Origin: Gemmatimonadaceae bacterium
GTDB lineage: Bacteria; Gemmatimonadota; Gemmatimonadetes; Gemmatimonadales; Gemmatimonadaceae
Assembly (NCBI GenBank): GCA_036496605.1
Contig: DASXKV010000050.1
Location: 186,001 to 250,000 of the forward strand
Direction: 5' to 3'
DNA: 64,000 bases
The notes below the pieces were generated by a model. That model had not been told where the DNA came from, searched no databases, and saw only the letters and a program-made list of their open reading frames with translations. A program made the position numbers and the translations under genes. Below are positions 1 to 64,000 of the stretch, piece by piece. Each line of letters begins with the position of its first letter. Within the stretch, counting starts at the first letter, position 1.

Positions 1-1605
1 CCTCGCCGCTTCGGCGTAGTTGCCCTGATCATACTCGAGCCACGCCAGCGATTCGAGGCTCGTCGCGACATCCGGGTCTACCTGTGCGTCGATCTTCCGC
101 CGCAGGGCCAGGGCTTCCTCGAGGACAGGACGCGCGCGATCGAATTCGCCAAGCGTCGTCTCGAGGCGGCCGACGACGTCGAGCATCTGCGCTTGCAGCG
201 CTGGCTGTCCTTTGAGCTCGTGCGCGCGTGTGAGACCGCGCTCGAGGAGCGCACGTGCCTTGACCGTATCGCCGAGTGATTGCCCAGCGGCGCTCGCGTC
301 GAAGAGCCCGAGCATGAAGTCGGTCACCTGCTCGGCGCGGTGGGCACCCGCGGTCGCTTCGTCGAGCGCCCGATGAATGCGACGCCGATCCGCGGCAACG
401 GTTGCCGCGTACGTCGCGAGCAGCATCACTACGATTGCGGCAACCGCCAATCCCGAGCGATGCCGCCGCGCAAAGCTTCGCGCGCGATAGCCGACGGTTT
501 GCCGGCGGGCGAGCACCGGATGTCCGGCGAGATGCCGCCCCAGATCATCGACAAGCGCCCGTGGCGAAGCATAGCGCAGCTCCGGCTCCTTGCTCAGTGC
601 CTTGAGCACGATGGCATCGATGTCGCCGCGGAGCGCGCGACGTCTCGGCGCGGGCGCCACGACGGACGGCATCGCTGGGTCGTCGCTGACCACTGACGTT
701 TCCAGCTCGTGCATGCTTCGGCCGCGGGCGCCTAACGGCGGCCTGCCCGTGAGCAAATCGTAGAGCACCGCGCCGAGTTGATAGACGTCGGTGAGTGTGG
801 TGATGGCACGGCCGGTGATTTGTTCAGGAGCCGCGTACTCGGGCGTGAGCCAACGGTGTCCCGGATGCGTCGACGGCGCGGCCACCGTGCTCACCGGCTC
901 GAGGAGCTTCGCCAACCCGAAGTCGAGCAGTTTCACCACGCCATCCTTCGTGATGAGAATGTTCGACGGCTTGAGGTCGCGGTGCACTACAAGGCATTGA
1001 TGCGCCGCTTCGGTCGCATCGGCCACAGACGCAAACAGTGCCAGACGCTCGCGCACGCCAAGAGCGCGCGCGTCGCAGTAGGCGTCGATGGGCTCTCCGT
1101 CGACATACTCGAGCACGAGATACGGCGTGCCGTCGGCACTGACGCCGCCGTCCAGCAGACGACCGATGTTTGGATGGTTGAGCGTCGCGAGGATCTGCCG
1201 CTCGCTGCGAAAGCGATCGAGATCGATCTCCGAGTCGAGCCCCGGTCGCAACAGCTTGATCGCGACCTGTTGCTCGAACGCGCCGTCGGCGCGCTTGCCG
1301 AGGAAGACTCGCGACATGCCGCCGTATCCGATTTGCTTTACGAGACGATACGCGCCGACGCGACGGTGCTCGAATTGTTGCGCGGGCTCGCGCGCCTCGG
1401 CGACGAGCGCCGCCGCCGCCTCGGCTGGCGGCGATTCGAGGAACGATCGAGCTGCCGTGTAGCGCGTTAGGAGGCTCGCCACTTCCTGCCGCAGCCCGAC
1501 GTCGCCGTTGGACTCTTCGTCGAGAACGCGGGGCCAGTGCGACGGATCGCTATCGAGGGCGACGTCGATGATTCGCTCGACTCTCTTCCAATACTCTGAC
1601 TCCAT
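1..1605 (-). CDS. Ser/Thr protein kinase with C-terminal TPR region, partial (C-terminus beyond window)
   Basis: Read on the minus strand from ATG at 1605, this is a Hanks-type kinase. Visible landmarks are a glycine-rich loop (GYGGMS), the ATP lysine in VAIKLL (about K117), catalytic HRDLKPSN (H208-D210) and DFG. A hydrophobic segment at about residues 385-405 should anchor it in the membrane. The outer part begins TPR-like repeats (EEALALRRKID..., LEYDQGNYAEAAR) and runs off position 1. It starts 6 nt after the sigma factor stop, so the two are probably cotranscribed. ECF sigma factors of this type are often paired with such kinases, so the kinase may control the sigma factor; that link is inference. 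Fold call is sure; substrate unknown. Confidence 0.93.
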   Translation of the reverse strand, partial: MESEYWKRVERIIDVALDSDPSHWPRVLDEESNGDVGLRQEVASLLTRYTAARSFLESPPAEAAAALVAEAREPAQQFEHRRVGAYRLVKQIGYGGMSRVFLGKRADGAFEQQVAIKLLRPGLDSEIDLDRFRSERQILATLNHPNIGRLLDGGVSADGTPYLVLEYVDGEPIDAYCDARALGVRERLALFASVADATEAAHQCLVVHRDLKPSNILITKDGVVKLLDFGLAKLLEPVSTVAAPSTHPGHRWLTPEYAAPEQITGRAITTLTDVYQLGAVLYDLLTGRPPLGARGRSMHELETSVVSDDPAMPSVVAPAPRRRALRGDIDAIVLKALSKEPELRYASPRALVDDLGRHLAGHPVLARRQTVGYRARSFARRHRSGLAVAAIVVMLLATYAATVAADRRRIHRALDEATAGAHRAEQVTDFMLGLFDASAAGQSLGDTVKARALLERGLTRAHELKGQPALQAQMLDVVGRLETTLGEFDRARPVLEEALALRRKIDAQVDPDVATSLESLAWLEYDQGNYAEAAR

Positions 1606-1611
1606 GGTCAC

Positions 1612-2151
1612 TCAGCCAGTCGCATCGGGGGACAGCTCACGCAACAGAAACAAACGCGCCTTGAGCCAGTTGCGCTCGACCGTGCGTGGCGTGACGCCGA
1701 GTAGTTCGGCAATTTCACGTTCGCCGAATCCGCCGAAGAAGCGGAGCTCCACGATCTGCCGGAGCCGCTCGTCGACGGCGTCGAGCCGGTCCAGCGCCTC
1801 GTCGATCGCGATGATCTCATCGAGCTGAAACTCGAGGGTCGCGTCGCCGTCGCGGAGCGACACGCGGGTCGCGATACCGCCGCGCTTTGCGGCGTGCCGC
1901 CGGCGCGCGAAGTCGACGAGCACCTGCCGCATCGCGCGCGAGGCGGCGCCGAAGAAGTGTGACTTTGCCTGCCATTGCTTCCCGTCGTCCGCACCGAGCT
2001 TGAGGAACGCTTCGTGGACAAGCTCCGTCGTCGAGAGTGTCGTCCGTCCATCCGTGCGACGGCGGTGGGCGCGCGCCATCCGCTTGAGCTCTTCATACAC
2101 GCGCTCGTACAACGCGTCGCTTGCGCCCGCCGAATCCGCGGCGATGAACAT
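1612..2151 (-). CDS. ECF-type RNA polymerase sigma factor (Sig-70_X6-like)
   Basis: A 179-aa sigma factor. Region 2 is visible as LYERVYEELKRMARAHRR, TTELVHEAFLKL and FFGAASRAMRQVLVDFARRR. Region 4 is LDAVDERLRQIVELRFF followed by the helix-turn-helix GEREIAELLGVTPRTVERNW. The wording of region 2 (HEAFLKL, FFGAASRAMRQ) is that of the Sig-70_X6 (TIGR02999-type) ECF group. No anti-sigma factor is adjacent; instead the kinase gene follows after 6 nt. It is transcribed away from the SusC-SusD genes, so it may regulate them, but no target promoter is demonstrated. Confidence 0.93.
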   Translation of the reverse strand: MFIAADSAGASDALYERVYEELKRMARAHRRRTDGRTTLSTTELVHEAFLKLGADDGKQWQAKSHFFGAASRAMRQVLVDFARRRHAAKRGGIATRVSLRDGDATLEFQLDEIIAIDEALDRLDAVDERLRQIVELRFFGGFGEREIAELLGVTPRTVERNWLKARLFLLRELSPDATG

Positions 2152-2443
2152 GACGCTACGCTACGATGCTCTTGCGCATGGCGCCAGTTCGATTTCGACG
2201 CGTGGCGGTCGCCTGAGTGTTCAGCAGGAATACGCGGTGGTGTTTTCCGAGTATTTACTTCGGTCAGATTTTCGAGGCGAAGCACGTTCGATGATCATCA
2301 GCCTGCCTAACGAGCCAATTGGCAAATGACGTGACGTCCGCCGCAGCGCGCTCTCCATGCGTCCCCTCGCGATCGAGTCGCAGCGGCGCTCGACGCACCA
2401 GGAGTCCTAGCGTGACGCTTCGTCCCTAAGTAGGGAGCGTGCT

Positions 2444-2471
2444 TGACATCGACGTGCACGCATGGGATTCT
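2444..2471 (+). promoter_or_regulatory. candidate sigma-70-type promoter for susC-like gene
   Basis: A perfect TTGACA at 2444-2449 is followed 16 nt later by GATTCT (2466-2471), a weak -10 match. It lies about 50 nt upstream of the GTG start chosen for the SusC-like gene. The rest of the divergent gap 2152-2522 shows no convincing gene. It carries one copy of the CCTAACG word at 2306. Confidence 0.35.
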
Positions 2472-2522
2472 GGGCTCGTCCATTCTGTCATTACTAACGA
2501 CCCATTCGAGTACGGAGGCTTC

Positions 2523-5468
2523 GTGCGACGACCTTTCTCTCGTCTCGCCGTCACTGGAGCAGTACTGATCGTGCTGCTCCCGACAGCGAGCCGCGCTCAA
2601 TCACGGATCATCACCGGCACCGTCACGATCGCGGGCACTGCCGAGCCTCTCCCCGGTGCCACTATCTCGGTGACCGGCACCGCGGCGACGGCCCGCGCGG
2701 GGGCGAACGGGCAGTACCGCCTCACTGCGCCCGAGGGCAACATCAGCTTGCTCGTCCGCGCGATCGGATACAAGCGGGTAACACGGCCTCTCGCGGCGGG
2801 CCAGAACACGACCGACTTCGCGCTCGAGAAGGATCCGCTTCTGCTCGAGAGCGTCGTCGTCACGGGGCAGGCTACGACCGTCGACGTCCGGAGCGCCACC
2901 ACCGCCGTCGCGCGCGTCTCCGGGGACGAGCTCACTCAGGTGCCGTCGCCGACGATCGAGAACGCGCTTGTCGGCAAGATCAGCGGAGTGAACCTGCAGA
3001 CGAACTCCGGCGCCCCCGGCGGCGGTATCCAGATGCAGATCCGCGGCAACAACACGATCCTTGGCGCGTACGATCCGCTGTACGTGATCGACGGCGTGAT
3101 CTACTCCAACGCGACGATCGCGGGCGGCCGGGGCGATATCTCTGCCGCGGCTTTTGCCACCGCGGAGGACGACGCGGTGAATCGCGTCGCCGACATCAAC
3201 CCCAACGACATCGAGAACATCGAGATCCTCAAAGGCGCGGCAGCCTCCTCGATCTACGGCTCGAAGGCGGCGAACGGCGTCGTCATCATAACAACGAAGC
3301 GTGGGCAGGCTGGCCAGAACAACGTTCGCATTCAGCAGCGGCTCGGCCAATACAGGCCATCCAGGACGCTCGAGAGCCGGCGCTTTAGCAAGGACTCGGC
3401 GGTTGCCAAATACGGCGCGGGCGTGGCGCATTGGTTCGACAACAATGCCGATCCGTACTTCAACCACTACGATCAGGTCTACACCCCCAGCGGCCTTTCG
3501 TACGAGACCGTCGCCGACGCATCGGGCGGCTCGGATCGGACGCGGTACTTCCTCAGCGTCACGAACAAGCACGATGGCGGCACGGAGCGTAACACTTTCT
3601 TCGATCGCCAGGGCTTGCGCGCCAACATCGACCAGGACGTCGGCTCGAAGCTAGCCGTACACGTGTCGAGCGTCTTCAACCGCGCCGCCAACGATCGCGG
3701 CTGGAACAACAACTGTAACAACTTCGCCTGCGCCGGCTACGCATTCGCGTACACGCCGAGCTTCGTGGACTTGCGGCAGCGCGACGCGACCGGGAACTAC
3801 GTCGCGCCCGATTGGGGAATCCAGGCCAATCCGCTGCAGACGGACGATCTCGCGAAGAATCAGGAGGTGACGAACCGGTTCACCGGCGGCGTGAACGTTG
3901 ATTACAACGCGCTCAACTCGACGTCGCAGTCGCTCCGCTTCGTCTTCGCCGGTGGACTCGACGTCTTTCACCAGAACGACCAACTCTGGGCGCCGAACGA
4001 ATTGTTCTTCGAGCAGCCACAGACGCTGCCGGGCGAGGCGATCGACAACGATGGCGACAGCAAGTACTACAACTGGAACTTGAACGGCGTCCACATCTAC
4101 CATGGCGGCGGCTGGTCGCTCAACACGTCGGCCGGTTTGCAATACGAGGATCGCCAATTGCTGGCGAGCCGCATCGAGACGACAAACCTCATTCCCGGCC
4201 AGCGCAACGTCGGGCAAGGAACCAAGACCACCGGCACGGACAGTCTGACGCAGGAGCGCACCTTCGCCTTCTATGGGCAGGAAGAGATTCGGCTGCTCAA
4301 CGAGAAGCTGCTCGTGCAGGGCGGTCTGCGCGCCGAGCGCAGCAGCGTGAACGGCGACATCAACAAGTTCAACATCTTCCCGAAAATCTCGGGCTCCTAT
4401 CGCCTGCTCGACCTGCTCGGTTCGGGCAGTGAGATCAAGCCGCGCATCGCTTACGGAGAGACCGGGAACCTCCCCATTTTCGGGCAGAAGTTCACGCAGC
4501 TCGGAACGCCGCAGCTGGGTGGCACCTCCGGCTTCACCGTGGCCACCCAATCGGGTTTCGCGGGCGTCGAGCCGGAGCGGGTGAAGGAAGTGGAGGTCGG
4601 CATCGATGGCATCGCGATGCGTAGCCGGCTCGATTGGGAGCTCACCGGCTTTGATCGCAACACGACCAACTTGCTGCTGCAGCGTGTGCCGGCACCATCG
4701 ACAGGGTTCAGCAGCCAGGTGTTCAACGGCGGGCGCATCCAGAATCGCGGGATCGAGGCGTCGCTCGGCGGCACGCCGATCCAGCGCTCGAATCTCTCGT
4801 GGCTGATTCATGCGACCTACACGCTCGAGAGGAGCGAGGTGATGGACCTCGCTGGCCTGCCTCCCTTCCGTCCACCGCTCTCCGGTTTCGGCGGTCTGGG
4901 CGTGACGTTCATTCAGGAGGGCAAGCCACTTACGCAGATTGTCGGGCGCGCCTTCGATGCGAACGGCAACCGCACCACCACCGACGTGCAAATCGGCAAT
5001 TCGGCCCCTGACTACAGAATTGGCCTCGTGAACGGCGTCACCTACGGGCCCTTTGCGGCCAACCTGGTGCTCGATTACCAGAAGGGAGGTAGCATCATCA
5101 ATCTCACCCAATTCCTTTACGATGATGCCGGGCTCGCAGCCGACTACGGCTCGGCCGCGTGGGCGTACCGCTATAAGGGGTATAGCGGTGGCGTGATGAC
5201 GCCATACATCGAAGATGCCTCGTTCCTCAAGCTTCGCGAGTTGAGCATTCGCGCAACCGTCCCCGAACGCTGGATCAGCCGCGGCGGCCTCGGAGCGCGC
5301 AATGTCAGTATCGGCGTGAGCGGACGGAACCTGCTGACGTGGCAGAAATACTCCGGCCTCGATCCCGAGGTGGCGAACGTCGGCTCTGCCGCCATCCGCA
5401 ACAATCTCGACGTGGCTCCGTATCCACCGAGCCGCAGCTTCTTCTTCGACTTCACCGTGGGGTTCTGA
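2523..5468 (+). CDS. SusC/RagA-family TonB-linked outer membrane receptor
   Basis: An outer-membrane, TonB-dependent uptake channel. From GTG 2523 the 981-aa product starts with a signal peptide ending at SRAQ, then a carboxypeptidase-regulatory-like domain (GTVTIAGTAEPLPGATISV, about residues 28-100), a plug domain (LYVIDGVIY; the SusC signature IENIEILKGAAASSIYGSKAANGVVIITTK), and a beta-barrel ending in an aromatic FFFDFTVGF. The GTG is preferred over an ATG at 2439 because GGAGG lies just upstream and the signal peptide then starts correctly. It overlaps the SusD-like gene by one base (ATGA). Substrate is unknown; such pairs import oligosaccharides, peptides or other polymers. Confidence 0.94.
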   Translation: MRRPFSRLAVTGAVLIVLLPTASRAQSRIITGTVTIAGTAEPLPGATISVTGTAATARAGANGQYRLTAPEGNISLLVRAIGYKRVTRPLAAGQNTTDFALEKDPLLLESVVVTGQATTVDVRSATTAVARVSGDELTQVPSPTIENALVGKISGVNLQTNSGAPGGGIQMQIRGNNTILGAYDPLYVIDGVIYSNATIAGGRGDISAAAFATAEDDAVNRVADINPNDIENIEILKGAAASSIYGSKAANGVVIITTKRGQAGQNNVRIQQRLGQYRPSRTLESRRFSKDSAVAKYGAGVAHWFDNNADPYFNHYDQVYTPSGLSYETVADASGGSDRTRYFLSVTNKHDGGTERNTFFDRQGLRANIDQDVGSKLAVHVSSVFNRAANDRGWNNNCNNFACAGYAFAYTPSFVDLRQRDATGNYVAPDWGIQANPLQTDDLAKNQEVTNRFTGGVNVDYNALNSTSQSLRFVFAGGLDVFHQNDQLWAPNELFFEQPQTLPGEAIDNDGDSKYYNWNLNGVHIYHGGGWSLNTSAGLQYEDRQLLASRIETTNLIPGQRNVGQGTKTTGTDSLTQERTFAFYGQEEIRLLNEKLLVQGGLRAERSSVNGDINKFNIFPKISGSYRLLDLLGSGSEIKPRIAYGETGNLPIFGQKFTQLGTPQLGGTSGFTVATQSGFAGVEPERVKEVEVGIDGIAMRSRLDWELTGFDRNTTNLLLQRVPAPSTGFSSQVFNGGRIQNRGIEASLGGTPIQRSNLSWLIHATYTLERSEVMDLAGLPPFRPPLSGFGGLGVTFIQEGKPLTQIVGRAFDANGNRTTTDVQIGNSAPDYRIGLVNGVTYGPFAANLVLDYQKGGSIINLTQFLYDDAGLAADYGSAAWAYRYKGYSGGVMTPYIEDASFLKLRELSIRATVPERWISRGGLGARNVSIGVSGRNLLTWQKYSGLDPEVANVGSAAIRNNLDVAPYPPSRSFFFDFTVGF

Positions 5469-6931
5469 TGATGATGACGATACGACAGATCCGCACGGTG
5501 ATGCCGCGACTCCGCCGTGTTGTGACGCTCCTTGCGGCCACCGGTATCCTGGTCGCGGCGTGTAACAATTTCGATGTGCAAAATCTCAACGCGCCGACCG
5601 CGGAGACGTTGACGTCTTCGCCGAGTCGGGACGTGCTCGCGCGCGCGGCAATTGGCGTTCAGACGCAGGTGTTGAACGACCGCGGCGCCATCATCCAGCA
5701 GTGGGGGATCTACGGGCGCGAGGGCTGGAATCTGCTCGGCAACGATCCACGCGAGACTGGAGAGGAAATCCGTGGACCACAGGACCCGGGCGGACGCGCC
5801 GGTGGCATCTGGACCGGCCAGTATCAGGCGATCCGAACGATCAACACGTACCTGTCGGCACTCACGAACGCGAGCTCGTTGACGGCCGAAGAGAAGAAGG
5901 CGGCACTGGGATTCGCCAAGACGATCAAGGCGTGGCACATTCATCTGCTCGCAATTCGGAGCGGACCGACGGGCATCCCGATCGACGTGGATCGCCCCAT
6001 CTCCGATCCGCCAGCGCCGCTCGTGTCGATGACCGACGCGATGGCGGCTGCGTCGGCGCTTTTCGATGACGCATACGCCGACCTTCAGGCCGGGGGGAGC
6101 ACCTTCCCGTTCTCGTTCGTTCCCGGCTATACCGGGTTCACCACTCCAGCGACGTTCGCGCAGGTCAATCGCGCGCTCGCGGCGAAGTTACTCGTTCATC
6201 GCGCGACGTTCGTCAACTGCACGGCGTGCTGGGCGCAGGCGGCCACGGCGATCAACCAGTCGTTCATCACGACGACCGGTCTCCCGGGATCGCTCCAGCT
6301 GGGCGTGTACTTCGGTTTCACGGGTGCGCCGAATGAGCAGGACAATCCAGTATCAGAGGATCTCACGTCCAACCGATATTGGGTACATCCGTCCATCATC
6401 AGTGGCGCGCAGCTTCAACCCAATGGTCAACCCGATCTTCGCCTGACGAGGAAGACCGCGCTCGCCCCGGCGCCTCGGACGATCACCAGTGCCGCGGGCA
6501 ACCTGACAGGGACGTATAAGCCAGTGATGTACAACGATCCCGCCACGCTCGCCCCCAATCTGGGCGCGTTCGTTCCGTGGATCACGAACGAAGAGCTGCT
6601 GCTGTTGCGCGCCGAGATCCGCTGGAACACGGGTGACAAGGCGGGGGCGATCAGCGACCTCGATCTCGTGCGGGTGAACGCGGGCGGTCTCGCGCCGACG
6701 ACACTTACAGCGTCGAGCTCCGATTCGGCATTCATCGACGAGCTGCTGTACAACCGACTCTACTCGCTCATGTGGACGCAGGGGACGCGGTGGATCGATG
6801 CCCGGCGCTATGGGCGGACAGGATCACTGCCGCTGGATCGTCCTGGCGACGTGGTTCATCCAAACATGCTCATTCCGTCCGCGGAGTGTGATGCGCGACG
6901 GCTGACGGTGCCCTGCTCCATCGGGCCCTAA
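5468..6931 (+). CDS. SusD/RagB-like surface nutrient-binding lipoprotein
   Basis: Partner of the preceding receptor, predicted to sit on the outer membrane and cap the channel. The 487-aa product starts at ATG 5468, overlapping the upstream stop as ATGA. A signal peptide ends in the lipobox LVAAC (Cys32). The body has the helical SusD layout: N-terminal NLNAPTAETLTSSPSRD, a central variable region, then the C-terminal TNEELLLLRAEIRWNTGDKAGAISDLDLVR and LLYNRLYSLMWTQGTRWIDARRYG segments typical of the family. An open frame extends upstream inside susC but has no start of its own. The operon ends at the hairpin just downstream. Confidence 0.92.
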   Translation: MMMTIRQIRTVMPRLRRVVTLLAATGILVAACNNFDVQNLNAPTAETLTSSPSRDVLARAAIGVQTQVLNDRGAIIQQWGIYGREGWNLLGNDPRETGEEIRGPQDPGGRAGGIWTGQYQAIRTINTYLSALTNASSLTAEEKKAALGFAKTIKAWHIHLLAIRSGPTGIPIDVDRPISDPPAPLVSMTDAMAAASALFDDAYADLQAGGSTFPFSFVPGYTGFTTPATFAQVNRALAAKLLVHRATFVNCTACWAQAATAINQSFITTTGLPGSLQLGVYFGFTGAPNEQDNPVSEDLTSNRYWVHPSIISGAQLQPNGQPDLRLTRKTALAPAPRTITSAAGNLTGTYKPVMYNDPATLAPNLGAFVPWITNEELLLLRAEIRWNTGDKAGAISDLDLVRVNAGGLAPTTLTASSSDSAFIDELLYNRLYSLMWTQGTRWIDARRYGRTGSLPLDRPGDVVHPNMLIPSAECDARRLTVPCSIGP

Positions 6932-6967
6932 GAGTCGGGCAGTCGAAAGGCGTTCCGGTTTTGGAGG

Positions 6968-7001
6968 TGACCATGCGTGGGTCAGAGCCTACGCATGGTC
7001 A
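6968..7001. terminator. bidirectional hairpin between convergent genes
   Basis: Inverted repeat TGACCATGCGT / ACGCATGGTCA: 11-bp perfect stem with a 12-nt loop. It lies between the susD-like stop and the amidohydrolase stop, and its right arm contains that stop codon. No long T-run follows, so termination efficiency is uncertain. Confidence 0.6.
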
Positions 7002-8441
7002 TCTTCGCATCGACGTCTCGGGACGCTTGGGTGAGAATCCGATCTTCCCCTCTGCCTGCGCGAGCAGCGCTTTCGGGTCGTAGACCGTCCCGGACTTCAT
7101 CACGAGCCGCACGTTTCGAGTATTCTTGATGTCCGTCAGCGGATTGCCGTCGATCACGAAGAGGTCGGCCAGCTTCCCTGCCTCGAGTGTGCCGAGCTTG
7201 TCGGAGACGCCGAGCGCGCGAGCGCCGTTGATGGTCGCAATCTTGAGAGCCGCCGCGTTAGGAATTCCCGCGAGCACGAGCGTGTGCAGCTCGCGATGCG
7301 ACGAGAAGCCCGCGATGAACTCTCCCGTGCTCGGGTTGTCGGTGCCTAACGTGAGCAGCCCGCCGGCGTCGTAGAACGCCTTCGTCGTCCGACGCATCGC
7401 CCAGTAGAGCGAGTCCCACGCCGGAGTGTCGTGGCGCGGCGGCTTCGTCTTCACCCAGGCCTGCACCTCGGGCGTGAAGAACTTCCGCTCGTCGATCCAG
7501 TAGTCGAAGCCTTCCTCGAGCTGCGTGAAATACACGGGCGCGGTGATCGTTGGATCGAACATCACGTGGTGCGAGATGAAGAGCGCGACGATGTCCTTGA
7601 AGACCTTCGATGCGGTATCGACCCGCGACCACGAGGGATAGGCGGGCTTGTTGGGATCGAGCTGGTCGCCGCCCAGGATGTGCTCGACGCGATCGACGCC
7701 GAGGAGGATGGCGTCGCGCGCGTTGGTGCTGTTGCGGAAGCCCGACTCGAGATGCGCGGTGACGGTGAGGCCGTGTTGGTGCGCGCGCGCGACGAGCTCC
7801 GCGAGATGCTCCGGAGCGATCCCCTTCGCCTTGAAGGCGCGCGCGTCTTGCGCGGCCCAGTAGTCGACGTCGCGATCGATGTCGGCAGCGGTCGCGCTCT
7901 GGTTCCAACCCCGGCGCGCGCTGCCGAAGTACGGTCCCGAGTTGTAGAGCCGCGGGCCGACCTGTTCGCCGTCGTCGATGCGCTTTCGCGCGGCCATCAT
8001 GCTGTCGGGCTCGTACTCCCCGGCGGGAAAAGTCGACGTGACGCCGTTTGCGAGGAAGATGAGCGGGTTATACGTCCACTCATCGCTGCGCAGGCCGTTC
8101 GGACCGAGCGTCATGTTGTAATGCGCGTGGACGTCGAAGATCCCGGGCAGCGCGTACTGATCGTCGCGCAGCTGGATGACGCGTGCACCTTGTGCTTCGT
8201 CGGCGGTGATTGGGCGGTTCACCGCAAGCAGCCGTCCAGCGACGATGAGTATTCCCTGATTGCGCACGACCGTGTCGCTCGTGGCCGTGAACAGCCAGCC
8301 GCCGCGAATGACGACGGGGTCGCGTCGGAGCGCGGTGATCCGCGCGGCGTTCTCGGGCGTGTTCTGCGCCGTCGCACGCGGCGCCAGGACTGCAGCTAGG
8401 CCGATCGTGGCCAGTATGCGATGGATGGTCGTTCTGGGCAT
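6999..8441 (-). CDS. secreted amidohydrolase (imidazolonepropionase-like, metal-dependent)
   Basis: A 480-aa exported hydrolase of the amidohydrolase superfamily. Starting at ATG 8441 it has a signal peptide ending ATAQ (about residue 26). The metal site HxH is visible in FDVHAHYN (H105, H107). Further metal-ligand regions are VTAHLESG, DRVEHILGG and the aspartate in LGTDNPSTG. The C-terminus returns to the small beta domain (GKLADLFVIDGNPLTDI), normal for the family. An open frame extends to 8738, but the signal peptide fixes the start at 8441. Likely substrate is an amide, lactam or dipeptide in the periplasm; not resolvable further. Confidence 0.9.
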   Translation of the reverse strand: MPRTTIHRILATIGLAAVLAPRATAQNTPENAARITALRRDPVVIRGGWLFTATSDTVVRNQGILIVAGRLLAVNRPITADEAQGARVIQLRDDQYALPGIFDVHAHYNMTLGPNGLRSDEWTYNPLIFLANGVTSTFPAGEYEPDSMMAARKRIDDGEQVGPRLYNSGPYFGSARRGWNQSATAADIDRDVDYWAAQDARAFKAKGIAPEHLAELVARAHQHGLTVTAHLESGFRNSTNARDAILLGVDRVEHILGGDQLDPNKPAYPSWSRVDTASKVFKDIVALFISHHVMFDPTITAPVYFTQLEEGFDYWIDERKFFTPEVQAWVKTKPPRHDTPAWDSLYWAMRRTTKAFYDAGGLLTLGTDNPSTGEFIAGFSSHRELHTLVLAGIPNAAALKIATINGARALGVSDKLGTLEAGKLADLFVIDGNPLTDIKNTRNVRLVMKSGTVYDPKALLAQAEGKIGFSPKRPETSMRR

Positions 8442-8565
8442 CCGTCGATCTCCAACGAGAGAAGGGTGCAGCATAAGCAGCCCGATTCTATCTGTCGCAC
8501 GAGGAACAGCAAGCCTGTCAGGTCTGCGTTGCCGTCGCTGGCTGCGCGTGGCACTTTGATCGGGT

Positions 8566-9483
8566 ATGTCTTCCACCTTCCCAGACTGGCTCGAGCCGAT
8601 GGCCGCGACGCTCACGTACGAGCGCTTCAACGGCCCCGAGTGGATCTTCGAACGGAAGTACGACGGCATCCGCGCGCTGGCGTTCAAGCAAGGTCGCGAC
8701 GTTCGGCTCTTCTCGCGCAATCGTCTGCCCCAGCACAATCAACCCGTGTGCGACGCGATCGCGCGCCTCGGCGTTACGGATGCAGTACTCGATGGCGAGC
8801 TCGCGTGGCGCGGCGACAGCAAAGTCTCGTACCACGTCTTCGACTTGCTGTGGCTCGATGGCCGTGCGCTCATGACCCTTCCGCTGCAGGAGCGCAAGAC
8901 GCTCCTCTCCGGCCTCCGCTTCGAGCCGCCTATCGAGTGCGTCCAGGCACTCGACGACGCGGAACCCTGGATGCGAGCCTGCGCCGAAGGTTGGGAAGGA
9001 GTGATCGCGAAACGCCGAGAGGCGCCTTACGAGCATCGCCGCTCGCCACACTGGCTCAAGATGAAGTGCGAGGCAACTCAGGAGCTCGTCGTCGGCGGCT
9101 TCACCGACCCGCAGGGCACGCGCGTCGGACTCGGCGCACTTCTCGTCGGTTATTACGAAGACGAACAGTTCGTCTACGCGGGCAAGGTCGGCACCGGCTT
9201 CGACACGAAGCTGTTGCGCGATCTTCGCGAGAAGCTCGACTCGCTCGAAATCGCGGCGTCTCCCTTCACGAGAGCGACGGCGTTGCCGCGCGTGCGTGCT
9301 CACTGGGTACGACCCGAGATCGTGGTACAGGTCTCATTCGTCGAGTGGACCGTGCACGGCAAGCTTCGGCATTCGCGACTCGTCGCCGTGAGGACAGATA
9401 AGGACGCACGGGATGTGACGAGAGAGTCAGGTCTCGCGCACAGAGCTGGAGCGCGCGCGAACAGCGCGCGCGACTCCAAATAG
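8566..9483 (+). CDS. ligD: ATP-dependent DNA ligase (LigD ligase domain as a stand-alone protein)
   Basis: Seals DNA nicks and ends using ATP. The 305-aa protein has the nucleotidyltransferase motif I KYDGIR (Lys31 would be adenylated), motif III-like FDLLWLDG, motif IV EGVIAKRR and motif V HWLKMKC. An OB-fold follows, with LGALLVGYY and a final VVQVSFVEWT, HGKLRHSRLVAVR. This is the ligase module of bacterial LigD without the phosphoesterase or polymerase parts. The polymerase module is encoded by the next gene, 2 nt downstream. No Ku gene is visible within the window. Confidence 0.92.
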   Translation: MSSTFPDWLEPMAATLTYERFNGPEWIFERKYDGIRALAFKQGRDVRLFSRNRLPQHNQPVCDAIARLGVTDAVLDGELAWRGDSKVSYHVFDLLWLDGRALMTLPLQERKTLLSGLRFEPPIECVQALDDAEPWMRACAEGWEGVIAKRREAPYEHRRSPHWLKMKCEATQELVVGGFTDPQGTRVGLGALLVGYYEDEQFVYAGKVGTGFDTKLLRDLREKLDSLEIAASPFTRATALPRVRAHWVRPEIVVQVSFVEWTVHGKLRHSRLVAVRTDKDARDVTRESGLAHRAGARANSARDSK

Positions 9484-9485
9484 GT

Positions 9486-10358
9486 TTGTTGCGAGCGCCA
9501 GCGAGCAACTCCGTGATCACGCATCCCGAGAAGGTACTCTTCCCCGACGACGGCATCACCAAGCGCGAGCTCGCCGAGTATTACGAGATGGTCGCGCCGG
9601 TGATGCTGCCACACATCGTCGGACGCCCGGTGACGATGGAGCGATTTCACCGCGGCATCGGACAGAAAGGGTTTTTTCAGAAGAACGTAGTGAAAGGCTT
9701 TCCGGCGTGGCTCGAGCGCGTCGAGGTCGCGAAGAAGGACGGAGTCGTGCACCACCCGGTCGTGCGCGACGTGCGCGGGCTGCTCTGGCTCGCGAACCAG
9801 AATTGCATCACGGCGCACGTGTGGACGTCGCGCGCGCCTAACGTCGAGGTCCCCGATGTGTGCATCGTCGATCTCGATCCCGGCGACGACGACGTGCAGC
9901 GCCTGCGCGCCGCCGCGCTTCTCGTACGTGACGCACTGGCTGATCGCGGTCTAACGAGTTGGGTGAAGACGTCGGGCTCGAAGGGGTTTCACATCGCCGT
10001 TCCGCTGGACGGCACGGCGAGTTACGCGACCGTCGCGCACTTCGCCCACCAGCTCGGCGAAGCGATGGTGCGGCGAGATCCGGTCAATCTCACGCGGGAG
10101 TTCTACAAGGTCGATCGCGGTGGGCGCATCCTCGTCGACACCGGGCGGAACGAGTACAGCGCGACCTTCGCGGCCGCGTATGCGGTGCGCGCGCGCGCCG
10201 GGGCGCCGGTATCGGCGCCGTGCACATGGGCTGAGTTGGAAACTGGAACGGTGGGGCCGACGTCGTTCACGATGCGAAACATGGCCGCGCGGCTCGCCGC
10301 GGTCGGCGATCTCTGGCACGGGCTGCTCGAGTGTAGACAGTCGCTGAAGGACAGCTAG
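9486..10358 (+). CDS. ligD: LigD-type NHEJ polymerase/primase domain protein
   Basis: Archaeo-eukaryotic-primase-like polymerase of the LigD family, adding nucleotides at DNA breaks before ligation. Recognisable family segments are THPEKVLFPDDGITKRELAEYY near the start, RPVTMERFHRGI, GFFQKN, the metal-binding VDLDPGDDD, TSGSKGFHIAVPL, and DTGRNEYSATFAAAYAVRARAGAPVSAPCTW near the end. Length of about 290 aa is right for the isolated domain. The start is TTG 9486 or GTG 9513; neither has a strong ribosome site. It is cotranscribed with the ligase gene, so the pair is a split LigD. Confidence 0.92.
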   Translation: MLRAPASNSVITHPEKVLFPDDGITKRELAEYYEMVAPVMLPHIVGRPVTMERFHRGIGQKGFFQKNVVKGFPAWLERVEVAKKDGVVHHPVVRDVRGLLWLANQNCITAHVWTSRAPNVEVPDVCIVDLDPGDDDVQRLRAAALLVRDALADRGLTSWVKTSGSKGFHIAVPLDGTASYATVAHFAHQLGEAMVRRDPVNLTREFYKVDRGGRILVDTGRNEYSATFAAAYAVRARAGAPVSAPCTWAELETGTVGPTSFTMRNMAARLAAVGDLWHGLLECRQSLKDS

Positions 10359-10434
10359 TACTTCAGATGTCGGTAGCAGTAGTGCTGCTTCCGTTCTGTG
10401 GTTCCTACCTTCATAAACTCGAGGCACTTTCAAA

Positions 10435-10986
10435 ATGCATGAACGACGCGCCTTACGGCGGGCAGCCGTCGGAAGAGAGTCCGTATGCATCGCGCGACGT
10501 GGAACTGGCGTGCCCAGGGTTTACGGGTTTCCACTCGCAATCGGGCGGTCGCTCGTACTTCTGCGGAACGTCGATGATTTCGACGTCGACGGATTCACCG
10601 TGCTTCCATTGCGCGGTGTCACTAATGTGCGCTCGAAGGAGTACGAAAGGTTCGTCGAGCGCGTGCTCGGGGACGAGGGCCAATTGCGGGGCGTCCATCG
10701 TCCCCAGCATCCAGTCCGTCTGGATGACTGGGTCGATGTCTTCTCTCCACTCGGTGCCGCAGGTGAGATAGTGATAGTAGAGTGCGAAAATGACGCGGAC
10801 GCAGACTTCTGCATCGGGGTAGGCACTGGCGTGTCGAGCGACGCCGTCGGCGTCCATCAGTTCGACGCGAAGGCCGTTTGGGACTCGGCGCCGACCGTCC
10901 GATACGACGACATAACGCGCGTCCGATTCGACGAGCGATACACGCACGTATTTGGCCGATACGTTGGCGAACCTCCGGCGAGCTAA
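10435..10986 (+). CDS. hypothetical protein
   Basis: Unrecognised 183-aa protein. The region from about residue 35 onward (FPLAIGRSLVLLRNVDDFDVDGFTVLPLRGVTNVRSKEYERF) reads like a small folded domain, followed by an acidic half (DDWVDVFSPLGAAGEIVIVECENDADADFCIGVG; RVRFDERYTHVFGRYV). The first 30 residues are arginine-rich and less convincing, so the true start may be later. Its end overlaps the longer start of the Nudix frame. Function unknown. Confidence 0.6.
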   Translation: MHERRALRRAAVGRESVCIARRGTGVPRVYGFPLAIGRSLVLLRNVDDFDVDGFTVLPLRGVTNVRSKEYERFVERVLGDEGQLRGVHRPQHPVRLDDWVDVFSPLGAAGEIVIVECENDADADFCIGVGTGVSSDAVGVHQFDAKAVWDSAPTVRYDDITRVRFDERYTHVFGRYVGEPPAS

Positions 10987-10993
10987 CCGACCG

Positions 10994-11431
10994 GTGGCAA
11001 CCCTTCGACATACTCGCTACCAGGCTGGCGTCATCCGTGACGGATGCGTCCTGTTGGTGCAGTGCTCGTTTCGGGACGGAAGCAAATGGTGGATGCTCCC
11101 GGGCGGTGGTCGCGAGGAAGACGAAGATGAGACAACGTGCGTCGCCCGCGAGGTACTCGAGGAGTGCGGCGTCGTGGTTCACGTTGATCGCTTACTCTCT
11201 GATGTTGCGGCCGATCCGCCTGATGGTACATACGTTCGGTGGCGTACCTATCGGTGCACCGTAGTCAGCGGCGAACCGAGAGCGGGCGGTGGCGAGGGAC
11301 CGAACGCCGAGCTGATCGCGATACGCTGGCTGCCGTTGGACATCGCACAATGGTCGGATGACATCACGGCTGACCGATTTCTTTATCCGCAGCTGATCGC
11401 GCTGCGGGTCGCGCTCTTGCCTAACGATTAG
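10994..11431 (+). CDS. Nudix hydrolase
   Basis: Hydrolyses a nucleoside diphosphate linked to another group; the exact substrate cannot be read. The Nudix box Gx5Ex7REUxEExGU is complete: GGREEDEDETTCVAREVLEECGV. It is preceded by the usual strand KWWMLPGGG. GTG 10994 (VATLRHTRYQAG) is preferred; an in-frame start at 10952 would overlap the upstream gene by 35 nt. About 145 aa, normal for the family. Followed after about 60 nt by a perfect 20-bp palindrome. Confidence 0.88.
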   Translation: MATLRHTRYQAGVIRDGCVLLVQCSFRDGSKWWMLPGGGREEDEDETTCVAREVLEECGVVVHVDRLLSDVAADPPDGTYVRWRTYRCTVVSGEPRAGGGEGPNAELIAIRWLPLDIAQWSDDITADRFLYPQLIALRVALLPND

Positions 11432-11490
11432 CCGCATCCGTGCGAATCGCTCACAAGCGCTCCGGAACAGGAAAACAGCAAGGTCACGAG

Positions 11491-11510
11491 CATACGTCAG
11501 CTGACGTATG
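11491..11510. promoter_or_regulatory. perfect 20-bp palindrome, candidate operator
   Basis: CATACGTCAGCTGACGTATG is a perfect 20-bp palindrome with no loop, between the Nudix gene and the lipoprotein gene at 11562. A zero-loop, AT-moderate symmetric site of this size looks like a dimeric regulator's operator rather than a terminator. Confidence 0.45.
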
Positions 11511-11561
11511 GGCGCTTGCGCGGAGGCAGCACAGCTTCTCGGAGCCCTAACCCGCTCTCTC

Positions 11562-12053
11562 ATGACTGCGCTGCGCTTCGCCCCACTCTGCTCGCTCATC
11601 GCCGCGGGATGCTTCGGCTCCGCATCGGCGTCCGGCTCGTTCAGCGGCTCCGGCACCACGATTCGCGACAACTCCCCACGCGTCGTCGACTCGTACGACC
11701 TGGTCGTCTCGGTGTCCGAGACCGCGCCGCGACGAGCCTACCGGAACGTACACGTGGACGTCCAAGTGACGGCGGTACCGTCCGACTCGGTCGCGGAGTT
11801 CTCTGCCAACGACATCAGCGGCGTCGTCCGGTCGGCGAGGCCCGCGGTCGCCGACTCGCTGGCAGCCTTTCTCGCTACGCGGCACGATCTGGACGCAACT
11901 GACCTAGCGGCACTGCGGACGCCGCTGCGCGAGGCGGCACAGCGCCAGCTCGTCGCCCGTTTTGGCAGGGACGGCGCGAAGCTTCCGTACAGCCTTCGAT
12001 TGGAGCTCGTTGGACTATACTTCGCCGACGGATCCTCGTCAGCAGCTCCGTGA
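11562..12053 (+). CDS. hypothetical lipoprotein
   Basis: A 163-aa exported protein with a lipoprotein signal (MTALRFAPLCSLIAAGC). The mature part has a serine/glycine-rich linker, then a mixed region (YDLVVSVSETAPRRAYRNVHVDVQVTAVPSDSV) and a helical C-terminus. The ATG at 11562 is chosen because it begins directly with the signal; the frame is open from 11508. No family recognised. Confidence 0.6.
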   Translation: MTALRFAPLCSLIAAGCFGSASASGSFSGSGTTIRDNSPRVVDSYDLVVSVSETAPRRAYRNVHVDVQVTAVPSDSVAEFSANDISGVVRSARPAVADSLAAFLATRHDLDATDLAALRTPLREAAQRQLVARFGRDGAKLPYSLRLELVGLYFADGSSSAAP

Positions 12054-12111
12054 TGGAGTCAGAATTGGGACACTCCGGTCACCGAGGACCGCGTGAGAGC
12101 AGCTCGCGGTG

Positions 12112-12267
12112 AACGCCGGAGAGGATCCGCCTCTGGATGACTATGCCGCACGGAATCCCTCCGAGTTCTTCGCGATGGCAACGGAAGCGTTCTTTTGCTC
12201 GCCCGAGCGTCTCCGCGCCAGCCTGCCCGATCTGTACGAACAGCTGCGGCGGTTCAACCGTGCCTAA
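12112..12267 (+). pseudogene. remnant of MtfA-like zinc peptidase (C-terminal fragment)
   Basis: Only the C-terminus of an MtfA (Mlc/DgsA anti-repressor, peptidase) family protein remains. The frame reads NAGEDPPLDDYAARNPSEFFA, then ATEAFF, then a C-terminal ERLRASLPDLYEQLRRFNRA ending at TAA 12265-12267. The catalytic HExxH part is missing, and an in-frame stop lies at about 12094. The fragment is about 52 codons against roughly 250 in the family. Confidence 0.7.
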
Positions 12268-12327
12268 CGCGGCGCGTTGCCGCCGTGTTCCCGAGCCGGG
12301 CACCAACTCCTAACGAGCTAGGTTGCG

Positions 12328-12801
12328 ATGGAGTACGAGATAACCAAAGACGCAGATCTCGACGCAGTCTTCGCAGCGGTGCGTGAGGGGATCCGCGGTG
12401 CCGACCCGACGGATGTTGGCCCGCGTGACTGGCAACCGCTCAATCTCGCGTTACGGGCGCGCGATGGCACTCTCGTCGGTGGTCTGTATGGCGCGACGAT
12501 GTGGAAGTGGCTCTTGATCGACGGCCTCTGGGTCGCGGAGGAACTGCGTGGTCGCGGCCTCGGGCGCGACCTGCTCCTCGCCGGCGAAGCCGCGGCGATC
12601 GACCGTGGGTGTCGCGGCTCGTGGCTCGGGACGTTCGACTTTCAGGCGCGCGGATTTTACGAGCGACTCGGCTACACGGTCTTCGCTGAGCTGACGGGTT
12701 TTCCGCCTGGACACACTCACTACCACCTGCGGAAAGATTTCACCAACGCCAGACCTACTCGTATCGCAGCGCCTGCATCGGAGAGACCCGCGACGCCCTG
12801 A
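12328..12801 (+). CDS. GNAT-family N-acetyltransferase
   Basis: Acetyl-CoA-dependent acetyltransferase of about 157 aa. The acetyl-CoA binding motif A is clear: LWVAEELRGRGLGRDLLLAGEAAAIDRG (V-x-x-x-x-R-G-x-G). Then comes the family's C-terminal strand/helix ARGFYERLGYTVFAELTGFPPGHTHYHLRKDF. The last roughly 15 codons overlap the 3' end of the convergent permease gene by 47 nt; the catalytic fold is complete before the overlap. Substrate unknown. Confidence 0.88.
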   Translation: MEYEITKDADLDAVFAAVREGIRGADPTDVGPRDWQPLNLALRARDGTLVGGLYGATMWKWLLIDGLWVAEELRGRGLGRDLLLAGEAAAIDRGCRGSWLGTFDFQARGFYERLGYTVFAELTGFPPGHTHYHLRKDFTNARPTRIAAPASERPATP

Positions 12802-15262
12802 GCGCCGGTACGTAGCCCGCCGCCAACGCCACGAGCGAGAGGAACGCCACCGACAGCGTCATCACCACCGGATCCGCGCCGCTCATCTTGTACAACATCG
12901 ACTGCGCTCCTTTGCCCAACGCTAACGCGCCGGCAACGCCGATCACGCCGCCGATCGCGGTCATCCGGAGGACTTGCCAGAGCACGAGCAAACGCACCGC
13001 GCTCGCATCGGCGCCCAACGCCATGCGCACTCCGATCTCGCGTGTGCGCTGCGCGATCGAGTAGGCCAATACACCATAGAGGCCGATCGACGCGAGCAGC
13101 GTCGCCAGGAGCGCGAACGAGCCCGCGAGCGTCGTGATCATCCGATCCTCGAACGTGTTGATCCGGACCTCTTCCGGCATCGGCCGCAAGTTCTCAACCG
13201 GTAGCATCGGATCTAACCGCTGCACCACCGACGACATCGAGCGCAGCATCGTCGATGGATTCGACGCGGTGCGCACATAGAAGTACATCGACCTCACGTT
13301 AGGCATCTGCCGGTGCGGCGTGAAATATACCGGCGGGATCTCTCTTTTGACGCTCGCGTACTTCATGTCCCGCACGAGGCCAACGATCTCGATGTCGAGC
13401 GGCATCGTGTCCGACGACGTGGCGGCCATGCGCTTTCCCACTGGGTTCGCGCCGAGCCCGAAATGGCGCGCGAACGTCTCATTCACGATCGCGACCTTTG
13501 GCGCTCTCGCATCATCAGCATTCGTAAACTCCCGCCCTGCGAGGAGCGGCACGCCGATCGCCCGGAAATGTCCGGGACCAACCGCGTTGAAGCTGGCGCT
13601 CGTATGTTGGTCGTTTCCGTCGGGCCGGAAGCCTTGCACCTTCACCGAGCTCTCCCAATCGCTCCCCGCGATGAGGGGGACCATCGTCGACGTCACCGCC
13701 GAGGCACCGGGCAGCGAGGCAAGCTCCTCTTCGATCCGCGCGTACAGCACGCGCGCACGCACCGAATCGTAGCCGCTCTGCCCTGGCGTCACCGAGAAGG
13801 TGACGAGATTCTCGACGCGGACGCCGAGGTCCGCGCGCTTCACCTTCCAGAGGCTCTTGAGGAAGAGTCCCGCGCTCATGAGCAGCGCCATCGCAAGCGC
13901 GATCTGCGCGGTCGCGAGCGTCGTGCGAAATCGGCGAGCCGTACGGCCGCCGGCCAGCTTGCCGGAGTTGTTGCGCAGCGACGTGACGAGGTCCGGTCGC
14001 GTGCTATGCAGCGCCGGGAACAAGCCGAACGCAAAGCCGGTCACGAGCGCCAACACGGCGGAGAATCCAACTGCCGCCCAGTTCATGCCTAACGCCAGAT
14101 CCTCCGTGACTTGCTGCGGCAAGAGCGCCGAGATGCCTTGCAGCGTCCACGAGGCGAAGGCGAGACTCAACACGCCGCCGAGCGCGGCGAGGGTGAGCGT
14201 CTCTGTCAGCAGCTGCACCAACAACTGGCGACGCGACGCGCCTAACGAAAGACGGATTGCCATCTCGAGCTCCCGGCTGGTCGCGCGCGCCATGAGCAGA
14301 TTGGCGATGTTCGCGCAGGCGATGAGGAGCACGAGCCCAGTGATCGCGAACAGCATGTACAGTGCAGGACCCGCTTCGTTGCCCATGTCGCTCTGGCCTC
14401 GAGCGCCTGGCTCGATCACGACCTGTTTGGCGAGAAACCGCGACATCACCGAGTCGCGCATGCCGCGCTGGAGCGGCGCTTCCACGTCACGAATGATCGG
14501 CCGATATAAGGCGTTCACTTGCGCGCGTGCCTGCTCGATCGTCGCACTCGGCGCGAGCCGCGCGAAGACGTATATCCAGTACGCTCGGCGATCGTCGATC
14601 TGCCGCTCGACGCCCGTGCCGACCACCGGCCCCATCGCGAGCGCGGTATAGAATGCCGGGCGCGATCCGTAGGTCGTGCCGTTGAAGCTTCTCGGTGCGA
14701 CGCCGACGATCGTCGTCGGCTTGCCATTCACCGTCAACGTTTTGCCGATTACGGTCGGGTCGCCGCCGAGGTTCGCTTCCCAGAACCAGTACGCGAGAAC
14801 GACCGCGGGCGCGGCGCCCGTCTGGTCATCGGGAGGCGAGAGCAATCGCCCGAGCGCGGGACGGATGCGCAGGAGCGGAAAGTAGCTGCCCGAGACGAGA
14901 TATCCGCGTCTCGCGAAGGCGCTGCGTCCGTAGCTGACGTTCGCGCCGATTTCCTTATGGCCGGCGATGGCGGTGAACGCGGACAGCTTCGCCTTCTGGA
15001 GATCGCGAAACATCGGGTAGCTAAAGACGTCGTCGCAGGAGCCGGCCTGACCACACGTCATACTTCCATCCTTCGGGCCGGGCGCACTGAAGTTCACCAA
15101 TCGATCGGCGCCGGCCACGGGGAGCTCCTGCCGCATCATGCGATAGAAGACCGAGTAGATCGCCGAGTTCGCGCCGATGCCGAGGCCCAGCGAGAGCGCC
15201 GCGACCGCGCTGACGAAGGGCGTGCGAGCGAGCGTCCGAAAGGCGAGCCTGAGGTTGCGCAT
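12755..15262 (-). CDS. ADOP-type orphan ABC permease (MacB/FtsX-like)
   Basis: An 835-aa duplicated permease: N-terminal membrane helix (FVSAVAALSLGLGIGANSAIYSV), a periplasmic MacB-like domain, a first FtsX module at about residues 300-370 (LLIACANIANLLMARATSRELEMAIRLSLGASR), a second periplasmic part, and a second FtsX module near the C-terminus (GLYGVLAYSIAQRTREIGVRMALGA), ending MQALRYE. No ATPase or membrane fusion protein is nearby and no PadR precedes it. This matches the acidobacterial duplicated orphan permease family, whose role is not established. Its 5' end is only about 40 nt from the divergent gene at 15301. Confidence 0.9.
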   Translation of the reverse strand: MRNLRLAFRTLARTPFVSAVAALSLGLGIGANSAIYSVFYRMMRQELPVAGADRLVNFSAPGPKDGSMTCGQAGSCDDVFSYPMFRDLQKAKLSAFTAIAGHKEIGANVSYGRSAFARRGYLVSGSYFPLLRIRPALGRLLSPPDDQTGAAPAVVLAYWFWEANLGGDPTVIGKTLTVNGKPTTIVGVAPRSFNGTTYGSRPAFYTALAMGPVVGTGVERQIDDRRAYWIYVFARLAPSATIEQARAQVNALYRPIIRDVEAPLQRGMRDSVMSRFLAKQVVIEPGARGQSDMGNEAGPALYMLFAITGLVLLIACANIANLLMARATSRELEMAIRLSLGASRRQLLVQLLTETLTLAALGGVLSLAFASWTLQGISALLPQQVTEDLALGMNWAAVGFSAVLALVTGFAFGLFPALHSTRPDLVTSLRNNSGKLAGGRTARRFRTTLATAQIALAMALLMSAGLFLKSLWKVKRADLGVRVENLVTFSVTPGQSGYDSVRARVLYARIEEELASLPGASAVTSTMVPLIAGSDWESSVKVQGFRPDGNDQHTSASFNAVGPGHFRAIGVPLLAGREFTNADDARAPKVAIVNETFARHFGLGANPVGKRMAATSSDTMPLDIEIVGLVRDMKYASVKREIPPVYFTPHRQMPNVRSMYFYVRTASNPSTMLRSMSSVVQRLDPMLPVENLRPMPEEVRINTFEDRMITTLAGSFALLATLLASIGLYGVLAYSIAQRTREIGVRMALGADASAVRLLVLWQVLRMTAIGGVIGVAGALALGKGAQSMLYKMSGADPVVMTLSVAFLSLVALAAGYVPALRASRVSPMQALRYE

Positions 15263-15300
15263 GAGTGCTCCCCGAAGGATTGGATCGAAGCGCGAAGCGA

Positions 15301-15927
15301 ATGACCCAGGCCACTACCAGGCGCAGGCCCTTCTGGTTTCGAAGCGGTGCCGGCAAATCGACCACCGCTCGTCGCCTGGCGACTCAGCACGGTCTGCGTC
15401 TGTACTCGACGGACGACGTGATGGCAGATCACGCCCGCCGTAGCTCGCGCGAAGACTGCCCATTGCTCCACCGCTTCATGGCCATGGACATGGACGAGCG
15501 ATGGGTGAACCGGGACCCGAAGACCATGCTCGAGACATTCCACTGGTTCCAGGGCGAGGGCTTCGACATGATCATCGACGATCTCCTCCGGCTCCCACCG
15601 GGATGCGGAGTCATCGTCGAGGGCTTCCGGCCATTGCCGCACCTCGTCAAACCTCTCCTTTCCGCGCCTCGTCGCGCCGTCTGGCTGCTGCCGACGACGG
15701 AGTTCCGTCAGGCGGCGATCGCTCGCCGTGGCGGATCAGCGATGGGATTCCTCGCTAAGACTTCTGAGCCGGAAAGATCCCTGCACAACCTGCTCGAGCG
15801 CGATCGGATGTTCACCGAAATCCTCCGTGAAGAAACGGAGCGCCTCGAATTGATCGCGATCGAGGTTGACACGACGATGACCGAGGACGCTCTCGCCAAC
15901 CGATTGATGGAGCAGTTCGGCCTTTGA
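15301..15927 (+). CDS. P-loop kinase-like protein with atypical Walker A
   Basis: A 208-aa P-loop NTPase of the small-molecule kinase type. The loop reads FRSGAGKSTTARRLA, so the first glycine of GxxxxGK[ST] is replaced by Phe. A YSTDDVMADHARR segment follows, as in kinases that bind substrate there. A C-terminal helical region follows (HNLLERDRMFTEILREETERL). The frame is open from 15265 but ATG 15301 avoids abutting the divergent permease. Substrate unknown; an AAA/shikimate-kinase-like role is possible. Confidence 0.65.
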   Translation: MTQATTRRRPFWFRSGAGKSTTARRLATQHGLRLYSTDDVMADHARRSSREDCPLLHRFMAMDMDERWVNRDPKTMLETFHWFQGEGFDMIIDDLLRLPPGCGVIVEGFRPLPHLVKPLLSAPRRAVWLLPTTEFRQAAIARRGGSAMGFLAKTSEPERSLHNLLERDRMFTEILREETERLELIAIEVDTTMTEDALANRLMEQFGL

Positions 15928-15966
15928 AGTCGTGAGAGTTGCCGTCGGAGTGCTAGCGCCTAACGA

Positions 15967-16485
15967 TCACTGCAGTGTGTCGCGCGGCGTGACGCCGGCG
16001 GGATCGGACCAGCAACTCGTTCGCTCCGCTTCGCGCGGGCTTGGCACGTATGTCGAGTCGCTATCGTCACCGCCATCGTACTCGTACTCGACGTGGCAGC
16101 GAACGCCGCGACGGATGAGCGTCCGTGAGTACCCGTCCGGGCCATCACCAGCCCAGCGGATGATCTCGCGCCAGCCGCGTGCAACTTTCCCCGACGAGAG
16201 CGAATCCGGCCAGTATCGAGCCGCGCGCCAAACGTCGATGGGAATGCCGGCGGGAGCAACCATCGAGACGTGGCAGGCCGACACCGGGCTGGATGCTGAC
16301 GGCTCGGAAAACGTGCTTTCCGCCCGCGTCACCTGCACATTCGCCACCGACTGCCACATGGTGGCCACGGTGTCGCAGACGGCTGACGCAACTTCCGCAG
16401 ACTCGCTACTGGATCTACATGCGGCGACCACGATGACGAGGGCCGCGAACAGTCCGCAGGCTATGGTGCGACGCACTCTCTGCAT
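15967..16485 (-). CDS. hypothetical lipoprotein
   Basis: A 172-aa exported protein. From ATG 16485 it has a lipoprotein signal RTIACGLFAALVIVVAAC. The mature part contains several cysteines and a soluble region (WREIIRWAGDGPDGYSRTLIRRG, then CHVEYEYDGGDDSDSTYV). A longer frame to 16554 is unlikely because the signal would then be internal. No family recognised. The downstream gap to 15927 is short and contains a CCTAACG word. Confidence 0.55.
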   Translation of the reverse strand: MQRVRRTIACGLFAALVIVVAACRSSSESAEVASAVCDTVATMWQSVANVQVTRAESTFSEPSASSPVSACHVSMVAPAGIPIDVWRAARYWPDSLSSGKVARGWREIIRWAGDGPDGYSRTLIRRGVRCHVEYEYDGGDDSDSTYVPSPREAERTSCWSDPAGVTPRDTLQ

Positions 16486-16780
16486 TTGTACGCTGTCGAT
16501 CCACAAGAAGCCCACATGAAACGCTCGCCTCGGCCACCCTTCTGCGACGAACACTAGCTCGAGGCCGTCACAACCGGTTATCCGCGCCGAGTTCAGCGGA
16601 TTCTAATTGCTCTGCTGCTCAACAAGGCGGCTGGGGCACTGAAACCACCGACACGGCGCTGACACCCGGAATAGCGGACGAACCATCACGACCCGGACAT
16701 ATTCGCCGGGCCCGACTCCCTCAGCTCGGCTGGCATAACTATGGCATTACGGTTCGCCGCGTTCCACCGAGCCAACCAAC

Positions 16781-18412
16781 ATGTCATCGCTCGCGTCACC
16801 GAGCCACGGCGTCGACGCCCGTTCCAACGGGTCACGACCGCATTCGGACGTGCTCACGCCCGAGGCGTTAGCGTTCGTCGGCGATCTGGCGCGGCAGTTC
16901 GGTGAATCGATCGAGATTTTGCTGAATTCTCGAGCGCTGCGGCGCGCACGCATCGCCCGCGGCGAGGAGCATCTGGATTTCCTGCCCGGCACCGCACCGA
17001 TTCGCGAACGCGACTGGACCGTTGCGCCGACGCCACGAGACCTCGAGCGACGCGTCGTCGAGATCACGGGACCGACGGACCGCAAAATGATGATCAACGC
17101 TCTCAACTCGGGAGCCGACGTCTTCATGGCGGACCTCGAGGATTCCTCGGCGCCGACGTGGTCGAACATGATCGCCGGCCAGGTGAATCTGCGAGACGCG
17201 GTGCGGCGCACGATCGAATGGAACGACGCGGAGAGCGGGAAAGCGTACCGGCTCAACGAGCGAACGGCGACGCTGATCGTGCGGCCGCGCGGCCTGCATC
17301 TCGTCGAGCGTCATCTCGTGATCGATGGAAAGCCGATCGCTGCCTCATTAGTCGACGCGGGGTTGTTTCTCCATCACAACGCTACGGCACTCATCGAGCG
17401 CGGGAGCGGCCCCTACCTCTACCTGCCGAAGCTCGAGAGTCACCTCGAGGCTCGGCTCTGGAACGACGTGCTCGTGTACGCCGAGCGCGCGCTCGCGCTG
17501 CCTAACGGTTCTATCAAAATCACGGTATTGATCGAGACGATCGCCGCCGCGTTCGAGATGGACGAGATCATCTTCGAGCTGCGCGACCGCATCGCGGGAC
17601 TCAACTGCGGCCGATGGGATTACATCTTCAGCTTCATCAAGTACCAGACGGCCGATCCGCGTGCCGTGCTCCCGGACCGTTCGCAGGTCACGATGGAGCA
17701 GCCGTGCATGCGGGCGTACACTCAGCTTGCGGTGAAGACCTGTCACCGGCGCGGCGCGTATTCGATCGGTGGGATGGCGGCGCAGATCCCGATCAAGAAT
17801 GATGCTGACGCGAACGAGCGCGCGCTCGCAAAGGTCCGCGCCGACAAGCTGCGCGAAGTGCGCGACGGCCACGACGGCACATGGGTCGCCCACCCGGGGT
17901 TGGTATCGGTCGCGCGCGAAGCCTTCGAGGCGCACATGTCGTCGACGAACCAGCTCGATCGGTTGCGCGACGACGTGCACATCGCCGCGGACGATCTGCT
18001 GCGCGTTCCGACGGGCACGCGGACGGAGGAAGGACTTCGCCAGAACGTGCGGGTCGGCGTGCAGTACATCGAGTCGTGGCTGCGCGGTGTGGGCTGCGTC
18101 CCCCTGTACCATCTCATGGAAGATGCCGCGACGGCCGAAATCTCGCGCGCGCAGGTGTGGCAATGGATTCACCACGGCGCGCGCCTCGACGACACCGGCG
18201 ACACCGTCACGCCTCAGCTCCTCGGGCGAATCATCGACGAGGAGCTCACTCGCCTAACGACTGAGCTCGGCGCCAACCGCATTCGTGGCGGGCGCTTTAC
18301 GGAAGCGCGTTCGCTCTTCCTAGAGCTCGCCAGCGCCGACACGCTCGCCGACTTCCTTACGTCGGCGGCGTACGGCGCGCTCGACGACACCCCACCAATA
18401 GTCATCGCCTGA
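16781..18412 (+). CDS. aceB: malate synthase A
   Basis: Condenses glyoxylate with acetyl-CoA to malate, second step of the glyoxylate shunt. The 543-aa length fits the A isoform. Signature segments: [47 protein letters not shown]-like region, [36 protein letters not shown], and [12 protein letters not shown]. It is followed by isocitrate lyase after 11 nt, forming an aceBA operon. No good Shine-Dalgarno precedes ATG 16781. The 225-nt upstream gap holds the promoter, not clearly resolved. Confidence 0.97.
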
Positions 18413-18423
18413 CTGGAGAGAAC

Positions 18424-19737
18424 ATGGCAGTTTCCACGCAATTCATCGACGAGAACCTCGAGACCGCCGGCGTCGAGGGTCCGACCGGGCCTACCGACGC
18501 ACGCTGGCAGGGCATCACACGCCCCTACTCCGCCACCGACGTCGAACGGCTTCGTCCGTCCGTTCGGATCGCGCACACGCTCGCCGACGTCGGCGCGCGC
18601 CGGCTCTGGGCACTGCTCACCTCGCGCGACTACGTACCCGCGTTAGGCGCGCTCAACGGCAGCCAGGCCGTGCAGATGGTTCGCGCCGGTCTCGAGGCCA
18701 TCTATGTGAGCGGCTGGCAGGTGGCGGCCGACGCCAATCTCGCCGGCCAGACGTATCCCGATCAGAGTCTCTACCCAGCGAACTCCGTCCCCGCGGTCGT
18801 TAGGCGACTCAACCAGGCGCTGCTCCGCGCCGATCAGATCGAACGCAGCGAGTCGAAGGGCGACGCGGTGAGCGCGCGTCGCTACTGGCTCGCACCGCTC
18901 GTCGCCGACGCCGAGGCGGGGTTCGGCGGCCCGCTCAACGCCTTCGAGCTCATGAAGGGGATGATCGAGGCTGGCGCCGCCGGCGTTCACTTCGAGGATC
19001 AGCTCGCGTCCGAGAAGAAGTGTGGTCACCTGGGCGGCAAGGTCCTCGTGCCGACCGGCCAATTCATTCGCACCCTGATCGCCGCGCGGCTCGCGGCCGA
19101 CGTCCTCGATGTTCCGACTGTGCTCATCGCGCGCACCGACGCCGACAGCGCGAAGCTGCTCACGAGCGACATCGACCCACGCGACCGCGAGTTCTGCGCC
19201 GGTGACCGCACACCGGAAGGATTCTTCCGCCTTCGCGCCGGTATCGAATGCGCCATCGCGCGCGCGATCGCGTACGCGCCGTACGCCGACCTCCTCTGGT
19301 GCGAGACGTCGACGCCGAATCTCGCCGAGGCACGACGATTCGCCGAAGCAGTTCACGACGCCGCGCCGGGCAAGATGCTCGCGTACAACTGCTCCCCGTC
19401 ATTCAACTGGCGGAAGCACCTCGATGCGTCGACGATCGCCAGGTTCCAGCGCGAGCTCGGCGCAATGGGATACAAGTTCCAGTTCGTGACGCTCGCTGGA
19501 TTCCACGCGGTGAACCACAGCATGTTCGATCTGGCGCGCGGCTACCGTGATCGTGGCATGGCCGCGTACGCGGAGCTCCAGACAGCGGAGCTCGCGGCGG
19601 AAGCTGATGGTTACACCGCGACACGTCATCAGCGCGAAGTGGGCACCGGTTATTTCGATGTCGTCTCGGAGATTATTTCGGGCGGTGCGAGCTCCACTCA
19701 GGCCTTGAAGGAATCCACGGAGCGGCAACAGTTCTAA
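18424..19737 (+). CDS. aceA: isocitrate lyase
   Basis: Splits isocitrate to glyoxylate and succinate, first step of the shunt. The catalytic loop KKCGH is at residues 198-202. Other family segments include [67 protein letters not shown] and CSPSFNW. 437 aa, normal for the short bacterial form. GGAG at about 18416 provides a ribosome site. The gene converges on aceK across a hairpin repeat. Confidence 0.98.
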
Positions 19738-19743
19738 CTGCCC

Positions 19744-19845
19744 TGTCATCCTGAGGGAGCGAAAGCGACGGAAGGATCTAGCGGCGGTGTTAGAAGCTTG
19801 CCACTACCAACGGATAGTAGATCCTTCGCTTCGCTCAGGATGACA
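19744..19845. repeat. REP-like inverted repeat pair between aceA and aceK
   Basis: Left arm begins TGTCATCCTGAGGGAGCGAA and ends GAAGGATCT (19744-19779). Right arm AGATCCTTCGCTTCGCTCAGG...ACA (19819-19845) is its approximate reverse complement, with about 39 nt between. It sits exactly in the 116-nt gap between convergent genes and probably serves as a bidirectional terminator. Related single copies occur at 47867, 53716 and 58601. Confidence 0.8.
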
Positions 19846-19853
19846 TTTGGCGC

Positions 19854-21611
19854 TCACGAAGACAGGCGTCGCAGGCGACGCGTCGCCGGGTACGGGAACG
19901 TGTCCACTAGTTCGCCAGACCTGACGCGCTCCTGTACCGCACACCACCAGTCCCGCTGCAGCAGATCGCCGTGAGCGGCGGCGAACGTGTCACGGAGCGG
20001 CCCGTTAGGCACCATGAAAGGCGCGAACTCTTCCGGAAACACGTCGTGCTCCGCGACCGAGAACCACGGCTCCGCGGATAGCTCGTCGTCGGGCGATCGC
20101 GGCTCGGGAAACGTGCGGAAGCGACAGTCCGTGAGCGGCGCAAGCTCGTCATAGTCGTAGAAGACGACGCGGCCATGACGCGTCACGCCGAAGTTCTTGA
20201 GCAAGAGATCGCCGGCGAAGATGTTCGCCGCGGCGAGGTCCTTGATGCACTGGCCGTAGTCGAGGATCGCCGCCTCGACGCGGATAGGGTCGGCCTCCTG
20301 GATGTATAGGTTCAATGGCCTAACGCGACGCTCCGTATACACGTGGTCGAGGATGACGTGACCCTGCTCGGCGCGGACGACGCTCGGCGCGTCGCGAAGG
20401 AGCCCGGCGAGAAGCGCGTCGGAGAAACACTCTCGACGAAAAGCGAGGCCCTGAAAGAGCTGTGCGTCCGCGAGCCGGCCGACGCGGTCACGCAGAAAGA
20501 CGCGACGATACTGATCCACTACGTGCTTCCGCGTCGTTCGCTTCGGCGCTCCGATGCGATCCTTGATGATCTTGAAAACGATGTTGAGCGACGGCAACGT
20601 GAACACCGACATCACCAGGCCTTTGACACCCGGAGCGTCCTCGAAGCGTGCGTCGGACTGCGACAGGTGATGAACGAGCGTGCGATAGAGCTCCGTCTTT
20701 CCATGCTTGTTGTACCCAATCGACGTATAGAGCTCGTCGATGCGTTTCTGCGGCATGATGTCGGCGAGAAATGCGACCGTCGCCGCCGGGCATGATACGT
20801 CGACGTGGAAATACGACCACGCGAAACCGAACACGATCGCGAGCTCGTCTGCGGAAGTGAGCACGGCGTCGACGACGATACCCTCGTCGTTCGCGGTCAG
20901 CGCGAGCGCGAGTGGCAGCCAGCGGTGCCCTTCGCAGGCGACTCGCCCAACGAGATATGCACCCTTGTTCCGGTAGAAGAGACTCGTCAACAAGTCGGCG
21001 CCCGTGACCTCCGTGTCACCGAACGCTTCGCGTGCACCGCGCGCGATCGCGTCGCCGACGCGCTGTGCGTCGCCGCTTGGGTCAGCGAGCGCATGACCCA
21101 GATCGGCGAGAATGCGCTCCGCGAGCACGCACGTCCCGCCCGCGCCTGAACACCAGCGTCGCGCCGCCTCGGCGGGGCGCGCGGCGAATTCGGACGACCA
21201 CGGATGTTGAAACTCGATTTCACGATCGACGCCGGTCGTCGCGAATCGCCGGCGCGTCACGGAGCTGAAGAATGTTTCCGCGATCTCGCTATCCACGCGT
21301 CCGGCGACGAGCGCGCTGTACTCCTCGCGCATCTGCACCCACAGCCGCCGCTCGCCATTCACGTCGCGCGCGCGTTTGACGACCTGGGCGATCGCGTGGT
21401 CGACGCTGTGCGCATACAAGCGCAGTCGGTCCGTCGACCCCTTGCGGACCGAGACCCAGTCACGGGCGCGAAAGTCTCGGGCCGAGCGGCGCGCAGCGCG
21501 GCGGAATCGCTCGTGGTACTCGTCGAACACCTCGGCCACGACGTCGGCGCAATCGCGGGCGAGGCGGCGGTTCGCCTCGTGTGAGCTTTCCGAGGCCGAT
21601 GGGAGTATCAC
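19854..21611 (-). CDS. aceK: isocitrate dehydrogenase kinase/phosphatase
   Basis: Switches isocitrate dehydrogenase off by phosphorylation so that carbon enters the glyoxylate shunt, and back on. From GTG 21611 the product is 585 aa, the usual AceK length. Family segments include SLFYRNKGAYLVGRV, MPQKRIDELYTSIGYNKHGKTELYR, FTLPSLNIVFKIIKDR, LNLYIQEADP and GDLLLKNFGVTRHGRVVFYDYDE. The open frame runs on to 22463, but that extension is not AceK-like. Convergent with aceBA, completing a shunt locus with its control enzyme. Confidence 0.95.
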   Translation of the reverse strand: MILPSASESSHEANRRLARDCADVVAEVFDEYHERFRRAARRSARDFRARDWVSVRKGSTDRLRLYAHSVDHAIAQVVKRARDVNGERRLWVQMREEYSALVAGRVDSEIAETFFSSVTRRRFATTGVDREIEFQHPWSSEFAARPAEAARRWCSGAGGTCVLAERILADLGHALADPSGDAQRVGDAIARGAREAFGDTEVTGADLLTSLFYRNKGAYLVGRVACEGHRWLPLALALTANDEGIVVDAVLTSADELAIVFGFAWSYFHVDVSCPAATVAFLADIMPQKRIDELYTSIGYNKHGKTELYRTLVHHLSQSDARFEDAPGVKGLVMSVFTLPSLNIVFKIIKDRIGAPKRTTRKHVVDQYRRVFLRDRVGRLADAQLFQGLAFRRECFSDALLAGLLRDAPSVVRAEQGHVILDHVYTERRVRPLNLYIQEADPIRVEAAILDYGQCIKDLAAANIFAGDLLLKNFGVTRHGRVVFYDYDELAPLTDCRFRTFPEPRSPDDELSAEPWFSVAEHDVFPEEFAPFMVPNGPLRDTFAAAHGDLLQRDWWCAVQERVRSGELVDTFPYPATRRLRRLSS

Positions 21612-21803
21612 GGCTGATCGACGGCGCGAGTGAAGTCGCGAAGCTGACTCGTCGTGACCCACCTGCGTAACGGTGTCGCGGACAGGGGTAAGGCCGAGAA
21701 CAGTCGGTCCAATGAATAGACGTCTTGCGTAGTTCCTGGCCGTAAGCGCATAATCGGTGACCGTGTCACCCTTTTGTCCGCCGCGCCGAGACGCCGCCCT
21801 CCC

Positions 21804-22115
21804 ATGCTGAATAGCCCCAAAGTCCCAGTGCTGCGAGAGAGCCTCGCGCGTGCTCTCGTTCCGTCCGCGGATTACCCGGACGATCGAACGCTTCGCGACG
21901 AGATCTGTGCCGTCGTCGACGAGATGAAGGCCGCCGGCTGGCCACCGGAGCGCGCGATCATCGCGGTGAAACAGATCGCCAGCGAGGCCGGCCTGAGGGA
22001 ATCGCGCGCGCTCCTTTCGTTGACTAACAAACAACTCGACGCGCGCGACGCGCTCATGGCGAAGGTGGTGCGTTGGACGATCGAGTGCTACTACGACGTG
22101 CTGCAATCCGCCTGA
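21804..22115 (+). CDS. hypothetical protein
   Basis: A 103-aa, mostly helical, soluble protein (RTLRDEICAVVDEMKAAGWPPERAIIAVKQIASEAGLRE; LDARDALMAKVVRWTIECYYDVL). The start ATG 21804 is preferred over 21774. No signal peptide or known domain. It is divergent from aceK across about 190 nt. Function unknown. Confidence 0.55.
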   Translation: MLNSPKVPVLRESLARALVPSADYPDDRTLRDEICAVVDEMKAAGWPPERAIIAVKQIASEAGLRESRALLSLTNKQLDARDALMAKVVRWTIECYYDVLQSA

Positions 22116-22151
22116 CGTCGGCGTTTTCGTTATTGGACTACTGCATAACGA

Positions 22152-22424
22152 TTGACTCACGAAAAGCGTCCCCGAATCGGTAATCGAAGACGCGTGGACG
22201 GCCGCGGTGCGCGCGGGGCGTTTCAGCTGCCGGCACGCGTCAAGCGCGATCGGGGCATGGATGATGTCTTCATGTATGTCGTCGAAATCAGGAATGGCGA
22301 CGACTACCGTGCTTCTACCATCGAGCACATGGATCGTCCCGAGGCGCAGGCGGATCAGCAAATCAAGGACGTCTACGCCGCGGTCGATCGCGTTCTGAAT
22401 GATGATCAGGTATTGAAACCATGA
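22152..22424 (+). CDS. hypothetical small protein, doubtful
   Basis: Possible 90-aa product. The half from about residue 36 (MDDVFMYVVEIRNGDDYRAS, then EAQADQQIKDVYAAVDRVL) looks protein-like; the arginine-rich first part does not. The opposite strand is also open here as an unsupported upstream extension of aceK. Low confidence; it may be a noncoding or decayed stretch between 22116 and 22521. Confidence 0.3.
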   Translation: MTHEKRPRIGNRRRVDGRGARGAFQLPARVKRDRGMDDVFMYVVEIRNGDDYRASTIEHMDRPEAQADQQIKDVYAAVDRVLNDDQVLKP

Positions 22425-22521
22425 CTCTCGGTTCGGGCTGGCTCGATGCCGACGTCGTTCCACTTCTCAGAGCGGCGATCGCTGCCAAAGGGTGCAAGTC
22501 GGAGTGGCCATCAATCACAAG

Positions 22522-23028
22522 ATGACGGAACCCTCGACCCAACTCGCCGCCCTTACCGAACTACATCGTCTCCTATGCGACCATGGAGTTGCTTACTGGC
22601 TCTTCGGTGGGTGGGCGGTCGATTTTCATGCGGGGCGGGTGACTCGGGCCCACGATGACATCGATATCGCGATCTGGGAAGACGACCGAAGTCGACTGGC
22701 AGGTCTACTCGAGAGTACGAAGTGGAGACACACTCCAGACCCTGACGAGGACGGATACACGTGCTACGAGCGCGGCGGCGTGCGACTGGAAGTCGCATTG
22801 CTTGCTCTTGACGAGAGTGGTGTTGTACACACACCGCTCCGTGCTGGTCGAGGCGAATGGCCCGTCGAGACGTTTGGTTGTGACGTTGCAGAATTGCTTG
22901 GCGTGCGCGCCCATGTAATCCGACGCGAAGCGCTCGTTGCCGATAAGTCTGTCATTCGGGGCGAGCCCCCGACCGTAGCCAAGGATCGGGCCGACTTGTT
23001 GAGTCTTGCCGCTGTACGTAGACCATAA
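22522..23028 (+). CDS. nucleotidyltransferase (aminoglycoside/lincosamide-type fold)
   Basis: A 168-aa nucleotidyltransferase. The motif LFGGWAVDFHAGRVTRAHDDIDIAIW carries the GG and the DxD metal pair of the pol-beta-like antibiotic adenylyltransferases (ANT(2'')/Lnu type). The remainder (GGVRLEVALLALD; DVAELLGVRAHVIRREALVADK) follows the same order as that family. ATG 22522 is chosen; a start at 22492 is possible. Whether it modifies an antibiotic or another small molecule is unknown. Confidence 0.78.
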   Translation: MTEPSTQLAALTELHRLLCDHGVAYWLFGGWAVDFHAGRVTRAHDDIDIAIWEDDRSRLAGLLESTKWRHTPDPDEDGYTCYERGGVRLEVALLALDESGVVHTPLRAGRGEWPVETFGCDVAELLGVRAHVIRREALVADKSVIRGEPPTVAKDRADLLSLAAVRRP

Positions 23029-23056
23029 ATGAGGTTGACTGCCAACGAGAGGTCCT

Positions 23057-24562
23057 GTGAGATCGATCTACACACTTGCGTCGCTTTGCTTCGTCGCGAC
23101 CACGGGCCGCGCTGCCGCAGCACAGAATCCCGGCGCGATCGAGCACCATCTCCGATACGGTGTCCGCGTCGAGGGACAAGCCGACACCGCGATGGAGCTC
23201 GTCGATCGCATGCGCTCCTACCACGTGCCAGGCGTCAGCATCGCCGTCATCGACAATTATCGCGTCGTATTCGCCAAGGGGTTCGGCGTCACCGAGTTCG
23301 GTGGCACCAAAGCGGTCGACACTACGACACTCTTTCTCGCCGGATCGATCAGCAAGCCGGTGTTCACCAGTGGATTCCTGCGTGTCGCCGAGGATCGCAA
23401 GATCTCGCTCGACGCGGACATCAACACGCTGCTCAAATCGTGGCATCTCCCCGAGAGCAAATTCACCGAGCGCGAGAAGGTGACCCCTCGTCGTCTGCTC
23501 ACCCATTCGGCGGGTCTCACGGTCTGGGGGTTTCCGGGCTACGCACTCGGTGGCCCGGTTCCGACCGTGCCGCAGCTCCTCGACGGCGCGGCGCCGGCAA
23601 ACACGCCCGCTGTCCGCAACGACACCATTCCCGGTGCACGCTGGCTGTACTCCGGTGGAGGAATCACGATCCTGCAGCTCGCGACCACGGATATCACCGG
23701 CGAGGAGTTTCCGGCGCTGATGCACCGGCTCGTGCTGCAGCCGGCGGGAATGGCGCGCAGCACGTACGAAAACCCGCTGCCAGTCAATCGCCGCGGCGAG
23801 GCCGCGAGCGGACATGAGCAAATTGATACACCGGTACCTGGTGGCTTTCACGTGTACCCGGAGATGGCGGCCGCGGGGCTGTGGACCACTCCGTCCGATC
23901 TCGCGCGGTGGGCCATTGCGCTGTCGCACTCCTATCGCGGCGAGCGCGGGGGCGTGCTCTCGACGTCGATGGCGCGGCAGATGGTGTCGAAACAAATGCG
24001 TCAGCAACCACCGTATGGCACCGGTTACTGGGGGCTCGGCGTCGCCGTGGGCGGTGACGGTGACTCGTTGACGTTCTCGCACGGCGGACGCGACGAGGGT
24101 TTCGTCGCCGACATGTTCATGCGCCCCGGCAGCGGTCGCGGGCTCGTCATCATGATGAATGGCGTCAACGGCGGGTTGATGTCAGAGATCGAGCGCGCCT
24201 TCGCCGAGGAGTATGGTTTCGGCGCGGGTCCGCGCGTGATCAAGACCATCGCCGCGAAGTCACCGTCCGAGCTCGGAGCGTACGTGGGCCGCTACGTCGG
24301 CGTCGCCGGAAGCGACACCGCGCGCTTCGACGTCAGTGTCGCACCTGACGGCAAGTCACTCCAGGTCTACAACTCCACCGGGCACCGCGCCTTGCCGATC
24401 GCGCCGTTAGGCGGCGACCGGTTCGTCGGGTTGGAGGGAGGTGGTGAGTGGACGTTCGAGCGTACTGGAGACCTTACGTCGCCGGTGCGGTCAATCGCGC
24501 TCGGCACGGGTCCGAATCGGCGCGTGCTGTTCCGGGAACGGAGCGATGTCGGCGCTCCGTAG
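23057..24562 (+). CDS. secreted serine hydrolase, beta-lactamase/class C-like
   Basis: A 501-aa exported enzyme with a signal peptide ending AAAQ (about residue 22). The SxxK catalytic pair is in GSISK (S97, K100). The second motif YSG is in WLYSGGGI and the third, HGG, in FSHGGRDEGF. A C-terminal lipocalin-like extension follows (ELGAYVGRYVGVAGSDTARFDVSV). This architecture is that of D-alanyl-D-alanine carboxypeptidase/esterase-like serine hydrolases. GTG 23057 has GAGAGG just upstream. Substrate unresolved; probably periplasmic. Confidence 0.88.
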   Translation: MRSIYTLASLCFVATTGRAAAAQNPGAIEHHLRYGVRVEGQADTAMELVDRMRSYHVPGVSIAVIDNYRVVFAKGFGVTEFGGTKAVDTTTLFLAGSISKPVFTSGFLRVAEDRKISLDADINTLLKSWHLPESKFTEREKVTPRRLLTHSAGLTVWGFPGYALGGPVPTVPQLLDGAAPANTPAVRNDTIPGARWLYSGGGITILQLATTDITGEEFPALMHRLVLQPAGMARSTYENPLPVNRRGEAASGHEQIDTPVPGGFHVYPEMAAAGLWTTPSDLARWAIALSHSYRGERGGVLSTSMARQMVSKQMRQQPPYGTGYWGLGVAVGGDGDSLTFSHGGRDEGFVADMFMRPGSGRGLVIMMNGVNGGLMSEIERAFAEEYGFGAGPRVIKTIAAKSPSELGAYVGRYVGVAGSDTARFDVSVAPDGKSLQVYNSTGHRALPIAPLGGDRFVGLEGGGEWTFERTGDLTSPVRSIALGTGPNRRVLFRERSDVGAP

Positions 24563-24639
24563 ATCGATCACGTTCGTCTGTCGTCGCGAGCTTGGAAATC
24601 GGTCGTTCGTAGTACACTGACAGACCTAGGGAGGGAGCA

Positions 24640-25239
24640 ATGCCGGTTCGAAACGCGCTCGCGACGGCACAGCTGAGCTACGCCCAACGAGGTAAAGGAG
24701 CGCCCTTCCACGTCACGATCGCGGTCTGGTCGCACTCCTACGATCATCCCGATGCTGCGCGCCGCAACGCACTCGTAACGGGCGTCTACCTCGCGGACCT
24801 TCCGGCCAGCGGCGTCTACAACGTGTCCAACATATTGATCAGAGACCGGTACAACGTCGATCAAACCGGCCTCTGGACTCGCACGAGTGGCGCGAATCTC
24901 GAGGGATTCGAGGGATACACGGAATTCGATACGCATGGTGCGTGCGGTAACGCCTGGCCGAACGTGATCTGGTCTGCGTATTCGGGTATCTATGATGAGC
25001 GGTGCGTCGCGGATGCAACGGTCGACGCTTTCAGGCTGCAGACGTATCGCATCGCTCACCCGCAGATCAGCGTCTACAACTACATGCTCGGGCCGGTGAC
25101 ATTTTCATTCGAGATTAACCTCCCCGCTGCCCCCACGTCGGTCGGGCTTCGGCTTGGGCTCATTGGAGGAAATGCCGGTAATCCCGCGCAGAGAACCAAC
25201 ACGGTGCCGAACGAGGAATGGGTGATTCAGTTTGCGTGA
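24640..25239 (+). CDS. hypothetical protein
   Basis: Unrecognised 199-aa protein with a strong ribosome site (AGGGAGGGAG just before ATG 24640). No signal peptide. It is rich in aromatic residues and asparagine, with beta-like segments (HVTIAVWSHSYDHPDAARRN; ASGVYNVSNILIRDRYNVDQ; GPVTFSFEINLP). Weak promoter-like elements lie at 24592-24618 (TTGGAA, TACACT, 15-nt spacing). Its stop nearly meets the start of the TonB-C lipoprotein, so they are probably cotranscribed. Confidence 0.6.
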   Translation: MPVRNALATAQLSYAQRGKGAPFHVTIAVWSHSYDHPDAARRNALVTGVYLADLPASGVYNVSNILIRDRYNVDQTGLWTRTSGANLEGFEGYTEFDTHGACGNAWPNVIWSAYSGIYDERCVADATVDAFRLQTYRIAHPQISVYNYMLGPVTFSFEINLPAAPTSVGLRLGLIGGNAGNPAQRTNTVPNEEWVIQFA

Positions 25240-25240
25240 A

Positions 25241-25711
25241 GTGATTCGATTCCCGCCTTTGTTTGGGTTCCGTAACTGCCGACTCGCTACGCTGGCCGTC
25301 AGCGCCGCGCTGGCTAGCGCATGCGCGTCGTCCAACACGTCACTTCCTAATGGCTCCTTGCCGCGCACGGCCGGTACGCTCGCCGCTCCGACCACGTGTC
25401 GCGTCATCGGTGCCTGGAAGATGAGCGGCGATTCTGTTCCGGCGCCCGACGTCACTCGGTGCGTGCTCCCGTGGTATCCGAATTCGATGCGAACTGCCGG
25501 CCAGGAGGGTGAGATCGTCTTCCGCATCGCGGTCGATAGTGCAGGCGTCCCGGATTCGTCGTCATTCCGTGTGGTTCGGACATCAGCGCCCGCGCTGGTC
25601 GGGGCCGTGCAGGCTGTGGTAACGTACCTTCGGTTCTCGCCATCTTCATCGCGGCCGGTGATCGTAATCGAGATGCCATATGCTTTCACGCTCGGCCAGC
25701 GGCGCAGCTGA
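25241..25711 (+). CDS. lipoprotein with TonB C-terminal-like domain
   Basis: A 156-aa exported protein. The signal ends in the lipobox ASAC. The C-terminal half matches the TonB energy-transducer fold: WYPNSMRTAGQEGEIVFRIAVDSAGVPDSSSFRVVRTS, then AVVTYLRFSP. There is no membrane anchor or proline-rich spacer, so it is not a normal TonB; the domain is probably reused as a periplasmic module. GTG 25241 (or TTG 25232) overlaps the upstream stop region. Confidence 0.7.
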   Translation: MIRFPPLFGFRNCRLATLAVSAALASACASSNTSLPNGSLPRTAGTLAAPTTCRVIGAWKMSGDSVPAPDVTRCVLPWYPNSMRTAGQEGEIVFRIAVDSAGVPDSSSFRVVRTSAPALVGAVQAVVTYLRFSPSSSRPVIVIEMPYAFTLGQRRS

Positions 25712-25743
25712 AATCTAGCGTTAGGCAGCCAGAACCAGTCCGT

Positions 25744-26172
25744 ATGCGCCTCGATCGCACGTTCCCCCTCGAAGATCCCGCCGTTGAGATTCCGTGGCGC
25801 GTCAGCGAGGCAGGTTTCCGCATGCTCGTTGGCGGTGAGCGTTTGGAGCAAGTCGTCGCCGGCCGACTGCGCCAGCGGTGCCGACTTCTCGGCGGGTTAG
25901 ACGCCGATCTCACGTTTCACTTCTCCCCAATCGCTGGCGGTCAGCTCCGCGAGATTGAGCTTCTGCGTCACCCAAAGCGCCATCGCGAGCGCGAGTTCGA
26001 CGATCTACAGCAGCGCCTCGAGCGAATGCTGGGTCCTGGCGAACGCCTCGAGCCTCGGTTGGGCCTGCATCCCGCGGGCGCTCGTTGGCAACTCGGCGCG
26101 CTCCGAGTAACTCACGAGTACTACACCGCTGCCGGGAAGGACCATGAGAAGGTGCGGTTTATCCACGACTGA
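25744..26172 (+). CDS. hypothetical protein
   Basis: A 142-aa soluble protein without a recognised domain. Reading: LDRTFPLEDPAVEIPWRVSEAGFRML, a middle with many arginine/leucine residues, and a final LRVTHEYYTAAGKDHEKVRFIHD. A CGTTAGG word lies 20 nt upstream of its ATG. The following stretch 26173-26381 shows no gene. Confidence 0.5.
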   Translation: MRLDRTFPLEDPAVEIPWRVSEAGFRMLVGGERLEQVVAGRLRQRCRLLGGLDADLTFHFSPIAGGQLREIELLRHPKRHREREFDDLQQRLERMLGPGERLEPRLGLHPAGARWQLGALRVTHEYYTAAGKDHEKVRFIHD

Positions 26173-26381
26173 ATGGCTATCGGAACCGGGTCACGCGCGC
26201 CGTAAGTGCGTTCCTCCCTACTCATTAACCTGCCGTGGGAAGCGAGGACCCTCGTTGAGGCATTCTTGGCGGGGCTATAAAGCGTGCGCTTTTTGCGCGA
26301 ACTGTCACTTCACTTCAATTCTTTCCGTCGTAGAAACTGCGTAACGACCATACTTCCGTCCCCTGTCTTCAACGAGGCCTC

Positions 26382-26693
26382 ATGCGCCGACTCGCTCTCG
26401 CGCTCCAACTCGCTGGAGTCGCTATCTGGGTCGTCGGGGCCATCGCGTGGATTTCCGGCGTCTGGGTCACGATGCCTCCCGACGTTGTCCGGGCTCTCGT
26501 GCTGAGTCTCGCGGTGTTGACCGGCGGCACCCTGGTCGTGTCGGGAGCCGTTCTTGCCCGCGCTAGTCATCGAGCCGATCGAGCACTCAAAGGCATTTCT
26601 GAGCAACGCGCAGGGGCGCTCGGTCAAGCCCCTATCGAGATGGCTCCTCGCTCCAGTCGCATCCCGGACGAAGACCGGGTCGCCAGATCATAA
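26382..26693 (+). CDS. small membrane protein, two predicted helices
   Basis: A 103-aa protein with two hydrophobic segments (LALQLAGVAIWVVGAIAWIS; ALVLSLAVLTGGTLVVSGAVLA) and a polar C-terminal tail. Family not recognised. It precedes the DUF3224 gene by 21 nt and may share its transcript. Confidence 0.6.
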   Translation: MRRLALALQLAGVAIWVVGAIAWISGVWVTMPPDVVRALVLSLAVLTGGTLVVSGAVLARASHRADRALKGISEQRAGALGQAPIEMAPRSSRIPDEDRVARS

Positions 26694-26714
26694 TCTGAAC
26701 GAGGACAGATAATC

Positions 26715-27125
26715 GTGAAGAAGACAGCGAATGCTCGATTCGCAATCAAGAGCTGGGATGAGAAGCCCTATAGCGAGGGCGAGGACCAGCCGAAGCTCAC
26801 GCGGGCGAGCGTCGTCAAGACGTTCAGCGGCGACATCGAGGGCGAGGGACGTGTCGAATACCTCATGATGTACCGCGGCGACGGCACGGCGACCTTCGTC
26901 GGTCTCGAGCGGATCAGCGGACGAATCGATGGCAAGAGCGGCTCCTTCGTTCTCCACCGCGTCGGAGTATTCGAGGGCGGTCAAGCAAAGGAGTCGTATT
27001 CTGTCGTCCGTGACTCGGCCACCGGAGAGCTACGTGGTCTCGTGGGCGAGGGGCGCTCCACCGTTGGCCATGCGACCGACTATCCGTTCGCGCTGGATTA
27101 TGAGCTGGCACCGTCACCGGGCTAG
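26715..27125 (+). CDS. DUF3224 family protein
   Basis: A 136-aa beta-barrel-like protein of the DUF3224 family. Matching segments: FAIKSWDEKPYSEGEDQPKLTRASVVKTFSGDIEGEG, VEYLMMYRGDGTATFVGLERISG, GSFVLHRVGVFEGGQAKESYSVV and GELRGLVGEG. The family has no assigned biochemical function. A hairpin at 27149-27179 separates it from the convergent DUF3455 gene. Confidence 0.85.
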   Translation: MKKTANARFAIKSWDEKPYSEGEDQPKLTRASVVKTFSGDIEGEGRVEYLMMYRGDGTATFVGLERISGRIDGKSGSFVLHRVGVFEGGQAKESYSVVRDSATGELRGLVGEGRSTVGHATDYPFALDYELAPSPG

Positions 27126-27148
27126 AGCCGTTGCCTAACGCGCCTGTA

Positions 27149-27179
27149 CTCCGGGCGGCGCATTGCGCGCCACGCGGAG
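27149..27179. terminator. imperfect hairpin between convergent genes
   Basis: Arms CTCCG and CGGAG with inner GGCGC / GCGCC around an ATT loop, in the gap between the DUF3224 and DUF3455 genes. No T-run, so it is a candidate only. Confidence 0.35.
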
Positions 27180-27204
27180 CACATGGTTCACTCGTCAGGC
27201 AGAA

Positions 27205-27795
27205 TTACTGCACGTCGTAGAATAAGTAATCGGCCGTATACGGCACACGCGCTTCCTGGCCAATCGTCGTCCCATCTGTAGCGGGAGCAATGCCGCCGGC
27301 GGTGTTGAGCCGCTGGATGAACGTTACTTTCGCGAAAATGCCGTTCCCAGTCGGCACCGCGCTGAGCGAGAGCCACTGGATCGACGCCGGATCCACCGTG
27401 CAGCGGTTGAGCACCGTGCCGACGACCTTGCTGCCACTGTTGCTCTGCCAAGAGGGACCGGCGAAGTGTGTGGCGACCTGCCCGTGGCCTCCGGCGTCGG
27501 CGTAGATCGTTGCCGCCGGCGTGGGAGCGCCCCAGCTCGTTCCGTTCCAGTGATAGACTTGAAAGCCGATGCCGAAGGCGTGGAGCACGAGCGTGCTTCC
27601 CACTGGCGCGGCCAGTGCCGGGCAGGCAGTCAGGTCTGGCAGCCGATTCCCATCGCTCACATCGGCGAGCACGGCCACGCCCCGCGTCGCCGCGCCGGCT
27701 GGTGCGACAGGCGCCTCATTGGAGCATGCGCTCGCGAGCGCCGCCATCGCGACTACCAATGAGCTACTAAAACACCGCAATACGGTCCTAGTCAT
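27205..27795 (-). CDS. DUF3455 family lipoprotein
   Basis: A 196-aa exported protein with a lipoprotein signal (VVAMAALASAC). The body matches DUF3455: VGSTLVLHAFGIGFQVYHWNGTSWG, PAATIYADAGGHGQVATHFAGPSWQSNSGSKVVG, IFAKVTFIQRLNTAGG and EARVPYTADYLFYDVQ. ATG 27795 is chosen because GAGGAGG ends six bases upstream; an ATG at 27801 would leave no spacing. Function unknown. Confidence 0.85.
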   Translation of the reverse strand: MTRTVLRCFSSSLVVAMAALASACSNEAPVAPAGAATRGVAVLADVSDGNRLPDLTACPALAAPVGSTLVLHAFGIGFQVYHWNGTSWGAPTPAATIYADAGGHGQVATHFAGPSWQSNSGSKVVGTVLNRCTVDPASIQWLSLSAVPTGNGIFAKVTFIQRLNTAGGIAPATDGTTIGQEARVPYTADYLFYDVQ

Positions 27796-28124
27796 CAACA
27801 TCCTCCTCGTGTGCGGCGCTCGCCGCGTCTGAATTCGGGATCTCTCTTGCACTCGATTGATGCGCGAGGAAGCTCGGTCATACGGCCGTCCACGTCTTGA
27901 ACGAAACCGTCGGGAAGCTCTTGTACGATCCTGCGCCTAACGTTGAGGTGCTTGCCGCCTGGCTCCGCTTACTCTACGCCATATAGCAGGTAGAGCTGGA
28001 GGGCCGACTCGTCGGGAGCGGAATAGTTGCTGACATGGCGTGAAGAGTCGACCAGTCGGAACAGCCGCGATACGTTAGAGTGCGTAGTTGACTGACTCCC
28101 GAAACACGCGACCATCGATCGATC

Positions 28125-30579
28125 ATGCCGACGTCGCTCCGACACGCGTTGAGATCTTTGAAGCGGACGCCGGTGTTCGCGATCGCGGCGATCCTCACGC
28201 TCGTCCTCGGCATCGGTTCGGTCGCGGCGACGTTCGCCATCGTATACAGCGTTCTGCTCGCGCCTCTCCCCTACGGACATCCGGATCGCCTGGTCAGCGT
28301 CGATCTCGATCCGCGGAGGGCCGAGTTGCGACGCATTCAACAGCCGCCGGCCGTCTACTTCACGTACAAGCGCTTCGCGCGGCGCATCGAGGACATCGGC
28401 TTCTATCGAACCGGGAACGCCAACATCTGGACCGGCGGCGGCGACGATGCACCCGAGCGCGTCACCGCGACCTGGGTCACCGCGTCCATGATTCCACTCC
28501 TCCAGGTGAGGCCGATTCTCGGACGCTCATTCACAACTGACGAGGAGCGGCTCAACGGGCCTAACGCGGCCATCCTCAGCGAGTCCGTGTGGCGAACGCG
28601 CTTGCACGCCGACCCCGACGTCATCGGCAAGACACTGATGGCCAACAGCGTCGCCCGTGTGATCGTCGGCGTCATGCCGCAGCAGTTTTCTTTTCCCACA
28701 TCCGATACTCGAGTCTGGCTTCCAACGAGGCTCGATCCGAACAGCACCACGGTCGGCGATTTCAGCTACTTCGGCGTGGCGCGCCTAACGACCGGCGCGA
28801 CTGCCGGCCAAGCGCAGCGTGAGCTCACTGCGCTCTTGCCGAAAGTCGCCGAGCTGTTCCCGCGTCTCGAGTCGGGCACGGCGACGACGGCCTGGCTCGA
28901 TCAGGCGGGACCATTGCCCGTCGTGATCCCGTTGCGCGACGAGGTCACGAATGGAATCGCGCACACCCTGTGGATGCTGGCCGCGGCGGCGGGACTCGTC
29001 TTGCTCGTTGCGTGGGCGAATGTCACCAATCTGATGTTGATTCGCGCCGACGGGCGACAATTCGAGCTCGCGATACGCGAGGCGCTCGGCGCAAGCCGCC
29101 TGCGCATCCTGACGCACTTCCTCGGTGAATCGATCGTACTCACCACGACGGCGGGGGCCGTCGCGCTCCTCGCGGCGTGGGGAGCGGTTCGCGCGCTCGT
29201 GGCCTTCGGATCGGCCGACGTTCCACGTCTCACGGAGTTGGGAGTCGGCCTAACGAGTGTGGGATTCGTCGCACTCGTCTCGATCGTTGGAGCCGTCTTA
29301 TATGCTACCGTGCCGACGCTTCATGTTTGCCGGGCGAACCTGACGATCAATCTTCGTGACGGCGGACGGAGCGATACGGCGGGAAAGTCACGTCAGCGCC
29401 TTCGCGCGACAATCGCCGCGCTACAGATCGCCGTGGCGCTCGTGGTGGTCGCGGGATCGGCGCTGCTGCTGCGAACGTTTCACCGGTTGTATCAGGAGCG
29501 CCCGGGCTTCGACGTCACGAACGTGATGACGATCTGGACGCAACTGCCATTCGCGCGCTACGGCGATTCGGCGTCCGTCACCTTCTACGACCGGTTGACG
29601 GAGTCCGTCCGCAATCTTCCGGCGGTTCGCGCCGCCGGCCTCACGACGCGCCTTCCTCTTGGCGCCGGTGAAATGCGTGAGCAGTCGTATCGTCTCGATG
29701 GCGACGGCCGACTCGTTTCTCTGCACGTCGACGTAGTAGACGACGGATACTTCACAGCGATGAGAATTCCGATACCGCGGGTCGCGGTTTTGAGCGACTT
29801 GGCGTTCAGCGCGACGGAGACGTCGTCGTCAGCCAGCACACCGCTGCGACCATCTGGAACGATCCCACCAGCCGCGTCGATGTGGGAAGACGGTTGTCGC
29901 TCGCGCCTCTGGGTCCGACATATACCGTCGTCGGCGTGGTCGGTGACGTGCGCGACCAGGATCTGGGCACGGCGCCCGCCGCCATGCTGTATACGCCGCA
30001 ATCCGTGCCCATCGATCCGAGAGTCGAGCCCGGCGCTCGCCACGTCATGGCGCTCGTCGTGAAGACCTCCGCGTCGCCGGCGGCGACGGTGGCGGCCGTT
30101 AGGCGCATCGTCCGCGATCTCGACCCAACGGTCCCGATCTTCAATGTCGAGAGCATGAGTGACGTCGTCCGCCATCGGCCGCCCGTCTCTCGCTGACGCT
30201 CGCGCTCATGACCGCCGCCGCTGCGATCACGCTGGTGCTCGGCACCATTGGCTTGTACGGCGTCATGGCGTACATGGTCGCGCTGAGGACGCGCGAGTTC
30301 GGCATTCGCGTCGCGCTGGGCGCCGACCGTCGGCAACTCGCGCGCACGGTAGCGATGCGCGGTCTTCGATTGATCGCTGGCGGCGTACTCGCGGGTTTGA
30401 TTCTCTACGCCATCGCTGCGCCCTTCCTGCGCGCGTTTCTCTACGGCGTCACGCCGAGCGATCCGCTAACGCTCATCGGGGCGATTCTCGCGCTCGTCGG
30501 CACGGCGTCGCTTGCGAGCTGGCTGCCTGCGAGGAGAGCCGCGCAGGTCGACCCAGCGGACGCGCTTCGCGCGGAGTAG
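28125..30579 (+). pseudogene. frameshifted ADOP-type orphan permease
   Basis: The permease reads intact to about residue 550 (N-terminal helix VFAIAAILTLVLGIGSVAATFAIVYSV, first FtsX module VLLVAWANVTNLMLIRADGRQFELAIREALGAS). Near 29775-29795 the frame shifts: sense continues one frame over as FERLGVQRDGDVVVVSQ..., VGRRLSLAPLG, TYTVVGVVGDVRDQ, to 30196. A second shift near 30160-30172 leads to the last FtsX module (LGTIGLYGVMAYMVALRTREFGIRVALGAD), ending 30579. Two frameshifts separate three pieces that together cover a full-length protein. Recent decay or two assembly errors would both explain this. Confidence 0.85.
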
Positions 30580-30647
30580 TGGAAGCGCCGCTTGATCCGG
30601 CGATAGGCTGGCTCCGCGAGGCATCGTGCGCCCGCCCAATCGCGGTC

Positions 30648-31109
30648 GTCGTGTCGAGTGAAGCACCGGTCGTGTCGGGTGAAGCTCGGGTCGTGTCGAG
30701 TGAAGCCCCCGTCGTGTCGGGGGAAGCCGCGTTCGTGTCGTCTGAAGCCACGTTCGTGTCGTCTGAAGCCACGTTCGTGTCGTCCGGAGCCACGTTCGTG
30801 TTGGGGGAAGCCCCGTTCGTATGGCGAAATGCGGCCTTCGCCTGCCAAGTAATCAGCGTGACTGTCAGGTTTGCCTCGTTCGTGTGGCACATTGCCGCGT
30901 TGCACTCGCCTGGAGCACGCTTCGCCTTCAATTTTGCGCGCTTCGCCTCGGGAAGTGCTGCCTTCGCCGTCGGGTTTGTCGCGTGCGCCTCACGATTTGG
31001 CAGGTGATACTGCCCATCTGGCAACGGAGCGCGAGCTTTTGCCGCGTTCGCCTTCCAGGTTGGAACGTTCGCCTTCCAAGTTGGAACTTTCGCCTGTTTG
31101 CCGGAGGCG
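30648..31109. repeat. 21-bp tandem repeat array, 22 units
   Basis: Twenty-two consecutive 21-bp units without any indel; unit starts at 30648, 30669, 30690, 30711, 30732 ... 31047, 31068, 31089. Ends are well conserved (TTCGTGTCG-type units at 30732-30794; TTCGCCTTCC-type at 31047 and 31068), the middle more diverged. The unit length of seven codons keeps long frames open on both strands: a minus-strand frame 31123-30473 repeats heptapeptides such as VASDDTN and VPTWKAN; a plus-strand frame repeats FVSSEAT. No recognised protein is encoded. The flanking stretch 30580-31380 shows no other gene. Confidence 0.9.
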
Positions 31110-31380
31110 CGGCGCAGGCGCACGGCCGCGGCGCGGTCGAGCGGCTCCTCGATGAGATCCTACCAAAGCGAGCGATCGACCCCGGTGAACCAGGTGCCGC
31201 AACGAGAGAGCGCGTTCTTCTCCTTGAAGGGTCGCGGAGTGGTAGAAGGCGTTTCGTCCCTGTTCGGCTGCCTTCTCAATTGCAGTCCGATGGCGGTCAT
31301 CGCAAGGTTGGGATCATATCCGCCGTTCAATCTGATTGTCCAATTGCGGTTGGATGGTCGCGGGCCTTGATCAGTCGACA

Positions 31381-31821
31381 GTGAGTACGCATCCTCGCAT
31401 CTAGGCGGATTTCAACGGCCTCGGCCAGTGGACTGATGATGCCTCACGTGTCGGGGTGCCGCTCGACACGATAGGTAGCCTTCGTGACCTCTCCAATGCC
31501 GGCATCCGTTTGACGTCCGGTCTCCTGCTCTGTATCTGGGATCAGAGCGACGAGTCTGAAGACCTCGAGGCCGATGCGATCACTGAGTTCGTGCCCTCGC
31601 TGTATCGAAACCACCAAGTCCCTGCGTGGGTGGCGACTTATCCCAAAAGGTCGTTGCGCCATGTGCCGACCCGGCACATGGCTGATGATTCGCGTTTTCT
31701 CTGCCTTGACTGTCGGCGCGACCTCGCCCCGTTGAAGCTCCGAATTCTCGCCATAGTAGATGGCGCTACCACCTGTCCGTACTGCGGGACGTCTTGTGCC
31801 GCCGCGATCGCGCGTCCGTAG
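31381..31821 (+). pseudogene. hypothetical protein with C-terminal cysteine pairs, possible nonsense codon
   Basis: From GTG 31381 the frame reads seven codons, then TAG (31402-31404), then continues sensibly in the same frame (ADFNGLGQWTDDASRVGVPL...). An internal GTG 31456 would give a 121-aa product. Its C-terminus has LCLDC and CPYCGTSC, a zinc-ribbon-like arrangement. The intact family may begin near 31381, with the stop interrupting it. Function unknown. The following gap 31822-32054 shows no gene. Confidence 0.5.
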
Positions 31822-32054
31822 TCCAACGGGTACAGCTCAAGGATGGAGATCGGCGAGCCGGCCTGGGTTGCAACTGTCAGGCGCTCCCGGCATTGCGGTT
31901 GGGGGGCGGGATAGTACATGCTAATGCTGATTGGCTATCGCACATTGAGACGACCCCGTGCAACTGAGCTCTCAGAGTGTACTCACCCGGACCTGAGCTT
32001 CAGCGTTGCGCAGTAACCTGTTTACGGTGAATCGGCTATCGCGGAGAACCAATT

Positions 32055-32369
32055 ATGCGACCTGGCAATCGATTTCAGTTTGGCCAAGACGTTACACGGG
32101 CCATCGCAGATGCTAAGCGTGAGTGGCAGACTGGCAATCGTCTCGGCTACCTAAGACGACACGAAGGTCACGAACTCGCGAACATTGTGCGCCGTGGGCC
32201 AGGGTCCACTTTGTGGGAGTGTCAAGTCGGCAACGCACATGCCGGCGACTCAAGCCCGGCCGGTCGCCGTCGACTAGTCGTTTGGGAGGACTCAGGTCAG
32301 CTCAAACGATTCTTCTTCACAGGCGATCACTATCAGGTTGGGTCTTGGTACGAGATAACCGACGGCTAA
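32055..32369 (+). CDS. hypothetical protein
   Basis: A 104-aa soluble protein. The start has GATRIAD-like helix (FGQDVTRAIADAKREWQTGN), then SH3-like short strands (TLWECQVGNAHAGDSS, RRLVVWEDSGQLKRFFFTGDHYQVGSWYEI). GCGGAGA lies upstream of ATG 32055. Not recognised. Confidence 0.55.
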   Translation: MRPGNRFQFGQDVTRAIADAKREWQTGNRLGYLRRHEGHELANIVRRGPGSTLWECQVGNAHAGDSSPAGRRRLVVWEDSGQLKRFFFTGDHYQVGSWYEITDG

Positions 32370-32432
32370 CTCGTCGGTGAACTGAGCGAGATTGCTTACA
32401 ACGATCGGGATCATCTCCAACGATGCCTCGTC

Positions 32433-32840
32433 ATGCCTAACGTTACGACTCAGCCCCGGCTCACCTCCCTGGCGCCCCAGTTCCTGGTCAACGATCTTGC
32501 GCGCTCGATGAGCTACTACCGGAGCCTCGGCTTCACCTTCGGCGAGCCATGGGAAGGGTTCTACGCGATTGGACATCGGGATGGGTTGGAGCTCCATCTC
32601 AAGGAAGCACCGAAGAACCAGGCGGATCGCCAGTTCCGTCGCGAACATGAGCACCTCGATGCCGCGGCCGGCGTCGACGGGATCGAAGCGTTTTACGAGC
32701 AGTGCGTCGCGAATGGTGTGAGGATTCTCATTCCGCTGACGGCAACGGAGTGGGGGACGAAGGATTTCTACATCGAGGATCCGGACGGATACGTTATCTC
32801 GTTCGGCGGCCGTCCATCGGAGAACGAGGCTCGCCGGTGA
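32433..32840 (+). CDS. VOC/glyoxalase superfamily protein
   Basis: A 135-aa single-domain protein of the vicinal oxygen chelate fold. The order SLAPQFLVNDLARSMSYYRSLGFTFG, GLELHLKEAP, GIEAFYEQCVANGVRI and WGTKDFYIEDPDGYVISFG is that of bleomycin-resistance/glyoxalase-like proteins. Exact function (binding protein or enzyme) cannot be told. The CCTAACG word overlaps its start codon region. Confidence 0.85.
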   Translation: MPNVTTQPRLTSLAPQFLVNDLARSMSYYRSLGFTFGEPWEGFYAIGHRDGLELHLKEAPKNQADRQFRREHEHLDAAAGVDGIEAFYEQCVANGVRILIPLTATEWGTKDFYIEDPDGYVISFGGRPSENEARR

Positions 32841-32908
32841 ATCACTCGGCGTTCTTGATGTACGCACGCGCATTGAGCATCTGGCTCGACCAGGATTCCC
32901 CGGTACCG

Positions 32909-35329
32909 TCAGTCACCGCGCAACGACTCGATCGGATCGACGTTACTCGCGCGCCGTGCAGGCATGTAGCTCGCCAGCGCGCCGACCGCGAGCATCGTCA
33001 CCGACATCGCCGCGAACACGAGCGGATCTACCGCCTTGACCTCGAATAGCAGCACGCGCATCAGACGCGTCGTCGCAATCGCGACGCCAACGCCAACGGC
33101 GACACCCACTAGCACGACCTTGGCGCCCTGCGACACGATCTGTCGCTGCACGTCGCCCGACGTCGCGCCTAACGCCATGCGCACGCCGATCTCCCGCGTC
33201 CGCTCCGCGACGACGTAAGACAGTACGCCGTACAGCCCCACCGCGCCGAGGATCAGGGCAAGCGCGGACACGACACCTAACGTCAGCATCGTGAATGACA
33301 GTTGTACCATCGATCGCTGCGCGAGCGCCTCGACGGTAAACTCGCGGTAGACGGGCGCCTCGGGTGCGATCTGACGCACCATCTCGCGTACCTCGCGTTG
33401 CAGCGTTTCCGCTCGCGGCGATTTCACGACGTACGCCGGCGATGACAGCCCCCATGACGCCGGCGTCGGGCCGGTGAGCGGCAGGTACAGGAGCGCCTGA
33501 CCCGCTTCGCGCCAGTCGTTCTGCTTCACGTCGTTCACCATGCCGACCACGGTGAACGCCGCGTTGGTCGTGTCGCCGACGCGCCGGATCGTGCGACCCA
33601 CTGGATCCTCACCCGGCCAGAGCCGATCCGCGGCCGAACGACTGACGATGACGCTGTTGTTAGGCGTAACGGCTTCAGCGTTCGTGAACGCGCGGCCCTC
33701 GAGGAGCCTGATGCCCATCACGCGAAAATAGTCGCCGCCCGTGAAGTTCACGTTCAGCAGCGCGCCACCACCACTCGCGCTCATCCCGTCCGTGAGGAAC
33801 CTGCCCCTATCGGTACCTTCGTCGAGCGGAATGTTGTTGATGATACCAACGCCAGTCACGCCGGGCAGCGCGCGCAGCCGATCCATGAACATGAGGTGAA
33901 GCCGTCCCCACGACGGCCCGTCTCTGAGCTGCGGCTGGTCGGGCGCGTACTGGAAGGTGTAGAGGTCCTTCGTGTCGTATCCCGGGTCGACGTGCCGCAG
34001 CTTGTTGAAGCTCTGCACCAGCAGCGCCGCGCCGATGAGCAGCACGAGCGCGAGCGCCGTCTGGCCGACGACAAGTACGTCGCGGCCCCAATTCCTCCGG
34101 CCGGTCGAGCCGCGGCCGCCTTCGCGCAGGCGAGTAAGGTCAGGCGACGACCCGCGGAATGCGGGGACCGCACCGCACGCGAGCGCGGCAAGAAGGACCA
34201 GCGCGAGCGCGGCCCCTATGGTGGGAAGATCGAGATGCACCGACGCAAGACGCGGAATGCCCCTTGGCGCGGCGCCGATGAAGAGCGGGAGTGTCACTCT
34301 GCTGAGCAGCACCGCCAGCACTCCGGCTGGTATCGCAATCAGAAACGCTTCCGTCATCTGGAGACGCACGAGATGCGTGCGCGACGCACCGATCGCACGG
34401 CGCACGGCCATGTCGCGACGCCGGCCTTCGGCGCGCACCAGGAATAAGTTGGCCACGTTGGCGCACGCGATCAGGAGCACGATCGAGACGCCAGCGAGGA
34501 GAACCCAGAGCGATGCCTTCGCGGTCGAACCCACGAGTTGATCGAGCAAAGGATCGACGAGGGCGCGGTACTGCGCGATGACACGCGCGTAGTTAGGCGA
34601 GCCGCCGTAACGGGCCGGGAGCTCTTTTGCCAGGTTCGTCAGCTCGCTGGCCAACTGTTCGCGCGTCACTCCCGGCTTCATGCGCGCGACGACCGGCGCG
34701 CCGAACTGCCCTGGCCGAAGCTGGTCGAGGCGGATCTCGGTCGCCACCCAGAGCATCGTGTCCTCGCTCGGGAAGTGGAACTCGGGTGGCATCACGCCGA
34801 TGATCTGCTTCATGCCGTCGGACACGAAGTACGATTTTCCGATGACCGATGGGTCGCGACCGAACCAGCTCTCCCATAGCCGGTCGCTGATGACGACGAC
34901 GCGATCGCCATCCTCGGCGACGGGCAGACGTCCGAGCTCCGGACGCGCGCCGAGAACGGCGTACATGTCGTCGGTTGGCCAGGCCATCGAAATGCGCTCG
35001 ACGCGGTTATCGGTTCGCAAGGTCGACGTGCCGCCGCCGAACACGAAGAGACCGTCGAGCAGCTTGGAGCGTTCCTTATAGTGGAGGTAGAACTCGCCGC
35101 CGAGCCCGAACCGCCCCGGCAGATCCGTGCCCGGCGCCGTACCCGCGACGGTGACGAGTCGATCGGCGTTCTTGAAGGGCAGCGGTCTGAGGATGATCGT
35201 GTTGACGACGCCGAACATGCCGGCGACGGCGCCGATGGCGAGCGCGAGGGTGCCGATCGAGGTGATCAGGAAGCCAGGCGTCCGGAGCAGAGAGCGCCAT
35301 GCGTAGCGGATATCCTTGATCCATTGCAC
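32909..35329 (-). CDS. ADOP-type orphan ABC permease
   Basis: About 806 aa from GTG 35329 (IKDIRYAWRSLLRTPGFLITSIGTLALAIGAVAGMFGVV at the N-terminus); an in-frame ATG at 35380 adds 17 unlikely residues. First FtsX module LLIACANVANLFLVRAEGRRRDMAVRRAIGASR, second GLYGVLSYVVAERTREIGVRMALGAT, final RASNVDPIESLRGD. Periplasmic MacB-like parts lie between. No ATPase or PadR adjacent. It is divergent from the arabinofuranosidase gene with a gap of about 90 nt. Confidence 0.9.
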   Translation of the reverse strand: MQWIKDIRYAWRSLLRTPGFLITSIGTLALAIGAVAGMFGVVNTIILRPLPFKNADRLVTVAGTAPGTDLPGRFGLGGEFYLHYKERSKLLDGLFVFGGGTSTLRTDNRVERISMAWPTDDMYAVLGARPELGRLPVAEDGDRVVVISDRLWESWFGRDPSVIGKSYFVSDGMKQIIGVMPPEFHFPSEDTMLWVATEIRLDQLRPGQFGAPVVARMKPGVTREQLASELTNLAKELPARYGGSPNYARVIAQYRALVDPLLDQLVGSTAKASLWVLLAGVSIVLLIACANVANLFLVRAEGRRRDMAVRRAIGASRTHLVRLQMTEAFLIAIPAGVLAVLLSRVTLPLFIGAAPRGIPRLASVHLDLPTIGAALALVLLAALACGAVPAFRGSSPDLTRLREGGRGSTGRRNWGRDVLVVGQTALALVLLIGAALLVQSFNKLRHVDPGYDTKDLYTFQYAPDQPQLRDGPSWGRLHLMFMDRLRALPGVTGVGIINNIPLDEGTDRGRFLTDGMSASGGGALLNVNFTGGDYFRVMGIRLLEGRAFTNAEAVTPNNSVIVSRSAADRLWPGEDPVGRTIRRVGDTTNAAFTVVGMVNDVKQNDWREAGQALLYLPLTGPTPASWGLSSPAYVVKSPRAETLQREVREMVRQIAPEAPVYREFTVEALAQRSMVQLSFTMLTLGVVSALALILGAVGLYGVLSYVVAERTREIGVRMALGATSGDVQRQIVSQGAKVVLVGVAVGVGVAIATTRLMRVLLFEVKAVDPLVFAAMSVTMLAVGALASYMPARRASNVDPIESLRGD

Positions 35330-35418
35330 GATCAGGTCCTCGTCGGGGGAAGTAGATGTTAGACAGTCGTGGCGATCCAAGCGTTGCGTGGCAGCCGGCC
35401 CCTCTCGAATATCATGCC

Positions 35419-37002
35419 ATGATCAATCGCGTCATCGTAACGGCGCTGCTCTGCGCTGGACTCGTTGGCCACCACTCCGCGGATGCCCAGCGTACGCGGC
35501 AGACCGGAGACACGACACCGATCACGCACATCGTCATCGACGCACAACTCGCCCGCGATACGATCAACCGCCACATCTACGGGCAATTCGCCGAGCACCT
35601 GGGACACGGCGTCTACGACGGCGTATGGACGAAAGAAGGAACCGGCCAGTGGCACCTGCGTGACGACGTGATCGCGGCCCTGCGGCGGATCCAGGTGCCT
35701 AACGTGCGATGGCCCGGCGGCTGCTTCGCCGACTACTACCACTGGCGCGACGGCATCGGGCCGGTGGGGCGGCGGCCGCGGATGGTGAACTCGGTCTGGG
35801 GGAACGTCGTCGAGGACAACAGCTTCGGGACGGACGAGTACATGGAGCTCGTAAGGCGCATTGGCGCCGAGCCGTTTGTCGTGGGCAACGTGGGGACGGG
35901 CTCGCCGCGCGAGATGACCGAGTGGTGGGAATACCTGAATCACCCCGGCGGCAGCAGCGTCGCCGACGAGCGGAAAGCGAACGGTCATGTCGCGCCGTAC
36001 AACGTGCGCCGCTTCGGCGTCGGCAACGAGAGTTGGGGATGCGGCGGAGCGATGCGCCCGGAATTCTATGCGGACAACTATCGGCGCTTCGCGGAGTTCC
36101 TGCGCCCATTCAATGACTCGACGCATCCGTTTCGCATCGCGACCGGACCGAACGTCGACGATTACAACTGGACGGACGTCGTGATGCGCGAGGCCGGCCG
36201 CATGATCGACGGGCTCGACCTGCACTACTACACAGTCGTCGGCCCCTGGGCGCACAAAGGCTCCGCGACCCAATTCGGTGAACGCGAGTGGTTCCTGGCA
36301 ATGAAAGGAGCGCTCCGCATGGATGATCTCGTGACGCGTCACGCCGCGATCATGGACAAGTACGATCCGCGCAAGCGCGTCGCGCTCATCGTCGGCGAAT
36401 GGGGCATGTGGCACGACGTGGAGCCGGGCACCAACCCCGGCTTTCTCTACCAGCAGAACACATTGCGCGACGCGCTCGTCGCTGCGATCTCGCTCGACGT
36501 GTTCAATCGTCACGCCGATCGCGTGCGCGGCGCGAACATCGCGCAGATGGTCAACGTGCTGCAGTCGATGATCCTTACGCGCGGCCCGCAGATGATTCTG
36601 ACGCCCACGTACCACGTCTTCGAGATGTACACCGTGCATCACGACGCCGTGCTTCTGCCGCTCACGATCTCGGACGCGGGCAATTACGTCTTCGGCGCCG
36701 ATTCGGTTCCGGCGGTGAGCGCGACCGCATCGCGCAGTCGCAGTGGCGTCGCGCACCTAACGATGACTAACGTCGATCCCAACCATGCGCGGACGGTCGT
36801 GGCCGAGCTTCGCGGGATCAGCGTGACTGGCGCCACCGGACGCATTCTCACGGCGCCGGCGATCAACAGCTATAACTCCTTCGAGCAGCCCTATGTCGTG
36901 CGACCCGTGCCGTTCACCGATGCGTTTGGCGTGGCGGATAGGAAACTCACGGTAGTGCTCCCGCCCAGGTCGGTCATAGTCCTGGAGCTGCGCTCCCGAT
37001 GA
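35419..37002 (+). CDS. GH51 alpha-L-arabinofuranosidase, secreted
   Basis: Removes arabinofuranosyl side chains from plant polysaccharides. The 527-aa product has a signal peptide ending ADAQ. GH51 landmarks: IYGQFAEHLG, VRWPGGCFADYYHW, the acid/base Glu in GNESWGCGG (E204) and the nucleophile Glu in VGEWGMW (E327), then LDVFNRHADRVRGANIAQMVNVLQSMI. ATG 35419 is chosen by the signal peptide over 35356. A strong hairpin follows at 37054. Confidence 0.95.
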   Translation: MINRVIVTALLCAGLVGHHSADAQRTRQTGDTTPITHIVIDAQLARDTINRHIYGQFAEHLGHGVYDGVWTKEGTGQWHLRDDVIAALRRIQVPNVRWPGGCFADYYHWRDGIGPVGRRPRMVNSVWGNVVEDNSFGTDEYMELVRRIGAEPFVVGNVGTGSPREMTEWWEYLNHPGGSSVADERKANGHVAPYNVRRFGVGNESWGCGGAMRPEFYADNYRRFAEFLRPFNDSTHPFRIATGPNVDDYNWTDVVMREAGRMIDGLDLHYYTVVGPWAHKGSATQFGEREWFLAMKGALRMDDLVTRHAAIMDKYDPRKRVALIVGEWGMWHDVEPGTNPGFLYQQNTLRDALVAAISLDVFNRHADRVRGANIAQMVNVLQSMILTRGPQMILTPTYHVFEMYTVHHDAVLLPLTISDAGNYVFGADSVPAVSATASRSRSGVAHLTMTNVDPNHARTVVAELRGISVTGATGRILTAPAINSYNSFEQPYVVRPVPFTDAFGVADRKLTVVLPPRSVIVLELRSR

Positions 37003-37053
37003 GGCGAACTGGTGACCGACGTGCAACCGACGGCGGCCAGCCAGCCCAGTGAG

Positions 37054-37087
37054 CGAGTCCCCATCGCGCGAGCGCGATGGGGACTCG
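37054..37087. terminator. strong hairpin terminator
   Basis: CGAGTCCCCATCGCGC and its exact reverse complement form a 16-bp stem around a 2-nt centre, between the convergent GH51 and cupin genes. Followed by TTCAGT on the plus strand; the stem is long and GC-rich. Confidence 0.75.
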
Positions 37088-37114
37088 TTCAGTAGCTCAC
37101 TCATCGAGAGCCAT

Positions 37115-37660
37115 TTACGTCGTCGGGTCGTCCTGCGGATGCACGTACGTCAACTGGAACGGCCCGATCGCGTGCACCTGCACCTCCGTCATCCCACGTG
37201 CGCTCGCGAAATGCGCCGTGTTCGCCGGCGCGGTGATGAAGCTGTCTTCCTTGAGAGCAACGAGCGCGTTCTCTGAGAAGTCCTCGCCAATTCCGACGAG
37301 GAAGGTGCCGCGCAGCACTGTCACGTGCTCGTCGGTCGGATGGCGGTGAGGCGGAAGGATATACCCATTCGGAAAGCGAAGGCGCACGGTAAAGATCGCG
37401 CCCGCAACGCTCGGATCGCCCTGCACCACGGCGAACTGTGCACCGGGAGGAAAGATCGGCGGCGCCGGGCCCCAATTGAGCTGATCATCCTCGCCCATCC
37501 TGTGCTTCGATGCTCCGTCCGCCGCATCCAAGCGATTCGCAGCGGCCGATGCTGCTTGCGGGCCCTTTGCGGTGATCTTGCCGCTATCTCCATCCGAACA
37601 TCCGGCGATTGTGAACGCGGCGATGAGTGCTGCGCCGACACACAAGCGTGGCAACGACAT
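37115..37660 (-). CDS. exported cupin-domain lipoprotein
   Basis: A 181-aa protein with lipoprotein signal (ALIAAFTIAGC) and one cupin domain. The metal-binding set is visible in PPHRHPTDEHVTVLRG (two His, Glu context) and the later His in NTAHFASARG. Cupins of this layout range from binding proteins to isomerases and dioxygenases; no specific activity can be assigned. Divergent from the SARP regulator gene. Confidence 0.82.
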   Translation of the reverse strand: MSLPRLCVGAALIAAFTIAGCSDGDSGKITAKGPQAASAAANRLDAADGASKHRMGEDDQLNWGPAPPIFPPGAQFAVVQGDPSVAGAIFTVRLRFPNGYILPPHRHPTDEHVTVLRGTFLVGIGEDFSENALVALKEDSFITAPANTAHFASARGMTEVQVHAIGPFQLTYVHPQDDPTT

Positions 37661-37812
37661 TGTCTACCTCCAGAAGGTGGTCCCAATCGAATGGAGGTCG
37701 CGGTGGTGCGTTCTCCATTCTCCGCGACACGCCCGAGGACGCACCGCTGTGGCACACGTTAGGAGGGCCCCATCGTCCGGTTATCGTCTGCGACTGCGTT
37801 TCAGAAGGCGAC

Positions 37813-39555
37813 ATGTCGAATCGCCTCGTCCTCCTCGGGTCGGTTTGCCTGACGAGCACCGCTCGGCAGGCATCGTTGCGACGCGCGTCGCAGTCGCGGC
37901 GACTCGCACTGCTCGCGCTCATCGCAAGCTCGCCCGGCGAGTCCATCAGCCGTGATCGGCTGCTTGGCCTTCTCTGGCCGGAGAGGCACGAGCGCACAGC
38001 CCGACACCTCCTGGCCGACTCGCTCTACGTCCTGCGACGCACGCTTGGCGATGGTGCGATCATTACGGCGGGCGAAACGCTGCGCATCTCGCCCAACGTC
38101 GTGTGGAGCGATGTCGTCGAATTCCGGAAAGCGTTGGCCGAGAAGAGATGGTCCGACGCGCTGCGACTCTACCGAGGCGACTTCCTCGACGGATTCTTCG
38201 TACGAAACGCCGTCGAGTTCGACCAATGGGCATTGGGGGAGCGAGGACGTCTCCGTGCACTCGCGACGCACGCCGCGTCGACATTGGCGCATGAGCTTCA
38301 CGGCGCCGGGCAGATGTCCGACGCAGTGGCCGCGGCCGAACGAGCACTCGACCTTTCGCCTTGCGACGAATCGGTATTGGGTGTACTCGTTAGGCTACTC
38401 GTTGTCGTGAACAATCGGGCGCGGGTCGAGGCAGTCGCCAACGCCTTCCGTGAGCGACTCGCACTCGAGTTAGGCATCTCGCCGTCGCCGGAGACGATGC
38501 TCTTGCTGCGAAATGTTCGTGCGCCCCGGCACGCGGAGCCGATCGTGTTCATGACTTCGCGACAACCGCGGCGACCGGGCCGACGGAACATCGATTCCGT
38601 GACGGCGAACGTCATCGCGCAGGGTCGATATCACTGGCATCAGCGGACGCGAGTCTCGGTCGAGCGTGCGATCGCCTACTTCACGCGCGCCGTGGAGCGC
38701 GACACGAGGGCCGTCGACGCATGGTGCGGACTAGCCGATTCGTGGGTCGTGATGGGAGGCCGCGGTTATACGCCCGTGGACGTCGCGATCAAGCACGCCG
38801 CGCCGAGCGCCGCGCGTGCACTGGCTCTCGACGATACGCTTTCGGCGGTGCACACGTCGATTGGAGGGATGAATATCCTCCGCCGACGCTGGCGCGATGC
38901 GGAGGATGCGTTTCGCCGCGCCACCCTCATCGATCCGTTGAACGCGGAGGCGCGCCATTGGCTCTCGATGACGCGGCTCACCGGCTTTGGCGCTCGAGAG
39001 GAGGCGATTCGCGAGCAGATAATCGCGGCGAGTCTCAATCCAGTGTCGCCGATCCAGGTGGCGGTTCTCGCGTGGCAGCGTTATCTGCGTGGCGAGTACG
39101 ATCTCTCGCGGTCGAGCATGGAACCGGCGGTCGACCTCAACGCCGATCTCGAGGAGGGACACGCGGGTCTCGCGCGGATCGCGGCACGTTTGGGCGATGA
39201 GGATACGGTGATGAAGACCATCACCGCTGGCCTCACGAGGCGCGGCGACCTTCGTGGTGATCTCCTCGCCGAGCAGGCCTCGGCGCTCGCCATCCTCGGC
39301 GACTCGCATCGGGCACGCCAACTACTCTGCGAGGCTGGAGAGCATGGCGCCATGCCGCTGAACCTTGGCCTGGCGTGGGCAAGCATCGGCGACGGACACC
39401 GCGCGCTCGAGTGGCTCGCACGCGATCAGTTTCTCGTTTATTGGACGCCGCAGGCTATCTGGTGGGATCCGCGGCTCGACCTGATCCGCGACGACGCGCG
39501 CTTCGGCGCTGTCATGGAGCGCGTCACCAGAGCGTGGTTGCCCGCGTGGGCGTGA
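37813..39555 (+). CDS. SARP/BTAD-type transcriptional activator with TPR repeats
   Basis: A 580-aa regulator. The N-terminal winged helix of OmpR type is RRLALLALIASSPGESISRDRLLGLLWPE..., followed by the bacterial transcriptional activation domain (WSDVVEFRKALAEKRWSDALRLYRGDFLDGFFV, FRERLALELGISPSPETMLLL). The C-terminal half is made of TPR-like helices (AIAYFTRAVERDTRAVDAW, DAEDAFRRATLIDPLNAEARHWL). ATG 37813 is chosen over 37627 since the winged helix follows it directly. It may control the esterase gene downstream; target unknown. Confidence 0.88.
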   Translation: MSNRLVLLGSVCLTSTARQASLRRASQSRRLALLALIASSPGESISRDRLLGLLWPERHERTARHLLADSLYVLRRTLGDGAIITAGETLRISPNVVWSDVVEFRKALAEKRWSDALRLYRGDFLDGFFVRNAVEFDQWALGERGRLRALATHAASTLAHELHGAGQMSDAVAAAERALDLSPCDESVLGVLVRLLVVVNNRARVEAVANAFRERLALELGISPSPETMLLLRNVRAPRHAEPIVFMTSRQPRRPGRRNIDSVTANVIAQGRYHWHQRTRVSVERAIAYFTRAVERDTRAVDAWCGLADSWVVMGGRGYTPVDVAIKHAAPSAARALALDDTLSAVHTSIGGMNILRRRWRDAEDAFRRATLIDPLNAEARHWLSMTRLTGFGAREEAIREQIIAASLNPVSPIQVAVLAWQRYLRGEYDLSRSSMEPAVDLNADLEEGHAGLARIAARLGDEDTVMKTITAGLTRRGDLRGDLLAEQASALAILGDSHRARQLLCEAGEHGAMPLNLGLAWASIGDGHRALEWLARDQFLVYWTPQAIWWDPRLDLIRDDARFGAVMERVTRAWLPAWA

Positions 39556-39611
39556 CCAGCGGCCTCGCGCTGGGTGATTGACGTCGCCACGGGTCATGAC
39601 GTATCTCAGTC

Positions 39612-41294
39612 ATGCTCCTCCTCATTCAATCCGTGCGAACGACCGCCCTGATCCTGGGTCTTGCGGCCCTCGCCGCGCGTCCCGCGCTGGCGCAGCAAGA
39701 CGCACCAGCACCGACCCGCCTTCGCTTCGGCATCTCCTTCCCCACCGCGCGAAGCGCCGCGCCGCTCGACGGACGAATCATCCTCGTCATCTCGAACAAC
39801 GACCGGCGCGAGCCGCGGTTCGAGAACAACGTCTACGAGGCCGACACGCAGCTCGCGTTCGGGATCGACGTCGACTCGTTGCGACCAGGACAGGAGGCGT
39901 ACGTCGACGGCGCGACGTTCGGCTATCCGCTCAAGAGTATCGGCGACATCCCACCAGGCGAGTACTGGGTTCAGGCAGTGCTCAACAAGTACGAAACTTT
40001 CCACCGCGGCGACGGTCACGTCGTGAAGCTGCACATGGACCAGGGCGAGGGACAGCACTGGAACACGTCGGCGGGAAATCTCTACAACAAGCCGATCAAG
40101 GTGCGCGTCGACCCGACGAGCGACGGGACGATTCACCTTTCACTCGATCAGGAAATCCCGCCACTTCCGAAGCCTAACGATACGAAGTACGTGAAGTACG
40201 TGCGCATCCAGAGCCCGCTCCTTACCAGGTTCTGGGGACGGCCGATGTACCTCGGCGCCATCGTCCTCTTGCCGCAGGGCTTCGACGAGCACCCCAATGC
40301 CCGGTACCCGCTGATGATCAACCACGGACACTTCATGTCCGAGCTGCGCGGCTTTCGGGAGACGCCGTCGCCCAACGCACGCGGCGGGGATGCAGCATAC
40401 GAGTTTTATAAACAGTGGACGTCGGCCGGTTTCCCGCGGATGCTGATGGTCGTGATCCAGCACGCGAATCCGTACTACGACGACTCGTACGCCGTGAATT
40501 CGGAGAACGTCGGCCCGTACGGCGACGCCATCAACCACGAGCTGCTTCCGTATCTCGAGAAGCGCTTCCGCGGCATCGGGCAGGGCTGGTCGCGCGGGAC
40601 GTTCGGTGGCTCGACGGGTGGATGGGAGGCACTTGCGACGCAGATGTTCTACCCCGACGACTACAACGGTGCGTGGGCGGCCTGTCCCGACGCGATCGAC
40701 TTCCGAATGTACGAAGTCATCAACATCTACGATGAAAAGAACGCGTTCTACAACAACGGCGACTGGAAGAAGACCCCGCACGCCGACGGTCGCGACTACT
40801 ACGACCACCTATTGTCGGTCACCGAGGAGGACGTGCACTGGGAGCTCGTCCTCGGCACCCACGGCCGTTCGGGCGATCAATGGAATATCTGGCAAGCGGT
40901 GTACAGCCCCGTCGGTGCGGATGGCTATCCGAAGTACATCTGGGATCCGATGACGGGCGTGATGGATCATCAGGTCGCGGCGTACTGGCGCGATCATTAT
41001 GACCTGCGAAACATCCTCGAGCGCGACTGGGCCACGTTAGGGCCGAAGCTCACGGGGAAGATTCACCTCTACGTCGGCACGATGGATACGTGGCATCTGA
41101 ACAACGCTGTTTATCTCATGGAGGACTTTCTCAAGAAGGCCAAGAATCCGCCGGCGAACGCGGTGGTGGAGTACGGCGATCGCAAGCCGCACTGCTGGAG
41201 TGGGCACGATACCGCGTATTGGTTTCGGCAGCTCAATGAGCGGATTAGCAAGACGGCGCCAAAGGGTGCGGATCTAACGAGCTGGCGATACTGA
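39612..41294 (+). CDS. secreted esterase of the alpha/beta-hydrolase (esterase D/Fes-like) type
   Basis: A 560-aa exported protein: signal peptide ending ALAQ, a beta-rich N-terminal domain (RLRFGISFPTARSAAPLDGRIILVISNN), then an alpha/beta hydrolase domain. The nucleophile elbow is GGSTGGW (S334); a His near the C-terminus (KPHCWSGH) can complete the triad. Family resemblance is to the putative esterase group that includes enterochelin and feruloyl esterases. Substrate unknown; the neighbouring GH51 gene hints at plant polymers. Confidence 0.85.
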   Translation: MLLLIQSVRTTALILGLAALAARPALAQQDAPAPTRLRFGISFPTARSAAPLDGRIILVISNNDRREPRFENNVYEADTQLAFGIDVDSLRPGQEAYVDGATFGYPLKSIGDIPPGEYWVQAVLNKYETFHRGDGHVVKLHMDQGEGQHWNTSAGNLYNKPIKVRVDPTSDGTIHLSLDQEIPPLPKPNDTKYVKYVRIQSPLLTRFWGRPMYLGAIVLLPQGFDEHPNARYPLMINHGHFMSELRGFRETPSPNARGGDAAYEFYKQWTSAGFPRMLMVVIQHANPYYDDSYAVNSENVGPYGDAINHELLPYLEKRFRGIGQGWSRGTFGGSTGGWEALATQMFYPDDYNGAWAACPDAIDFRMYEVINIYDEKNAFYNNGDWKKTPHADGRDYYDHLLSVTEEDVHWELVLGTHGRSGDQWNIWQAVYSPVGADGYPKYIWDPMTGVMDHQVAAYWRDHYDLRNILERDWATLGPKLTGKIHLYVGTMDTWHLNNAVYLMEDFLKKAKNPPANAVVEYGDRKPHCWSGHDTAYWFRQLNERISKTAPKGADLTSWRY

Positions 41295-41359
41295 GCAGGG
41301 GGTAGAGGGTAGAGGGCTGGAGGCGAATCGGTTCGCGGCGATGGCGCTCCGCTCCATGG

Positions 41360-42358
41360 TCATCGCATCGTGAGAGCGATCCGGCCCACGACATGGCCGC
41401 GCTCCTCGCGCTGGTGCGCCTTCGACGCCTGCTTCAGCGGATAGGACTTCTCGATTGGCACGACGAGACCTATCTCTTCGGCCACACGACCGAGCTTCGC
41501 CAGCTCGGTAGCATTGACCTCGGCGTCGTACGCGATGGATCGCACGCCGGCGCGCTTTCGTGGCGCGGGCTCGACGCCGTTCGGGTACGCTACGCGCCCG
41601 CCACGCTTCACCAACTTCACCGAGTCGTTGAGCACCTTGCTCCCGGCGAGCGCGAGAATGGCGTCGAGACCGTTAAACGCAGCCTCGGCGATCCGGTCGA
41701 CCGCGTCACGTTTCCGCGCGTCGATCACCGTCTCGGCGCCGAGCTTCTCGAGGAGCGCCTTCGCCTTGGATCCTGACGCGATCGCGATGACGCGCGCGTG
41801 ACGGTACGTCACCGCGAATTGAACCGCGAGCGTTCCCACTGCACCCGACGCGCCGAAGATCATTACCGTCTCACCGGCATGCAGGTCCAGATGATCGGTG
41901 ATTCCCTGGAGTGCCGTGAGACCCGTCACCGCACCAGCGCCGGCCTCGACCATCGTTAGGCCTTTCGGCACCGATGCGACGTCGTCCATGTCCACGACGA
42001 CGTACTCGGCGTAGAACCCACCTTTCTTGTTCCCGTACTGATACGCCCAGACCTCGTCACCGACGTCGAAGCGCCGCACGAGCCCGCCGCGCTCGGCGAT
42101 GACCCCCGCGCCGTCCGTGCCGAGGATGAGTGGAAAGTGAACATCGCCCTCCGCCCACTCGCCGTCGCGGATCTTCGCGTCCCAGATGCCTACGCCCGCG
42201 GCGTGCAACGCGATCAATACCTCGCGCGGTCCGGGGCGCGGCACGGGGACGGTATGCCGCTTCAGCACCGATGGCGGACCGAACTTGTCGATTGCCATTG
42301 CTTCCATTTCCGCCGGAACTGTGGCGTGCTGTTGCTTCGATCTCGCGTGCCGACTCAT
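41360..42358 (-). CDS. NADP-dependent quinone oxidoreductase-like MDR-family dehydrogenase
   Basis: Medium-chain reductase of about 332 aa. The GroES-like part begins MAIDKFGPPSVLKRHTVPVPRPGPREVLI, with LILGTDGAGVIAE. The cofactor motif is MIFGASGAVGTLAVQFA. The structural-zinc cysteines of alcohol dehydrogenases are absent, pointing to the quinone oxidoreductase branch. ATG 42358 or 42307 are both possible starts; the frame upstream to 42700 is antisense to the permease. Convergent with the esterase gene. Confidence 0.88.
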   Translation of the reverse strand: MSRHARSKQQHATVPAEMEAMAIDKFGPPSVLKRHTVPVPRPGPREVLIALHAAGVGIWDAKIRDGEWAEGDVHFPLILGTDGAGVIAERGGLVRRFDVGDEVWAYQYGNKKGGFYAEYVVVDMDDVASVPKGLTMVEAGAGAVTGLTALQGITDHLDLHAGETVMIFGASGAVGTLAVQFAVTYRHARVIAIASGSKAKALLEKLGAETVIDARKRDAVDRIAEAAFNGLDAILALAGSKVLNDSVKLVKRGGRVAYPNGVEPAPRKRAGVRSIAYDAEVNATELAKLGRVAEEIGLVVPIEKSYPLKQASKAHQREERGHVVGRIALTMR

Positions 42359-42497
42359 GTCATCGCCATCCGTTATCGGTTCGAGGAACAGCAGTGCGTG
42401 TGCATTCGGCAGGCCAGTTTCCATTTCCGGCGGAAGGATCCTGCCGTCCTGGACCACAGTGGCCCGACCTCGGCGTGGCCGTGCAATGGTAGACCGC

Positions 42498-45137
42498 CTA
42501 TTCCGCCCTGAGCGTAATGCCCGGATCCACGGCTCCAGCCTGTTTCGCCGGGATGTAGCTCGCGACGAAGGCGACCAGTAGCAACAACACCGTTGCGCAC
42601 ACGATGCTGATTGCGTCGCGCGGCGCGACACCAAATACGAGGTTGCGCATTGCGCCCGCGGCACCGACCGCGAACACGAGCCCGACCGCCGCGCCGGCAA
42701 GCGCCGACGACGTGCCCTGCCACGCGGCGAGCCGGGTGATCTCAGAAGCCGTTGCGCCGAGCGCGACGCGGACGCCGAACTCGCGGATGCGTTGAGTCAC
42801 ACCGTATGCGACCACACCATAGATCCCGACTGCCGCCAGCACTAACGCCAGCGCGCTGAATCCGATCATGAGGCGCATCACCAACCGGCGAGACGCGACC
42901 GACTCATCGACGATCCGACGCATCGTTTGTACGTCGTAGACGCTCTGCTCCGCGTCCACCGACCGAATCGCCTCGATCACGGGCCGGACCGGTACGACAG
43001 CTTCGGTCGCGCTGCGCACGGCGAGGACCATGCGGTCCTGCGTCCACTGTCGATAGCTCCAGTAGACCTGGGGCAACGGATCGACGTCGAGGCCGACGGC
43101 GCGCACGTGCCTAACGACCCCGACGATGCTGAACCAGCGACGGCCGGCCCACGGTGGTTCGCGGAAGCGCCTCCCGATCGCGCTCTCGCCCGGCCACATC
43201 TCGCGCGCCAGTCGTTCGTCCACGATCGCCACGAGAGGCGCGTCGGCGTCGTCGTGCTCCGTGAATCCGCGGCCGGCGACGAGCGCGATGCCCATCGTCT
43301 CGAAATAATCCGGGCTCACCGTCCTCGAATCGACGTTCGTGAGCTCGTCCGGCCTGGCGGTCGGATGATCGATGTGCACCGGATTCGTCTGCCCGCCGGA
43401 GAGCGGAATGCGATTCACGAGGCCGACACTCGCGACGCCGGGTATGGCATGCACTGCGTCGACGAGGCGCGCGTAGTAGTCGGCGACGTCACGGTCGGAC
43501 GGATGCTCGTTGCGCGACACCTCGAACTTCAGTGTCGTTATGCGCGCCGGCCTGAACCCGGGGTCCACATGCGTGAGATTGATCGCGCTCCGGATCAACA
43601 TGGTGGCGCCGACCAGCAGCGGAATGGCGAAAGCGATCTGTGCGCCAACGACGACGCGTCGCGCGATCGACCGCCCTCGACCTGCAGTCGAACCGCGGCC
43701 GCCGTCCTTCGTCATCGTCGCGAAGTCGGAGCTCCACGCCTGCACCGCCGGCGCCGCGCTCGCCGCCAACCCCGTCAACACCAGCAGCCCGAGCGAAACA
43801 ACCAGGACCGGCCCGCTCACAGCGACGTTCTCGATGCGCGGCACGCCCGCCGGAACACCCATGACGAACAGGCGCACCGCCCACTGAGCGACGGCAACGC
43901 CGAGCACTGCACCTAACGCCAATATCGGTACGGCTTCGGCGATTGCCTGCGCGATCACCCGCGGGCGCGTCGCGCCGAGCGCGAGGCGCACGGCAAGCTC
44001 GCCGCGCCGCGCGCTGGCGCGCGCCCCGAACAAGCTCGAGAGATTGAGGCAAGCAATCGCGAGCAGAAATGAGACCGCCGCCAGCAACAGTGTCAGGAAT
44101 GGGCGTACTTCGCGTGTGGCATCGTCGAGCATCGAGTCGACGATCATCCCCGCACCGACGTTCACTCCATATGTAGCTGCTAATCGTTTGGCGAGAGACG
44201 TCGCCGCTTGACGCGCCTCGGGCAGCGTCGCGCCGGGCGCGAGGCGAGCAACCACTTTATAGTTCTCTGTTTCCGTGCGCGTGAGCTCGGCCGGCCGAAT
44301 GACGAGCGGCACCCACGCCTGGTGGTCGCTCGACGGATAGCGGAAGTCTGGTCCCATGACCCCGACGACCGTGTACAGCGATCCGTTGAGACGAATCTGA
44401 CGCCCGACGATGGTCGGGCCGGCATCGAATTGCGCTCGCCACAACGCGTCGCCCAGGACGACGACGTGCTCACGCCCCGCCTGATCCTCGTCCGCGGTGA
44501 AGGTGCGGCCGAGCGCCGCCGAGACTCCGAGCAGGGAGAAGAGATTCGGCGCGACCCGCGCGCCTTCGAGTCGCTGCGGCTCGCAGCCGCCCGGAGCGCA
44601 ATCGCCGACCAGGTTGAGATTCACATTCGCGAACAACGATACGTCGTCGAAGACGTCACGGAGGTCACGGAGCGCGATTGCATCGGCCGCGGCGGGGTAA
44701 TTGCGCGCAGAGTGTCGTTCCAGCCAGATGGTCACGAGGCGATTCGGCTCACGAAACGGCAGCGGTTGCAGCATGACGCCGTACACGACGCTGAAGATGG
44801 CCGTCGCCGCGCCGATCCCAAGCGCTACGAGCGCTACACCGGTGAGACCGAACGCGGGCGACTTCCGAAGCAGACGCGCGCCGAAGCGCACGTCGCGCAC
44901 CCACTCGCGCATCGCCGCGCCAGGGCGCTCATCGCGTGACGTTTCCTGCACGGCGTCGACGCTTCCGAACGTGAGCCGCGCTGCGCGGCGGGCCGCGTCC
45001 GGCGACATGCCACGCGCGATATTCGCCTGTATCTCGCGCTCGAGATGAAAGCGCATCTCCTCGGCCAGATCCGCGTCGACGCGTCCGCTCCTGGCGATGG
45101 CACGAAATACCGTTGCGATTTGGTGGATGAGTCTCAC
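42498..45137 (-). CDS. ADOP-type orphan ABC permease, PadR-linked
   Basis: An 879-aa permease with the extra N-terminal helical segment of PadR-linked ADOPs (ADLAEEMRFHLEREIQANIARGMSPDAARRAARLTFG). Then the first membrane helix, MacB-like periplasmic parts and two FtsX modules (LLAIACLNLSSLFGARASARRGELAVRLALGAT; GIYGVVAYGVTQRIREFGVRVALGAT). It ends AVDPGITLRAE. The padR gene lies 18 nt upstream on the same strand, so both are one operon. No ATPase is present. Confidence 0.92.
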   Translation of the reverse strand: MRLIHQIATVFRAIARSGRVDADLAEEMRFHLEREIQANIARGMSPDAARRAARLTFGSVDAVQETSRDERPGAAMREWVRDVRFGARLLRKSPAFGLTGVALVALGIGAATAIFSVVYGVMLQPLPFREPNRLVTIWLERHSARNYPAAADAIALRDLRDVFDDVSLFANVNLNLVGDCAPGGCEPQRLEGARVAPNLFSLLGVSAALGRTFTADEDQAGREHVVVLGDALWRAQFDAGPTIVGRQIRLNGSLYTVVGVMGPDFRYPSSDHQAWVPLVIRPAELTRTETENYKVVARLAPGATLPEARQAATSLAKRLAATYGVNVGAGMIVDSMLDDATREVRPFLTLLLAAVSFLLAIACLNLSSLFGARASARRGELAVRLALGATRPRVIAQAIAEAVPILALGAVLGVAVAQWAVRLFVMGVPAGVPRIENVAVSGPVLVVSLGLLVLTGLAASAAPAVQAWSSDFATMTKDGGRGSTAGRGRSIARRVVVGAQIAFAIPLLVGATMLIRSAINLTHVDPGFRPARITTLKFEVSRNEHPSDRDVADYYARLVDAVHAIPGVASVGLVNRIPLSGGQTNPVHIDHPTARPDELTNVDSRTVSPDYFETMGIALVAGRGFTEHDDADAPLVAIVDERLAREMWPGESAIGRRFREPPWAGRRWFSIVGVVRHVRAVGLDVDPLPQVYWSYRQWTQDRMVLAVRSATEAVVPVRPVIEAIRSVDAEQSVYDVQTMRRIVDESVASRRLVMRLMIGFSALALVLAAVGIYGVVAYGVTQRIREFGVRVALGATASEITRLAAWQGTSSALAGAAVGLVFAVGAAGAMRNLVFGVAPRDAISIVCATVLLLLVAFVASYIPAKQAGAVDPGITLRAE

Positions 45138-45155
45138 GTCTCCCTCTCCAACAGA

Positions 45156-45485
45156 CTACGCGGTGCGCATCACGAGCGAGATCGCGGCCGAGAGTCGCTC
45201 CCAGTCGGCACGTTCCTGCTCGAGGCGCCGCCGGCCGGCGCTCGTTAGGCGATAGAATCGAGCGCGACGGCTGGTCTCGGACACGCCCCAATCGGCCGTG
45301 ATCCAGCCCTGGCGCTCGAGTCGCTGGAGCGCGGGATAGAGCGAGCCCTGGTTCACCTGCAGGACATCCTTTGAGAGCAGTTGAATCCGCTGCGCGATCG
45401 CCCAGCCGTGGAGCTTCTCGGTGGCGATGGTGCGGAGGATCAGGAGGTCGAGGGTGCCCTGAACCAGGTCAGTGGGCTTGGTCAC
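45156..45485 (-). CDS. PadR-family transcriptional regulator
   Basis: A 109-aa winged-helix regulator: VQGTLDLLILRTIATEKLHGWAIAQRIQ, VNQGSLYPALQRLERQGWITADWG, then RARFYRLTSAGRRRLEQE. It is of the ADOP-associated subgroup (VNQGSLYPALQRL, ARFYRLTxAGRRxLE). Starts at GTG 45485. An inverted repeat just upstream is its likely own operator. Likely a repressor of the padR-permease operon; the ligand is unknown. Confidence 0.95.
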   Translation of the reverse strand: MTKPTDLVQGTLDLLILRTIATEKLHGWAIAQRIQLLSKDVLQVNQGSLYPALQRLERQGWITADWGVSETSRRARFYRLTSAGRRRLEQERADWERLSAAISLVMRTA

Positions 45486-45496
45486 GTTGGCCTTGG

Positions 45497-45536
45497 TTAT
45501 CTACAAGAGACAGTATGGCGTCGCTGTTGTAGATAA
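45497..45536. promoter_or_regulatory. inverted-repeat operator candidate for PadR at 45156
   Basis: TTATCTACAA (45497-45506) and its exact reverse complement TTGTAGATAA (45527-45536) are separated by 20 nt. The pair ends 12 nt upstream of the padR start. On the minus strand a weak promoter could fit within it (TTGTTT, then TACTGT). The ACA/TGT cores resemble PadR sites in general layout. Autoregulation is inferred. Confidence 0.65.
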
Positions 45537-45577
45537 ACAAGGGAAGGCGACCTGAAGTAGTCAACGCACGCACTGAC

Positions 45578-46204
45578 CTACATCTTGCTTCCAGTGTACA
45601 TGATGTGCGCCTTCGGCGTGCCCGGGAACATGATCCACGGTCCCGTCGCAGTCGGCCTGGCGGAGAGGCCGGTCGTTGTTGGCGTTGCGAACGGGATGTA
45701 CGTGACGAAGAGCGACGTGCCGCCGCTCGCCTTTGCGGCGACGGAATCGAAGGTGCCGCCGAAGATCTGATACAGCATCGAGGGCTGCGTCGGCATCTTG
45801 AGCTTGCCCGCCTTGACCTCCGCGAAGCGCACCGTGTCGACCTGGCCGCCACTCACGCCAGTCGCTCGTAAGGCGCGTCCGCGCGCCATGAATGGCTCCA
45901 TGGCTTTGTGATAGCACGCCGCATGAAATGCCGGCGCCATCGGATCAGGCAGGAGACAGATCATGTCGTTCGTGCCTGAGCGGAGCGTCACGAGCGGCTT
46001 GCCGGCCGCCGTGTAGCCGAGGACGATGGCGCCGGCGCGCATCTCCTCCGGAAGCGGCGTCACCGCCGCGGCGATCTGATAAGCAGCCGAATGCAGCGCT
46101 GCTCGGCCGGCTGGTTCCTGCGCGCCGACGCTAGAGGACTTTGCAAGAAAGAGCGCGCATACCGCGGCGCGCGACCAATGAATAATGATCGATGTACGAG
46201 ACAT
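45578..46204 (-). CDS. exported hypothetical protein
   Basis: A 208-aa protein with a signal peptide ending SVGAQ. The body (AAVTPLPEEMRAGAIVLGYTAAGKPLVTLRSGTNDMICLLPDP; FHAACYHKAMEPFMARGRALRATG; WIMFPGTPKAHIMYTGSKM) has two cysteines and no known domain. ATG 46204 is set by the signal peptide. It is divergent from the cupin gene at 46282. Confidence 0.65.
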   Translation of the reverse strand: MSRTSIIIHWSRAAVCALFLAKSSSVGAQEPAGRAALHSAAYQIAAAVTPLPEEMRAGAIVLGYTAAGKPLVTLRSGTNDMICLLPDPMAPAFHAACYHKAMEPFMARGRALRATGVSGGQVDTVRFAEVKAGKLKMPTQPSMLYQIFGGTFDSVAAKASGGTSLFVTYIPFATPTTTGLSARPTATGPWIMFPGTPKAHIMYTGSKM

Positions 46205-46281
46205 GAACTGTTCTCCGGAGTAACGTGCGGCGGCAGCATCAGAGTACGAAGAAGCAACCCCTCGCACAACCTGAGCTGATC

Positions 46282-46689
46282 ATGACCTTCGATTCATCGA
46301 GCGCGTTCCCCTACGCGACGCACCTCGACGTGCTCTTCCCTGCCCTCGAAAAGGTCGCACTCGATCCTCTCGTCGCCAGCGTCCGCGACAGCTGGTACAA
46401 CCAGACGCTCGTTCGCGTCAACGACTCAGTCGTTAGGCTCGGTGTGATGCAAGGCGAGTATCACTGGCATCGCCACGACAATGACGACGAATTCTTCTAC
46501 GTGATCGAGGGACGCTTTCTCATCGACCTCGAGCCCGCGACTGACGGCGGCACCCCGGGACGAGTCGTCGAGCTCGAGCCGCGCCAGGGATTCGTCGTGC
46601 CGAGAGGCGTCATGCATCGCACGCGCGCGCCGGAACGGTCGGTCATTCTCATGATCGAGACGGCGAACATCGTTCCGACGGGGAATTGA
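46282..46689 (+). CDS. cupin-domain protein
   Basis: A 135-aa single cupin. The first cupin motif is GEYHWHRHDNDDEFFYVIEGRFLIDLE (His, His, Glu metal set), the second GFVVPRGVMHRTRAPERSVILMIE. No signal peptide, so probably cytoplasmic. Function cannot be narrowed; such stand-alone cupins are often sugar or small-molecule isomerases or storage-type binding proteins. ATG 46282 is the first start giving a normal length. Confidence 0.85.
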   Translation: MTFDSSSAFPYATHLDVLFPALEKVALDPLVASVRDSWYNQTLVRVNDSVVRLGVMQGEYHWHRHDNDDEFFYVIEGRFLIDLEPATDGGTPGRVVELEPRQGFVVPRGVMHRTRAPERSVILMIETANIVPTGN

Positions 46690-46767
46690 GTCGTCCAGAC
46701 GCGACGCCCTAGCTCGTCTGCGGTTGGAGCGCCACATTGGTGCGTCCCCTTCGAGCTCTCGACTGCG

Positions 46768-47859
46768 ATGACACGTTCACGCGCGCTCTCCCTCGCGGCG
46801 GCCTTCCTTTCCCTATCTCTCACCGCCGCCTCGCCGATGCCTGGCGGGCGAGCGAGGCACGTCACGGGCGCTCCCATCCGAATCCTCGTCTACCACGATA
46901 TGGAAGGACTCGCCGGTCAGGACGACTGGCGCACCTTCCTCTTCAGTCACCCGGAAAAGTATCCCGAGGGACAGAAGATGCTCGCGGCGGATCTCAACGC
47001 AGTGATCGATGGCCTGTTCACCGGCGGCGCGACGCAGGTCGACGTCGTCGACGCGCATGGAAGCGGGAATCCCGAGCCCGATGTCCGCCGCGATCTCCTC
47101 GACCCGCGGGCAAAGCAGGTCTTCCGCGACAAGGCATTCGACCCGTACGTCGACCTCACCGCGCCTAACGTATATGACGCGGTCGTCGCCGTCGCGATGC
47201 ACGCCAAGACCGGGAGCCACGGCTTCGCGTCGCACACGATCACGCTGGGCATGGACATGCAGATCAATGGAAAGTCCATCACCGAGAGCGAGATCGTCGG
47301 CTACTCGTGGGGGCGCGTCGGCGTGCCGATCATCTTCGTGTCGGGCGATGATCATCTCCAGAAGGATCTCGAGGTGATGCCATGGATCGAGTATGTCGTC
47401 ACGAAGAAGGCAACGAGCGCGTCGACGGCTGAACTGCGTCCGGTCGACGAGGTGCACGCCGAGATGCGCGAGAAGGCCGCGCGTTCGGTGCGGAACATCG
47501 GAAAGGCAAAGATCATGACGCTTGCAACGCCGATGCAGGCAGCACTTCATGCCGCCCCACCGGCGAGCCTCGCGTCGTTCAATGGTGTTCCCGGGATCAA
47601 CTACGCGAACCAGACGGTGACGTTCACCGCGGGGGATTTCGGCGCAGCCTACGCGGGCGTGATCGCCCTCGTCGGCGCGGCGACGGCGGGCTATTCGCAG
47701 GTACTGAACGAGACGGTGCGGAAGCTGCCAGACGGGAAGAAGATCCTGGCGGAGAACAGCGATTCGCTGTTCATGCGATGGATGGATAGCGAGTCGGGCC
47801 GTTGGACGCCGCCCCCGCCGTCACCGCGCACGAACAAGACGTACTTCGGCGATCGATAA
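46768..47859 (+). CDS. M55-family D-aminopeptidase (DppA-like), exported
   Basis: A 363-aa metallopeptidase with a signal peptide and the M55 core: YHDMEGLAG near the start of the domain, VDVVDAHGSG, VAVAMHAKTGSHGF, and a final metal-ligand region IFVSGDDHL. DppA-type enzymes release D-alanine from peptides, usually in a decameric shell. Exported copies may recycle peptidoglycan peptides. The later half (GINYANQTVTFTAGDFGAAYAGVIALVGAATAGY) is also family-typical. Confidence 0.9.
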   Translation: MTRSRALSLAAAFLSLSLTAASPMPGGRARHVTGAPIRILVYHDMEGLAGQDDWRTFLFSHPEKYPEGQKMLAADLNAVIDGLFTGGATQVDVVDAHGSGNPEPDVRRDLLDPRAKQVFRDKAFDPYVDLTAPNVYDAVVAVAMHAKTGSHGFASHTITLGMDMQINGKSITESEIVGYSWGRVGVPIIFVSGDDHLQKDLEVMPWIEYVVTKKATSASTAELRPVDEVHAEMREKAARSVRNIGKAKIMTLATPMQAALHAAPPASLASFNGVPGINYANQTVTFTAGDFGAAYAGVIALVGAATAGYSQVLNETVRKLPDGKKILAENSDSLFMRWMDSESGRWTPPPPSPRTNKTYFGDR

Positions 47860-47866
47860 ACCGGCA

Positions 47867-47895
47867 TGTCCTCCTGAGCGCAGCGAAGGATGACA
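47867..47895. repeat. REP-like hairpin, short copy
   Basis: TGTCCTCCTGAGCG followed by CAGCGAAGGATGACA, a short version of the TCATCCTGAGCGAAGGA repeat, between the M55 and DinB genes. Probably acts as a transcript end or stabiliser. Confidence 0.7.
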
Positions 47896-47914
47896 AACAC
47901 CCAAGGAGGCTCCT

Positions 47915-48379
47915 GTGGACGACCGCTCACTCTTCACCGATTTCTGGACGAAGGAGTCAGAGACCACTCGTAAGGTGCTCTCGCGGATCCCCGAAGACTC
48001 CGACTACCGTCCCGATCCCAAATCACGGACCGCACAGGAGATCGCGTGGCAGATCGTATGCGAAGAGAAGATGCTCATCGAGGCGCTGGAGAGCGGGAAG
48101 GCAGACTGGGCGCCCGCGCCGATGCCTTCACAAATGAAGGAGATCGTCGACACCTACGAGAAGCAGTGTGCCGACATGCCGCGCCGCTGGGCGGATCTGC
48201 CCGCCGAGCGATGGGAAGGCGCGCTCGAGTTCTTCGGCAGCGTGCGTCCGGCGTCGCCGATGGCGTGGGGTTTTCTCTTCGACATCATCCATCATCGCGG
48301 ACAGATCACGACGTATCTGCGGCCGATGGGATCGAAGGTACCGCAAATCTACGGACCGAGCGCCGACGAGCCGATGTAG
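47915..48379 (+). CDS. DinB-family protein
   Basis: A 154-aa four-helix protein: DFWTKESETTRKVLSRIPEDSDYRPDPKSRTAQEIAWQIVCEEKML, then LFDIIHHRGQITTYLRPMG, where the histidines of HHRGQ and an upstream acidic/His position would form the metal site. GTG 47915 is preceded by AAGGAGG with good spacing. DinB-like proteins include bacillithiol/mycothiol-dependent enzymes and damage-inducible proteins; role here unknown. Confidence 0.88.
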   Translation: MDDRSLFTDFWTKESETTRKVLSRIPEDSDYRPDPKSRTAQEIAWQIVCEEKMLIEALESGKADWAPAPMPSQMKEIVDTYEKQCADMPRRWADLPAERWEGALEFFGSVRPASPMAWGFLFDIIHHRGQITTYLRPMGSKVPQIYGPSADEPM

Positions 48380-48480
48380 CGTCCGGCTCTTCCAGTCCGT
48401 CTTCGCCAACGTGGTGATCGTTATGCGCCGTCACCTACTGGTCACTCGATCGTCAACTGAGTTGACCCGCCAACTCACCC

Positions 48481-49002
48481 ATGCGCATCTCCGAAACCAC
48501 ATCGCGACTCGTCGTCAGGGACACACCGCACGGCATGTGGTCCCTCGGAATCGTATTCGTCGCGACGGGCGCGTTCGTGCTGTCGGCGCCGCTTTGGTCG
48601 GGCGACTGGCGCGCGTTCGGCTTATGGGATCGTCTCGTTCTGATCGCAATCGGGCTTGTGCATCTCGGCGGCGGCCTCGTGTCAACGTTGCGTCCCCGCG
48701 CGACGGCGACCGATCTCGATCAGGCGACGGGCACGCTAATTCAAAAGGTTCGTCGTTTCTGGCCGCTGACTGAAAACATGGCGCGCTTCCCGCTCGGCGA
48801 GGCTCGTGCCGTGGAGATCGTGCGCTCGTCGGACAGCGACAACGATCCGATGTTCCAGCTCAGGCTGTGTCTCGCAGAGAGCCGAGCGCTCTGGCTGCAG
48901 GCCCAGCCGGTGTACGGCGAGGCGCTCGCGCGGCACGAGGCGGCGCGCTTGAGGCGGTTTCTCCGGTTGGCAGCGCTCGACATGGACCTCGGTAGTCGTT
49001 AG
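48481..49002 (+). CDS. hypothetical membrane protein
   Basis: A 173-aa protein with two hydrophobic helices (GIVFVATGAFVLSAPLW; RLVLIAIGLVHLGGGLVS) and a soluble C-terminal half with strands (DQATGTLIQKVRRFWPL, ARAVEIVRSSDSDNDPMFQLRLCLAESRALWL). This is a PH-like or DUF-type layout, not recognised specifically. It ends in a GTTAGGC word. Confidence 0.6.
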   Translation: MRISETTSRLVVRDTPHGMWSLGIVFVATGAFVLSAPLWSGDWRAFGLWDRLVLIAIGLVHLGGGLVSTLRPRATATDLDQATGTLIQKVRRFWPLTENMARFPLGEARAVEIVRSSDSDNDPMFQLRLCLAESRALWLQAQPVYGEALARHEAARLRRFLRLAALDMDLGSR

Positions 49003-49020
49003 GCCAGCAAGCTGTCTCGA

Positions 49021-49674
49021 ATGAGGCGTGGCGCATGGCTATTGTCGGGCGCTGTGATGGCGTGCACGCAGTCGAACTCCAATCGGCGCGACACGGCTGT
49101 CGCCGATACTGTTCATGGCGCACCTCCGGCTGCGCCGAGTGTATCGCCGGCCAGGAGCGACACGACCAGCGTGAGACCTCGCGATCTCACGCTGCGGCAC
49201 ACTGCCAGGAGAGCCAAGACACGCGTCCGCAGCACTAGCGGCGCTCGCGTCGACGTACTCGGTGCCTACCGTTGGGGCTATCTCGCGGCGAGCGGACGCA
49301 TCGTCATCGGACAACCGATTCCCGCGTCCGCTGGGCCTTGCGAGCCGTTCCTCGATGGAATGAGAACGTGCTCGATGCGCGAGATCCACGGCACCGACAC
49401 CGTCTGGGTCAATGCGTTGGTGCGGCACGACCGCGTATACCACATCGACATCCAGAAGCATGCCCGCGATTTGCGCCCATTCTACAATCGTCTCATCGCC
49501 ACCCTCGGCAAGCCGGTCGCGGGCGCGCCTCCAGCTGCGCGGACGTCGACACTCTACTGGCGCGGCGCGATGATATGCGCGCGCGTCGATCCGGCGAGCG
49601 CTGCCGAGGCCAAGGGAGCAGTCCAGTTTCAGATCTGGGATGGTCGTGAAGAAGGCGGCTGCCGGTTCGAGTAG
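49021..49674 (+). CDS. hypothetical lipoprotein
   Basis: A 217-aa exported protein with a short lipoprotein signal (WLLSGAVMAC). A threonine/serine-rich linker is followed by a soluble domain (TDTVWVNALVRHDRVYHIDIQKHARDLRPFYNRLIATLGKPV) with four cysteines. No family recognised. It lies about 190 nt upstream of the PadR operon. Confidence 0.6.
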   Translation: MRRGAWLLSGAVMACTQSNSNRRDTAVADTVHGAPPAAPSVSPARSDTTSVRPRDLTLRHTARRAKTRVRSTSGARVDVLGAYRWGYLAASGRIVIGQPIPASAGPCEPFLDGMRTCSMREIHGTDTVWVNALVRHDRVYHIDIQKHARDLRPFYNRLIATLGKPVAGAPPAARTSTLYWRGAMICARVDPASAAEAKGAVQFQIWDGREEGGCRFE

Positions 49675-49782
49675 CCGCTAAGGAGCATGTGACGCACGCT
49701 TCGGCGTGCTAACCGAGACATGACTCGTCCAGATTCGCCGCGGCTGATGCCACTCCTGTCTGAAACCGTTCCGGGAATACCC

Positions 49783-49801
49783 CGTATGGGCAACCCATAC
49801 G
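49783..49801. promoter_or_regulatory. operator candidate 1 upstream of padR 49863
   Basis: CGTATGGG-CAA-CCCATACG, an 8-bp perfect inverted repeat with a 3-nt centre. The core TATGGG-3-CCCATA is repeated at 49839-49853. Two identical cores about 54 bp apart bracket the promoter region of the padR-permease operon. Confidence 0.75.
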
Positions 49802-49838
49802 ACACTATTGCGCGCCGCGGCCCGGCGTCGCATTGTGA

Positions 49839-49853
49839 TATGGGAAACCCATA
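49839..49853. promoter_or_regulatory. operator candidate 2 upstream of padR 49863
   Basis: TATGGG-AAA-CCCATA, a perfect inverted repeat with the same core as the site at 49783. It ends 9 nt before the padR ATG, so a bound dimer would block both transcription and ribosome entry. Confidence 0.75.
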
Positions 49854-49862
49854 GGACGACGC

Positions 49863-50207
49863 ATGTCGCCGAAACTCGAAGTCCAGCAGGGCACGCTCGC
49901 CCTCATGATCCTCAAAACCCTCGAGGGACTCGGTCCCCTCCACGGCTACGGCATCGCGCGCCGAATTGAGGAAATCAGTAAGAACCGCCTCACGCTCAAT
50001 TACGGCACTCTCTACCCCGCCCTCCTCAAGCTCGAGCAGGAAGGCTTCATCGCCGCGGAGTGGAGGCAGTCCGAGAACAATCGCCGCGCCAAATTCTACG
50101 GGCTCACCGCCGCCGGGCGGAAGCAGCTCGCGCGCGAAACCCGCGAATGGCAGCAGACCGCCGATCTGATCGCTGCCTTCTTCGCCCCGAAACGGGAGGC
50201 ACCATGA
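49863..50207 (+). CDS. PadR-family transcriptional regulator
   Basis: A 114-aa winged-helix regulator: VQQGTLALMILKTLEGLGPLHGYGIARRIEEISKNRLTLNYGTLYPALLKLEQEGFIAAEWR..., RRAKFYGLTAAGRKQLARETREW. It overlaps the permease start as ATGA, so the two are translationally coupled. The paired TATGGG/CCCATA sites upstream are its probable operators. Confidence 0.95.
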   Translation: MSPKLEVQQGTLALMILKTLEGLGPLHGYGIARRIEEISKNRLTLNYGTLYPALLKLEQEGFIAAEWRQSENNRRAKFYGLTAAGRKQLARETREWQQTADLIAAFFAPKREAP

Positions 50208-52936
50208 GCATCCTTGGAACGGTCCGCGGCGCGCTCGCCCGCGTCCGTGGTCTCTTCACGTCACCGGACCGCGACGGCGAGCTCCGCGAAGAGCTCCAGG
50301 CCCACCTCGACATGGCGACCGCCGAGAATATCCGCCGCGGCATGGACCCTAACGAGGCACGACGGCACGCGCTCATCGCTTCGGGCGGACTCACCGTCGC
50401 CTCCGAAGCCGTCCGCGACCAGCGATCGCTCCCCTGGGTCGAGAGCATCGCCGCCGACATCAAGTACGCCTTTCGGACGCTGCGCAATGCTCGGGCGTAC
50501 ACCGTCGTCGTGGTCGCGACATTGGCGCTCGGCATCGGTGCGAATACCGCAATCTTCAGTGTCGTTCGCGGCGTGCTGTTGAAGCCCTTGCCCAATCGCG
50601 ATGGTGATCGGCTGCTGTATTTGCGGCAGTCCACGGACGGCCCCGGCGGCGACAATATCTCGTTCTCCGTTCCCGAGGTCACCGACATCCGCCACGGCGT
50701 TCCCGCGTTAGGCGACATCGCCGAGTACTCGCCCTTTACCTTCACGCTCGAGCAGTCGGAGGGCTCGACGCGGCTCAGCGCCGGGCTCGTCACCGGGAAC
50801 TTCTTCGAGATCATGGGTCTGTCGCCCGTGCTCGGGCGAGTCACTCGGCCGAGCGACGACGGCCCCGGCGTGCCACCGGTCATGGTGCTCACGCAGGAGT
50901 ACTGGACGACGCACTTCGGCGCCGACCCGAGCATCGTTGGCAAGCAGGTCAAGCTCGACGGAAGGTCCGTGACCGTCATCGGCGTCGTGCAGGCAGCGCC
51001 CTGGTTCCCGAACCAGGTTGATGCTTTGCTCAACATGGTCATCAGCCCGCATCATCTGAGCGCGATGATGATTCAGGGACGCACCCATCGCATGACGGAA
51101 ATGATCGCACGCCTCGCTCCGAGCGCTACGTTGCAACAGGCACGTACCGAGGTCGCGTCGACCTACGCGCGGATGCTGCACGATCACACGGACGCCTACG
51201 ATCCGAACGCGCACTACCGCGTCGCCGTCATGCCGTTCAAGGAAGCCCTCGGCGAGCGTGCGAGCTTCACGCTCTGGCTCCTCATGAGCGCAGCGGCGTT
51301 TGTGCTGATCATCTCCGCGGCGAACGTCGTGAACCTGACGCTGATGCGCGGCGTGCGACGCGAATCGGAGCTCGTCGTGCGTGCCGCGCTCGGCGCTGGC
51401 GTCGCGCGGCTGCGCCGGCTGCTGCTCGTCGAGAACACGCTCCTCACGCTCATGGGCGCCATCGTCGGTGTTGGAATCGCGTTAGGCGGCGTACGCCTGC
51501 TCACCACACTCGTCGCGCGCTATTCGGCACGCGCCAATGAGATCAGCCTCGATTATGTGGTGCTGGGCTTCGCCCTCGCGTTGGCGATCGTCCTTGCACT
51601 GTTACTGTCATTCGCTGCCTTCATACCGCGCGAGGGGACCCTGGCGTCCATAGTCAACGCGGGGTTCCGCCGGATGGCCGGCAGCCTGACGCGGCAGCGA
51701 TTGCAGCGCACGCTCGTCGTCGCGCAGATCGCCGTCTCGGTGGTGCTGCTCGCGGGCGCCGGACTACTCACGCGAACGATGGTGCAGCTATCCGAGGTGA
51801 GTACCGGGCTCAAGACGGAGCAGGTGCTGACAGTCCAGGTACCGCTCCTCAAGTTCAGCGCGCCGAACGGCGCGACCGACAATGCCTCGCTCTACCGGGC
51901 AATCATGACCGCCGACGTCGGCAACAAGGCGCGCTACGACGAGATGCAACGCGAGATCCGCGCGCTTCCGGGAGTGATGGACGTCGGACTCGGCTCGACG
52001 ACTCCGCTGCACGGCGCCGATGCAGTCTTCGAGGTCAAAGCCCAGGATCAGTCGCTCGCGGTTGGAGAGGCCGTGCCCCGCGCGTCGTATCGCACCGCCG
52101 ATCCCGAGTACTTCCGCGCGGCGGGAATCCCTCTGCTCGCGGGTCGCGCATTTCAGGCGACGGATCGTCCAGGCGGTGCACGCGTCGTGATCCTCAATCG
52201 TGCGCTCGCCGAGAAGCTCTTTCATGACGAAAACCCGATTGGCAAGCAGGTCGCACTAACGGGCGAGCTGCTGAAGTTCTCGCCGCTCTCGGGCGATTGG
52301 CGCACGGTCGTTGGCGTCGTCGGTAACACGCAGGACGGCAGCCTCGACGCGCCGCCGACACCGGCAATGTTCTCGCCGTTCGCGCAGGAACTGGCGCTCG
52401 GCGGTGCGCTCGTCATTCGCGCCGACAGCAACGCTGATCGGCTGGCGACGGCGGCGACGCGCATCGTCCGGCGCGTGGTGCCGATGGCGGCGATCGAGCA
52501 CGTGCTCACGATCGCGCAGATCAAGGATCAGAGCGTGGCGCCGCGACGGTTGAACGCCGAGCTCGTGTCGTCGTTAGGCCTGCTCGCGGTGATCATCGCG
52601 ACGGTGGGTATCGCCGGCGTGCTGGCGTTCTCGGTGAGCACGCGCACGCAGGAGATCGGTATTCGCATGAGTCTCGGCGCGGACAGCGGGCGCGTCCAGC
52701 GCATGATCCTCGGCGAGGGCGGGTTGTTGGTCGTGATCGGGCTCACGTTAGGCATGGCCGGCGCGTTCTTCGCGACGGAGGTGCTGCGCGGGCTGTTGTT
52801 CGGTGTCGCGCCGCACGATCCGACGACCTTCGTCGGCGTAGCGCTCGGGATGGCAGCGGTGGGTATCGGCGCCTGCTGGATTCCTGCGCTTCGCGCCGCG
52901 CGAATCGATCCGGCGATCACGATGCGGTCTTCCTAG
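50204..52936 (+). CDS. ADOP-type orphan ABC permease, PadR-linked
   Basis: A 910-aa permease beginning at ATG 50204 inside the padR stop. N-terminal helical part (DGELREELQAHLDMATAENIRRGMDPNEARRHAL), membrane helix (VVVVATLALGIGANTAIFSVV), MacB-like domains and two FtsX modules (VLIISAANVVNLTLMRGVRRESELVVRAALGA; GIAGVLAFSVSTRTQEIGIRMSLGAD), ending AARIDPAITMRSS. The frame is open from 50060 over padR, but this is only overlap. No ATPase nearby. Confidence 0.93.
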   Translation: MSILGTVRGALARVRGLFTSPDRDGELREELQAHLDMATAENIRRGMDPNEARRHALIASGGLTVASEAVRDQRSLPWVESIAADIKYAFRTLRNARAYTVVVVATLALGIGANTAIFSVVRGVLLKPLPNRDGDRLLYLRQSTDGPGGDNISFSVPEVTDIRHGVPALGDIAEYSPFTFTLEQSEGSTRLSAGLVTGNFFEIMGLSPVLGRVTRPSDDGPGVPPVMVLTQEYWTTHFGADPSIVGKQVKLDGRSVTVIGVVQAAPWFPNQVDALLNMVISPHHLSAMMIQGRTHRMTEMIARLAPSATLQQARTEVASTYARMLHDHTDAYDPNAHYRVAVMPFKEALGERASFTLWLLMSAAAFVLIISAANVVNLTLMRGVRRESELVVRAALGAGVARLRRLLLVENTLLTLMGAIVGVGIALGGVRLLTTLVARYSARANEISLDYVVLGFALALAIVLALLLSFAAFIPREGTLASIVNAGFRRMAGSLTRQRLQRTLVVAQIAVSVVLLAGAGLLTRTMVQLSEVSTGLKTEQVLTVQVPLLKFSAPNGATDNASLYRAIMTADVGNKARYDEMQREIRALPGVMDVGLGSTTPLHGADAVFEVKAQDQSLAVGEAVPRASYRTADPEYFRAAGIPLLAGRAFQATDRPGGARVVILNRALAEKLFHDENPIGKQVALTGELLKFSPLSGDWRTVVGVVGNTQDGSLDAPPTPAMFSPFAQELALGGALVIRADSNADRLATAATRIVRRVVPMAAIEHVLTIAQIKDQSVAPRRLNAELVSSLGLLAVIIATVGIAGVLAFSVSTRTQEIGIRMSLGADSGRVQRMILGEGGLLVVIGLTLGMAGAFFATEVLRGLLFGVAPHDPTTFVGVALGMAAVGIGACWIPALRAARIDPAITMRSS

Positions 52937-52959
52937 TAGCGACTCCACGGAGGCCTGAC

Positions 52960-53274
52960 ATGAGCATAACACAAGCAACGGATGACCGGACGTTCGCGGC
53001 TTCAAACAGCCGCTCCTTCGCCTGGCTTGGCGTCGCATTACTTCTCGCTGGTCTGAGCGGGCATCTCTTTGCCGCGCGCGCGATCGGCGGTTATTACATC
53101 GCGTATCGAGACCACATCTTTGGATTCTTTCTTCTGACGACGGTCTCGGTCGCAATCGTCGCCGCGCTTGGCTGGAAGTTCTGGAAGGGTCGCCAGGACG
53201 TCACGTTGCTGATCGTCGGTGTGCTGCAGGCAATCATCGGCTTGCTGATCTACATTTTCCGATACCACGTCTGA
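52960..53274 (+). CDS. small membrane protein, three helices
   Basis: A 104-aa protein with about three hydrophobic helices (FAWLGVALLLAGLSGHLFAAR; GFFLLTTVSVAIVAALGW; LLIVGVLQAIIGLLIYIF). It starts 24 nt after the permease with GGAGG upstream, so it probably belongs to the same transcript and could be an accessory subunit. It overlaps the convergent gene's end by 25 nt. Not recognised. Confidence 0.7.
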   Translation: MSITQATDDRTFAASNSRSFAWLGVALLLAGLSGHLFAARAIGGYYIAYRDHIFGFFLLTTVSVAIVAALGWKFWKGRQDVTLLIVGVLQAIIGLLIYIFRYHV

Positions 53275-53918
53275 CGATAGCCGCCTAACGGCGTCAGGCT
53301 GTCGAGCCAACGCTTCGCCGCCGCGTCACCCGACCACAGCGCCGTGCCAAGAGGTGAACCGAGGAAGACAAGCGTACCCGAACCGACGCGTCGCGCGAGC
53401 GCGACGGGGATGTCGCCGACGCGGGCGATGATGGTACCTGCCTGTGGCGCGAGTGGGATCACTCGGCTGAAGTCGCGCACGCTCGCACCGACCGGCCAGC
53501 TGTAGTCGACGTACGGAATGCCGTGCGCCGGCCACAATTCGACTGGCGACGTGACGTGGATCTGGAGGTGGTCGCGCAACTGATCGCGGTACGCGGGAAA
53601 GTCACCGAACGCGGCGCCGGATTCGAGCAACACGGTGCCGCCATGATGCAGCGAGGCCAAGATCAGCTGCTCGGTCGATGGATCGATGTGTGTTGCGCCG
53701 GGGATAATCAGCCAGCCTGTCATCCTGAGGAGCGCTAGCGACGAAGGATGACACAGGTGTGTCGCGTAGCCAGCGAGCGACTCACGCAAGCCACAGTGCT
53801 CTCCGAGATCGAGGACCACGCAGGCGGCTCCATCGCGTTCCTCGAGCTCCAGCGGCAGAGTCATCAACGCCGTCGCGGCGGATGCACGAACGAGAAACTC
53901 TCGACGTGAGAGGCTCAT
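53250..53918 (-). CDS. Tat-exported protein with class I glutamine-amidotransferase-like fold
   Basis: A 222-aa protein with a Tat-type start (SRREFLVRASAATALM). The remainder (GWLIIPGATHIDPSTEQLILASLHHGGTVLLESGAAFGDF, HGIPYVDYSWPVGASVRDF, GTLVFLGSPLGTALWSGD) resembles the GAT-like domain used in sugar-active and ThuA-like proteins. The REP-like repeat at 53716-53757 lies within the frame and encodes CHPSSLALLRMTG. It follows the isomerase gene by one base, so they form an operon. Function unknown. Confidence 0.65.
   Translation of the reverse strand: MSLSRREFLVRASAATALMTLPLELEERDGAACVVLDLGEHCGLRESLAGYATHLCHPSSLALLRMTGWLIIPGATHIDPSTEQLILASLHHGGTVLLESGAAFGDFPAYRDQLRDHLQIHVTSPVELWPAHGIPYVDYSWPVGASVRDFSRVIPLAPQAGTIIARVGDIPVALARRVGSGTLVFLGSPLGTALWSGDAAAKRWLDSLTPLGGYRQTWYRKM
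53716..53757. repeat. REP-like hairpin located inside a coding frame
   Basis: CCTGTCATCCTGAGG, then AGCGCTAGCG, then ACGAAGGATGACACAGG: a near-palindromic copy of the TCATCCTGAG repeat. It is read in frame on the minus strand of the gene at 53250-53918 without breaking it. Confidence 0.8.
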
Positions 53919-53919
53919 C

Positions 53920-54759
53920 TCATAGCGTGCCCACGATGAACCGGTCCATCGCCTTCGACGTATCGTAGAACTGTTGATCCGGCGCGTAGCGGTACCGCGC
54001 CTCCATCTCGGCGACGAGCCACCCATCGTAGCCCACCTTGCTGAGCGCGGCGCGAATCGCCGGCCAGTTGTTGTCGCCGAGAAAGAGGTTCGTGTACACG
54101 CTCTGATCGCCGGAGCGGCCGCGATGCTTGAGCACATCCTTCATGTGAATGCGCGTGATCCGCGGTCCGTGGATCTCGATCCACTGTTCGGCGAAACCGG
54201 TATCGTGAATGTTGCCGACGTCGAGATGCAGGCCGACGGCGGGGCTGCGCACGTCGTCGAGGAATCGAGCAAACTCTCGTGGGCTGAGAAGAAATCGTTG
54301 CTCGGAGTTACAGTTCTCGCAACCGATCTTCACGCGCGCGCGTGCGGCGCGCTCGCCGAGCGGGCCGAGCGTCTCGACGCAGCGTTGGTAGACCTCGTTG
54401 TACGGGACTTCCTGCGTCACCAGTCCGGCGACGACGAGAATCGCGTCGGTGCCGAGCAAGGTCGCCGTCTCGATTTGCCGCTCAACGATCTGGCTGGCCC
54501 GCGCGCGCACTGTCGGATCGCGTGCGGAGAGGGGCGTAGCCCAGTGCAAACCAGTCGAAACGTTGGAGACGACGAGTCCCGCTGCTTCGACCTTACGTCG
54601 GAGCTCGCGGACGTCGGCATCCGTCGTCGTCAGCTGGAACCACGGCTCGTCCCCGAGCCAGAGCTCGATGCCATCGAAGCCCGCGTGTTTCACGAGGTCG
54701 AGGCCTTTCTCGAATCCCCACCCCTTCGGGATCATGTTGTCGCCGATGGCTTTTCTCAT
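53920..54759 (-). CDS. sugar phosphate isomerase/epimerase-like TIM-barrel protein
   Basis: A 279-aa xylose-isomerase-like (AP-endonuclease-2 fold) protein. Family cues: GFDGIELWLGDEPWFQL, AAGLVVSNVSTGLHWATPLS, VKIGCENCN, VGLHLDVGNIHDTGF, ITRIHMKDVL and a final WLVAEMEARY. The Glu, Asp, His positions in CENCN, LDVGN, HMKD and EME fit a metal site. No signal peptide. Followed one base later by the Tat-exported gene. Substrate unknown, probably a sugar derivative. Confidence 0.87.
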   Translation of the reverse strand: MRKAIGDNMIPKGWGFEKGLDLVKHAGFDGIELWLGDEPWFQLTTTDADVRELRRKVEAAGLVVSNVSTGLHWATPLSARDPTVRARASQIVERQIETATLLGTDAILVVAGLVTQEVPYNEVYQRCVETLGPLGERAARARVKIGCENCNSEQRFLLSPREFARFLDDVRSPAVGLHLDVGNIHDTGFAEQWIEIHGPRITRIHMKDVLKHRGRSGDQSVYTNLFLGDNNWPAIRAALSKVGYDGWLVAEMEARYRYAPDQQFYDTSKAMDRFIVGTL

Positions 54760-54843
54760 GATGCTCGAGAGGTTGTGTGGGACCGTCAGCGCGCCACATC
54801 GTAAGCCTGGAGCTCATCGGGACGACTGTCAAGCAAGCGAGGT

Positions 54844-55356
54844 TCAGTCTTCTATAATCAGTCGCACGCCGCCACCCTGGCGTTGGATCCACTTCGCGAG
54901 GCGAATCGCGTCGTCAGCGGTCATGCGAATGCAACCGTGTGATGCGGCGTCTCCGATCGAGTCGGGATCGTTCGTGCCGTGTATGAAATAATCGGGCGAC
55001 TCGAAATAGATCTTCACACCCTGCATTGGATTCGCGGGGACGCCGGGCGGCTGATACCTCTCATCGCGCGCCCATGCAACGTCGGGTGGTTTCCAGCTCG
55101 GGTTCCAATCGATCTTCCCCGTTCGGAACGAGCCCTTCGGCGTGGGATGTTTGTGAGTGCCGACGGCGATTGAGTATGTTCTGACGACCTCGCCTTTGAC
55201 GATGACGTCGAGCTCGCGCGCGGAGAGGCTGACCTCGAGTCGCGTCGGCGGACGTGCCGAGTCGGTGGGCCGAAGCACCGTCCACCAGATGAGCACGGGG
55301 ACGACGGGCAGAATCGTCAGGAGCGCTCCGATCCGCCAGCGGCTCCTCCGATGCAT
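54844..55356 (-). CDS. L,D-transpeptidase (YkuD-like)
   Basis: Cross-links or anchors peptidoglycan peptides. The 170-aa protein has an N-terminal membrane anchor (IGALLTILPVVPVLIWWTVL) and a single YkuD domain: LEVSLSARELDVIVKGEVVRTYSIAVGTHKHPTPKGSF, YFIHGTND and the catalytic SHGCIRM (H126, C142). Short, without peptidoglycan-binding modules. It is divergent from the third padR gene. Confidence 0.93.
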   Translation of the reverse strand: MHRRSRWRIGALLTILPVVPVLIWWTVLRPTDSARPPTRLEVSLSARELDVIVKGEVVRTYSIAVGTHKHPTPKGSFRTGKIDWNPSWKPPDVAWARDERYQPPGVPANPMQGVKIYFESPDYFIHGTNDPDSIGDAASHGCIRMTADDAIRLAKWIQRQGGGVRLIIED

Positions 55357-55538
55357 CTGCCCCTCCCACCTGATTCAGAGTCGTAAAGGGCAACTCACAT
55401 TCCTTGGCGTCGGCTCGTGATGTTGGCCTTGGGGAACGTCCCGCCGGCGTACCTTCGCTCCCGCGACCATAACCCACGTTATCAAAGAAATTCACGACGG
55501 ATTGAAACCCTTTCGTCCTTTTGGCCGTCTAAAGGAGC

Positions 55539-55898
55539 ATGGCACCCGACCGGCAACCCAGCCAGCGATCCGAGGTCCTCCAGGGCACCCTCGAGATGCT
55601 GACGCTGAAGCTCCTCACCGCCGAGGCCATGCACGGTTGGGGACTTTCATTGAAGCTCCGCCAGATCTCCCACGACGTCTTCGACGTCAACCAGGGGTCG
55701 CTCTACCCCGCCCTCCAACGCATGCTGCGCCGCGGCTGGATCCGCGCCGAGTGGCGCGCGAGCGACAACAATCGGCGCGCGCGCTACTACGCGATCACGC
55801 GCGAGGGCCGCCGGCAGCTGGAGGCGGAGATCGAGGACTGGGAGCGGTCGTCCGGTGCCGTGAACCGCGTGCTCCGCTACGCCTTCCAAGGGGGATGA
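55539..55898 (+). CDS. PadR-family transcriptional regulator
   Basis: A 119-aa regulator of the ADOP-linked type: EVLQGTLEMLTLKLLTAEAMHGWGLSLKLRQISHDVFDVNQGSLYPALQRMLRRGWIRAEWR..., RARYYAITREGRRQLEAE. GGAG precedes ATG 55539. No convincing inverted repeat was found in 55441-55538. It directly precedes its permease by one base. Confidence 0.94.
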   Translation: MAPDRQPSQRSEVLQGTLEMLTLKLLTAEAMHGWGLSLKLRQISHDVFDVNQGSLYPALQRMLRRGWIRAEWRASDNNRRARYYAITREGRRQLEAEIEDWERSSGAVNRVLRYAFQGG

Positions 55899-55899
55899 C

Positions 55900-58590
55900 A
55901 TGGCCTGGTATCACGAGTTGTTCTCGTCGTTCGTCGCATTGGTCGGCCGGCGACGGCAGGAGCGCGAGATGAGCGAGGAGGTGCGCTTCCATATAGAGAT
56001 GGAGACGCGCCGGAACGTCGAGGCCGGACTCTCCGAAGCGGAGGCGCGACGCCGCGCCGTACGGGACTTCGGCGGCGTCGAGCGGCACAAGGATCACGTC
56101 CGCGACGAGCGCGGAACGAGCTGGTTCTACGATGGCTGGAACGACGTACGATTCGCCGCGCGCTCGCTCCGTCGACGCGCCGGCTTCACGACGATCGCGA
56201 CGATCACGCTCGCGTTAGGCATCGGCGCGACGACGACGCTCTTCGGCGTGGTCAAGCAGGTTCTATTGACGCCGCTGCCTTACGGACAACCCGAAAGCGT
56301 CGCTGTCGTCTGGAGCGCGTGGAAAGGCTTTGACCAGACGTGGCTCTCCTACGACGAATGGGAAGGATGGAAGGCGCGTATCCCGGCGTTCCAGGACATC
56401 GCGATTTATTTCGACGGTTCATCCACGTTCGACGGAGACAACCCGGAGCGCATTCGCACCGCGAACGTGCAGATGAACGTCTTCCCGATTCTCGGCGTTC
56501 GTCCAATTATCGGACGCAACTTTACTGCCGATGAGGATCGACCCAACGGACCAAGCGCCGTGATCCTGGGCAACGCGCTCTGGCAGCGGCGCTTCGGCGG
56601 GGACCCCTCCGTGATTGGGCGCAAGGTCCAGATCTCGGGTCAAACGTACACGGTCGTGGGCGTCATGCCTAACGGCTTCCGCTTGCCGATCGACTTCGGC
56701 GGCAGCGGGCCGAGCGAGGCGTGGTTCCCTCTCGCGACCGACGCGGCAGCGCAGGGAGCCGTGCCCGGGCCCGAATTCCCGAAGACTGGAGCGAACCACG
56801 GCTTCTATGCGGTCGCGCGCTTGGCGCCGGGCGCCACCGCCGCGACGGCGAACGGCCAGCTGCGAAGTGTCGTCGCCGAGCTCGAGAAATGGGGCTACAT
56901 GGCGAACGTTGGTTTCCACGCGTACGCGGTGCCAGTGGAAGAGCAGATTACCGGCCGCGTGCGGCCGGTCCTGCTGGTTGTCTTCGGTGCGGTCGGATTC
57001 GTGCTGCTGATCGCGTGCGCGAACGTCGCTGGCCTCCTACTCGTACGCGGCGAGTCGCGCAAACGCGAGTTGGCGGTCCGCGTCGCCCTCGGCGCCGGGT
57101 CGCAGCGCCTAACGCGGCTATTGCTCGCGGAGAGCGGAGTGCTTGCGGCACTGGGCGCGACGCTGGGTATCGGTCTCGCCACGTTAGGCGTGCGTCTCAT
57201 TCGCGCCAGCGCCCCCACATCTTTGCCGCGCGTCGCCGAGACGACGCTCGACTGGGGCGTGCTGACGTTCGCGTTGGTGGTCGCGGTCGTCGCCGCGCTA
57301 TTGGCCGGTATTATCCCAGCACTACAGGCGACGCACCTCGCGCCTGCAGTTGAGCTCAAGGAGGGCGGTCGCGGCGCGACGACCAGTCGCGCGCGGCTCC
57401 GGTGGCGTCAATCGCTCGTGGCGACGGAAGTCGCCCTCGCCGTGGTGCTCGTCGTGGCCGCGGGGCTGATGATTCGCAGCGTACGCAACCTGCTTGCGAT
57501 CGACGCCGGCTTTCGGCCTGATGGCGTGCTAACGATGCGCATCTCGACGCCGTCGACGTTCTATCCGGACTCGGTGCGCGTCGCTGCATTCTGGGACGAG
57601 CTGCAGCGGCGCGTTGCTGCAGTGCCAGGCGTCAGGCGGGTCGGTGCGGTGCGTCTGTTGCCGCTGGCGACCGAGATGGGCGACTGGGACGTGCAGGTCG
57701 AAGGCTACACGCCGCCGCCTAACCAGGGCACGCCTGGCGACTGGCAGATCGTGACGCCTGGATATTTCCAGGCGATGGGACTCACGTTGCGCGAGGGCCG
57801 CGTGTTCGAGGCGCGCGACGATATGGCAGGTTCGTTGGCGTTGATCGTCAACCGCACCTTCACGGAGCGGTATCTGGCGGGCCGTCACGCGCTCGGTACG
57901 CGTGTGCGGATCGGCGCTACCGACACGACGAAGTGGTACACGATCGTCGGCGTCGTGGACGACGTGCACCACAATACGCTGGTCGGTAAGGTGAAGCCCG
58001 AGTTCTACGCGACGCTCGCGCAGTTCGCCGTGGCCCCGGGGAGCACGCGGCGCAGCATGAGCCTCGTAGTACGCACGGACGGCGATCCGACGACACTCGT
58101 CGCACCGGTGCGTTCGGTCGTGAAACAGCTCGATGCTCGGTTGCCCGTCTCCGAGATCCGGACGATGCGCACCATCGTCAATTCGGCGATCGGTGGTCCG
58201 CGCTTCGCGATGGGCGCGCTGGGGCTGTTCGGCGTATTGGCGCTCGCGTTATCGGCGATCGGAATCTTCGGGATCGTGTCGCAGGTCGTCGCGTCGCGCG
58301 AGCACGAGTTCGCGATTCGATCCGCGTTAGGCGCGACTCCGCGAGAGCTGGTCGGTTTGAGTCTGAAGACAGTCGTTCGTCAGGCTCTGGCGGGGCTCGC
58401 GGTCGGAATCGTGATCGCGCTGTTGTTCACGCGGGCGATGACGTCGATGCTGCAGGGCGTGACGCCGACGGATCCATGGACGTTCGCCGCGGTGGTGGTT
58501 GTGACTGGATTGGTCGCGATCGCGGCGAGCGTGGGTCCGGCGCGTCGCGCGGGAAAGGCGGATCCGGCGAGGGTGTTGGGGAGTTCCTAG
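55900..58590 (+). CDS. ADOP-type orphan ABC permease, PadR-linked
   Basis: An 896-aa permease: N-terminal helical part (REMSEEVRFHIEMETRRNVEAGLSEAEARRRAVRDFGG), membrane helix (IATITLALGIGATTTLFGVVKQV), MacB-like domain, first FtsX module (LLIACANVAGLLLVRGESRKRELAVRVALGAGS) and a second near the end (GIFGIVSQVVASREHEFAIRSALGATPRE), ending AGKADPARVLGSS. GGGGG precedes ATG 55900. No ATPase nearby. Confidence 0.93.
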   Translation: MAWYHELFSSFVALVGRRRQEREMSEEVRFHIEMETRRNVEAGLSEAEARRRAVRDFGGVERHKDHVRDERGTSWFYDGWNDVRFAARSLRRRAGFTTIATITLALGIGATTTLFGVVKQVLLTPLPYGQPESVAVVWSAWKGFDQTWLSYDEWEGWKARIPAFQDIAIYFDGSSTFDGDNPERIRTANVQMNVFPILGVRPIIGRNFTADEDRPNGPSAVILGNALWQRRFGGDPSVIGRKVQISGQTYTVVGVMPNGFRLPIDFGGSGPSEAWFPLATDAAAQGAVPGPEFPKTGANHGFYAVARLAPGATAATANGQLRSVVAELEKWGYMANVGFHAYAVPVEEQITGRVRPVLLVVFGAVGFVLLIACANVAGLLLVRGESRKRELAVRVALGAGSQRLTRLLLAESGVLAALGATLGIGLATLGVRLIRASAPTSLPRVAETTLDWGVLTFALVVAVVAALLAGIIPALQATHLAPAVELKEGGRGATTSRARLRWRQSLVATEVALAVVLVVAAGLMIRSVRNLLAIDAGFRPDGVLTMRISTPSTFYPDSVRVAAFWDELQRRVAAVPGVRRVGAVRLLPLATEMGDWDVQVEGYTPPPNQGTPGDWQIVTPGYFQAMGLTLREGRVFEARDDMAGSLALIVNRTFTERYLAGRHALGTRVRIGATDTTKWYTIVGVVDDVHHNTLVGKVKPEFYATLAQFAVAPGSTRRSMSLVVRTDGDPTTLVAPVRSVVKQLDARLPVSEIRTMRTIVNSAIGGPRFAMGALGLFGVLALALSAIGIFGIVSQVVASREHEFAIRSALGATPRELVGLSLKTVVRQALAGLAVGIVIALLFTRAMTSMLQGVTPTDPWTFAAVVVVTGLVAIAASVGPARRAGKADPARVLGSS

Positions 58591-58600
58591 GACGGTTGGC

Positions 58601-58659
58601 GTCCTGAGCGAAGGATCTTCGTCGCTTGGGCTGCTCGAGGGCAGGTCGCTCAGGATGAC
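58601..58659. repeat. REP-like inverted repeat after the permease gene
   Basis: GTCCTGAGCGAAGGATC at the left and GTCGCTCAGGATGAC at the right, separated by about 27 nt. Related to the copies at 19744, 47867 and 53716. It lies 10 nt past the permease stop, where a terminator is expected. Confidence 0.75.
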
Positions 58660-58749
58660 GCTCCGCCACCAGGACCTGTAGAGATCTCGACCGCGGGCTT
58701 TCAGTCCGACGGTATACTGGCAAACTTCGTAGCAGTGCTGGTCGGGACC

Positions 58750-59109
58750 TCAGAATTGCAATAACGCGTGCGTCATCAGACAATCGAAGCAGAAAAAGAC
58801 ATAGAGCATTCCGACGTCGGCAAACATGTAGTGCTGCTGTTGAGAGAGACTGCTGACTGCGTGCGGATTTGTCGCATCGTTATGCTCTATTGAGTCGATC
58901 TGCGCGACAAACGGCATCCGCTTCCGACATTTATTGCAGCTTGGCGTTCCGTCGTATTGTTGCCAATCGGGCTTCCCGCCGAGTTTGCTCCTCTGGCCGA
59001 GCGCGTAACGGTCCACCGCGGGCTTTCCTTCCGGCGGCCGTGAAAAGGACATCGTGTACTCGCGCAGCGTCTTTGGTTTTGGGCGCGAAGCGCGGGGGAT
59101 TCGTTTCAT
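58750..59109 (-). CDS. hypothetical protein with cysteine pairs, DUF1963-like C-terminal segment
   Basis: A 119-aa protein (possibly shorter, from 59052). The part GGKPDWQQYDGTPSCNKCRKRMPFVAQIDSIEHND followed by QQHYMFADVGMLYVFFCFDC resembles the end of YwqG/DUF1963 proteins and carries two CxxC pairs likely to bind zinc. The N-terminal half of a full DUF1963 protein is missing, so it could be a truncated gene. Confidence 0.55.
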   Translation of the reverse strand: MKRIPRASRPKPKTLREYTMSFSRPPEGKPAVDRYALGQRSKLGGKPDWQQYDGTPSCNKCRKRMPFVAQIDSIEHNDATNPHAVSSLSQQQHYMFADVGMLYVFFCFDCLMTHALLQF

Positions 59110-59476
59110 AATCGAACCACTGTAAGCAGCAAAGATCTCGACCGTCCGCCGTCAGTACAACAGTACTGAGTACGAAGTATTGAGTTGCGAACCTACTAGA
59201 TGTTAGCTCATTTGCGAGCCGACGCATTGCCTCAGAGTGTCGAGCGACAGCAGGAGCGGGCCACAATGACGATAGGGTGTACGGATTCAACGGATGCAGC
59301 TGATCTGAACCGCTCGCTCCTCGTGCCGAGCGGCTCCGCTCGTAACGAGCCCGGACGATGCTTTGTGACGACCTCGGGATGTCCCACGAACCTGACAAGG
59401 CGTCGATATTCGATCGGTGTGCTGATAACGAAGCATCGTCACGGCTCGTGGTGGAGCGGAGTTTCAGGCGCCACCA

Positions 59477-59490
59477 GAACGGATCCGTTC
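59477..59490. promoter_or_regulatory. 14-bp perfect palindrome upstream of the carrier-protein operon
   Basis: GAACGGATCCGTTC is perfectly palindromic; GATCCGTT recurs at 59492-59499 and GGATCCGTA at 59509-59517. The cluster suggests a regulator-binding region, about 190 nt upstream of the operon. Confidence 0.35.
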
Positions 59491-59584
59491 AGATCCGTTG
59501 AATCGGTCGGATCCGTACACCCTCTCGTCATTGTGGCCAGATTGGTCATCTCCGCTCGTCACGACGCCGAAATGCAAGGCCGGC

Positions 59585-59599
59585 CTACGTAATACGTAG
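59585..59599. promoter_or_regulatory. CTACGTA-A-TACGTAG inverted repeat, operator candidate
   Basis: A 7-bp perfect inverted repeat with one central base, 80 nt before the first gene of the operon. CTACGT occurs again at 59607-59612. Position and symmetry fit an operator; the regulator is unknown. Confidence 0.4.
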
Positions 59600-59678
59600 C
59601 ACCCGACTACGTCATTCGCCGGATTAGGCTAGCCCGGCCCAACCGACATTCTGCAGCTGTCCTCATCCGGGAAGCAGA

Positions 59679-60356
59679 ATGCCGAACGCCACTCGAAAAG
59701 AGAGCGCGCCCTACTCGCTCGCCTTCGCCACCAGCGAGGCTGCGTCGCTGCGCGCGCTCACGCTTCGCGAACGGCGTGACCATGCCCGGCTCGCTCACGA
59801 GCCGCGGCAGCGCGATTGGCTCGCCGGGCGGTTAGCGGCCAAGCGAGCAGTCGGCGCGTTTCTGTGCACATCCCTGCCCCTGCACCACATCGAGCTCGAA
59901 TCGCAGACTGGCGCCGCGCCACGGTGTCTCGTGCGCAACGACCTCATCGAGCCGTGGACACTCGCGCCACTCCTGCTCTCCATCGCGCACCGAGATGGCA
60001 TCGCGATCGCCGCGGCGTCGAATCCGTCGACGCGTATCGGCGTCGACATCGAGTGCGCGGGCGAAATCGACACGGAGCAACATCGATACTTCCTCGCGCC
60101 GAGCGAGCTTGCAGACACGAAACGACTCGGCGCAACCCTGATCTGGGTGCTCAAGGAAGCCTTCTGGAAGGCGCTCGGGTTGAGCCAGGCGCTCGCCTTC
60201 ACCTCGGTGCAACTGGCCTTTTTCCATGGCACCGGCACACTCGCGGGTGCGTGGGTCGAGAGACGTTGGATTCGTGCGCACGCACGGCGCGTGCGCCTTC
60301 GGACACGACCCGAGCTCGTCGCCGCCGTCGTCACCATCGACGAGGAGCCGCGATGA
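59679..60356 (+). CDS. 4'-phosphopantetheinyl transferase (Sfp-type)
   Basis: Converts apo carrier proteins to the holo form by attaching phosphopantetheine from CoA. The 225-aa protein shows all motifs: LSIAHRDGIAIAA (S101-H104), IGVDIE (121-125, metal-binding Asp and Glu) and WVLKEAFWKALG (W156, K159, E160, K164). Preceded by GGGAAG. First gene of a six-gene operon; its stop overlaps the next start as ATGA. The likely target is the small carrier protein four genes on. Confidence 0.93.
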   Translation: MPNATRKESAPYSLAFATSEAASLRALTLRERRDHARLAHEPRQRDWLAGRLAAKRAVGAFLCTSLPLHHIELESQTGAAPRCLVRNDLIEPWTLAPLLLSIAHRDGIAIAAASNPSTRIGVDIECAGEIDTEQHRYFLAPSELADTKRLGATLIWVLKEAFWKALGLSQALAFTSVQLAFFHGTGTLAGAWVERRWIRAHARRVRLRTRPELVAAVVTIDEEPR

Positions 60357-61321
60357 ACAACACATCCATCGGCATCCGCGGCATCGCCTACGCACTCCCC
60401 GCCTCGCGGCGCTCGTTGAGTGAGCTCGAAACACTCGGCAAGCTCCGCAGCGAACCGGAGTTGCTCGAGCAGTTCGGCTTCGCGCAGGTGTGCGTGGCCG
60501 AGGAAGAAACCCCGTACGCCCTGGCACTCGAGGCAGCGTCGACGTTGCTGTGCGAGCATAACGTGAAGCCGGAGAGTGTGGACGTTCTCATCTACTGCGG
60601 CACGCCGGCGGTGGCGTTCTCGCGCGGCGGCAGCGTCGCCGCGGCGGCGAACGACATCGCCACGACGCGCCGCTTCCGCTATCCATCGACCCGGTTGCAA
60701 TACGACCTCGGCCTCGCCTGCGCATCGACTCTTGCGCTGGATCAGCTCGCGTGTACGTCGCTATTCGCCAGTGTGCGCATGGCGCGCGCCCTGATCCAGT
60801 CTGGCGACGCGCGACGCGTGCTCTGCGTGTCGGCTGAGTTCTTTCCGGAGCGGGCCGGCCGCGAGGCGATTTATAACTGCACGGCCGACGCCGCGTGCGC
60901 GGTGCTCGTCGAGGCGGGCGCGGACTGCAATCGGATCCTCGCGTCGGCGCAGACCACCAAGGGATACTACTGGGACGCCGACTCGATGCCTAACGAAATA
61001 GTCGCGTCCTACTTTCCGACGGCGGCGTACGTCATCAGTGACGTCCTGCGCCGCGCGGGATGGCGGGCGAGCGACGTCTCGCTCGTCATCCCGCACAACG
61101 TGAACGTTCGCAGCTGGGAGATTCTCGTCGGCCTCACCGGCATCGCCGAGGCTCGGCTCTGGTGTCGCAACGTCGCACGCATCGGCCACACGCTCGCCGG
61201 CGACAACTTCATCAACCTGCGCGACGCCACCGATGACGGCAGCGTGAAACGCGGTGACCGCCTGTTGCTCTTCTCATACGGCTACGGCGCGCACTGGACC
61301 GCGCTCGCCCTGGAGGCATGA
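60353..61321 (+). CDS. KAS III-like 3-oxoacyl-ACP synthase family protein
   Basis: A 322-aa thiolase-fold condensing enzyme. Catalytic residues are all present: Cys123 in GLACAST, His248 in VIPHNV, Asn285 in GDNFINL. The N-terminal region (GIRGIAYALPASRRSLSELE) and FGFAQVCVAEEETPYALALEAA resemble FabH relatives used in secondary metabolism rather than the housekeeping FabH. Expected reaction: joining a starter acyl group to a carrier-bound unit, or acyl transfer. Starts at ATG 60353 within the PPTase stop. Confidence 0.92.
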   Translation: MNNTSIGIRGIAYALPASRRSLSELETLGKLRSEPELLEQFGFAQVCVAEEETPYALALEAASTLLCEHNVKPESVDVLIYCGTPAVAFSRGGSVAAAANDIATTRRFRYPSTRLQYDLGLACASTLALDQLACTSLFASVRMARALIQSGDARRVLCVSAEFFPERAGREAIYNCTADAACAVLVEAGADCNRILASAQTTKGYYWDADSMPNEIVASYFPTAAYVISDVLRRAGWRASDVSLVIPHNVNVRSWEILVGLTGIAEARLWCRNVARIGHTLAGDNFINLRDATDDGSVKRGDRLLLFSYGYGAHWTALALEA

Positions 61322-62388
61322 CCATGCGCCCAGAGCGTTCGATCCTGATCACCGGTGCCACGGGCTTGCTGGGGCGAGAGGTTCTTGGCCGCCTCCTCGC
61401 CTCCGATCCGCGCCTCCGGGCGTACGCGCTCGCGCGCGACCCCCGAGGGCTGGCGTCCGATGCGCGCGTCGTGCCCGTGGTCGGCGACCTGCGCGCCGAT
61501 GGACTCGCCCTGTCGCCTAACGACCGCGATGCGATTCGGCGTGACGTCTCGGCAATCATCCATATCGCTGCCGACACCACCTTCTCGGCGCCGCTCGATC
61601 GCGCGCGCAGCGTGAATACTCGAGGGACCGCTCGCGTGCTCGAGCTCGCGAACGAATGCGCGTCGGCGGTACACGTGGCGTATGTGAGCACGGCATTTGT
61701 CGCCGGGCGGCGCACAGGCCCGATCGCCGAGGTTGCCAGCTGCGCGACGAGCTGGGTGAATGCATACGAGCAATCGAAGCATGAAGCAGAAACGCTCGTG
61801 CGCGAACAGGCCGCGAGTTGGATGATTCTTCGCTCGAGCACCGTCGTCTGCGACGACGCGAGCGGGCGCGTGACGCAGGTGAACGCTGTGCACCGCGCAC
61901 TGCGGTTGTATCACCACGGTCTGGCCGCGATGATGCCGGGCGTCCCCGATTCGAGCGTCGATGCCGTCACGGCCGATTCCGTCGCAGACGCGATCGCACG
62001 GCTCGCTCTCCGCTCCGACGTGGCCGGCGAGACGGTGCACCTGTGCGCCGGTGATGGCGCGCTCCCGCTCGACGAACTGCTCGACATCACGTACGCGCGC
62101 TGGGCCCAGCATCCCGAATGGCGGCGTCGGCGCGTCGCGCGTCCCGTCGTTGCCGATCTCGCCACCTACACGTTGTTCGAACGGACGATCGAGCAGGTCG
62201 GTGACGCTTCACTGAGGCGCCTGACGCGTGCCCTGTCACACTTCGTGCCTCAGCTCGCGCTCCCCAAGCGCTTCCAGACGACAAACGCCGAACGACTCCT
62301 CGGGCATAGGGCACCACCAGTGCGCGCCTTCTGGCTGCCGATGATCGACAATCTCGTCGCGCGGCACTCGATTCGGAGGGCCGCGTGA
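61318..62388 (+). CDS. NAD(P)-dependent thioester-reductase-like SDR protein
   Basis: An extended short-chain dehydrogenase of 356 aa in the NAD_binding_4/thioester reductase group. GATGLLG (13-19) binds the cofactor; STAFV (124-128) and Y150-x-x-x-K154 (NAYEQSK) form the catalytic set. Members reduce carrier- or CoA-bound acyl thioesters to aldehydes or alcohols. It has no adenylation or carrier domain of its own, so it would act on the separate carrier protein. ATG 61318 overlaps the upstream stop; an ATG at 61324 is also possible. Confidence 0.88.
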   Translation: MTMRPERSILITGATGLLGREVLGRLLASDPRLRAYALARDPRGLASDARVVPVVGDLRADGLALSPNDRDAIRRDVSAIIHIAADTTFSAPLDRARSVNTRGTARVLELANECASAVHVAYVSTAFVAGRRTGPIAEVASCATSWVNAYEQSKHEAETLVREQAASWMILRSSTVVCDDASGRVTQVNAVHRALRLYHHGLAAMMPGVPDSSVDAVTADSVADAIARLALRSDVAGETVHLCAGDGALPLDELLDITYARWAQHPEWRRRRVARPVVADLATYTLFERTIEQVGDASLRRLTRALSHFVPQLALPKRFQTTNAERLLGHRAPPVRAFWLPMIDNLVARHSIRRAA

Positions 62389-62642
62389 GTATGGCAATGT
62401 TCGTGTCGCGCACCGTGGATTGGGTCAATCGGACGCTCGTTCCACCAGGCGTTACCGTCGATGCCGACACGCCACTCTTCGCGAACGGGCTGATCAACTC
62501 GATTCGCATTCTCAAGCTCATCGCCTGGACGGAGCACGCGCTCGGGATCCGCATTCCGGACACTCAGATTCGCATGGATTACTTTCGCACGGTGCGCCGC
62601 ATCGCCGAGACCTTCGCTGGAGACTCCGATGTGGCCGCGTGA
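62385..62642 (+). CDS. small acyl/aminoacyl carrier protein
   Basis: An 85-aa carrier protein: helix 1 (MFVSRTVDWVNRTL), loop, then the attachment site LFANGLINSIRILKLI. The phosphopantetheine serine is Ser39, in Asn-Ser-Ile rather than the usual Asp-Ser-Leu. Helix 3 (IRMDYFRTVRRIAETF) follows. Starts at GTG 62385 (or ATG 62391), overlapping the reductase stop. Carrier proteins beside amino acid:[CP] ligases deviate from standard ACPs, and this one adjoins such a ligase. Probably the substrate of both PPTase and ligase. Confidence 0.9.
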   Translation: MSMAMFVSRTVDWVNRTLVPPGVTVDADTPLFANGLINSIRILKLIAWTEHALGIRIPDTQIRMDYFRTVRRIAETFAGDSDVAA

Positions 62643-63537
62643 GGCAGTCATCAGGGTACTGCGTGCCCGTGGTGAGCTGTGGGACATTGCGCCCGGCGTG
62701 ACCGTGCTTCGGGGCGATGCCGCGACCTTGCTTCGCGCGCTCGAGCGCGCAATCGGCGCACTGTGTGGCGTCGAGACCAGCGATGATTGGCGTGTGCCAC
62801 CGGCGATCGACTTCGCGACACTCGCGCGCGCGGACTATTTCGCATCCTTCCCGCAATGGTTGACGCTCGCGTCGCATCTGAGCGACGATCCCGATGTACT
62901 GCGCAATGTCGCCGAGCATAACGAGCTGAGTGGTGCCGTGGCGCCGGCGCGCCTCGCACTCAACCCGGCGGTCTGTTATCACGTTTACGCTGCGCTCGCG
63001 GGCGATATCATCAATGCTCCGAAGATCGTGACAGCGCAATCCGAGTGCTGGCGGCACGAGGGCGGCCGACACGTACCGCTCGAGCGAGGATGGGCCTTCA
63101 CGATGCGCGAGGTGGTGTGCGTCGGCAGCGACGAGGACGCGCGCGCCTTCCTCGAACGATCGGTCGAGCGCGTTGGTGATCTCGCACGCACGCTCGAACT
63201 GGACGCGACGGTCGAGGTCGCGACCGACCCCTTCTTCGCGCCAGTCGCGCGAGCGAAGCTGCTGCTCCAGCAGATGAAGGAGCTCAAGCGCGAGCTTCTC
63301 TTGCCGGTGAGTCCGCAGGCGCGCATTGCCGCGTCCTCGTTCAACCTGCACGACACCTTCTTCGGCGAGAGCTTCGACATCCGGCTCGCCAATGGACGGC
63401 CTGCGACGAGCGCCTGCGTCGCATTCGGTCTCGAGCGCTGGCTCCTCGCCATTCTCGTTAGGTACGGGCCCGATGCGGCACGGTGGCCGGCCATTCCATT
63501 ATCGATCGGCGACCTCGCCGAGGCACGACATGGCTGA
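62629..63537 (+). CDS. amino acid:[carrier protein] ligase (seryl-tRNA-synthetase-like)
   Basis: A 302-aa class II aminoacyl-tRNA-synthetase homologue without the tRNA-binding arm. Motif 2 is CWRHEGG...AFTMREVVCVG; motif 3 is FGLERW (267-271). Zinc ligands of this family appear as C116 (PAVCYHV), E161 (MREVV) and C263 (SACVAFGLER), with the same spacing as in the characterised Bradyrhizobium enzyme (C131, E176, C279). The family activates glycine or alanine with ATP and loads it on a carrier protein, not tRNA. The gene overlaps the carrier protein gene by 14 nt. Confidence 0.9.
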   Translation: MWPREAVIRVLRARGELWDIAPGVTVLRGDAATLLRALERAIGALCGVETSDDWRVPPAIDFATLARADYFASFPQWLTLASHLSDDPDVLRNVAEHNELSGAVAPARLALNPAVCYHVYAALAGDIINAPKIVTAQSECWRHEGGRHVPLERGWAFTMREVVCVGSDEDARAFLERSVERVGDLARTLELDATVEVATDPFFAPVARAKLLLQQMKELKRELLLPVSPQARIAASSFNLHDTFFGESFDIRLANGRPATSACVAFGLERWLLAILVRYGPDAARWPAIPLSIGDLAEARHG

Positions 63538-64000
63538 GACGATTCCGTCGGCCGGCTCGCTGTACGCGCGCCACGCCCGCGCCGCCGACCGCGGCGCCTG
63601 GTCGGTGGAGCACGATATCCGCTGGGTCGCGATCAATCGCGGCCGTGCACTTGCCCAGCCGGATATTCTCGCCAAGCTGCGCGCCGCCGCCCTCATCGAG
63701 TCGTTCCATCCGGTCAACCTCTCACGGCTCATTCGCTTTGCATGGGACGACGTCGACGCCGGCGTCGTGTTCTCGCTCGAGATGTACGAGGGATTCAAAC
63801 ACTTCCATGCCCTGCGCATGTATCTCGACGCCGTCGGCTTCGAGCCGCGCATTACCGACGAAGAGCTCGGGCAGATTCGGCAGCGGACGGACCGCAACGA
63901 TCTCGATCCGACGGATCCCGTTGGTCCGCTCGTCGAGTTCATGCTCAGCGAGCACCTCGCCGCGTACTTCTTCCGTCGACTCGGCGAGCAGGCCGAGGAG
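63530..64000 (+). CDS. possible ferritin-like diiron protein, partial (cut by window end)
   Basis: Overlaps the ligase stop by 8 nt, so it belongs to the operon. The first 157 residues are helical: AALIESFHPVNLSRLIRFAWDDVDAGVVFSLEMYEGFKHFHALRMYLDAVG, then VGPLVEFMLSEHLAAYFFRRLGEQAEE. Glu and His placements (IESFHP, EMYEGFKHFHA, SEHL) are reminiscent of diiron carboxylate proteins such as acyl-ACP desaturases or AurF-like oxygenases, but the motifs are incomplete in view. It could oxidise the carrier-bound product. Identity is tentative. Confidence 0.5.
   Translation, partial: MAETIPSAGSLYARHARAADRGAWSVEHDIRWVAINRGRALAQPDILAKLRAAALIESFHPVNLSRLIRFAWDDVDAGVVFSLEMYEGFKHFHALRMYLDAVGFEPRITDEELGQIRQRTDRNDLDPTDPVGPLVEFMLSEHLAAYFFRRLGEQAEE

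Follow-up and report, generated by a model that had tools for sequence, protein, structure and literature searches.

The tandem array at positions 30648..31109 of the window, which is the whole stretch of 64,000 nucleotides that was analysed, is very probably an orphan, decayed copy of an element composed of an ECF-type sigma gene, an array of 21-bp units, and a second gene, here called gene B. Direct observations include the copies of this element in the host genome, the trio of sigma gene, array, and gene B, an exact period at many loci, units that are specific to each locus, and a near array-wide switch between A and C at one unit position. A mechanism in which the arrays would provide phased protein sites is put forward tentatively from these sequence patterns, and the orphan-copy and protein-array statements taken as a whole stand at about even chances.

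In the window, Tandem Repeats Finder detected a period of 21 at 30648-30820 (8.2 copies) and at 31045-31095, with 0% indels, and a profile parse showed both stretches to be a single run of 23 positions at approximately 30619-31101, in which every step is exactly 21. The strict 21-bp phase over 22 units that the preliminary description had reported was thus borne out by both methods. The array, of 22-23 units, begins 69 bp past the stop of the permease ORF 30208-30579 and is placed on the minus strand according to the order from sigma gene to array in the paralogous copies. Unit and profile parses divide it, all on the minus strand, into sigma-proximal units of the GGCGAACG TTCCAA type (31039..31101), a landmark, AAGCTCGCGCTCCGTTGCCAG ATGGGCAGTATCACCTGCCAA, near the end of the sigma-tail reading frame (30997..31038), an inner landmark of the CTGACAGTCACGCTGATTA CTTGGCAGGCGAAG type that is kept across copies and is the site of most +1 shifts among paralogues (30829..30870), and a distal part of CACGAACGTGGCTTCAGACGA-type units (30648..30815), the outermost of which have C, not A, at unit position 13. 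Three poor units with scores at or below zero in the profile parse (~31018-31038, ~30997-31017, and ~30850-30870) correspond to landmark segments conserved across the paralogous copies. The earlier claim that divergence is highest in the middle is only partly right because these poor units are landmarks common to the copies, so that part of the apparent divergence is conserved non-unit sequence rather than free divergence. Adjoining the array at 31102..31190 (minus strand) is a 5′-truncated remnant of the 3′ end of an ECF-like sigma gene (VDRSLW..LIEE..) with an in-frame TAG, recognized by its homology to an intact paralogue in L037; it contains neither sigma region 2 nor region 4, and the homology of the window copy to other copies stops at ~31190. 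On the left, the array is immediately preceded by a frameshifted MacB/FtsX-like permease gene (28125-30579) whose sequence is distributed among ORFs of differing frame (28125-30062, 29882-30196, and 30208-30579).

Besides the window itself, 18 places in the host genome show a match to the array and the ~90 bp to its right, with E values down to 4e-144, which is far beyond chance, giving a total of 19 copies of the element in the draft assembly. Complete copies, read along the window's minus strand, consist of an ECF-type sigma gene, the array, and gene B (~236 aa), and this trio was found in L078, L034, and L037. Every copy shows a gene end followed by the array, to which some copies add a tail and the second gene; the window copy retains just the ~90-bp 3′ end of the sigma gene and the array, both genes being otherwise gone. 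The genes neighbouring the copies vary (a GGDEF-type gene lies beside L002, for example), many copies are truncated at differing points on the 5′ side, and homology among copies ends directly past gene B. Retroposition, which would combine 5′ truncation with a constant 3′ end, was rejected because the 3′ ends differ among the copies, falling at the array end, the tail, or gene B. The true copy number probably exceeds the assembled number and some copies are probably recent, since 11 of the 70 contigs (C13, C14, C15, C23, C29, C36, C43, C44, C46, C48, and C61) have a terminus within or close to parts of the element and pairs of copies are up to 95-98% identical. The element thereby explains assembly breaks in the host genome. 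Of the 374 steps counted over the 18 paralogous arrays, 360 measure exactly 21, and the remainder comprises twelve steps of 22 and single steps of 20 and 16; these counts were obtained from the unit parse, plain pairwise alignment of arrays being unreliable as the repeats slip. The window array differs from that of L002 by gaps of 63 and 21, that is, arrays alter by whole units. In the C23 copy (L009 1371-2066), a block of units together with a landmark, GTTGGCAGTC..., is triplicated to form a higher-order repeat. Just past gene B of the C38 copy lies a group II intron (L078 8015-9608; Rfam RF02001, RF00029) with a broken reverse-transcriptase ORF.

The linked gene shows the sigma-70 regions 2 and 4 of ECF sigma factors (PF08281/PF04542; TIGR02985), with region 4 above cut-off in the copies of the host genome and in three other genomes, and region 2 above cut-off in L145 and slightly below it in L146. 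Among the host copies, Sigma70_r4_2 scores above cut-off in the proteins of the intact L037 and L034 ORFs, and the shorter L003 ORF matches TIGR02985 at E 9.5e-9, which is below that model's cut-off. A first scan of genome contigs with the sigma alignment gave no match, and PADLOC returned a single weak match for the sigma protein (E 0.0066). The usual partner of an ECF gene is an anti-sigma gene, whereas here the constant partner is the 21-bp array together with gene B. A further difference from usual ECF genes is that the sigma ORF of the host genome extends into the array as a charged tail: in intact copies, the counterparts of units 31039..31101 encode the heptads (RSNSEGD)n ahead of the sigma stop, and only about the first three units are read in this way, as a low-complexity tail.

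ECF genes also accompany gene B in other genomes. An ECF profile matched ORFs in twelve regions upstream of gene B and in two or three downstream, and Pfam confirmed these ORFs in three loci; the downstream cases may belong to another arrangement. With 21-53 ECF genes per genome, or about one per 120 kb, approximately 3% of 4-kb regions would be expected to contain one by chance, and the probability of 12 or more of 39 is ~1e-9, both values being approximate as the rate is rough and the flank lengths examined differ between loci. In most of the other genomes, the sigma gene and gene B point away from each other on either side of the array, whereas in the host genome and L117 both genes are on one strand; many gene B loci showed no ECF gene nearby.

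Gene B, exemplified by L078:7178-7885 (236 aa), has no Pfam family match and no recognizable DNA-binding domain, and searches of Pfam, NCBIfam, PHROGs, PADLOC (with no anti-phage defence match), and PDB sequences returned no function for it. Its predicted structure (pLDDT 77.7, pTM 0.60) is all helical, with two helices of more than 50 residues and a disordered tail, and has no significant Foldseek match in PDB or BFVD (best E 0.13). Homologues are present in 24 of 148 genomes of the family and also in a second family of the order; IMG/VR, PLSDB, and INPHARED yielded no relatives. Three of the 26 gene B members reach E ≤ 0.01 against the NCBIfam model NF052641 ('PQLLE family protein'), and two homologues, L127 (E 1.8e-5) and L133 (E 0.0043), align co-linearly to the middle of this model. 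The best score of 24.5 bits is far below the cut-off of 80 and most members are without a match, but the co-linear alignment suggests that the PQLLE family is probably a distant relative.

The 21-bp period recurs upstream of gene B in other genomes. For 27 gene B genes, the mean best local self-match of the upstream region was 62.6 at lag 21 and 57.7 at lag 42, compared to ~6.5 at every other lag between 12 and 60, and downstream a clear lag-21 signal appeared only in L137. Twelve gene B loci of the second family, a set independent of those in which the pattern was found, gave 40.1 and 34.1 at the same two lags and ~6.5 elsewhere. The corresponding control values for 29 loci around other ECF genes were 9.6 at lag 21 versus 8.3, and random regions of two other genomes showed no excess at 21. 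When the weak or negative loci were put to a more sensitive test, 15 of 22 proved to have a degenerate 21-periodicity on the upstream side, compared to 2 of 21 on the downstream side, so that ~32 of 39 gene B loci show the periodicity overall. The array typically ends ~80-250 bp ahead of gene B. Units of different loci resemble each other no better than chance, except within one genus, and a common unit motif across loci was accordingly rejected. The suggestion in the preliminary description that length is under selection gains support, as far as spacing is concerned, since many arrays from two bacterial families have a period of 21 although their units are unrelated. Upstream of the C4 copy of gene B, a very degenerate 21-bp array with a recurring GTTCCGC (L109 1816-2215) is scarcely detected by repeat finders.

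Unrelated units also occur within the host genome. A further gene B at C32:101.6k, which shares 25% identity with the first, is preceded by a 21-bp array whose unit is unrelated and whose unit family has solo copies of 43-52 units at C32:163.6k, C41, and C55; C41 (52 units) and C55 (50 units) have no step besides 21 despite well-diverged units. Among 462 kb of the host genome including the window, and setting aside short 7-bp microsatellite-like runs, the strong arrays have periods of 21 (and 42) bp. One of these, in L206, falls within the coding sequence of a CheR-like gene and probably encodes a coiled coil. Contig C38 ends with a further 21-bp array, which has a different unit (TCTGGAGTTGAGGTCGCAGCC; L078 9687-9828), and two more solo 21-bp arrays with other units are found at L198 13105-13686 and L201 1565-1852, beside which no gene B or ECF gene was recognized. 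Intergenic 7-bp tandem repeats (such as GGTGGTT and CTCTACC) are common in the host genome, for instance at L107 747-845, L200 9165-9268, and L204 5617-5697.

A heptapeptide-repeat protein encoded on one strand of the array, to which the preliminary description had given a place, would be compatible with a unit of seven codons and with the first units forming the tail of the sigma ORF, and one frame of some arrays has fewer stops than column-shuffled versions, so that there may be a weak coding contribution somewhere. The repeat-protein reading nevertheless fails because of ±1 shifts, namely the +1 shifts of the paralogues past the sigma stop and the steps of 20 and 22 that also occur outside the window family, and because of stops in all six frames of L092, L125, L139, and C41, whereas such a protein would call for one continuous frame and for indels in multiples of three. 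Moreover, conserved positions of the unit show no three-base rhythm (mean autocorrelation of -0.13 at lag 3). In the window itself, openness on both strands holds only in part, as 30648-31109 contains 1, 2, and 5 stops in the plus frames and 1, 0, and 3 in the minus frames. Frame-breaking indels in relatives, which the preliminary description had named as evidence that would refute it, are present and count against the peptide, which we regard as highly improbable, and not against a spaced binding array. Under a function at the RNA level, the array would form part of a long gene B leader or of a transcript coming from the sigma side, and its 21-nt units would act as repeated RNA sites, a sponge for an RNA-binding protein that might be the gene B product. 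The position upstream of gene B is in line with this idea, as is the greater folding stability of L177, L122, and L126 relative to shuffles. However, folding is inconsistent across arrays on both strands, by which a general RNA hairpin array was rejected, and a sponge needs no exact 21-nt period; a search at Rfam gathering scores found nothing in the array and only the L078 group II intron that follows gene B. The RNA function consequently appears improbable, if less so than the peptide. Palindromic units were also rejected (mean palindrome z 0.22, t 0.73).

More information on how the arrays might be read comes from unit position 13. This base is A in 48 of 56 good units of the window-type arrays (window, L002, L013, and L015) and C in 249 of 259 good units of the remaining arrays of the window family. 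Array type and base share 0.42 bits of mutual information at this position and at most 0.09 at all others; as the types were defined from position 13, this value expresses within-array consistency and is not a test of independent grouping. When units of window-type arrays (L001, L002) are set against units of the L003 group that are identified as orthologous by their own unit-specific differences, position 13 differs in 100% of comparisons, with a mean difference of 24% over all 21 positions. The retention of differences between neighbouring units despite a nearly array-wide switch points to a sequence-specific reader and disfavours conversion, because homogenization should have wiped out the unit-specific differences; we infer selection by a common reader as the simplest account. 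Since 21 bp corresponds to two helical turns of B-DNA, the array could be a DNA platform that presents repeated sites on one helix face for cooperative binding by a factor that the element encodes or controls, the candidates being the gene B protein and sigma region 4. The phase would be maintained because the sites must remain two turns apart, the unit sequence would shift jointly with its reader, and unit number would shift by whole-unit recombination, with gene-less copies such as that of the window persisting as solo arrays that are probably no longer functional. Such a platform would account for an exact period combined with a free number of units, for sequences that are specific to each locus, and for array-wide switching. 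Against it stand the lack of a recognizable DNA-binding domain or fold match in gene B, units that are not palindromic on average and share no motif between loci, the loss of both genes from the window copy, the outermost units of window-type arrays, which keep C at position 13 and leave the switch incomplete, the differing orientation of the sigma gene between genomes, and the many gene B loci without an ECF gene in sight. The exactness of the phase could also be partly inherited through whole-unit duplication. This is the basis of a neutral or selfish satellite, in which the array spreads and is renewed through slippage and recombination, the period comes from whole-unit copying, and the linkage to gene B reflects only shared ancestry. 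Gene-less solo arrays are indeed common in the host genome and arrays do change by whole units, but the change at position 13 with retained unit-specific differences is unlike homogenization, the phase is strict over ~1 kb of diverged units, and gene B loci have such arrays whereas random regions of other genomes do not. Thus, we consider a satellite rather unlikely, although less so than the RNA function. If region 4 of the linked ECF sigma factor were instead to bind at each unit, the array could titrate sigma as a decoy or drive gene B as a multi-site promoter. ECF genes adjoin the array at many loci, and GAAC, a common ECF -35 core, is present in window-type units; it is absent from most arrays, no -10-like partner was recognized at a fixed spacing, and units of different loci have no motif in common, which makes the promoter or decoy quite improbable, falling between the RNA function and the peptide.

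Among known systems, iteron and centromere arrays (ParR/parC, TubR/tubC, and plasmid iterons) are similar in layout, with direct repeats in tandem, each spanning roughly one or two helical turns, next to a single gene. In contrast, the present element is chromosomal and multicopy, has arrays of up to 1 kb with a unit that differs at each locus, and contains only the sigma ORF, array, and gene B, with no Rep gene or other replication initiator and no partition NTPase of the ParM, TubZ, or ParA type found in it. REP/RAYT elements are likewise dispersed intergenic repeats with a linked gene family, but the units here are non-palindromic on average, there is no Y1 transposase, and no transposase ORF was recognized in the full element of L078. 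Unlike CRISPR, the units stand head to tail without spacers and no cas gene was recognized among the L078 ORFs. No description of such an element was found in open-access text and the family searches were empty, on which basis the element, scattered in soil Gemmatimonadota with constant 21-bp spacing and changing unit sequence, is apparently undescribed.

It is very unusual for a fixed 21-bp period to be kept upstream of a conserved gene family while the repeat sequence is completely replaced, and the system offers a clean test of what sets the period of a tandem repeat, that is, DNA helical phase, reading frame, or inheritance. The one-base, array-wide switch is a natural experiment in the co-evolution of a binding protein with dozens of sites, and the system gives a lead to the function of the unnamed protein family of gene B, which lies next to ECF sigma factors. 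It is possible, though still short of an even chance, that these loci represent a new class of bacterial genetic system in which a locus-specific reader and its 21-bp array co-evolve through array-wide switches of unit specificity, and which, comprising an ECF sigma factor and a member of a new helical protein family, would spread in Gemmatimonadota and leave solo arrays behind.
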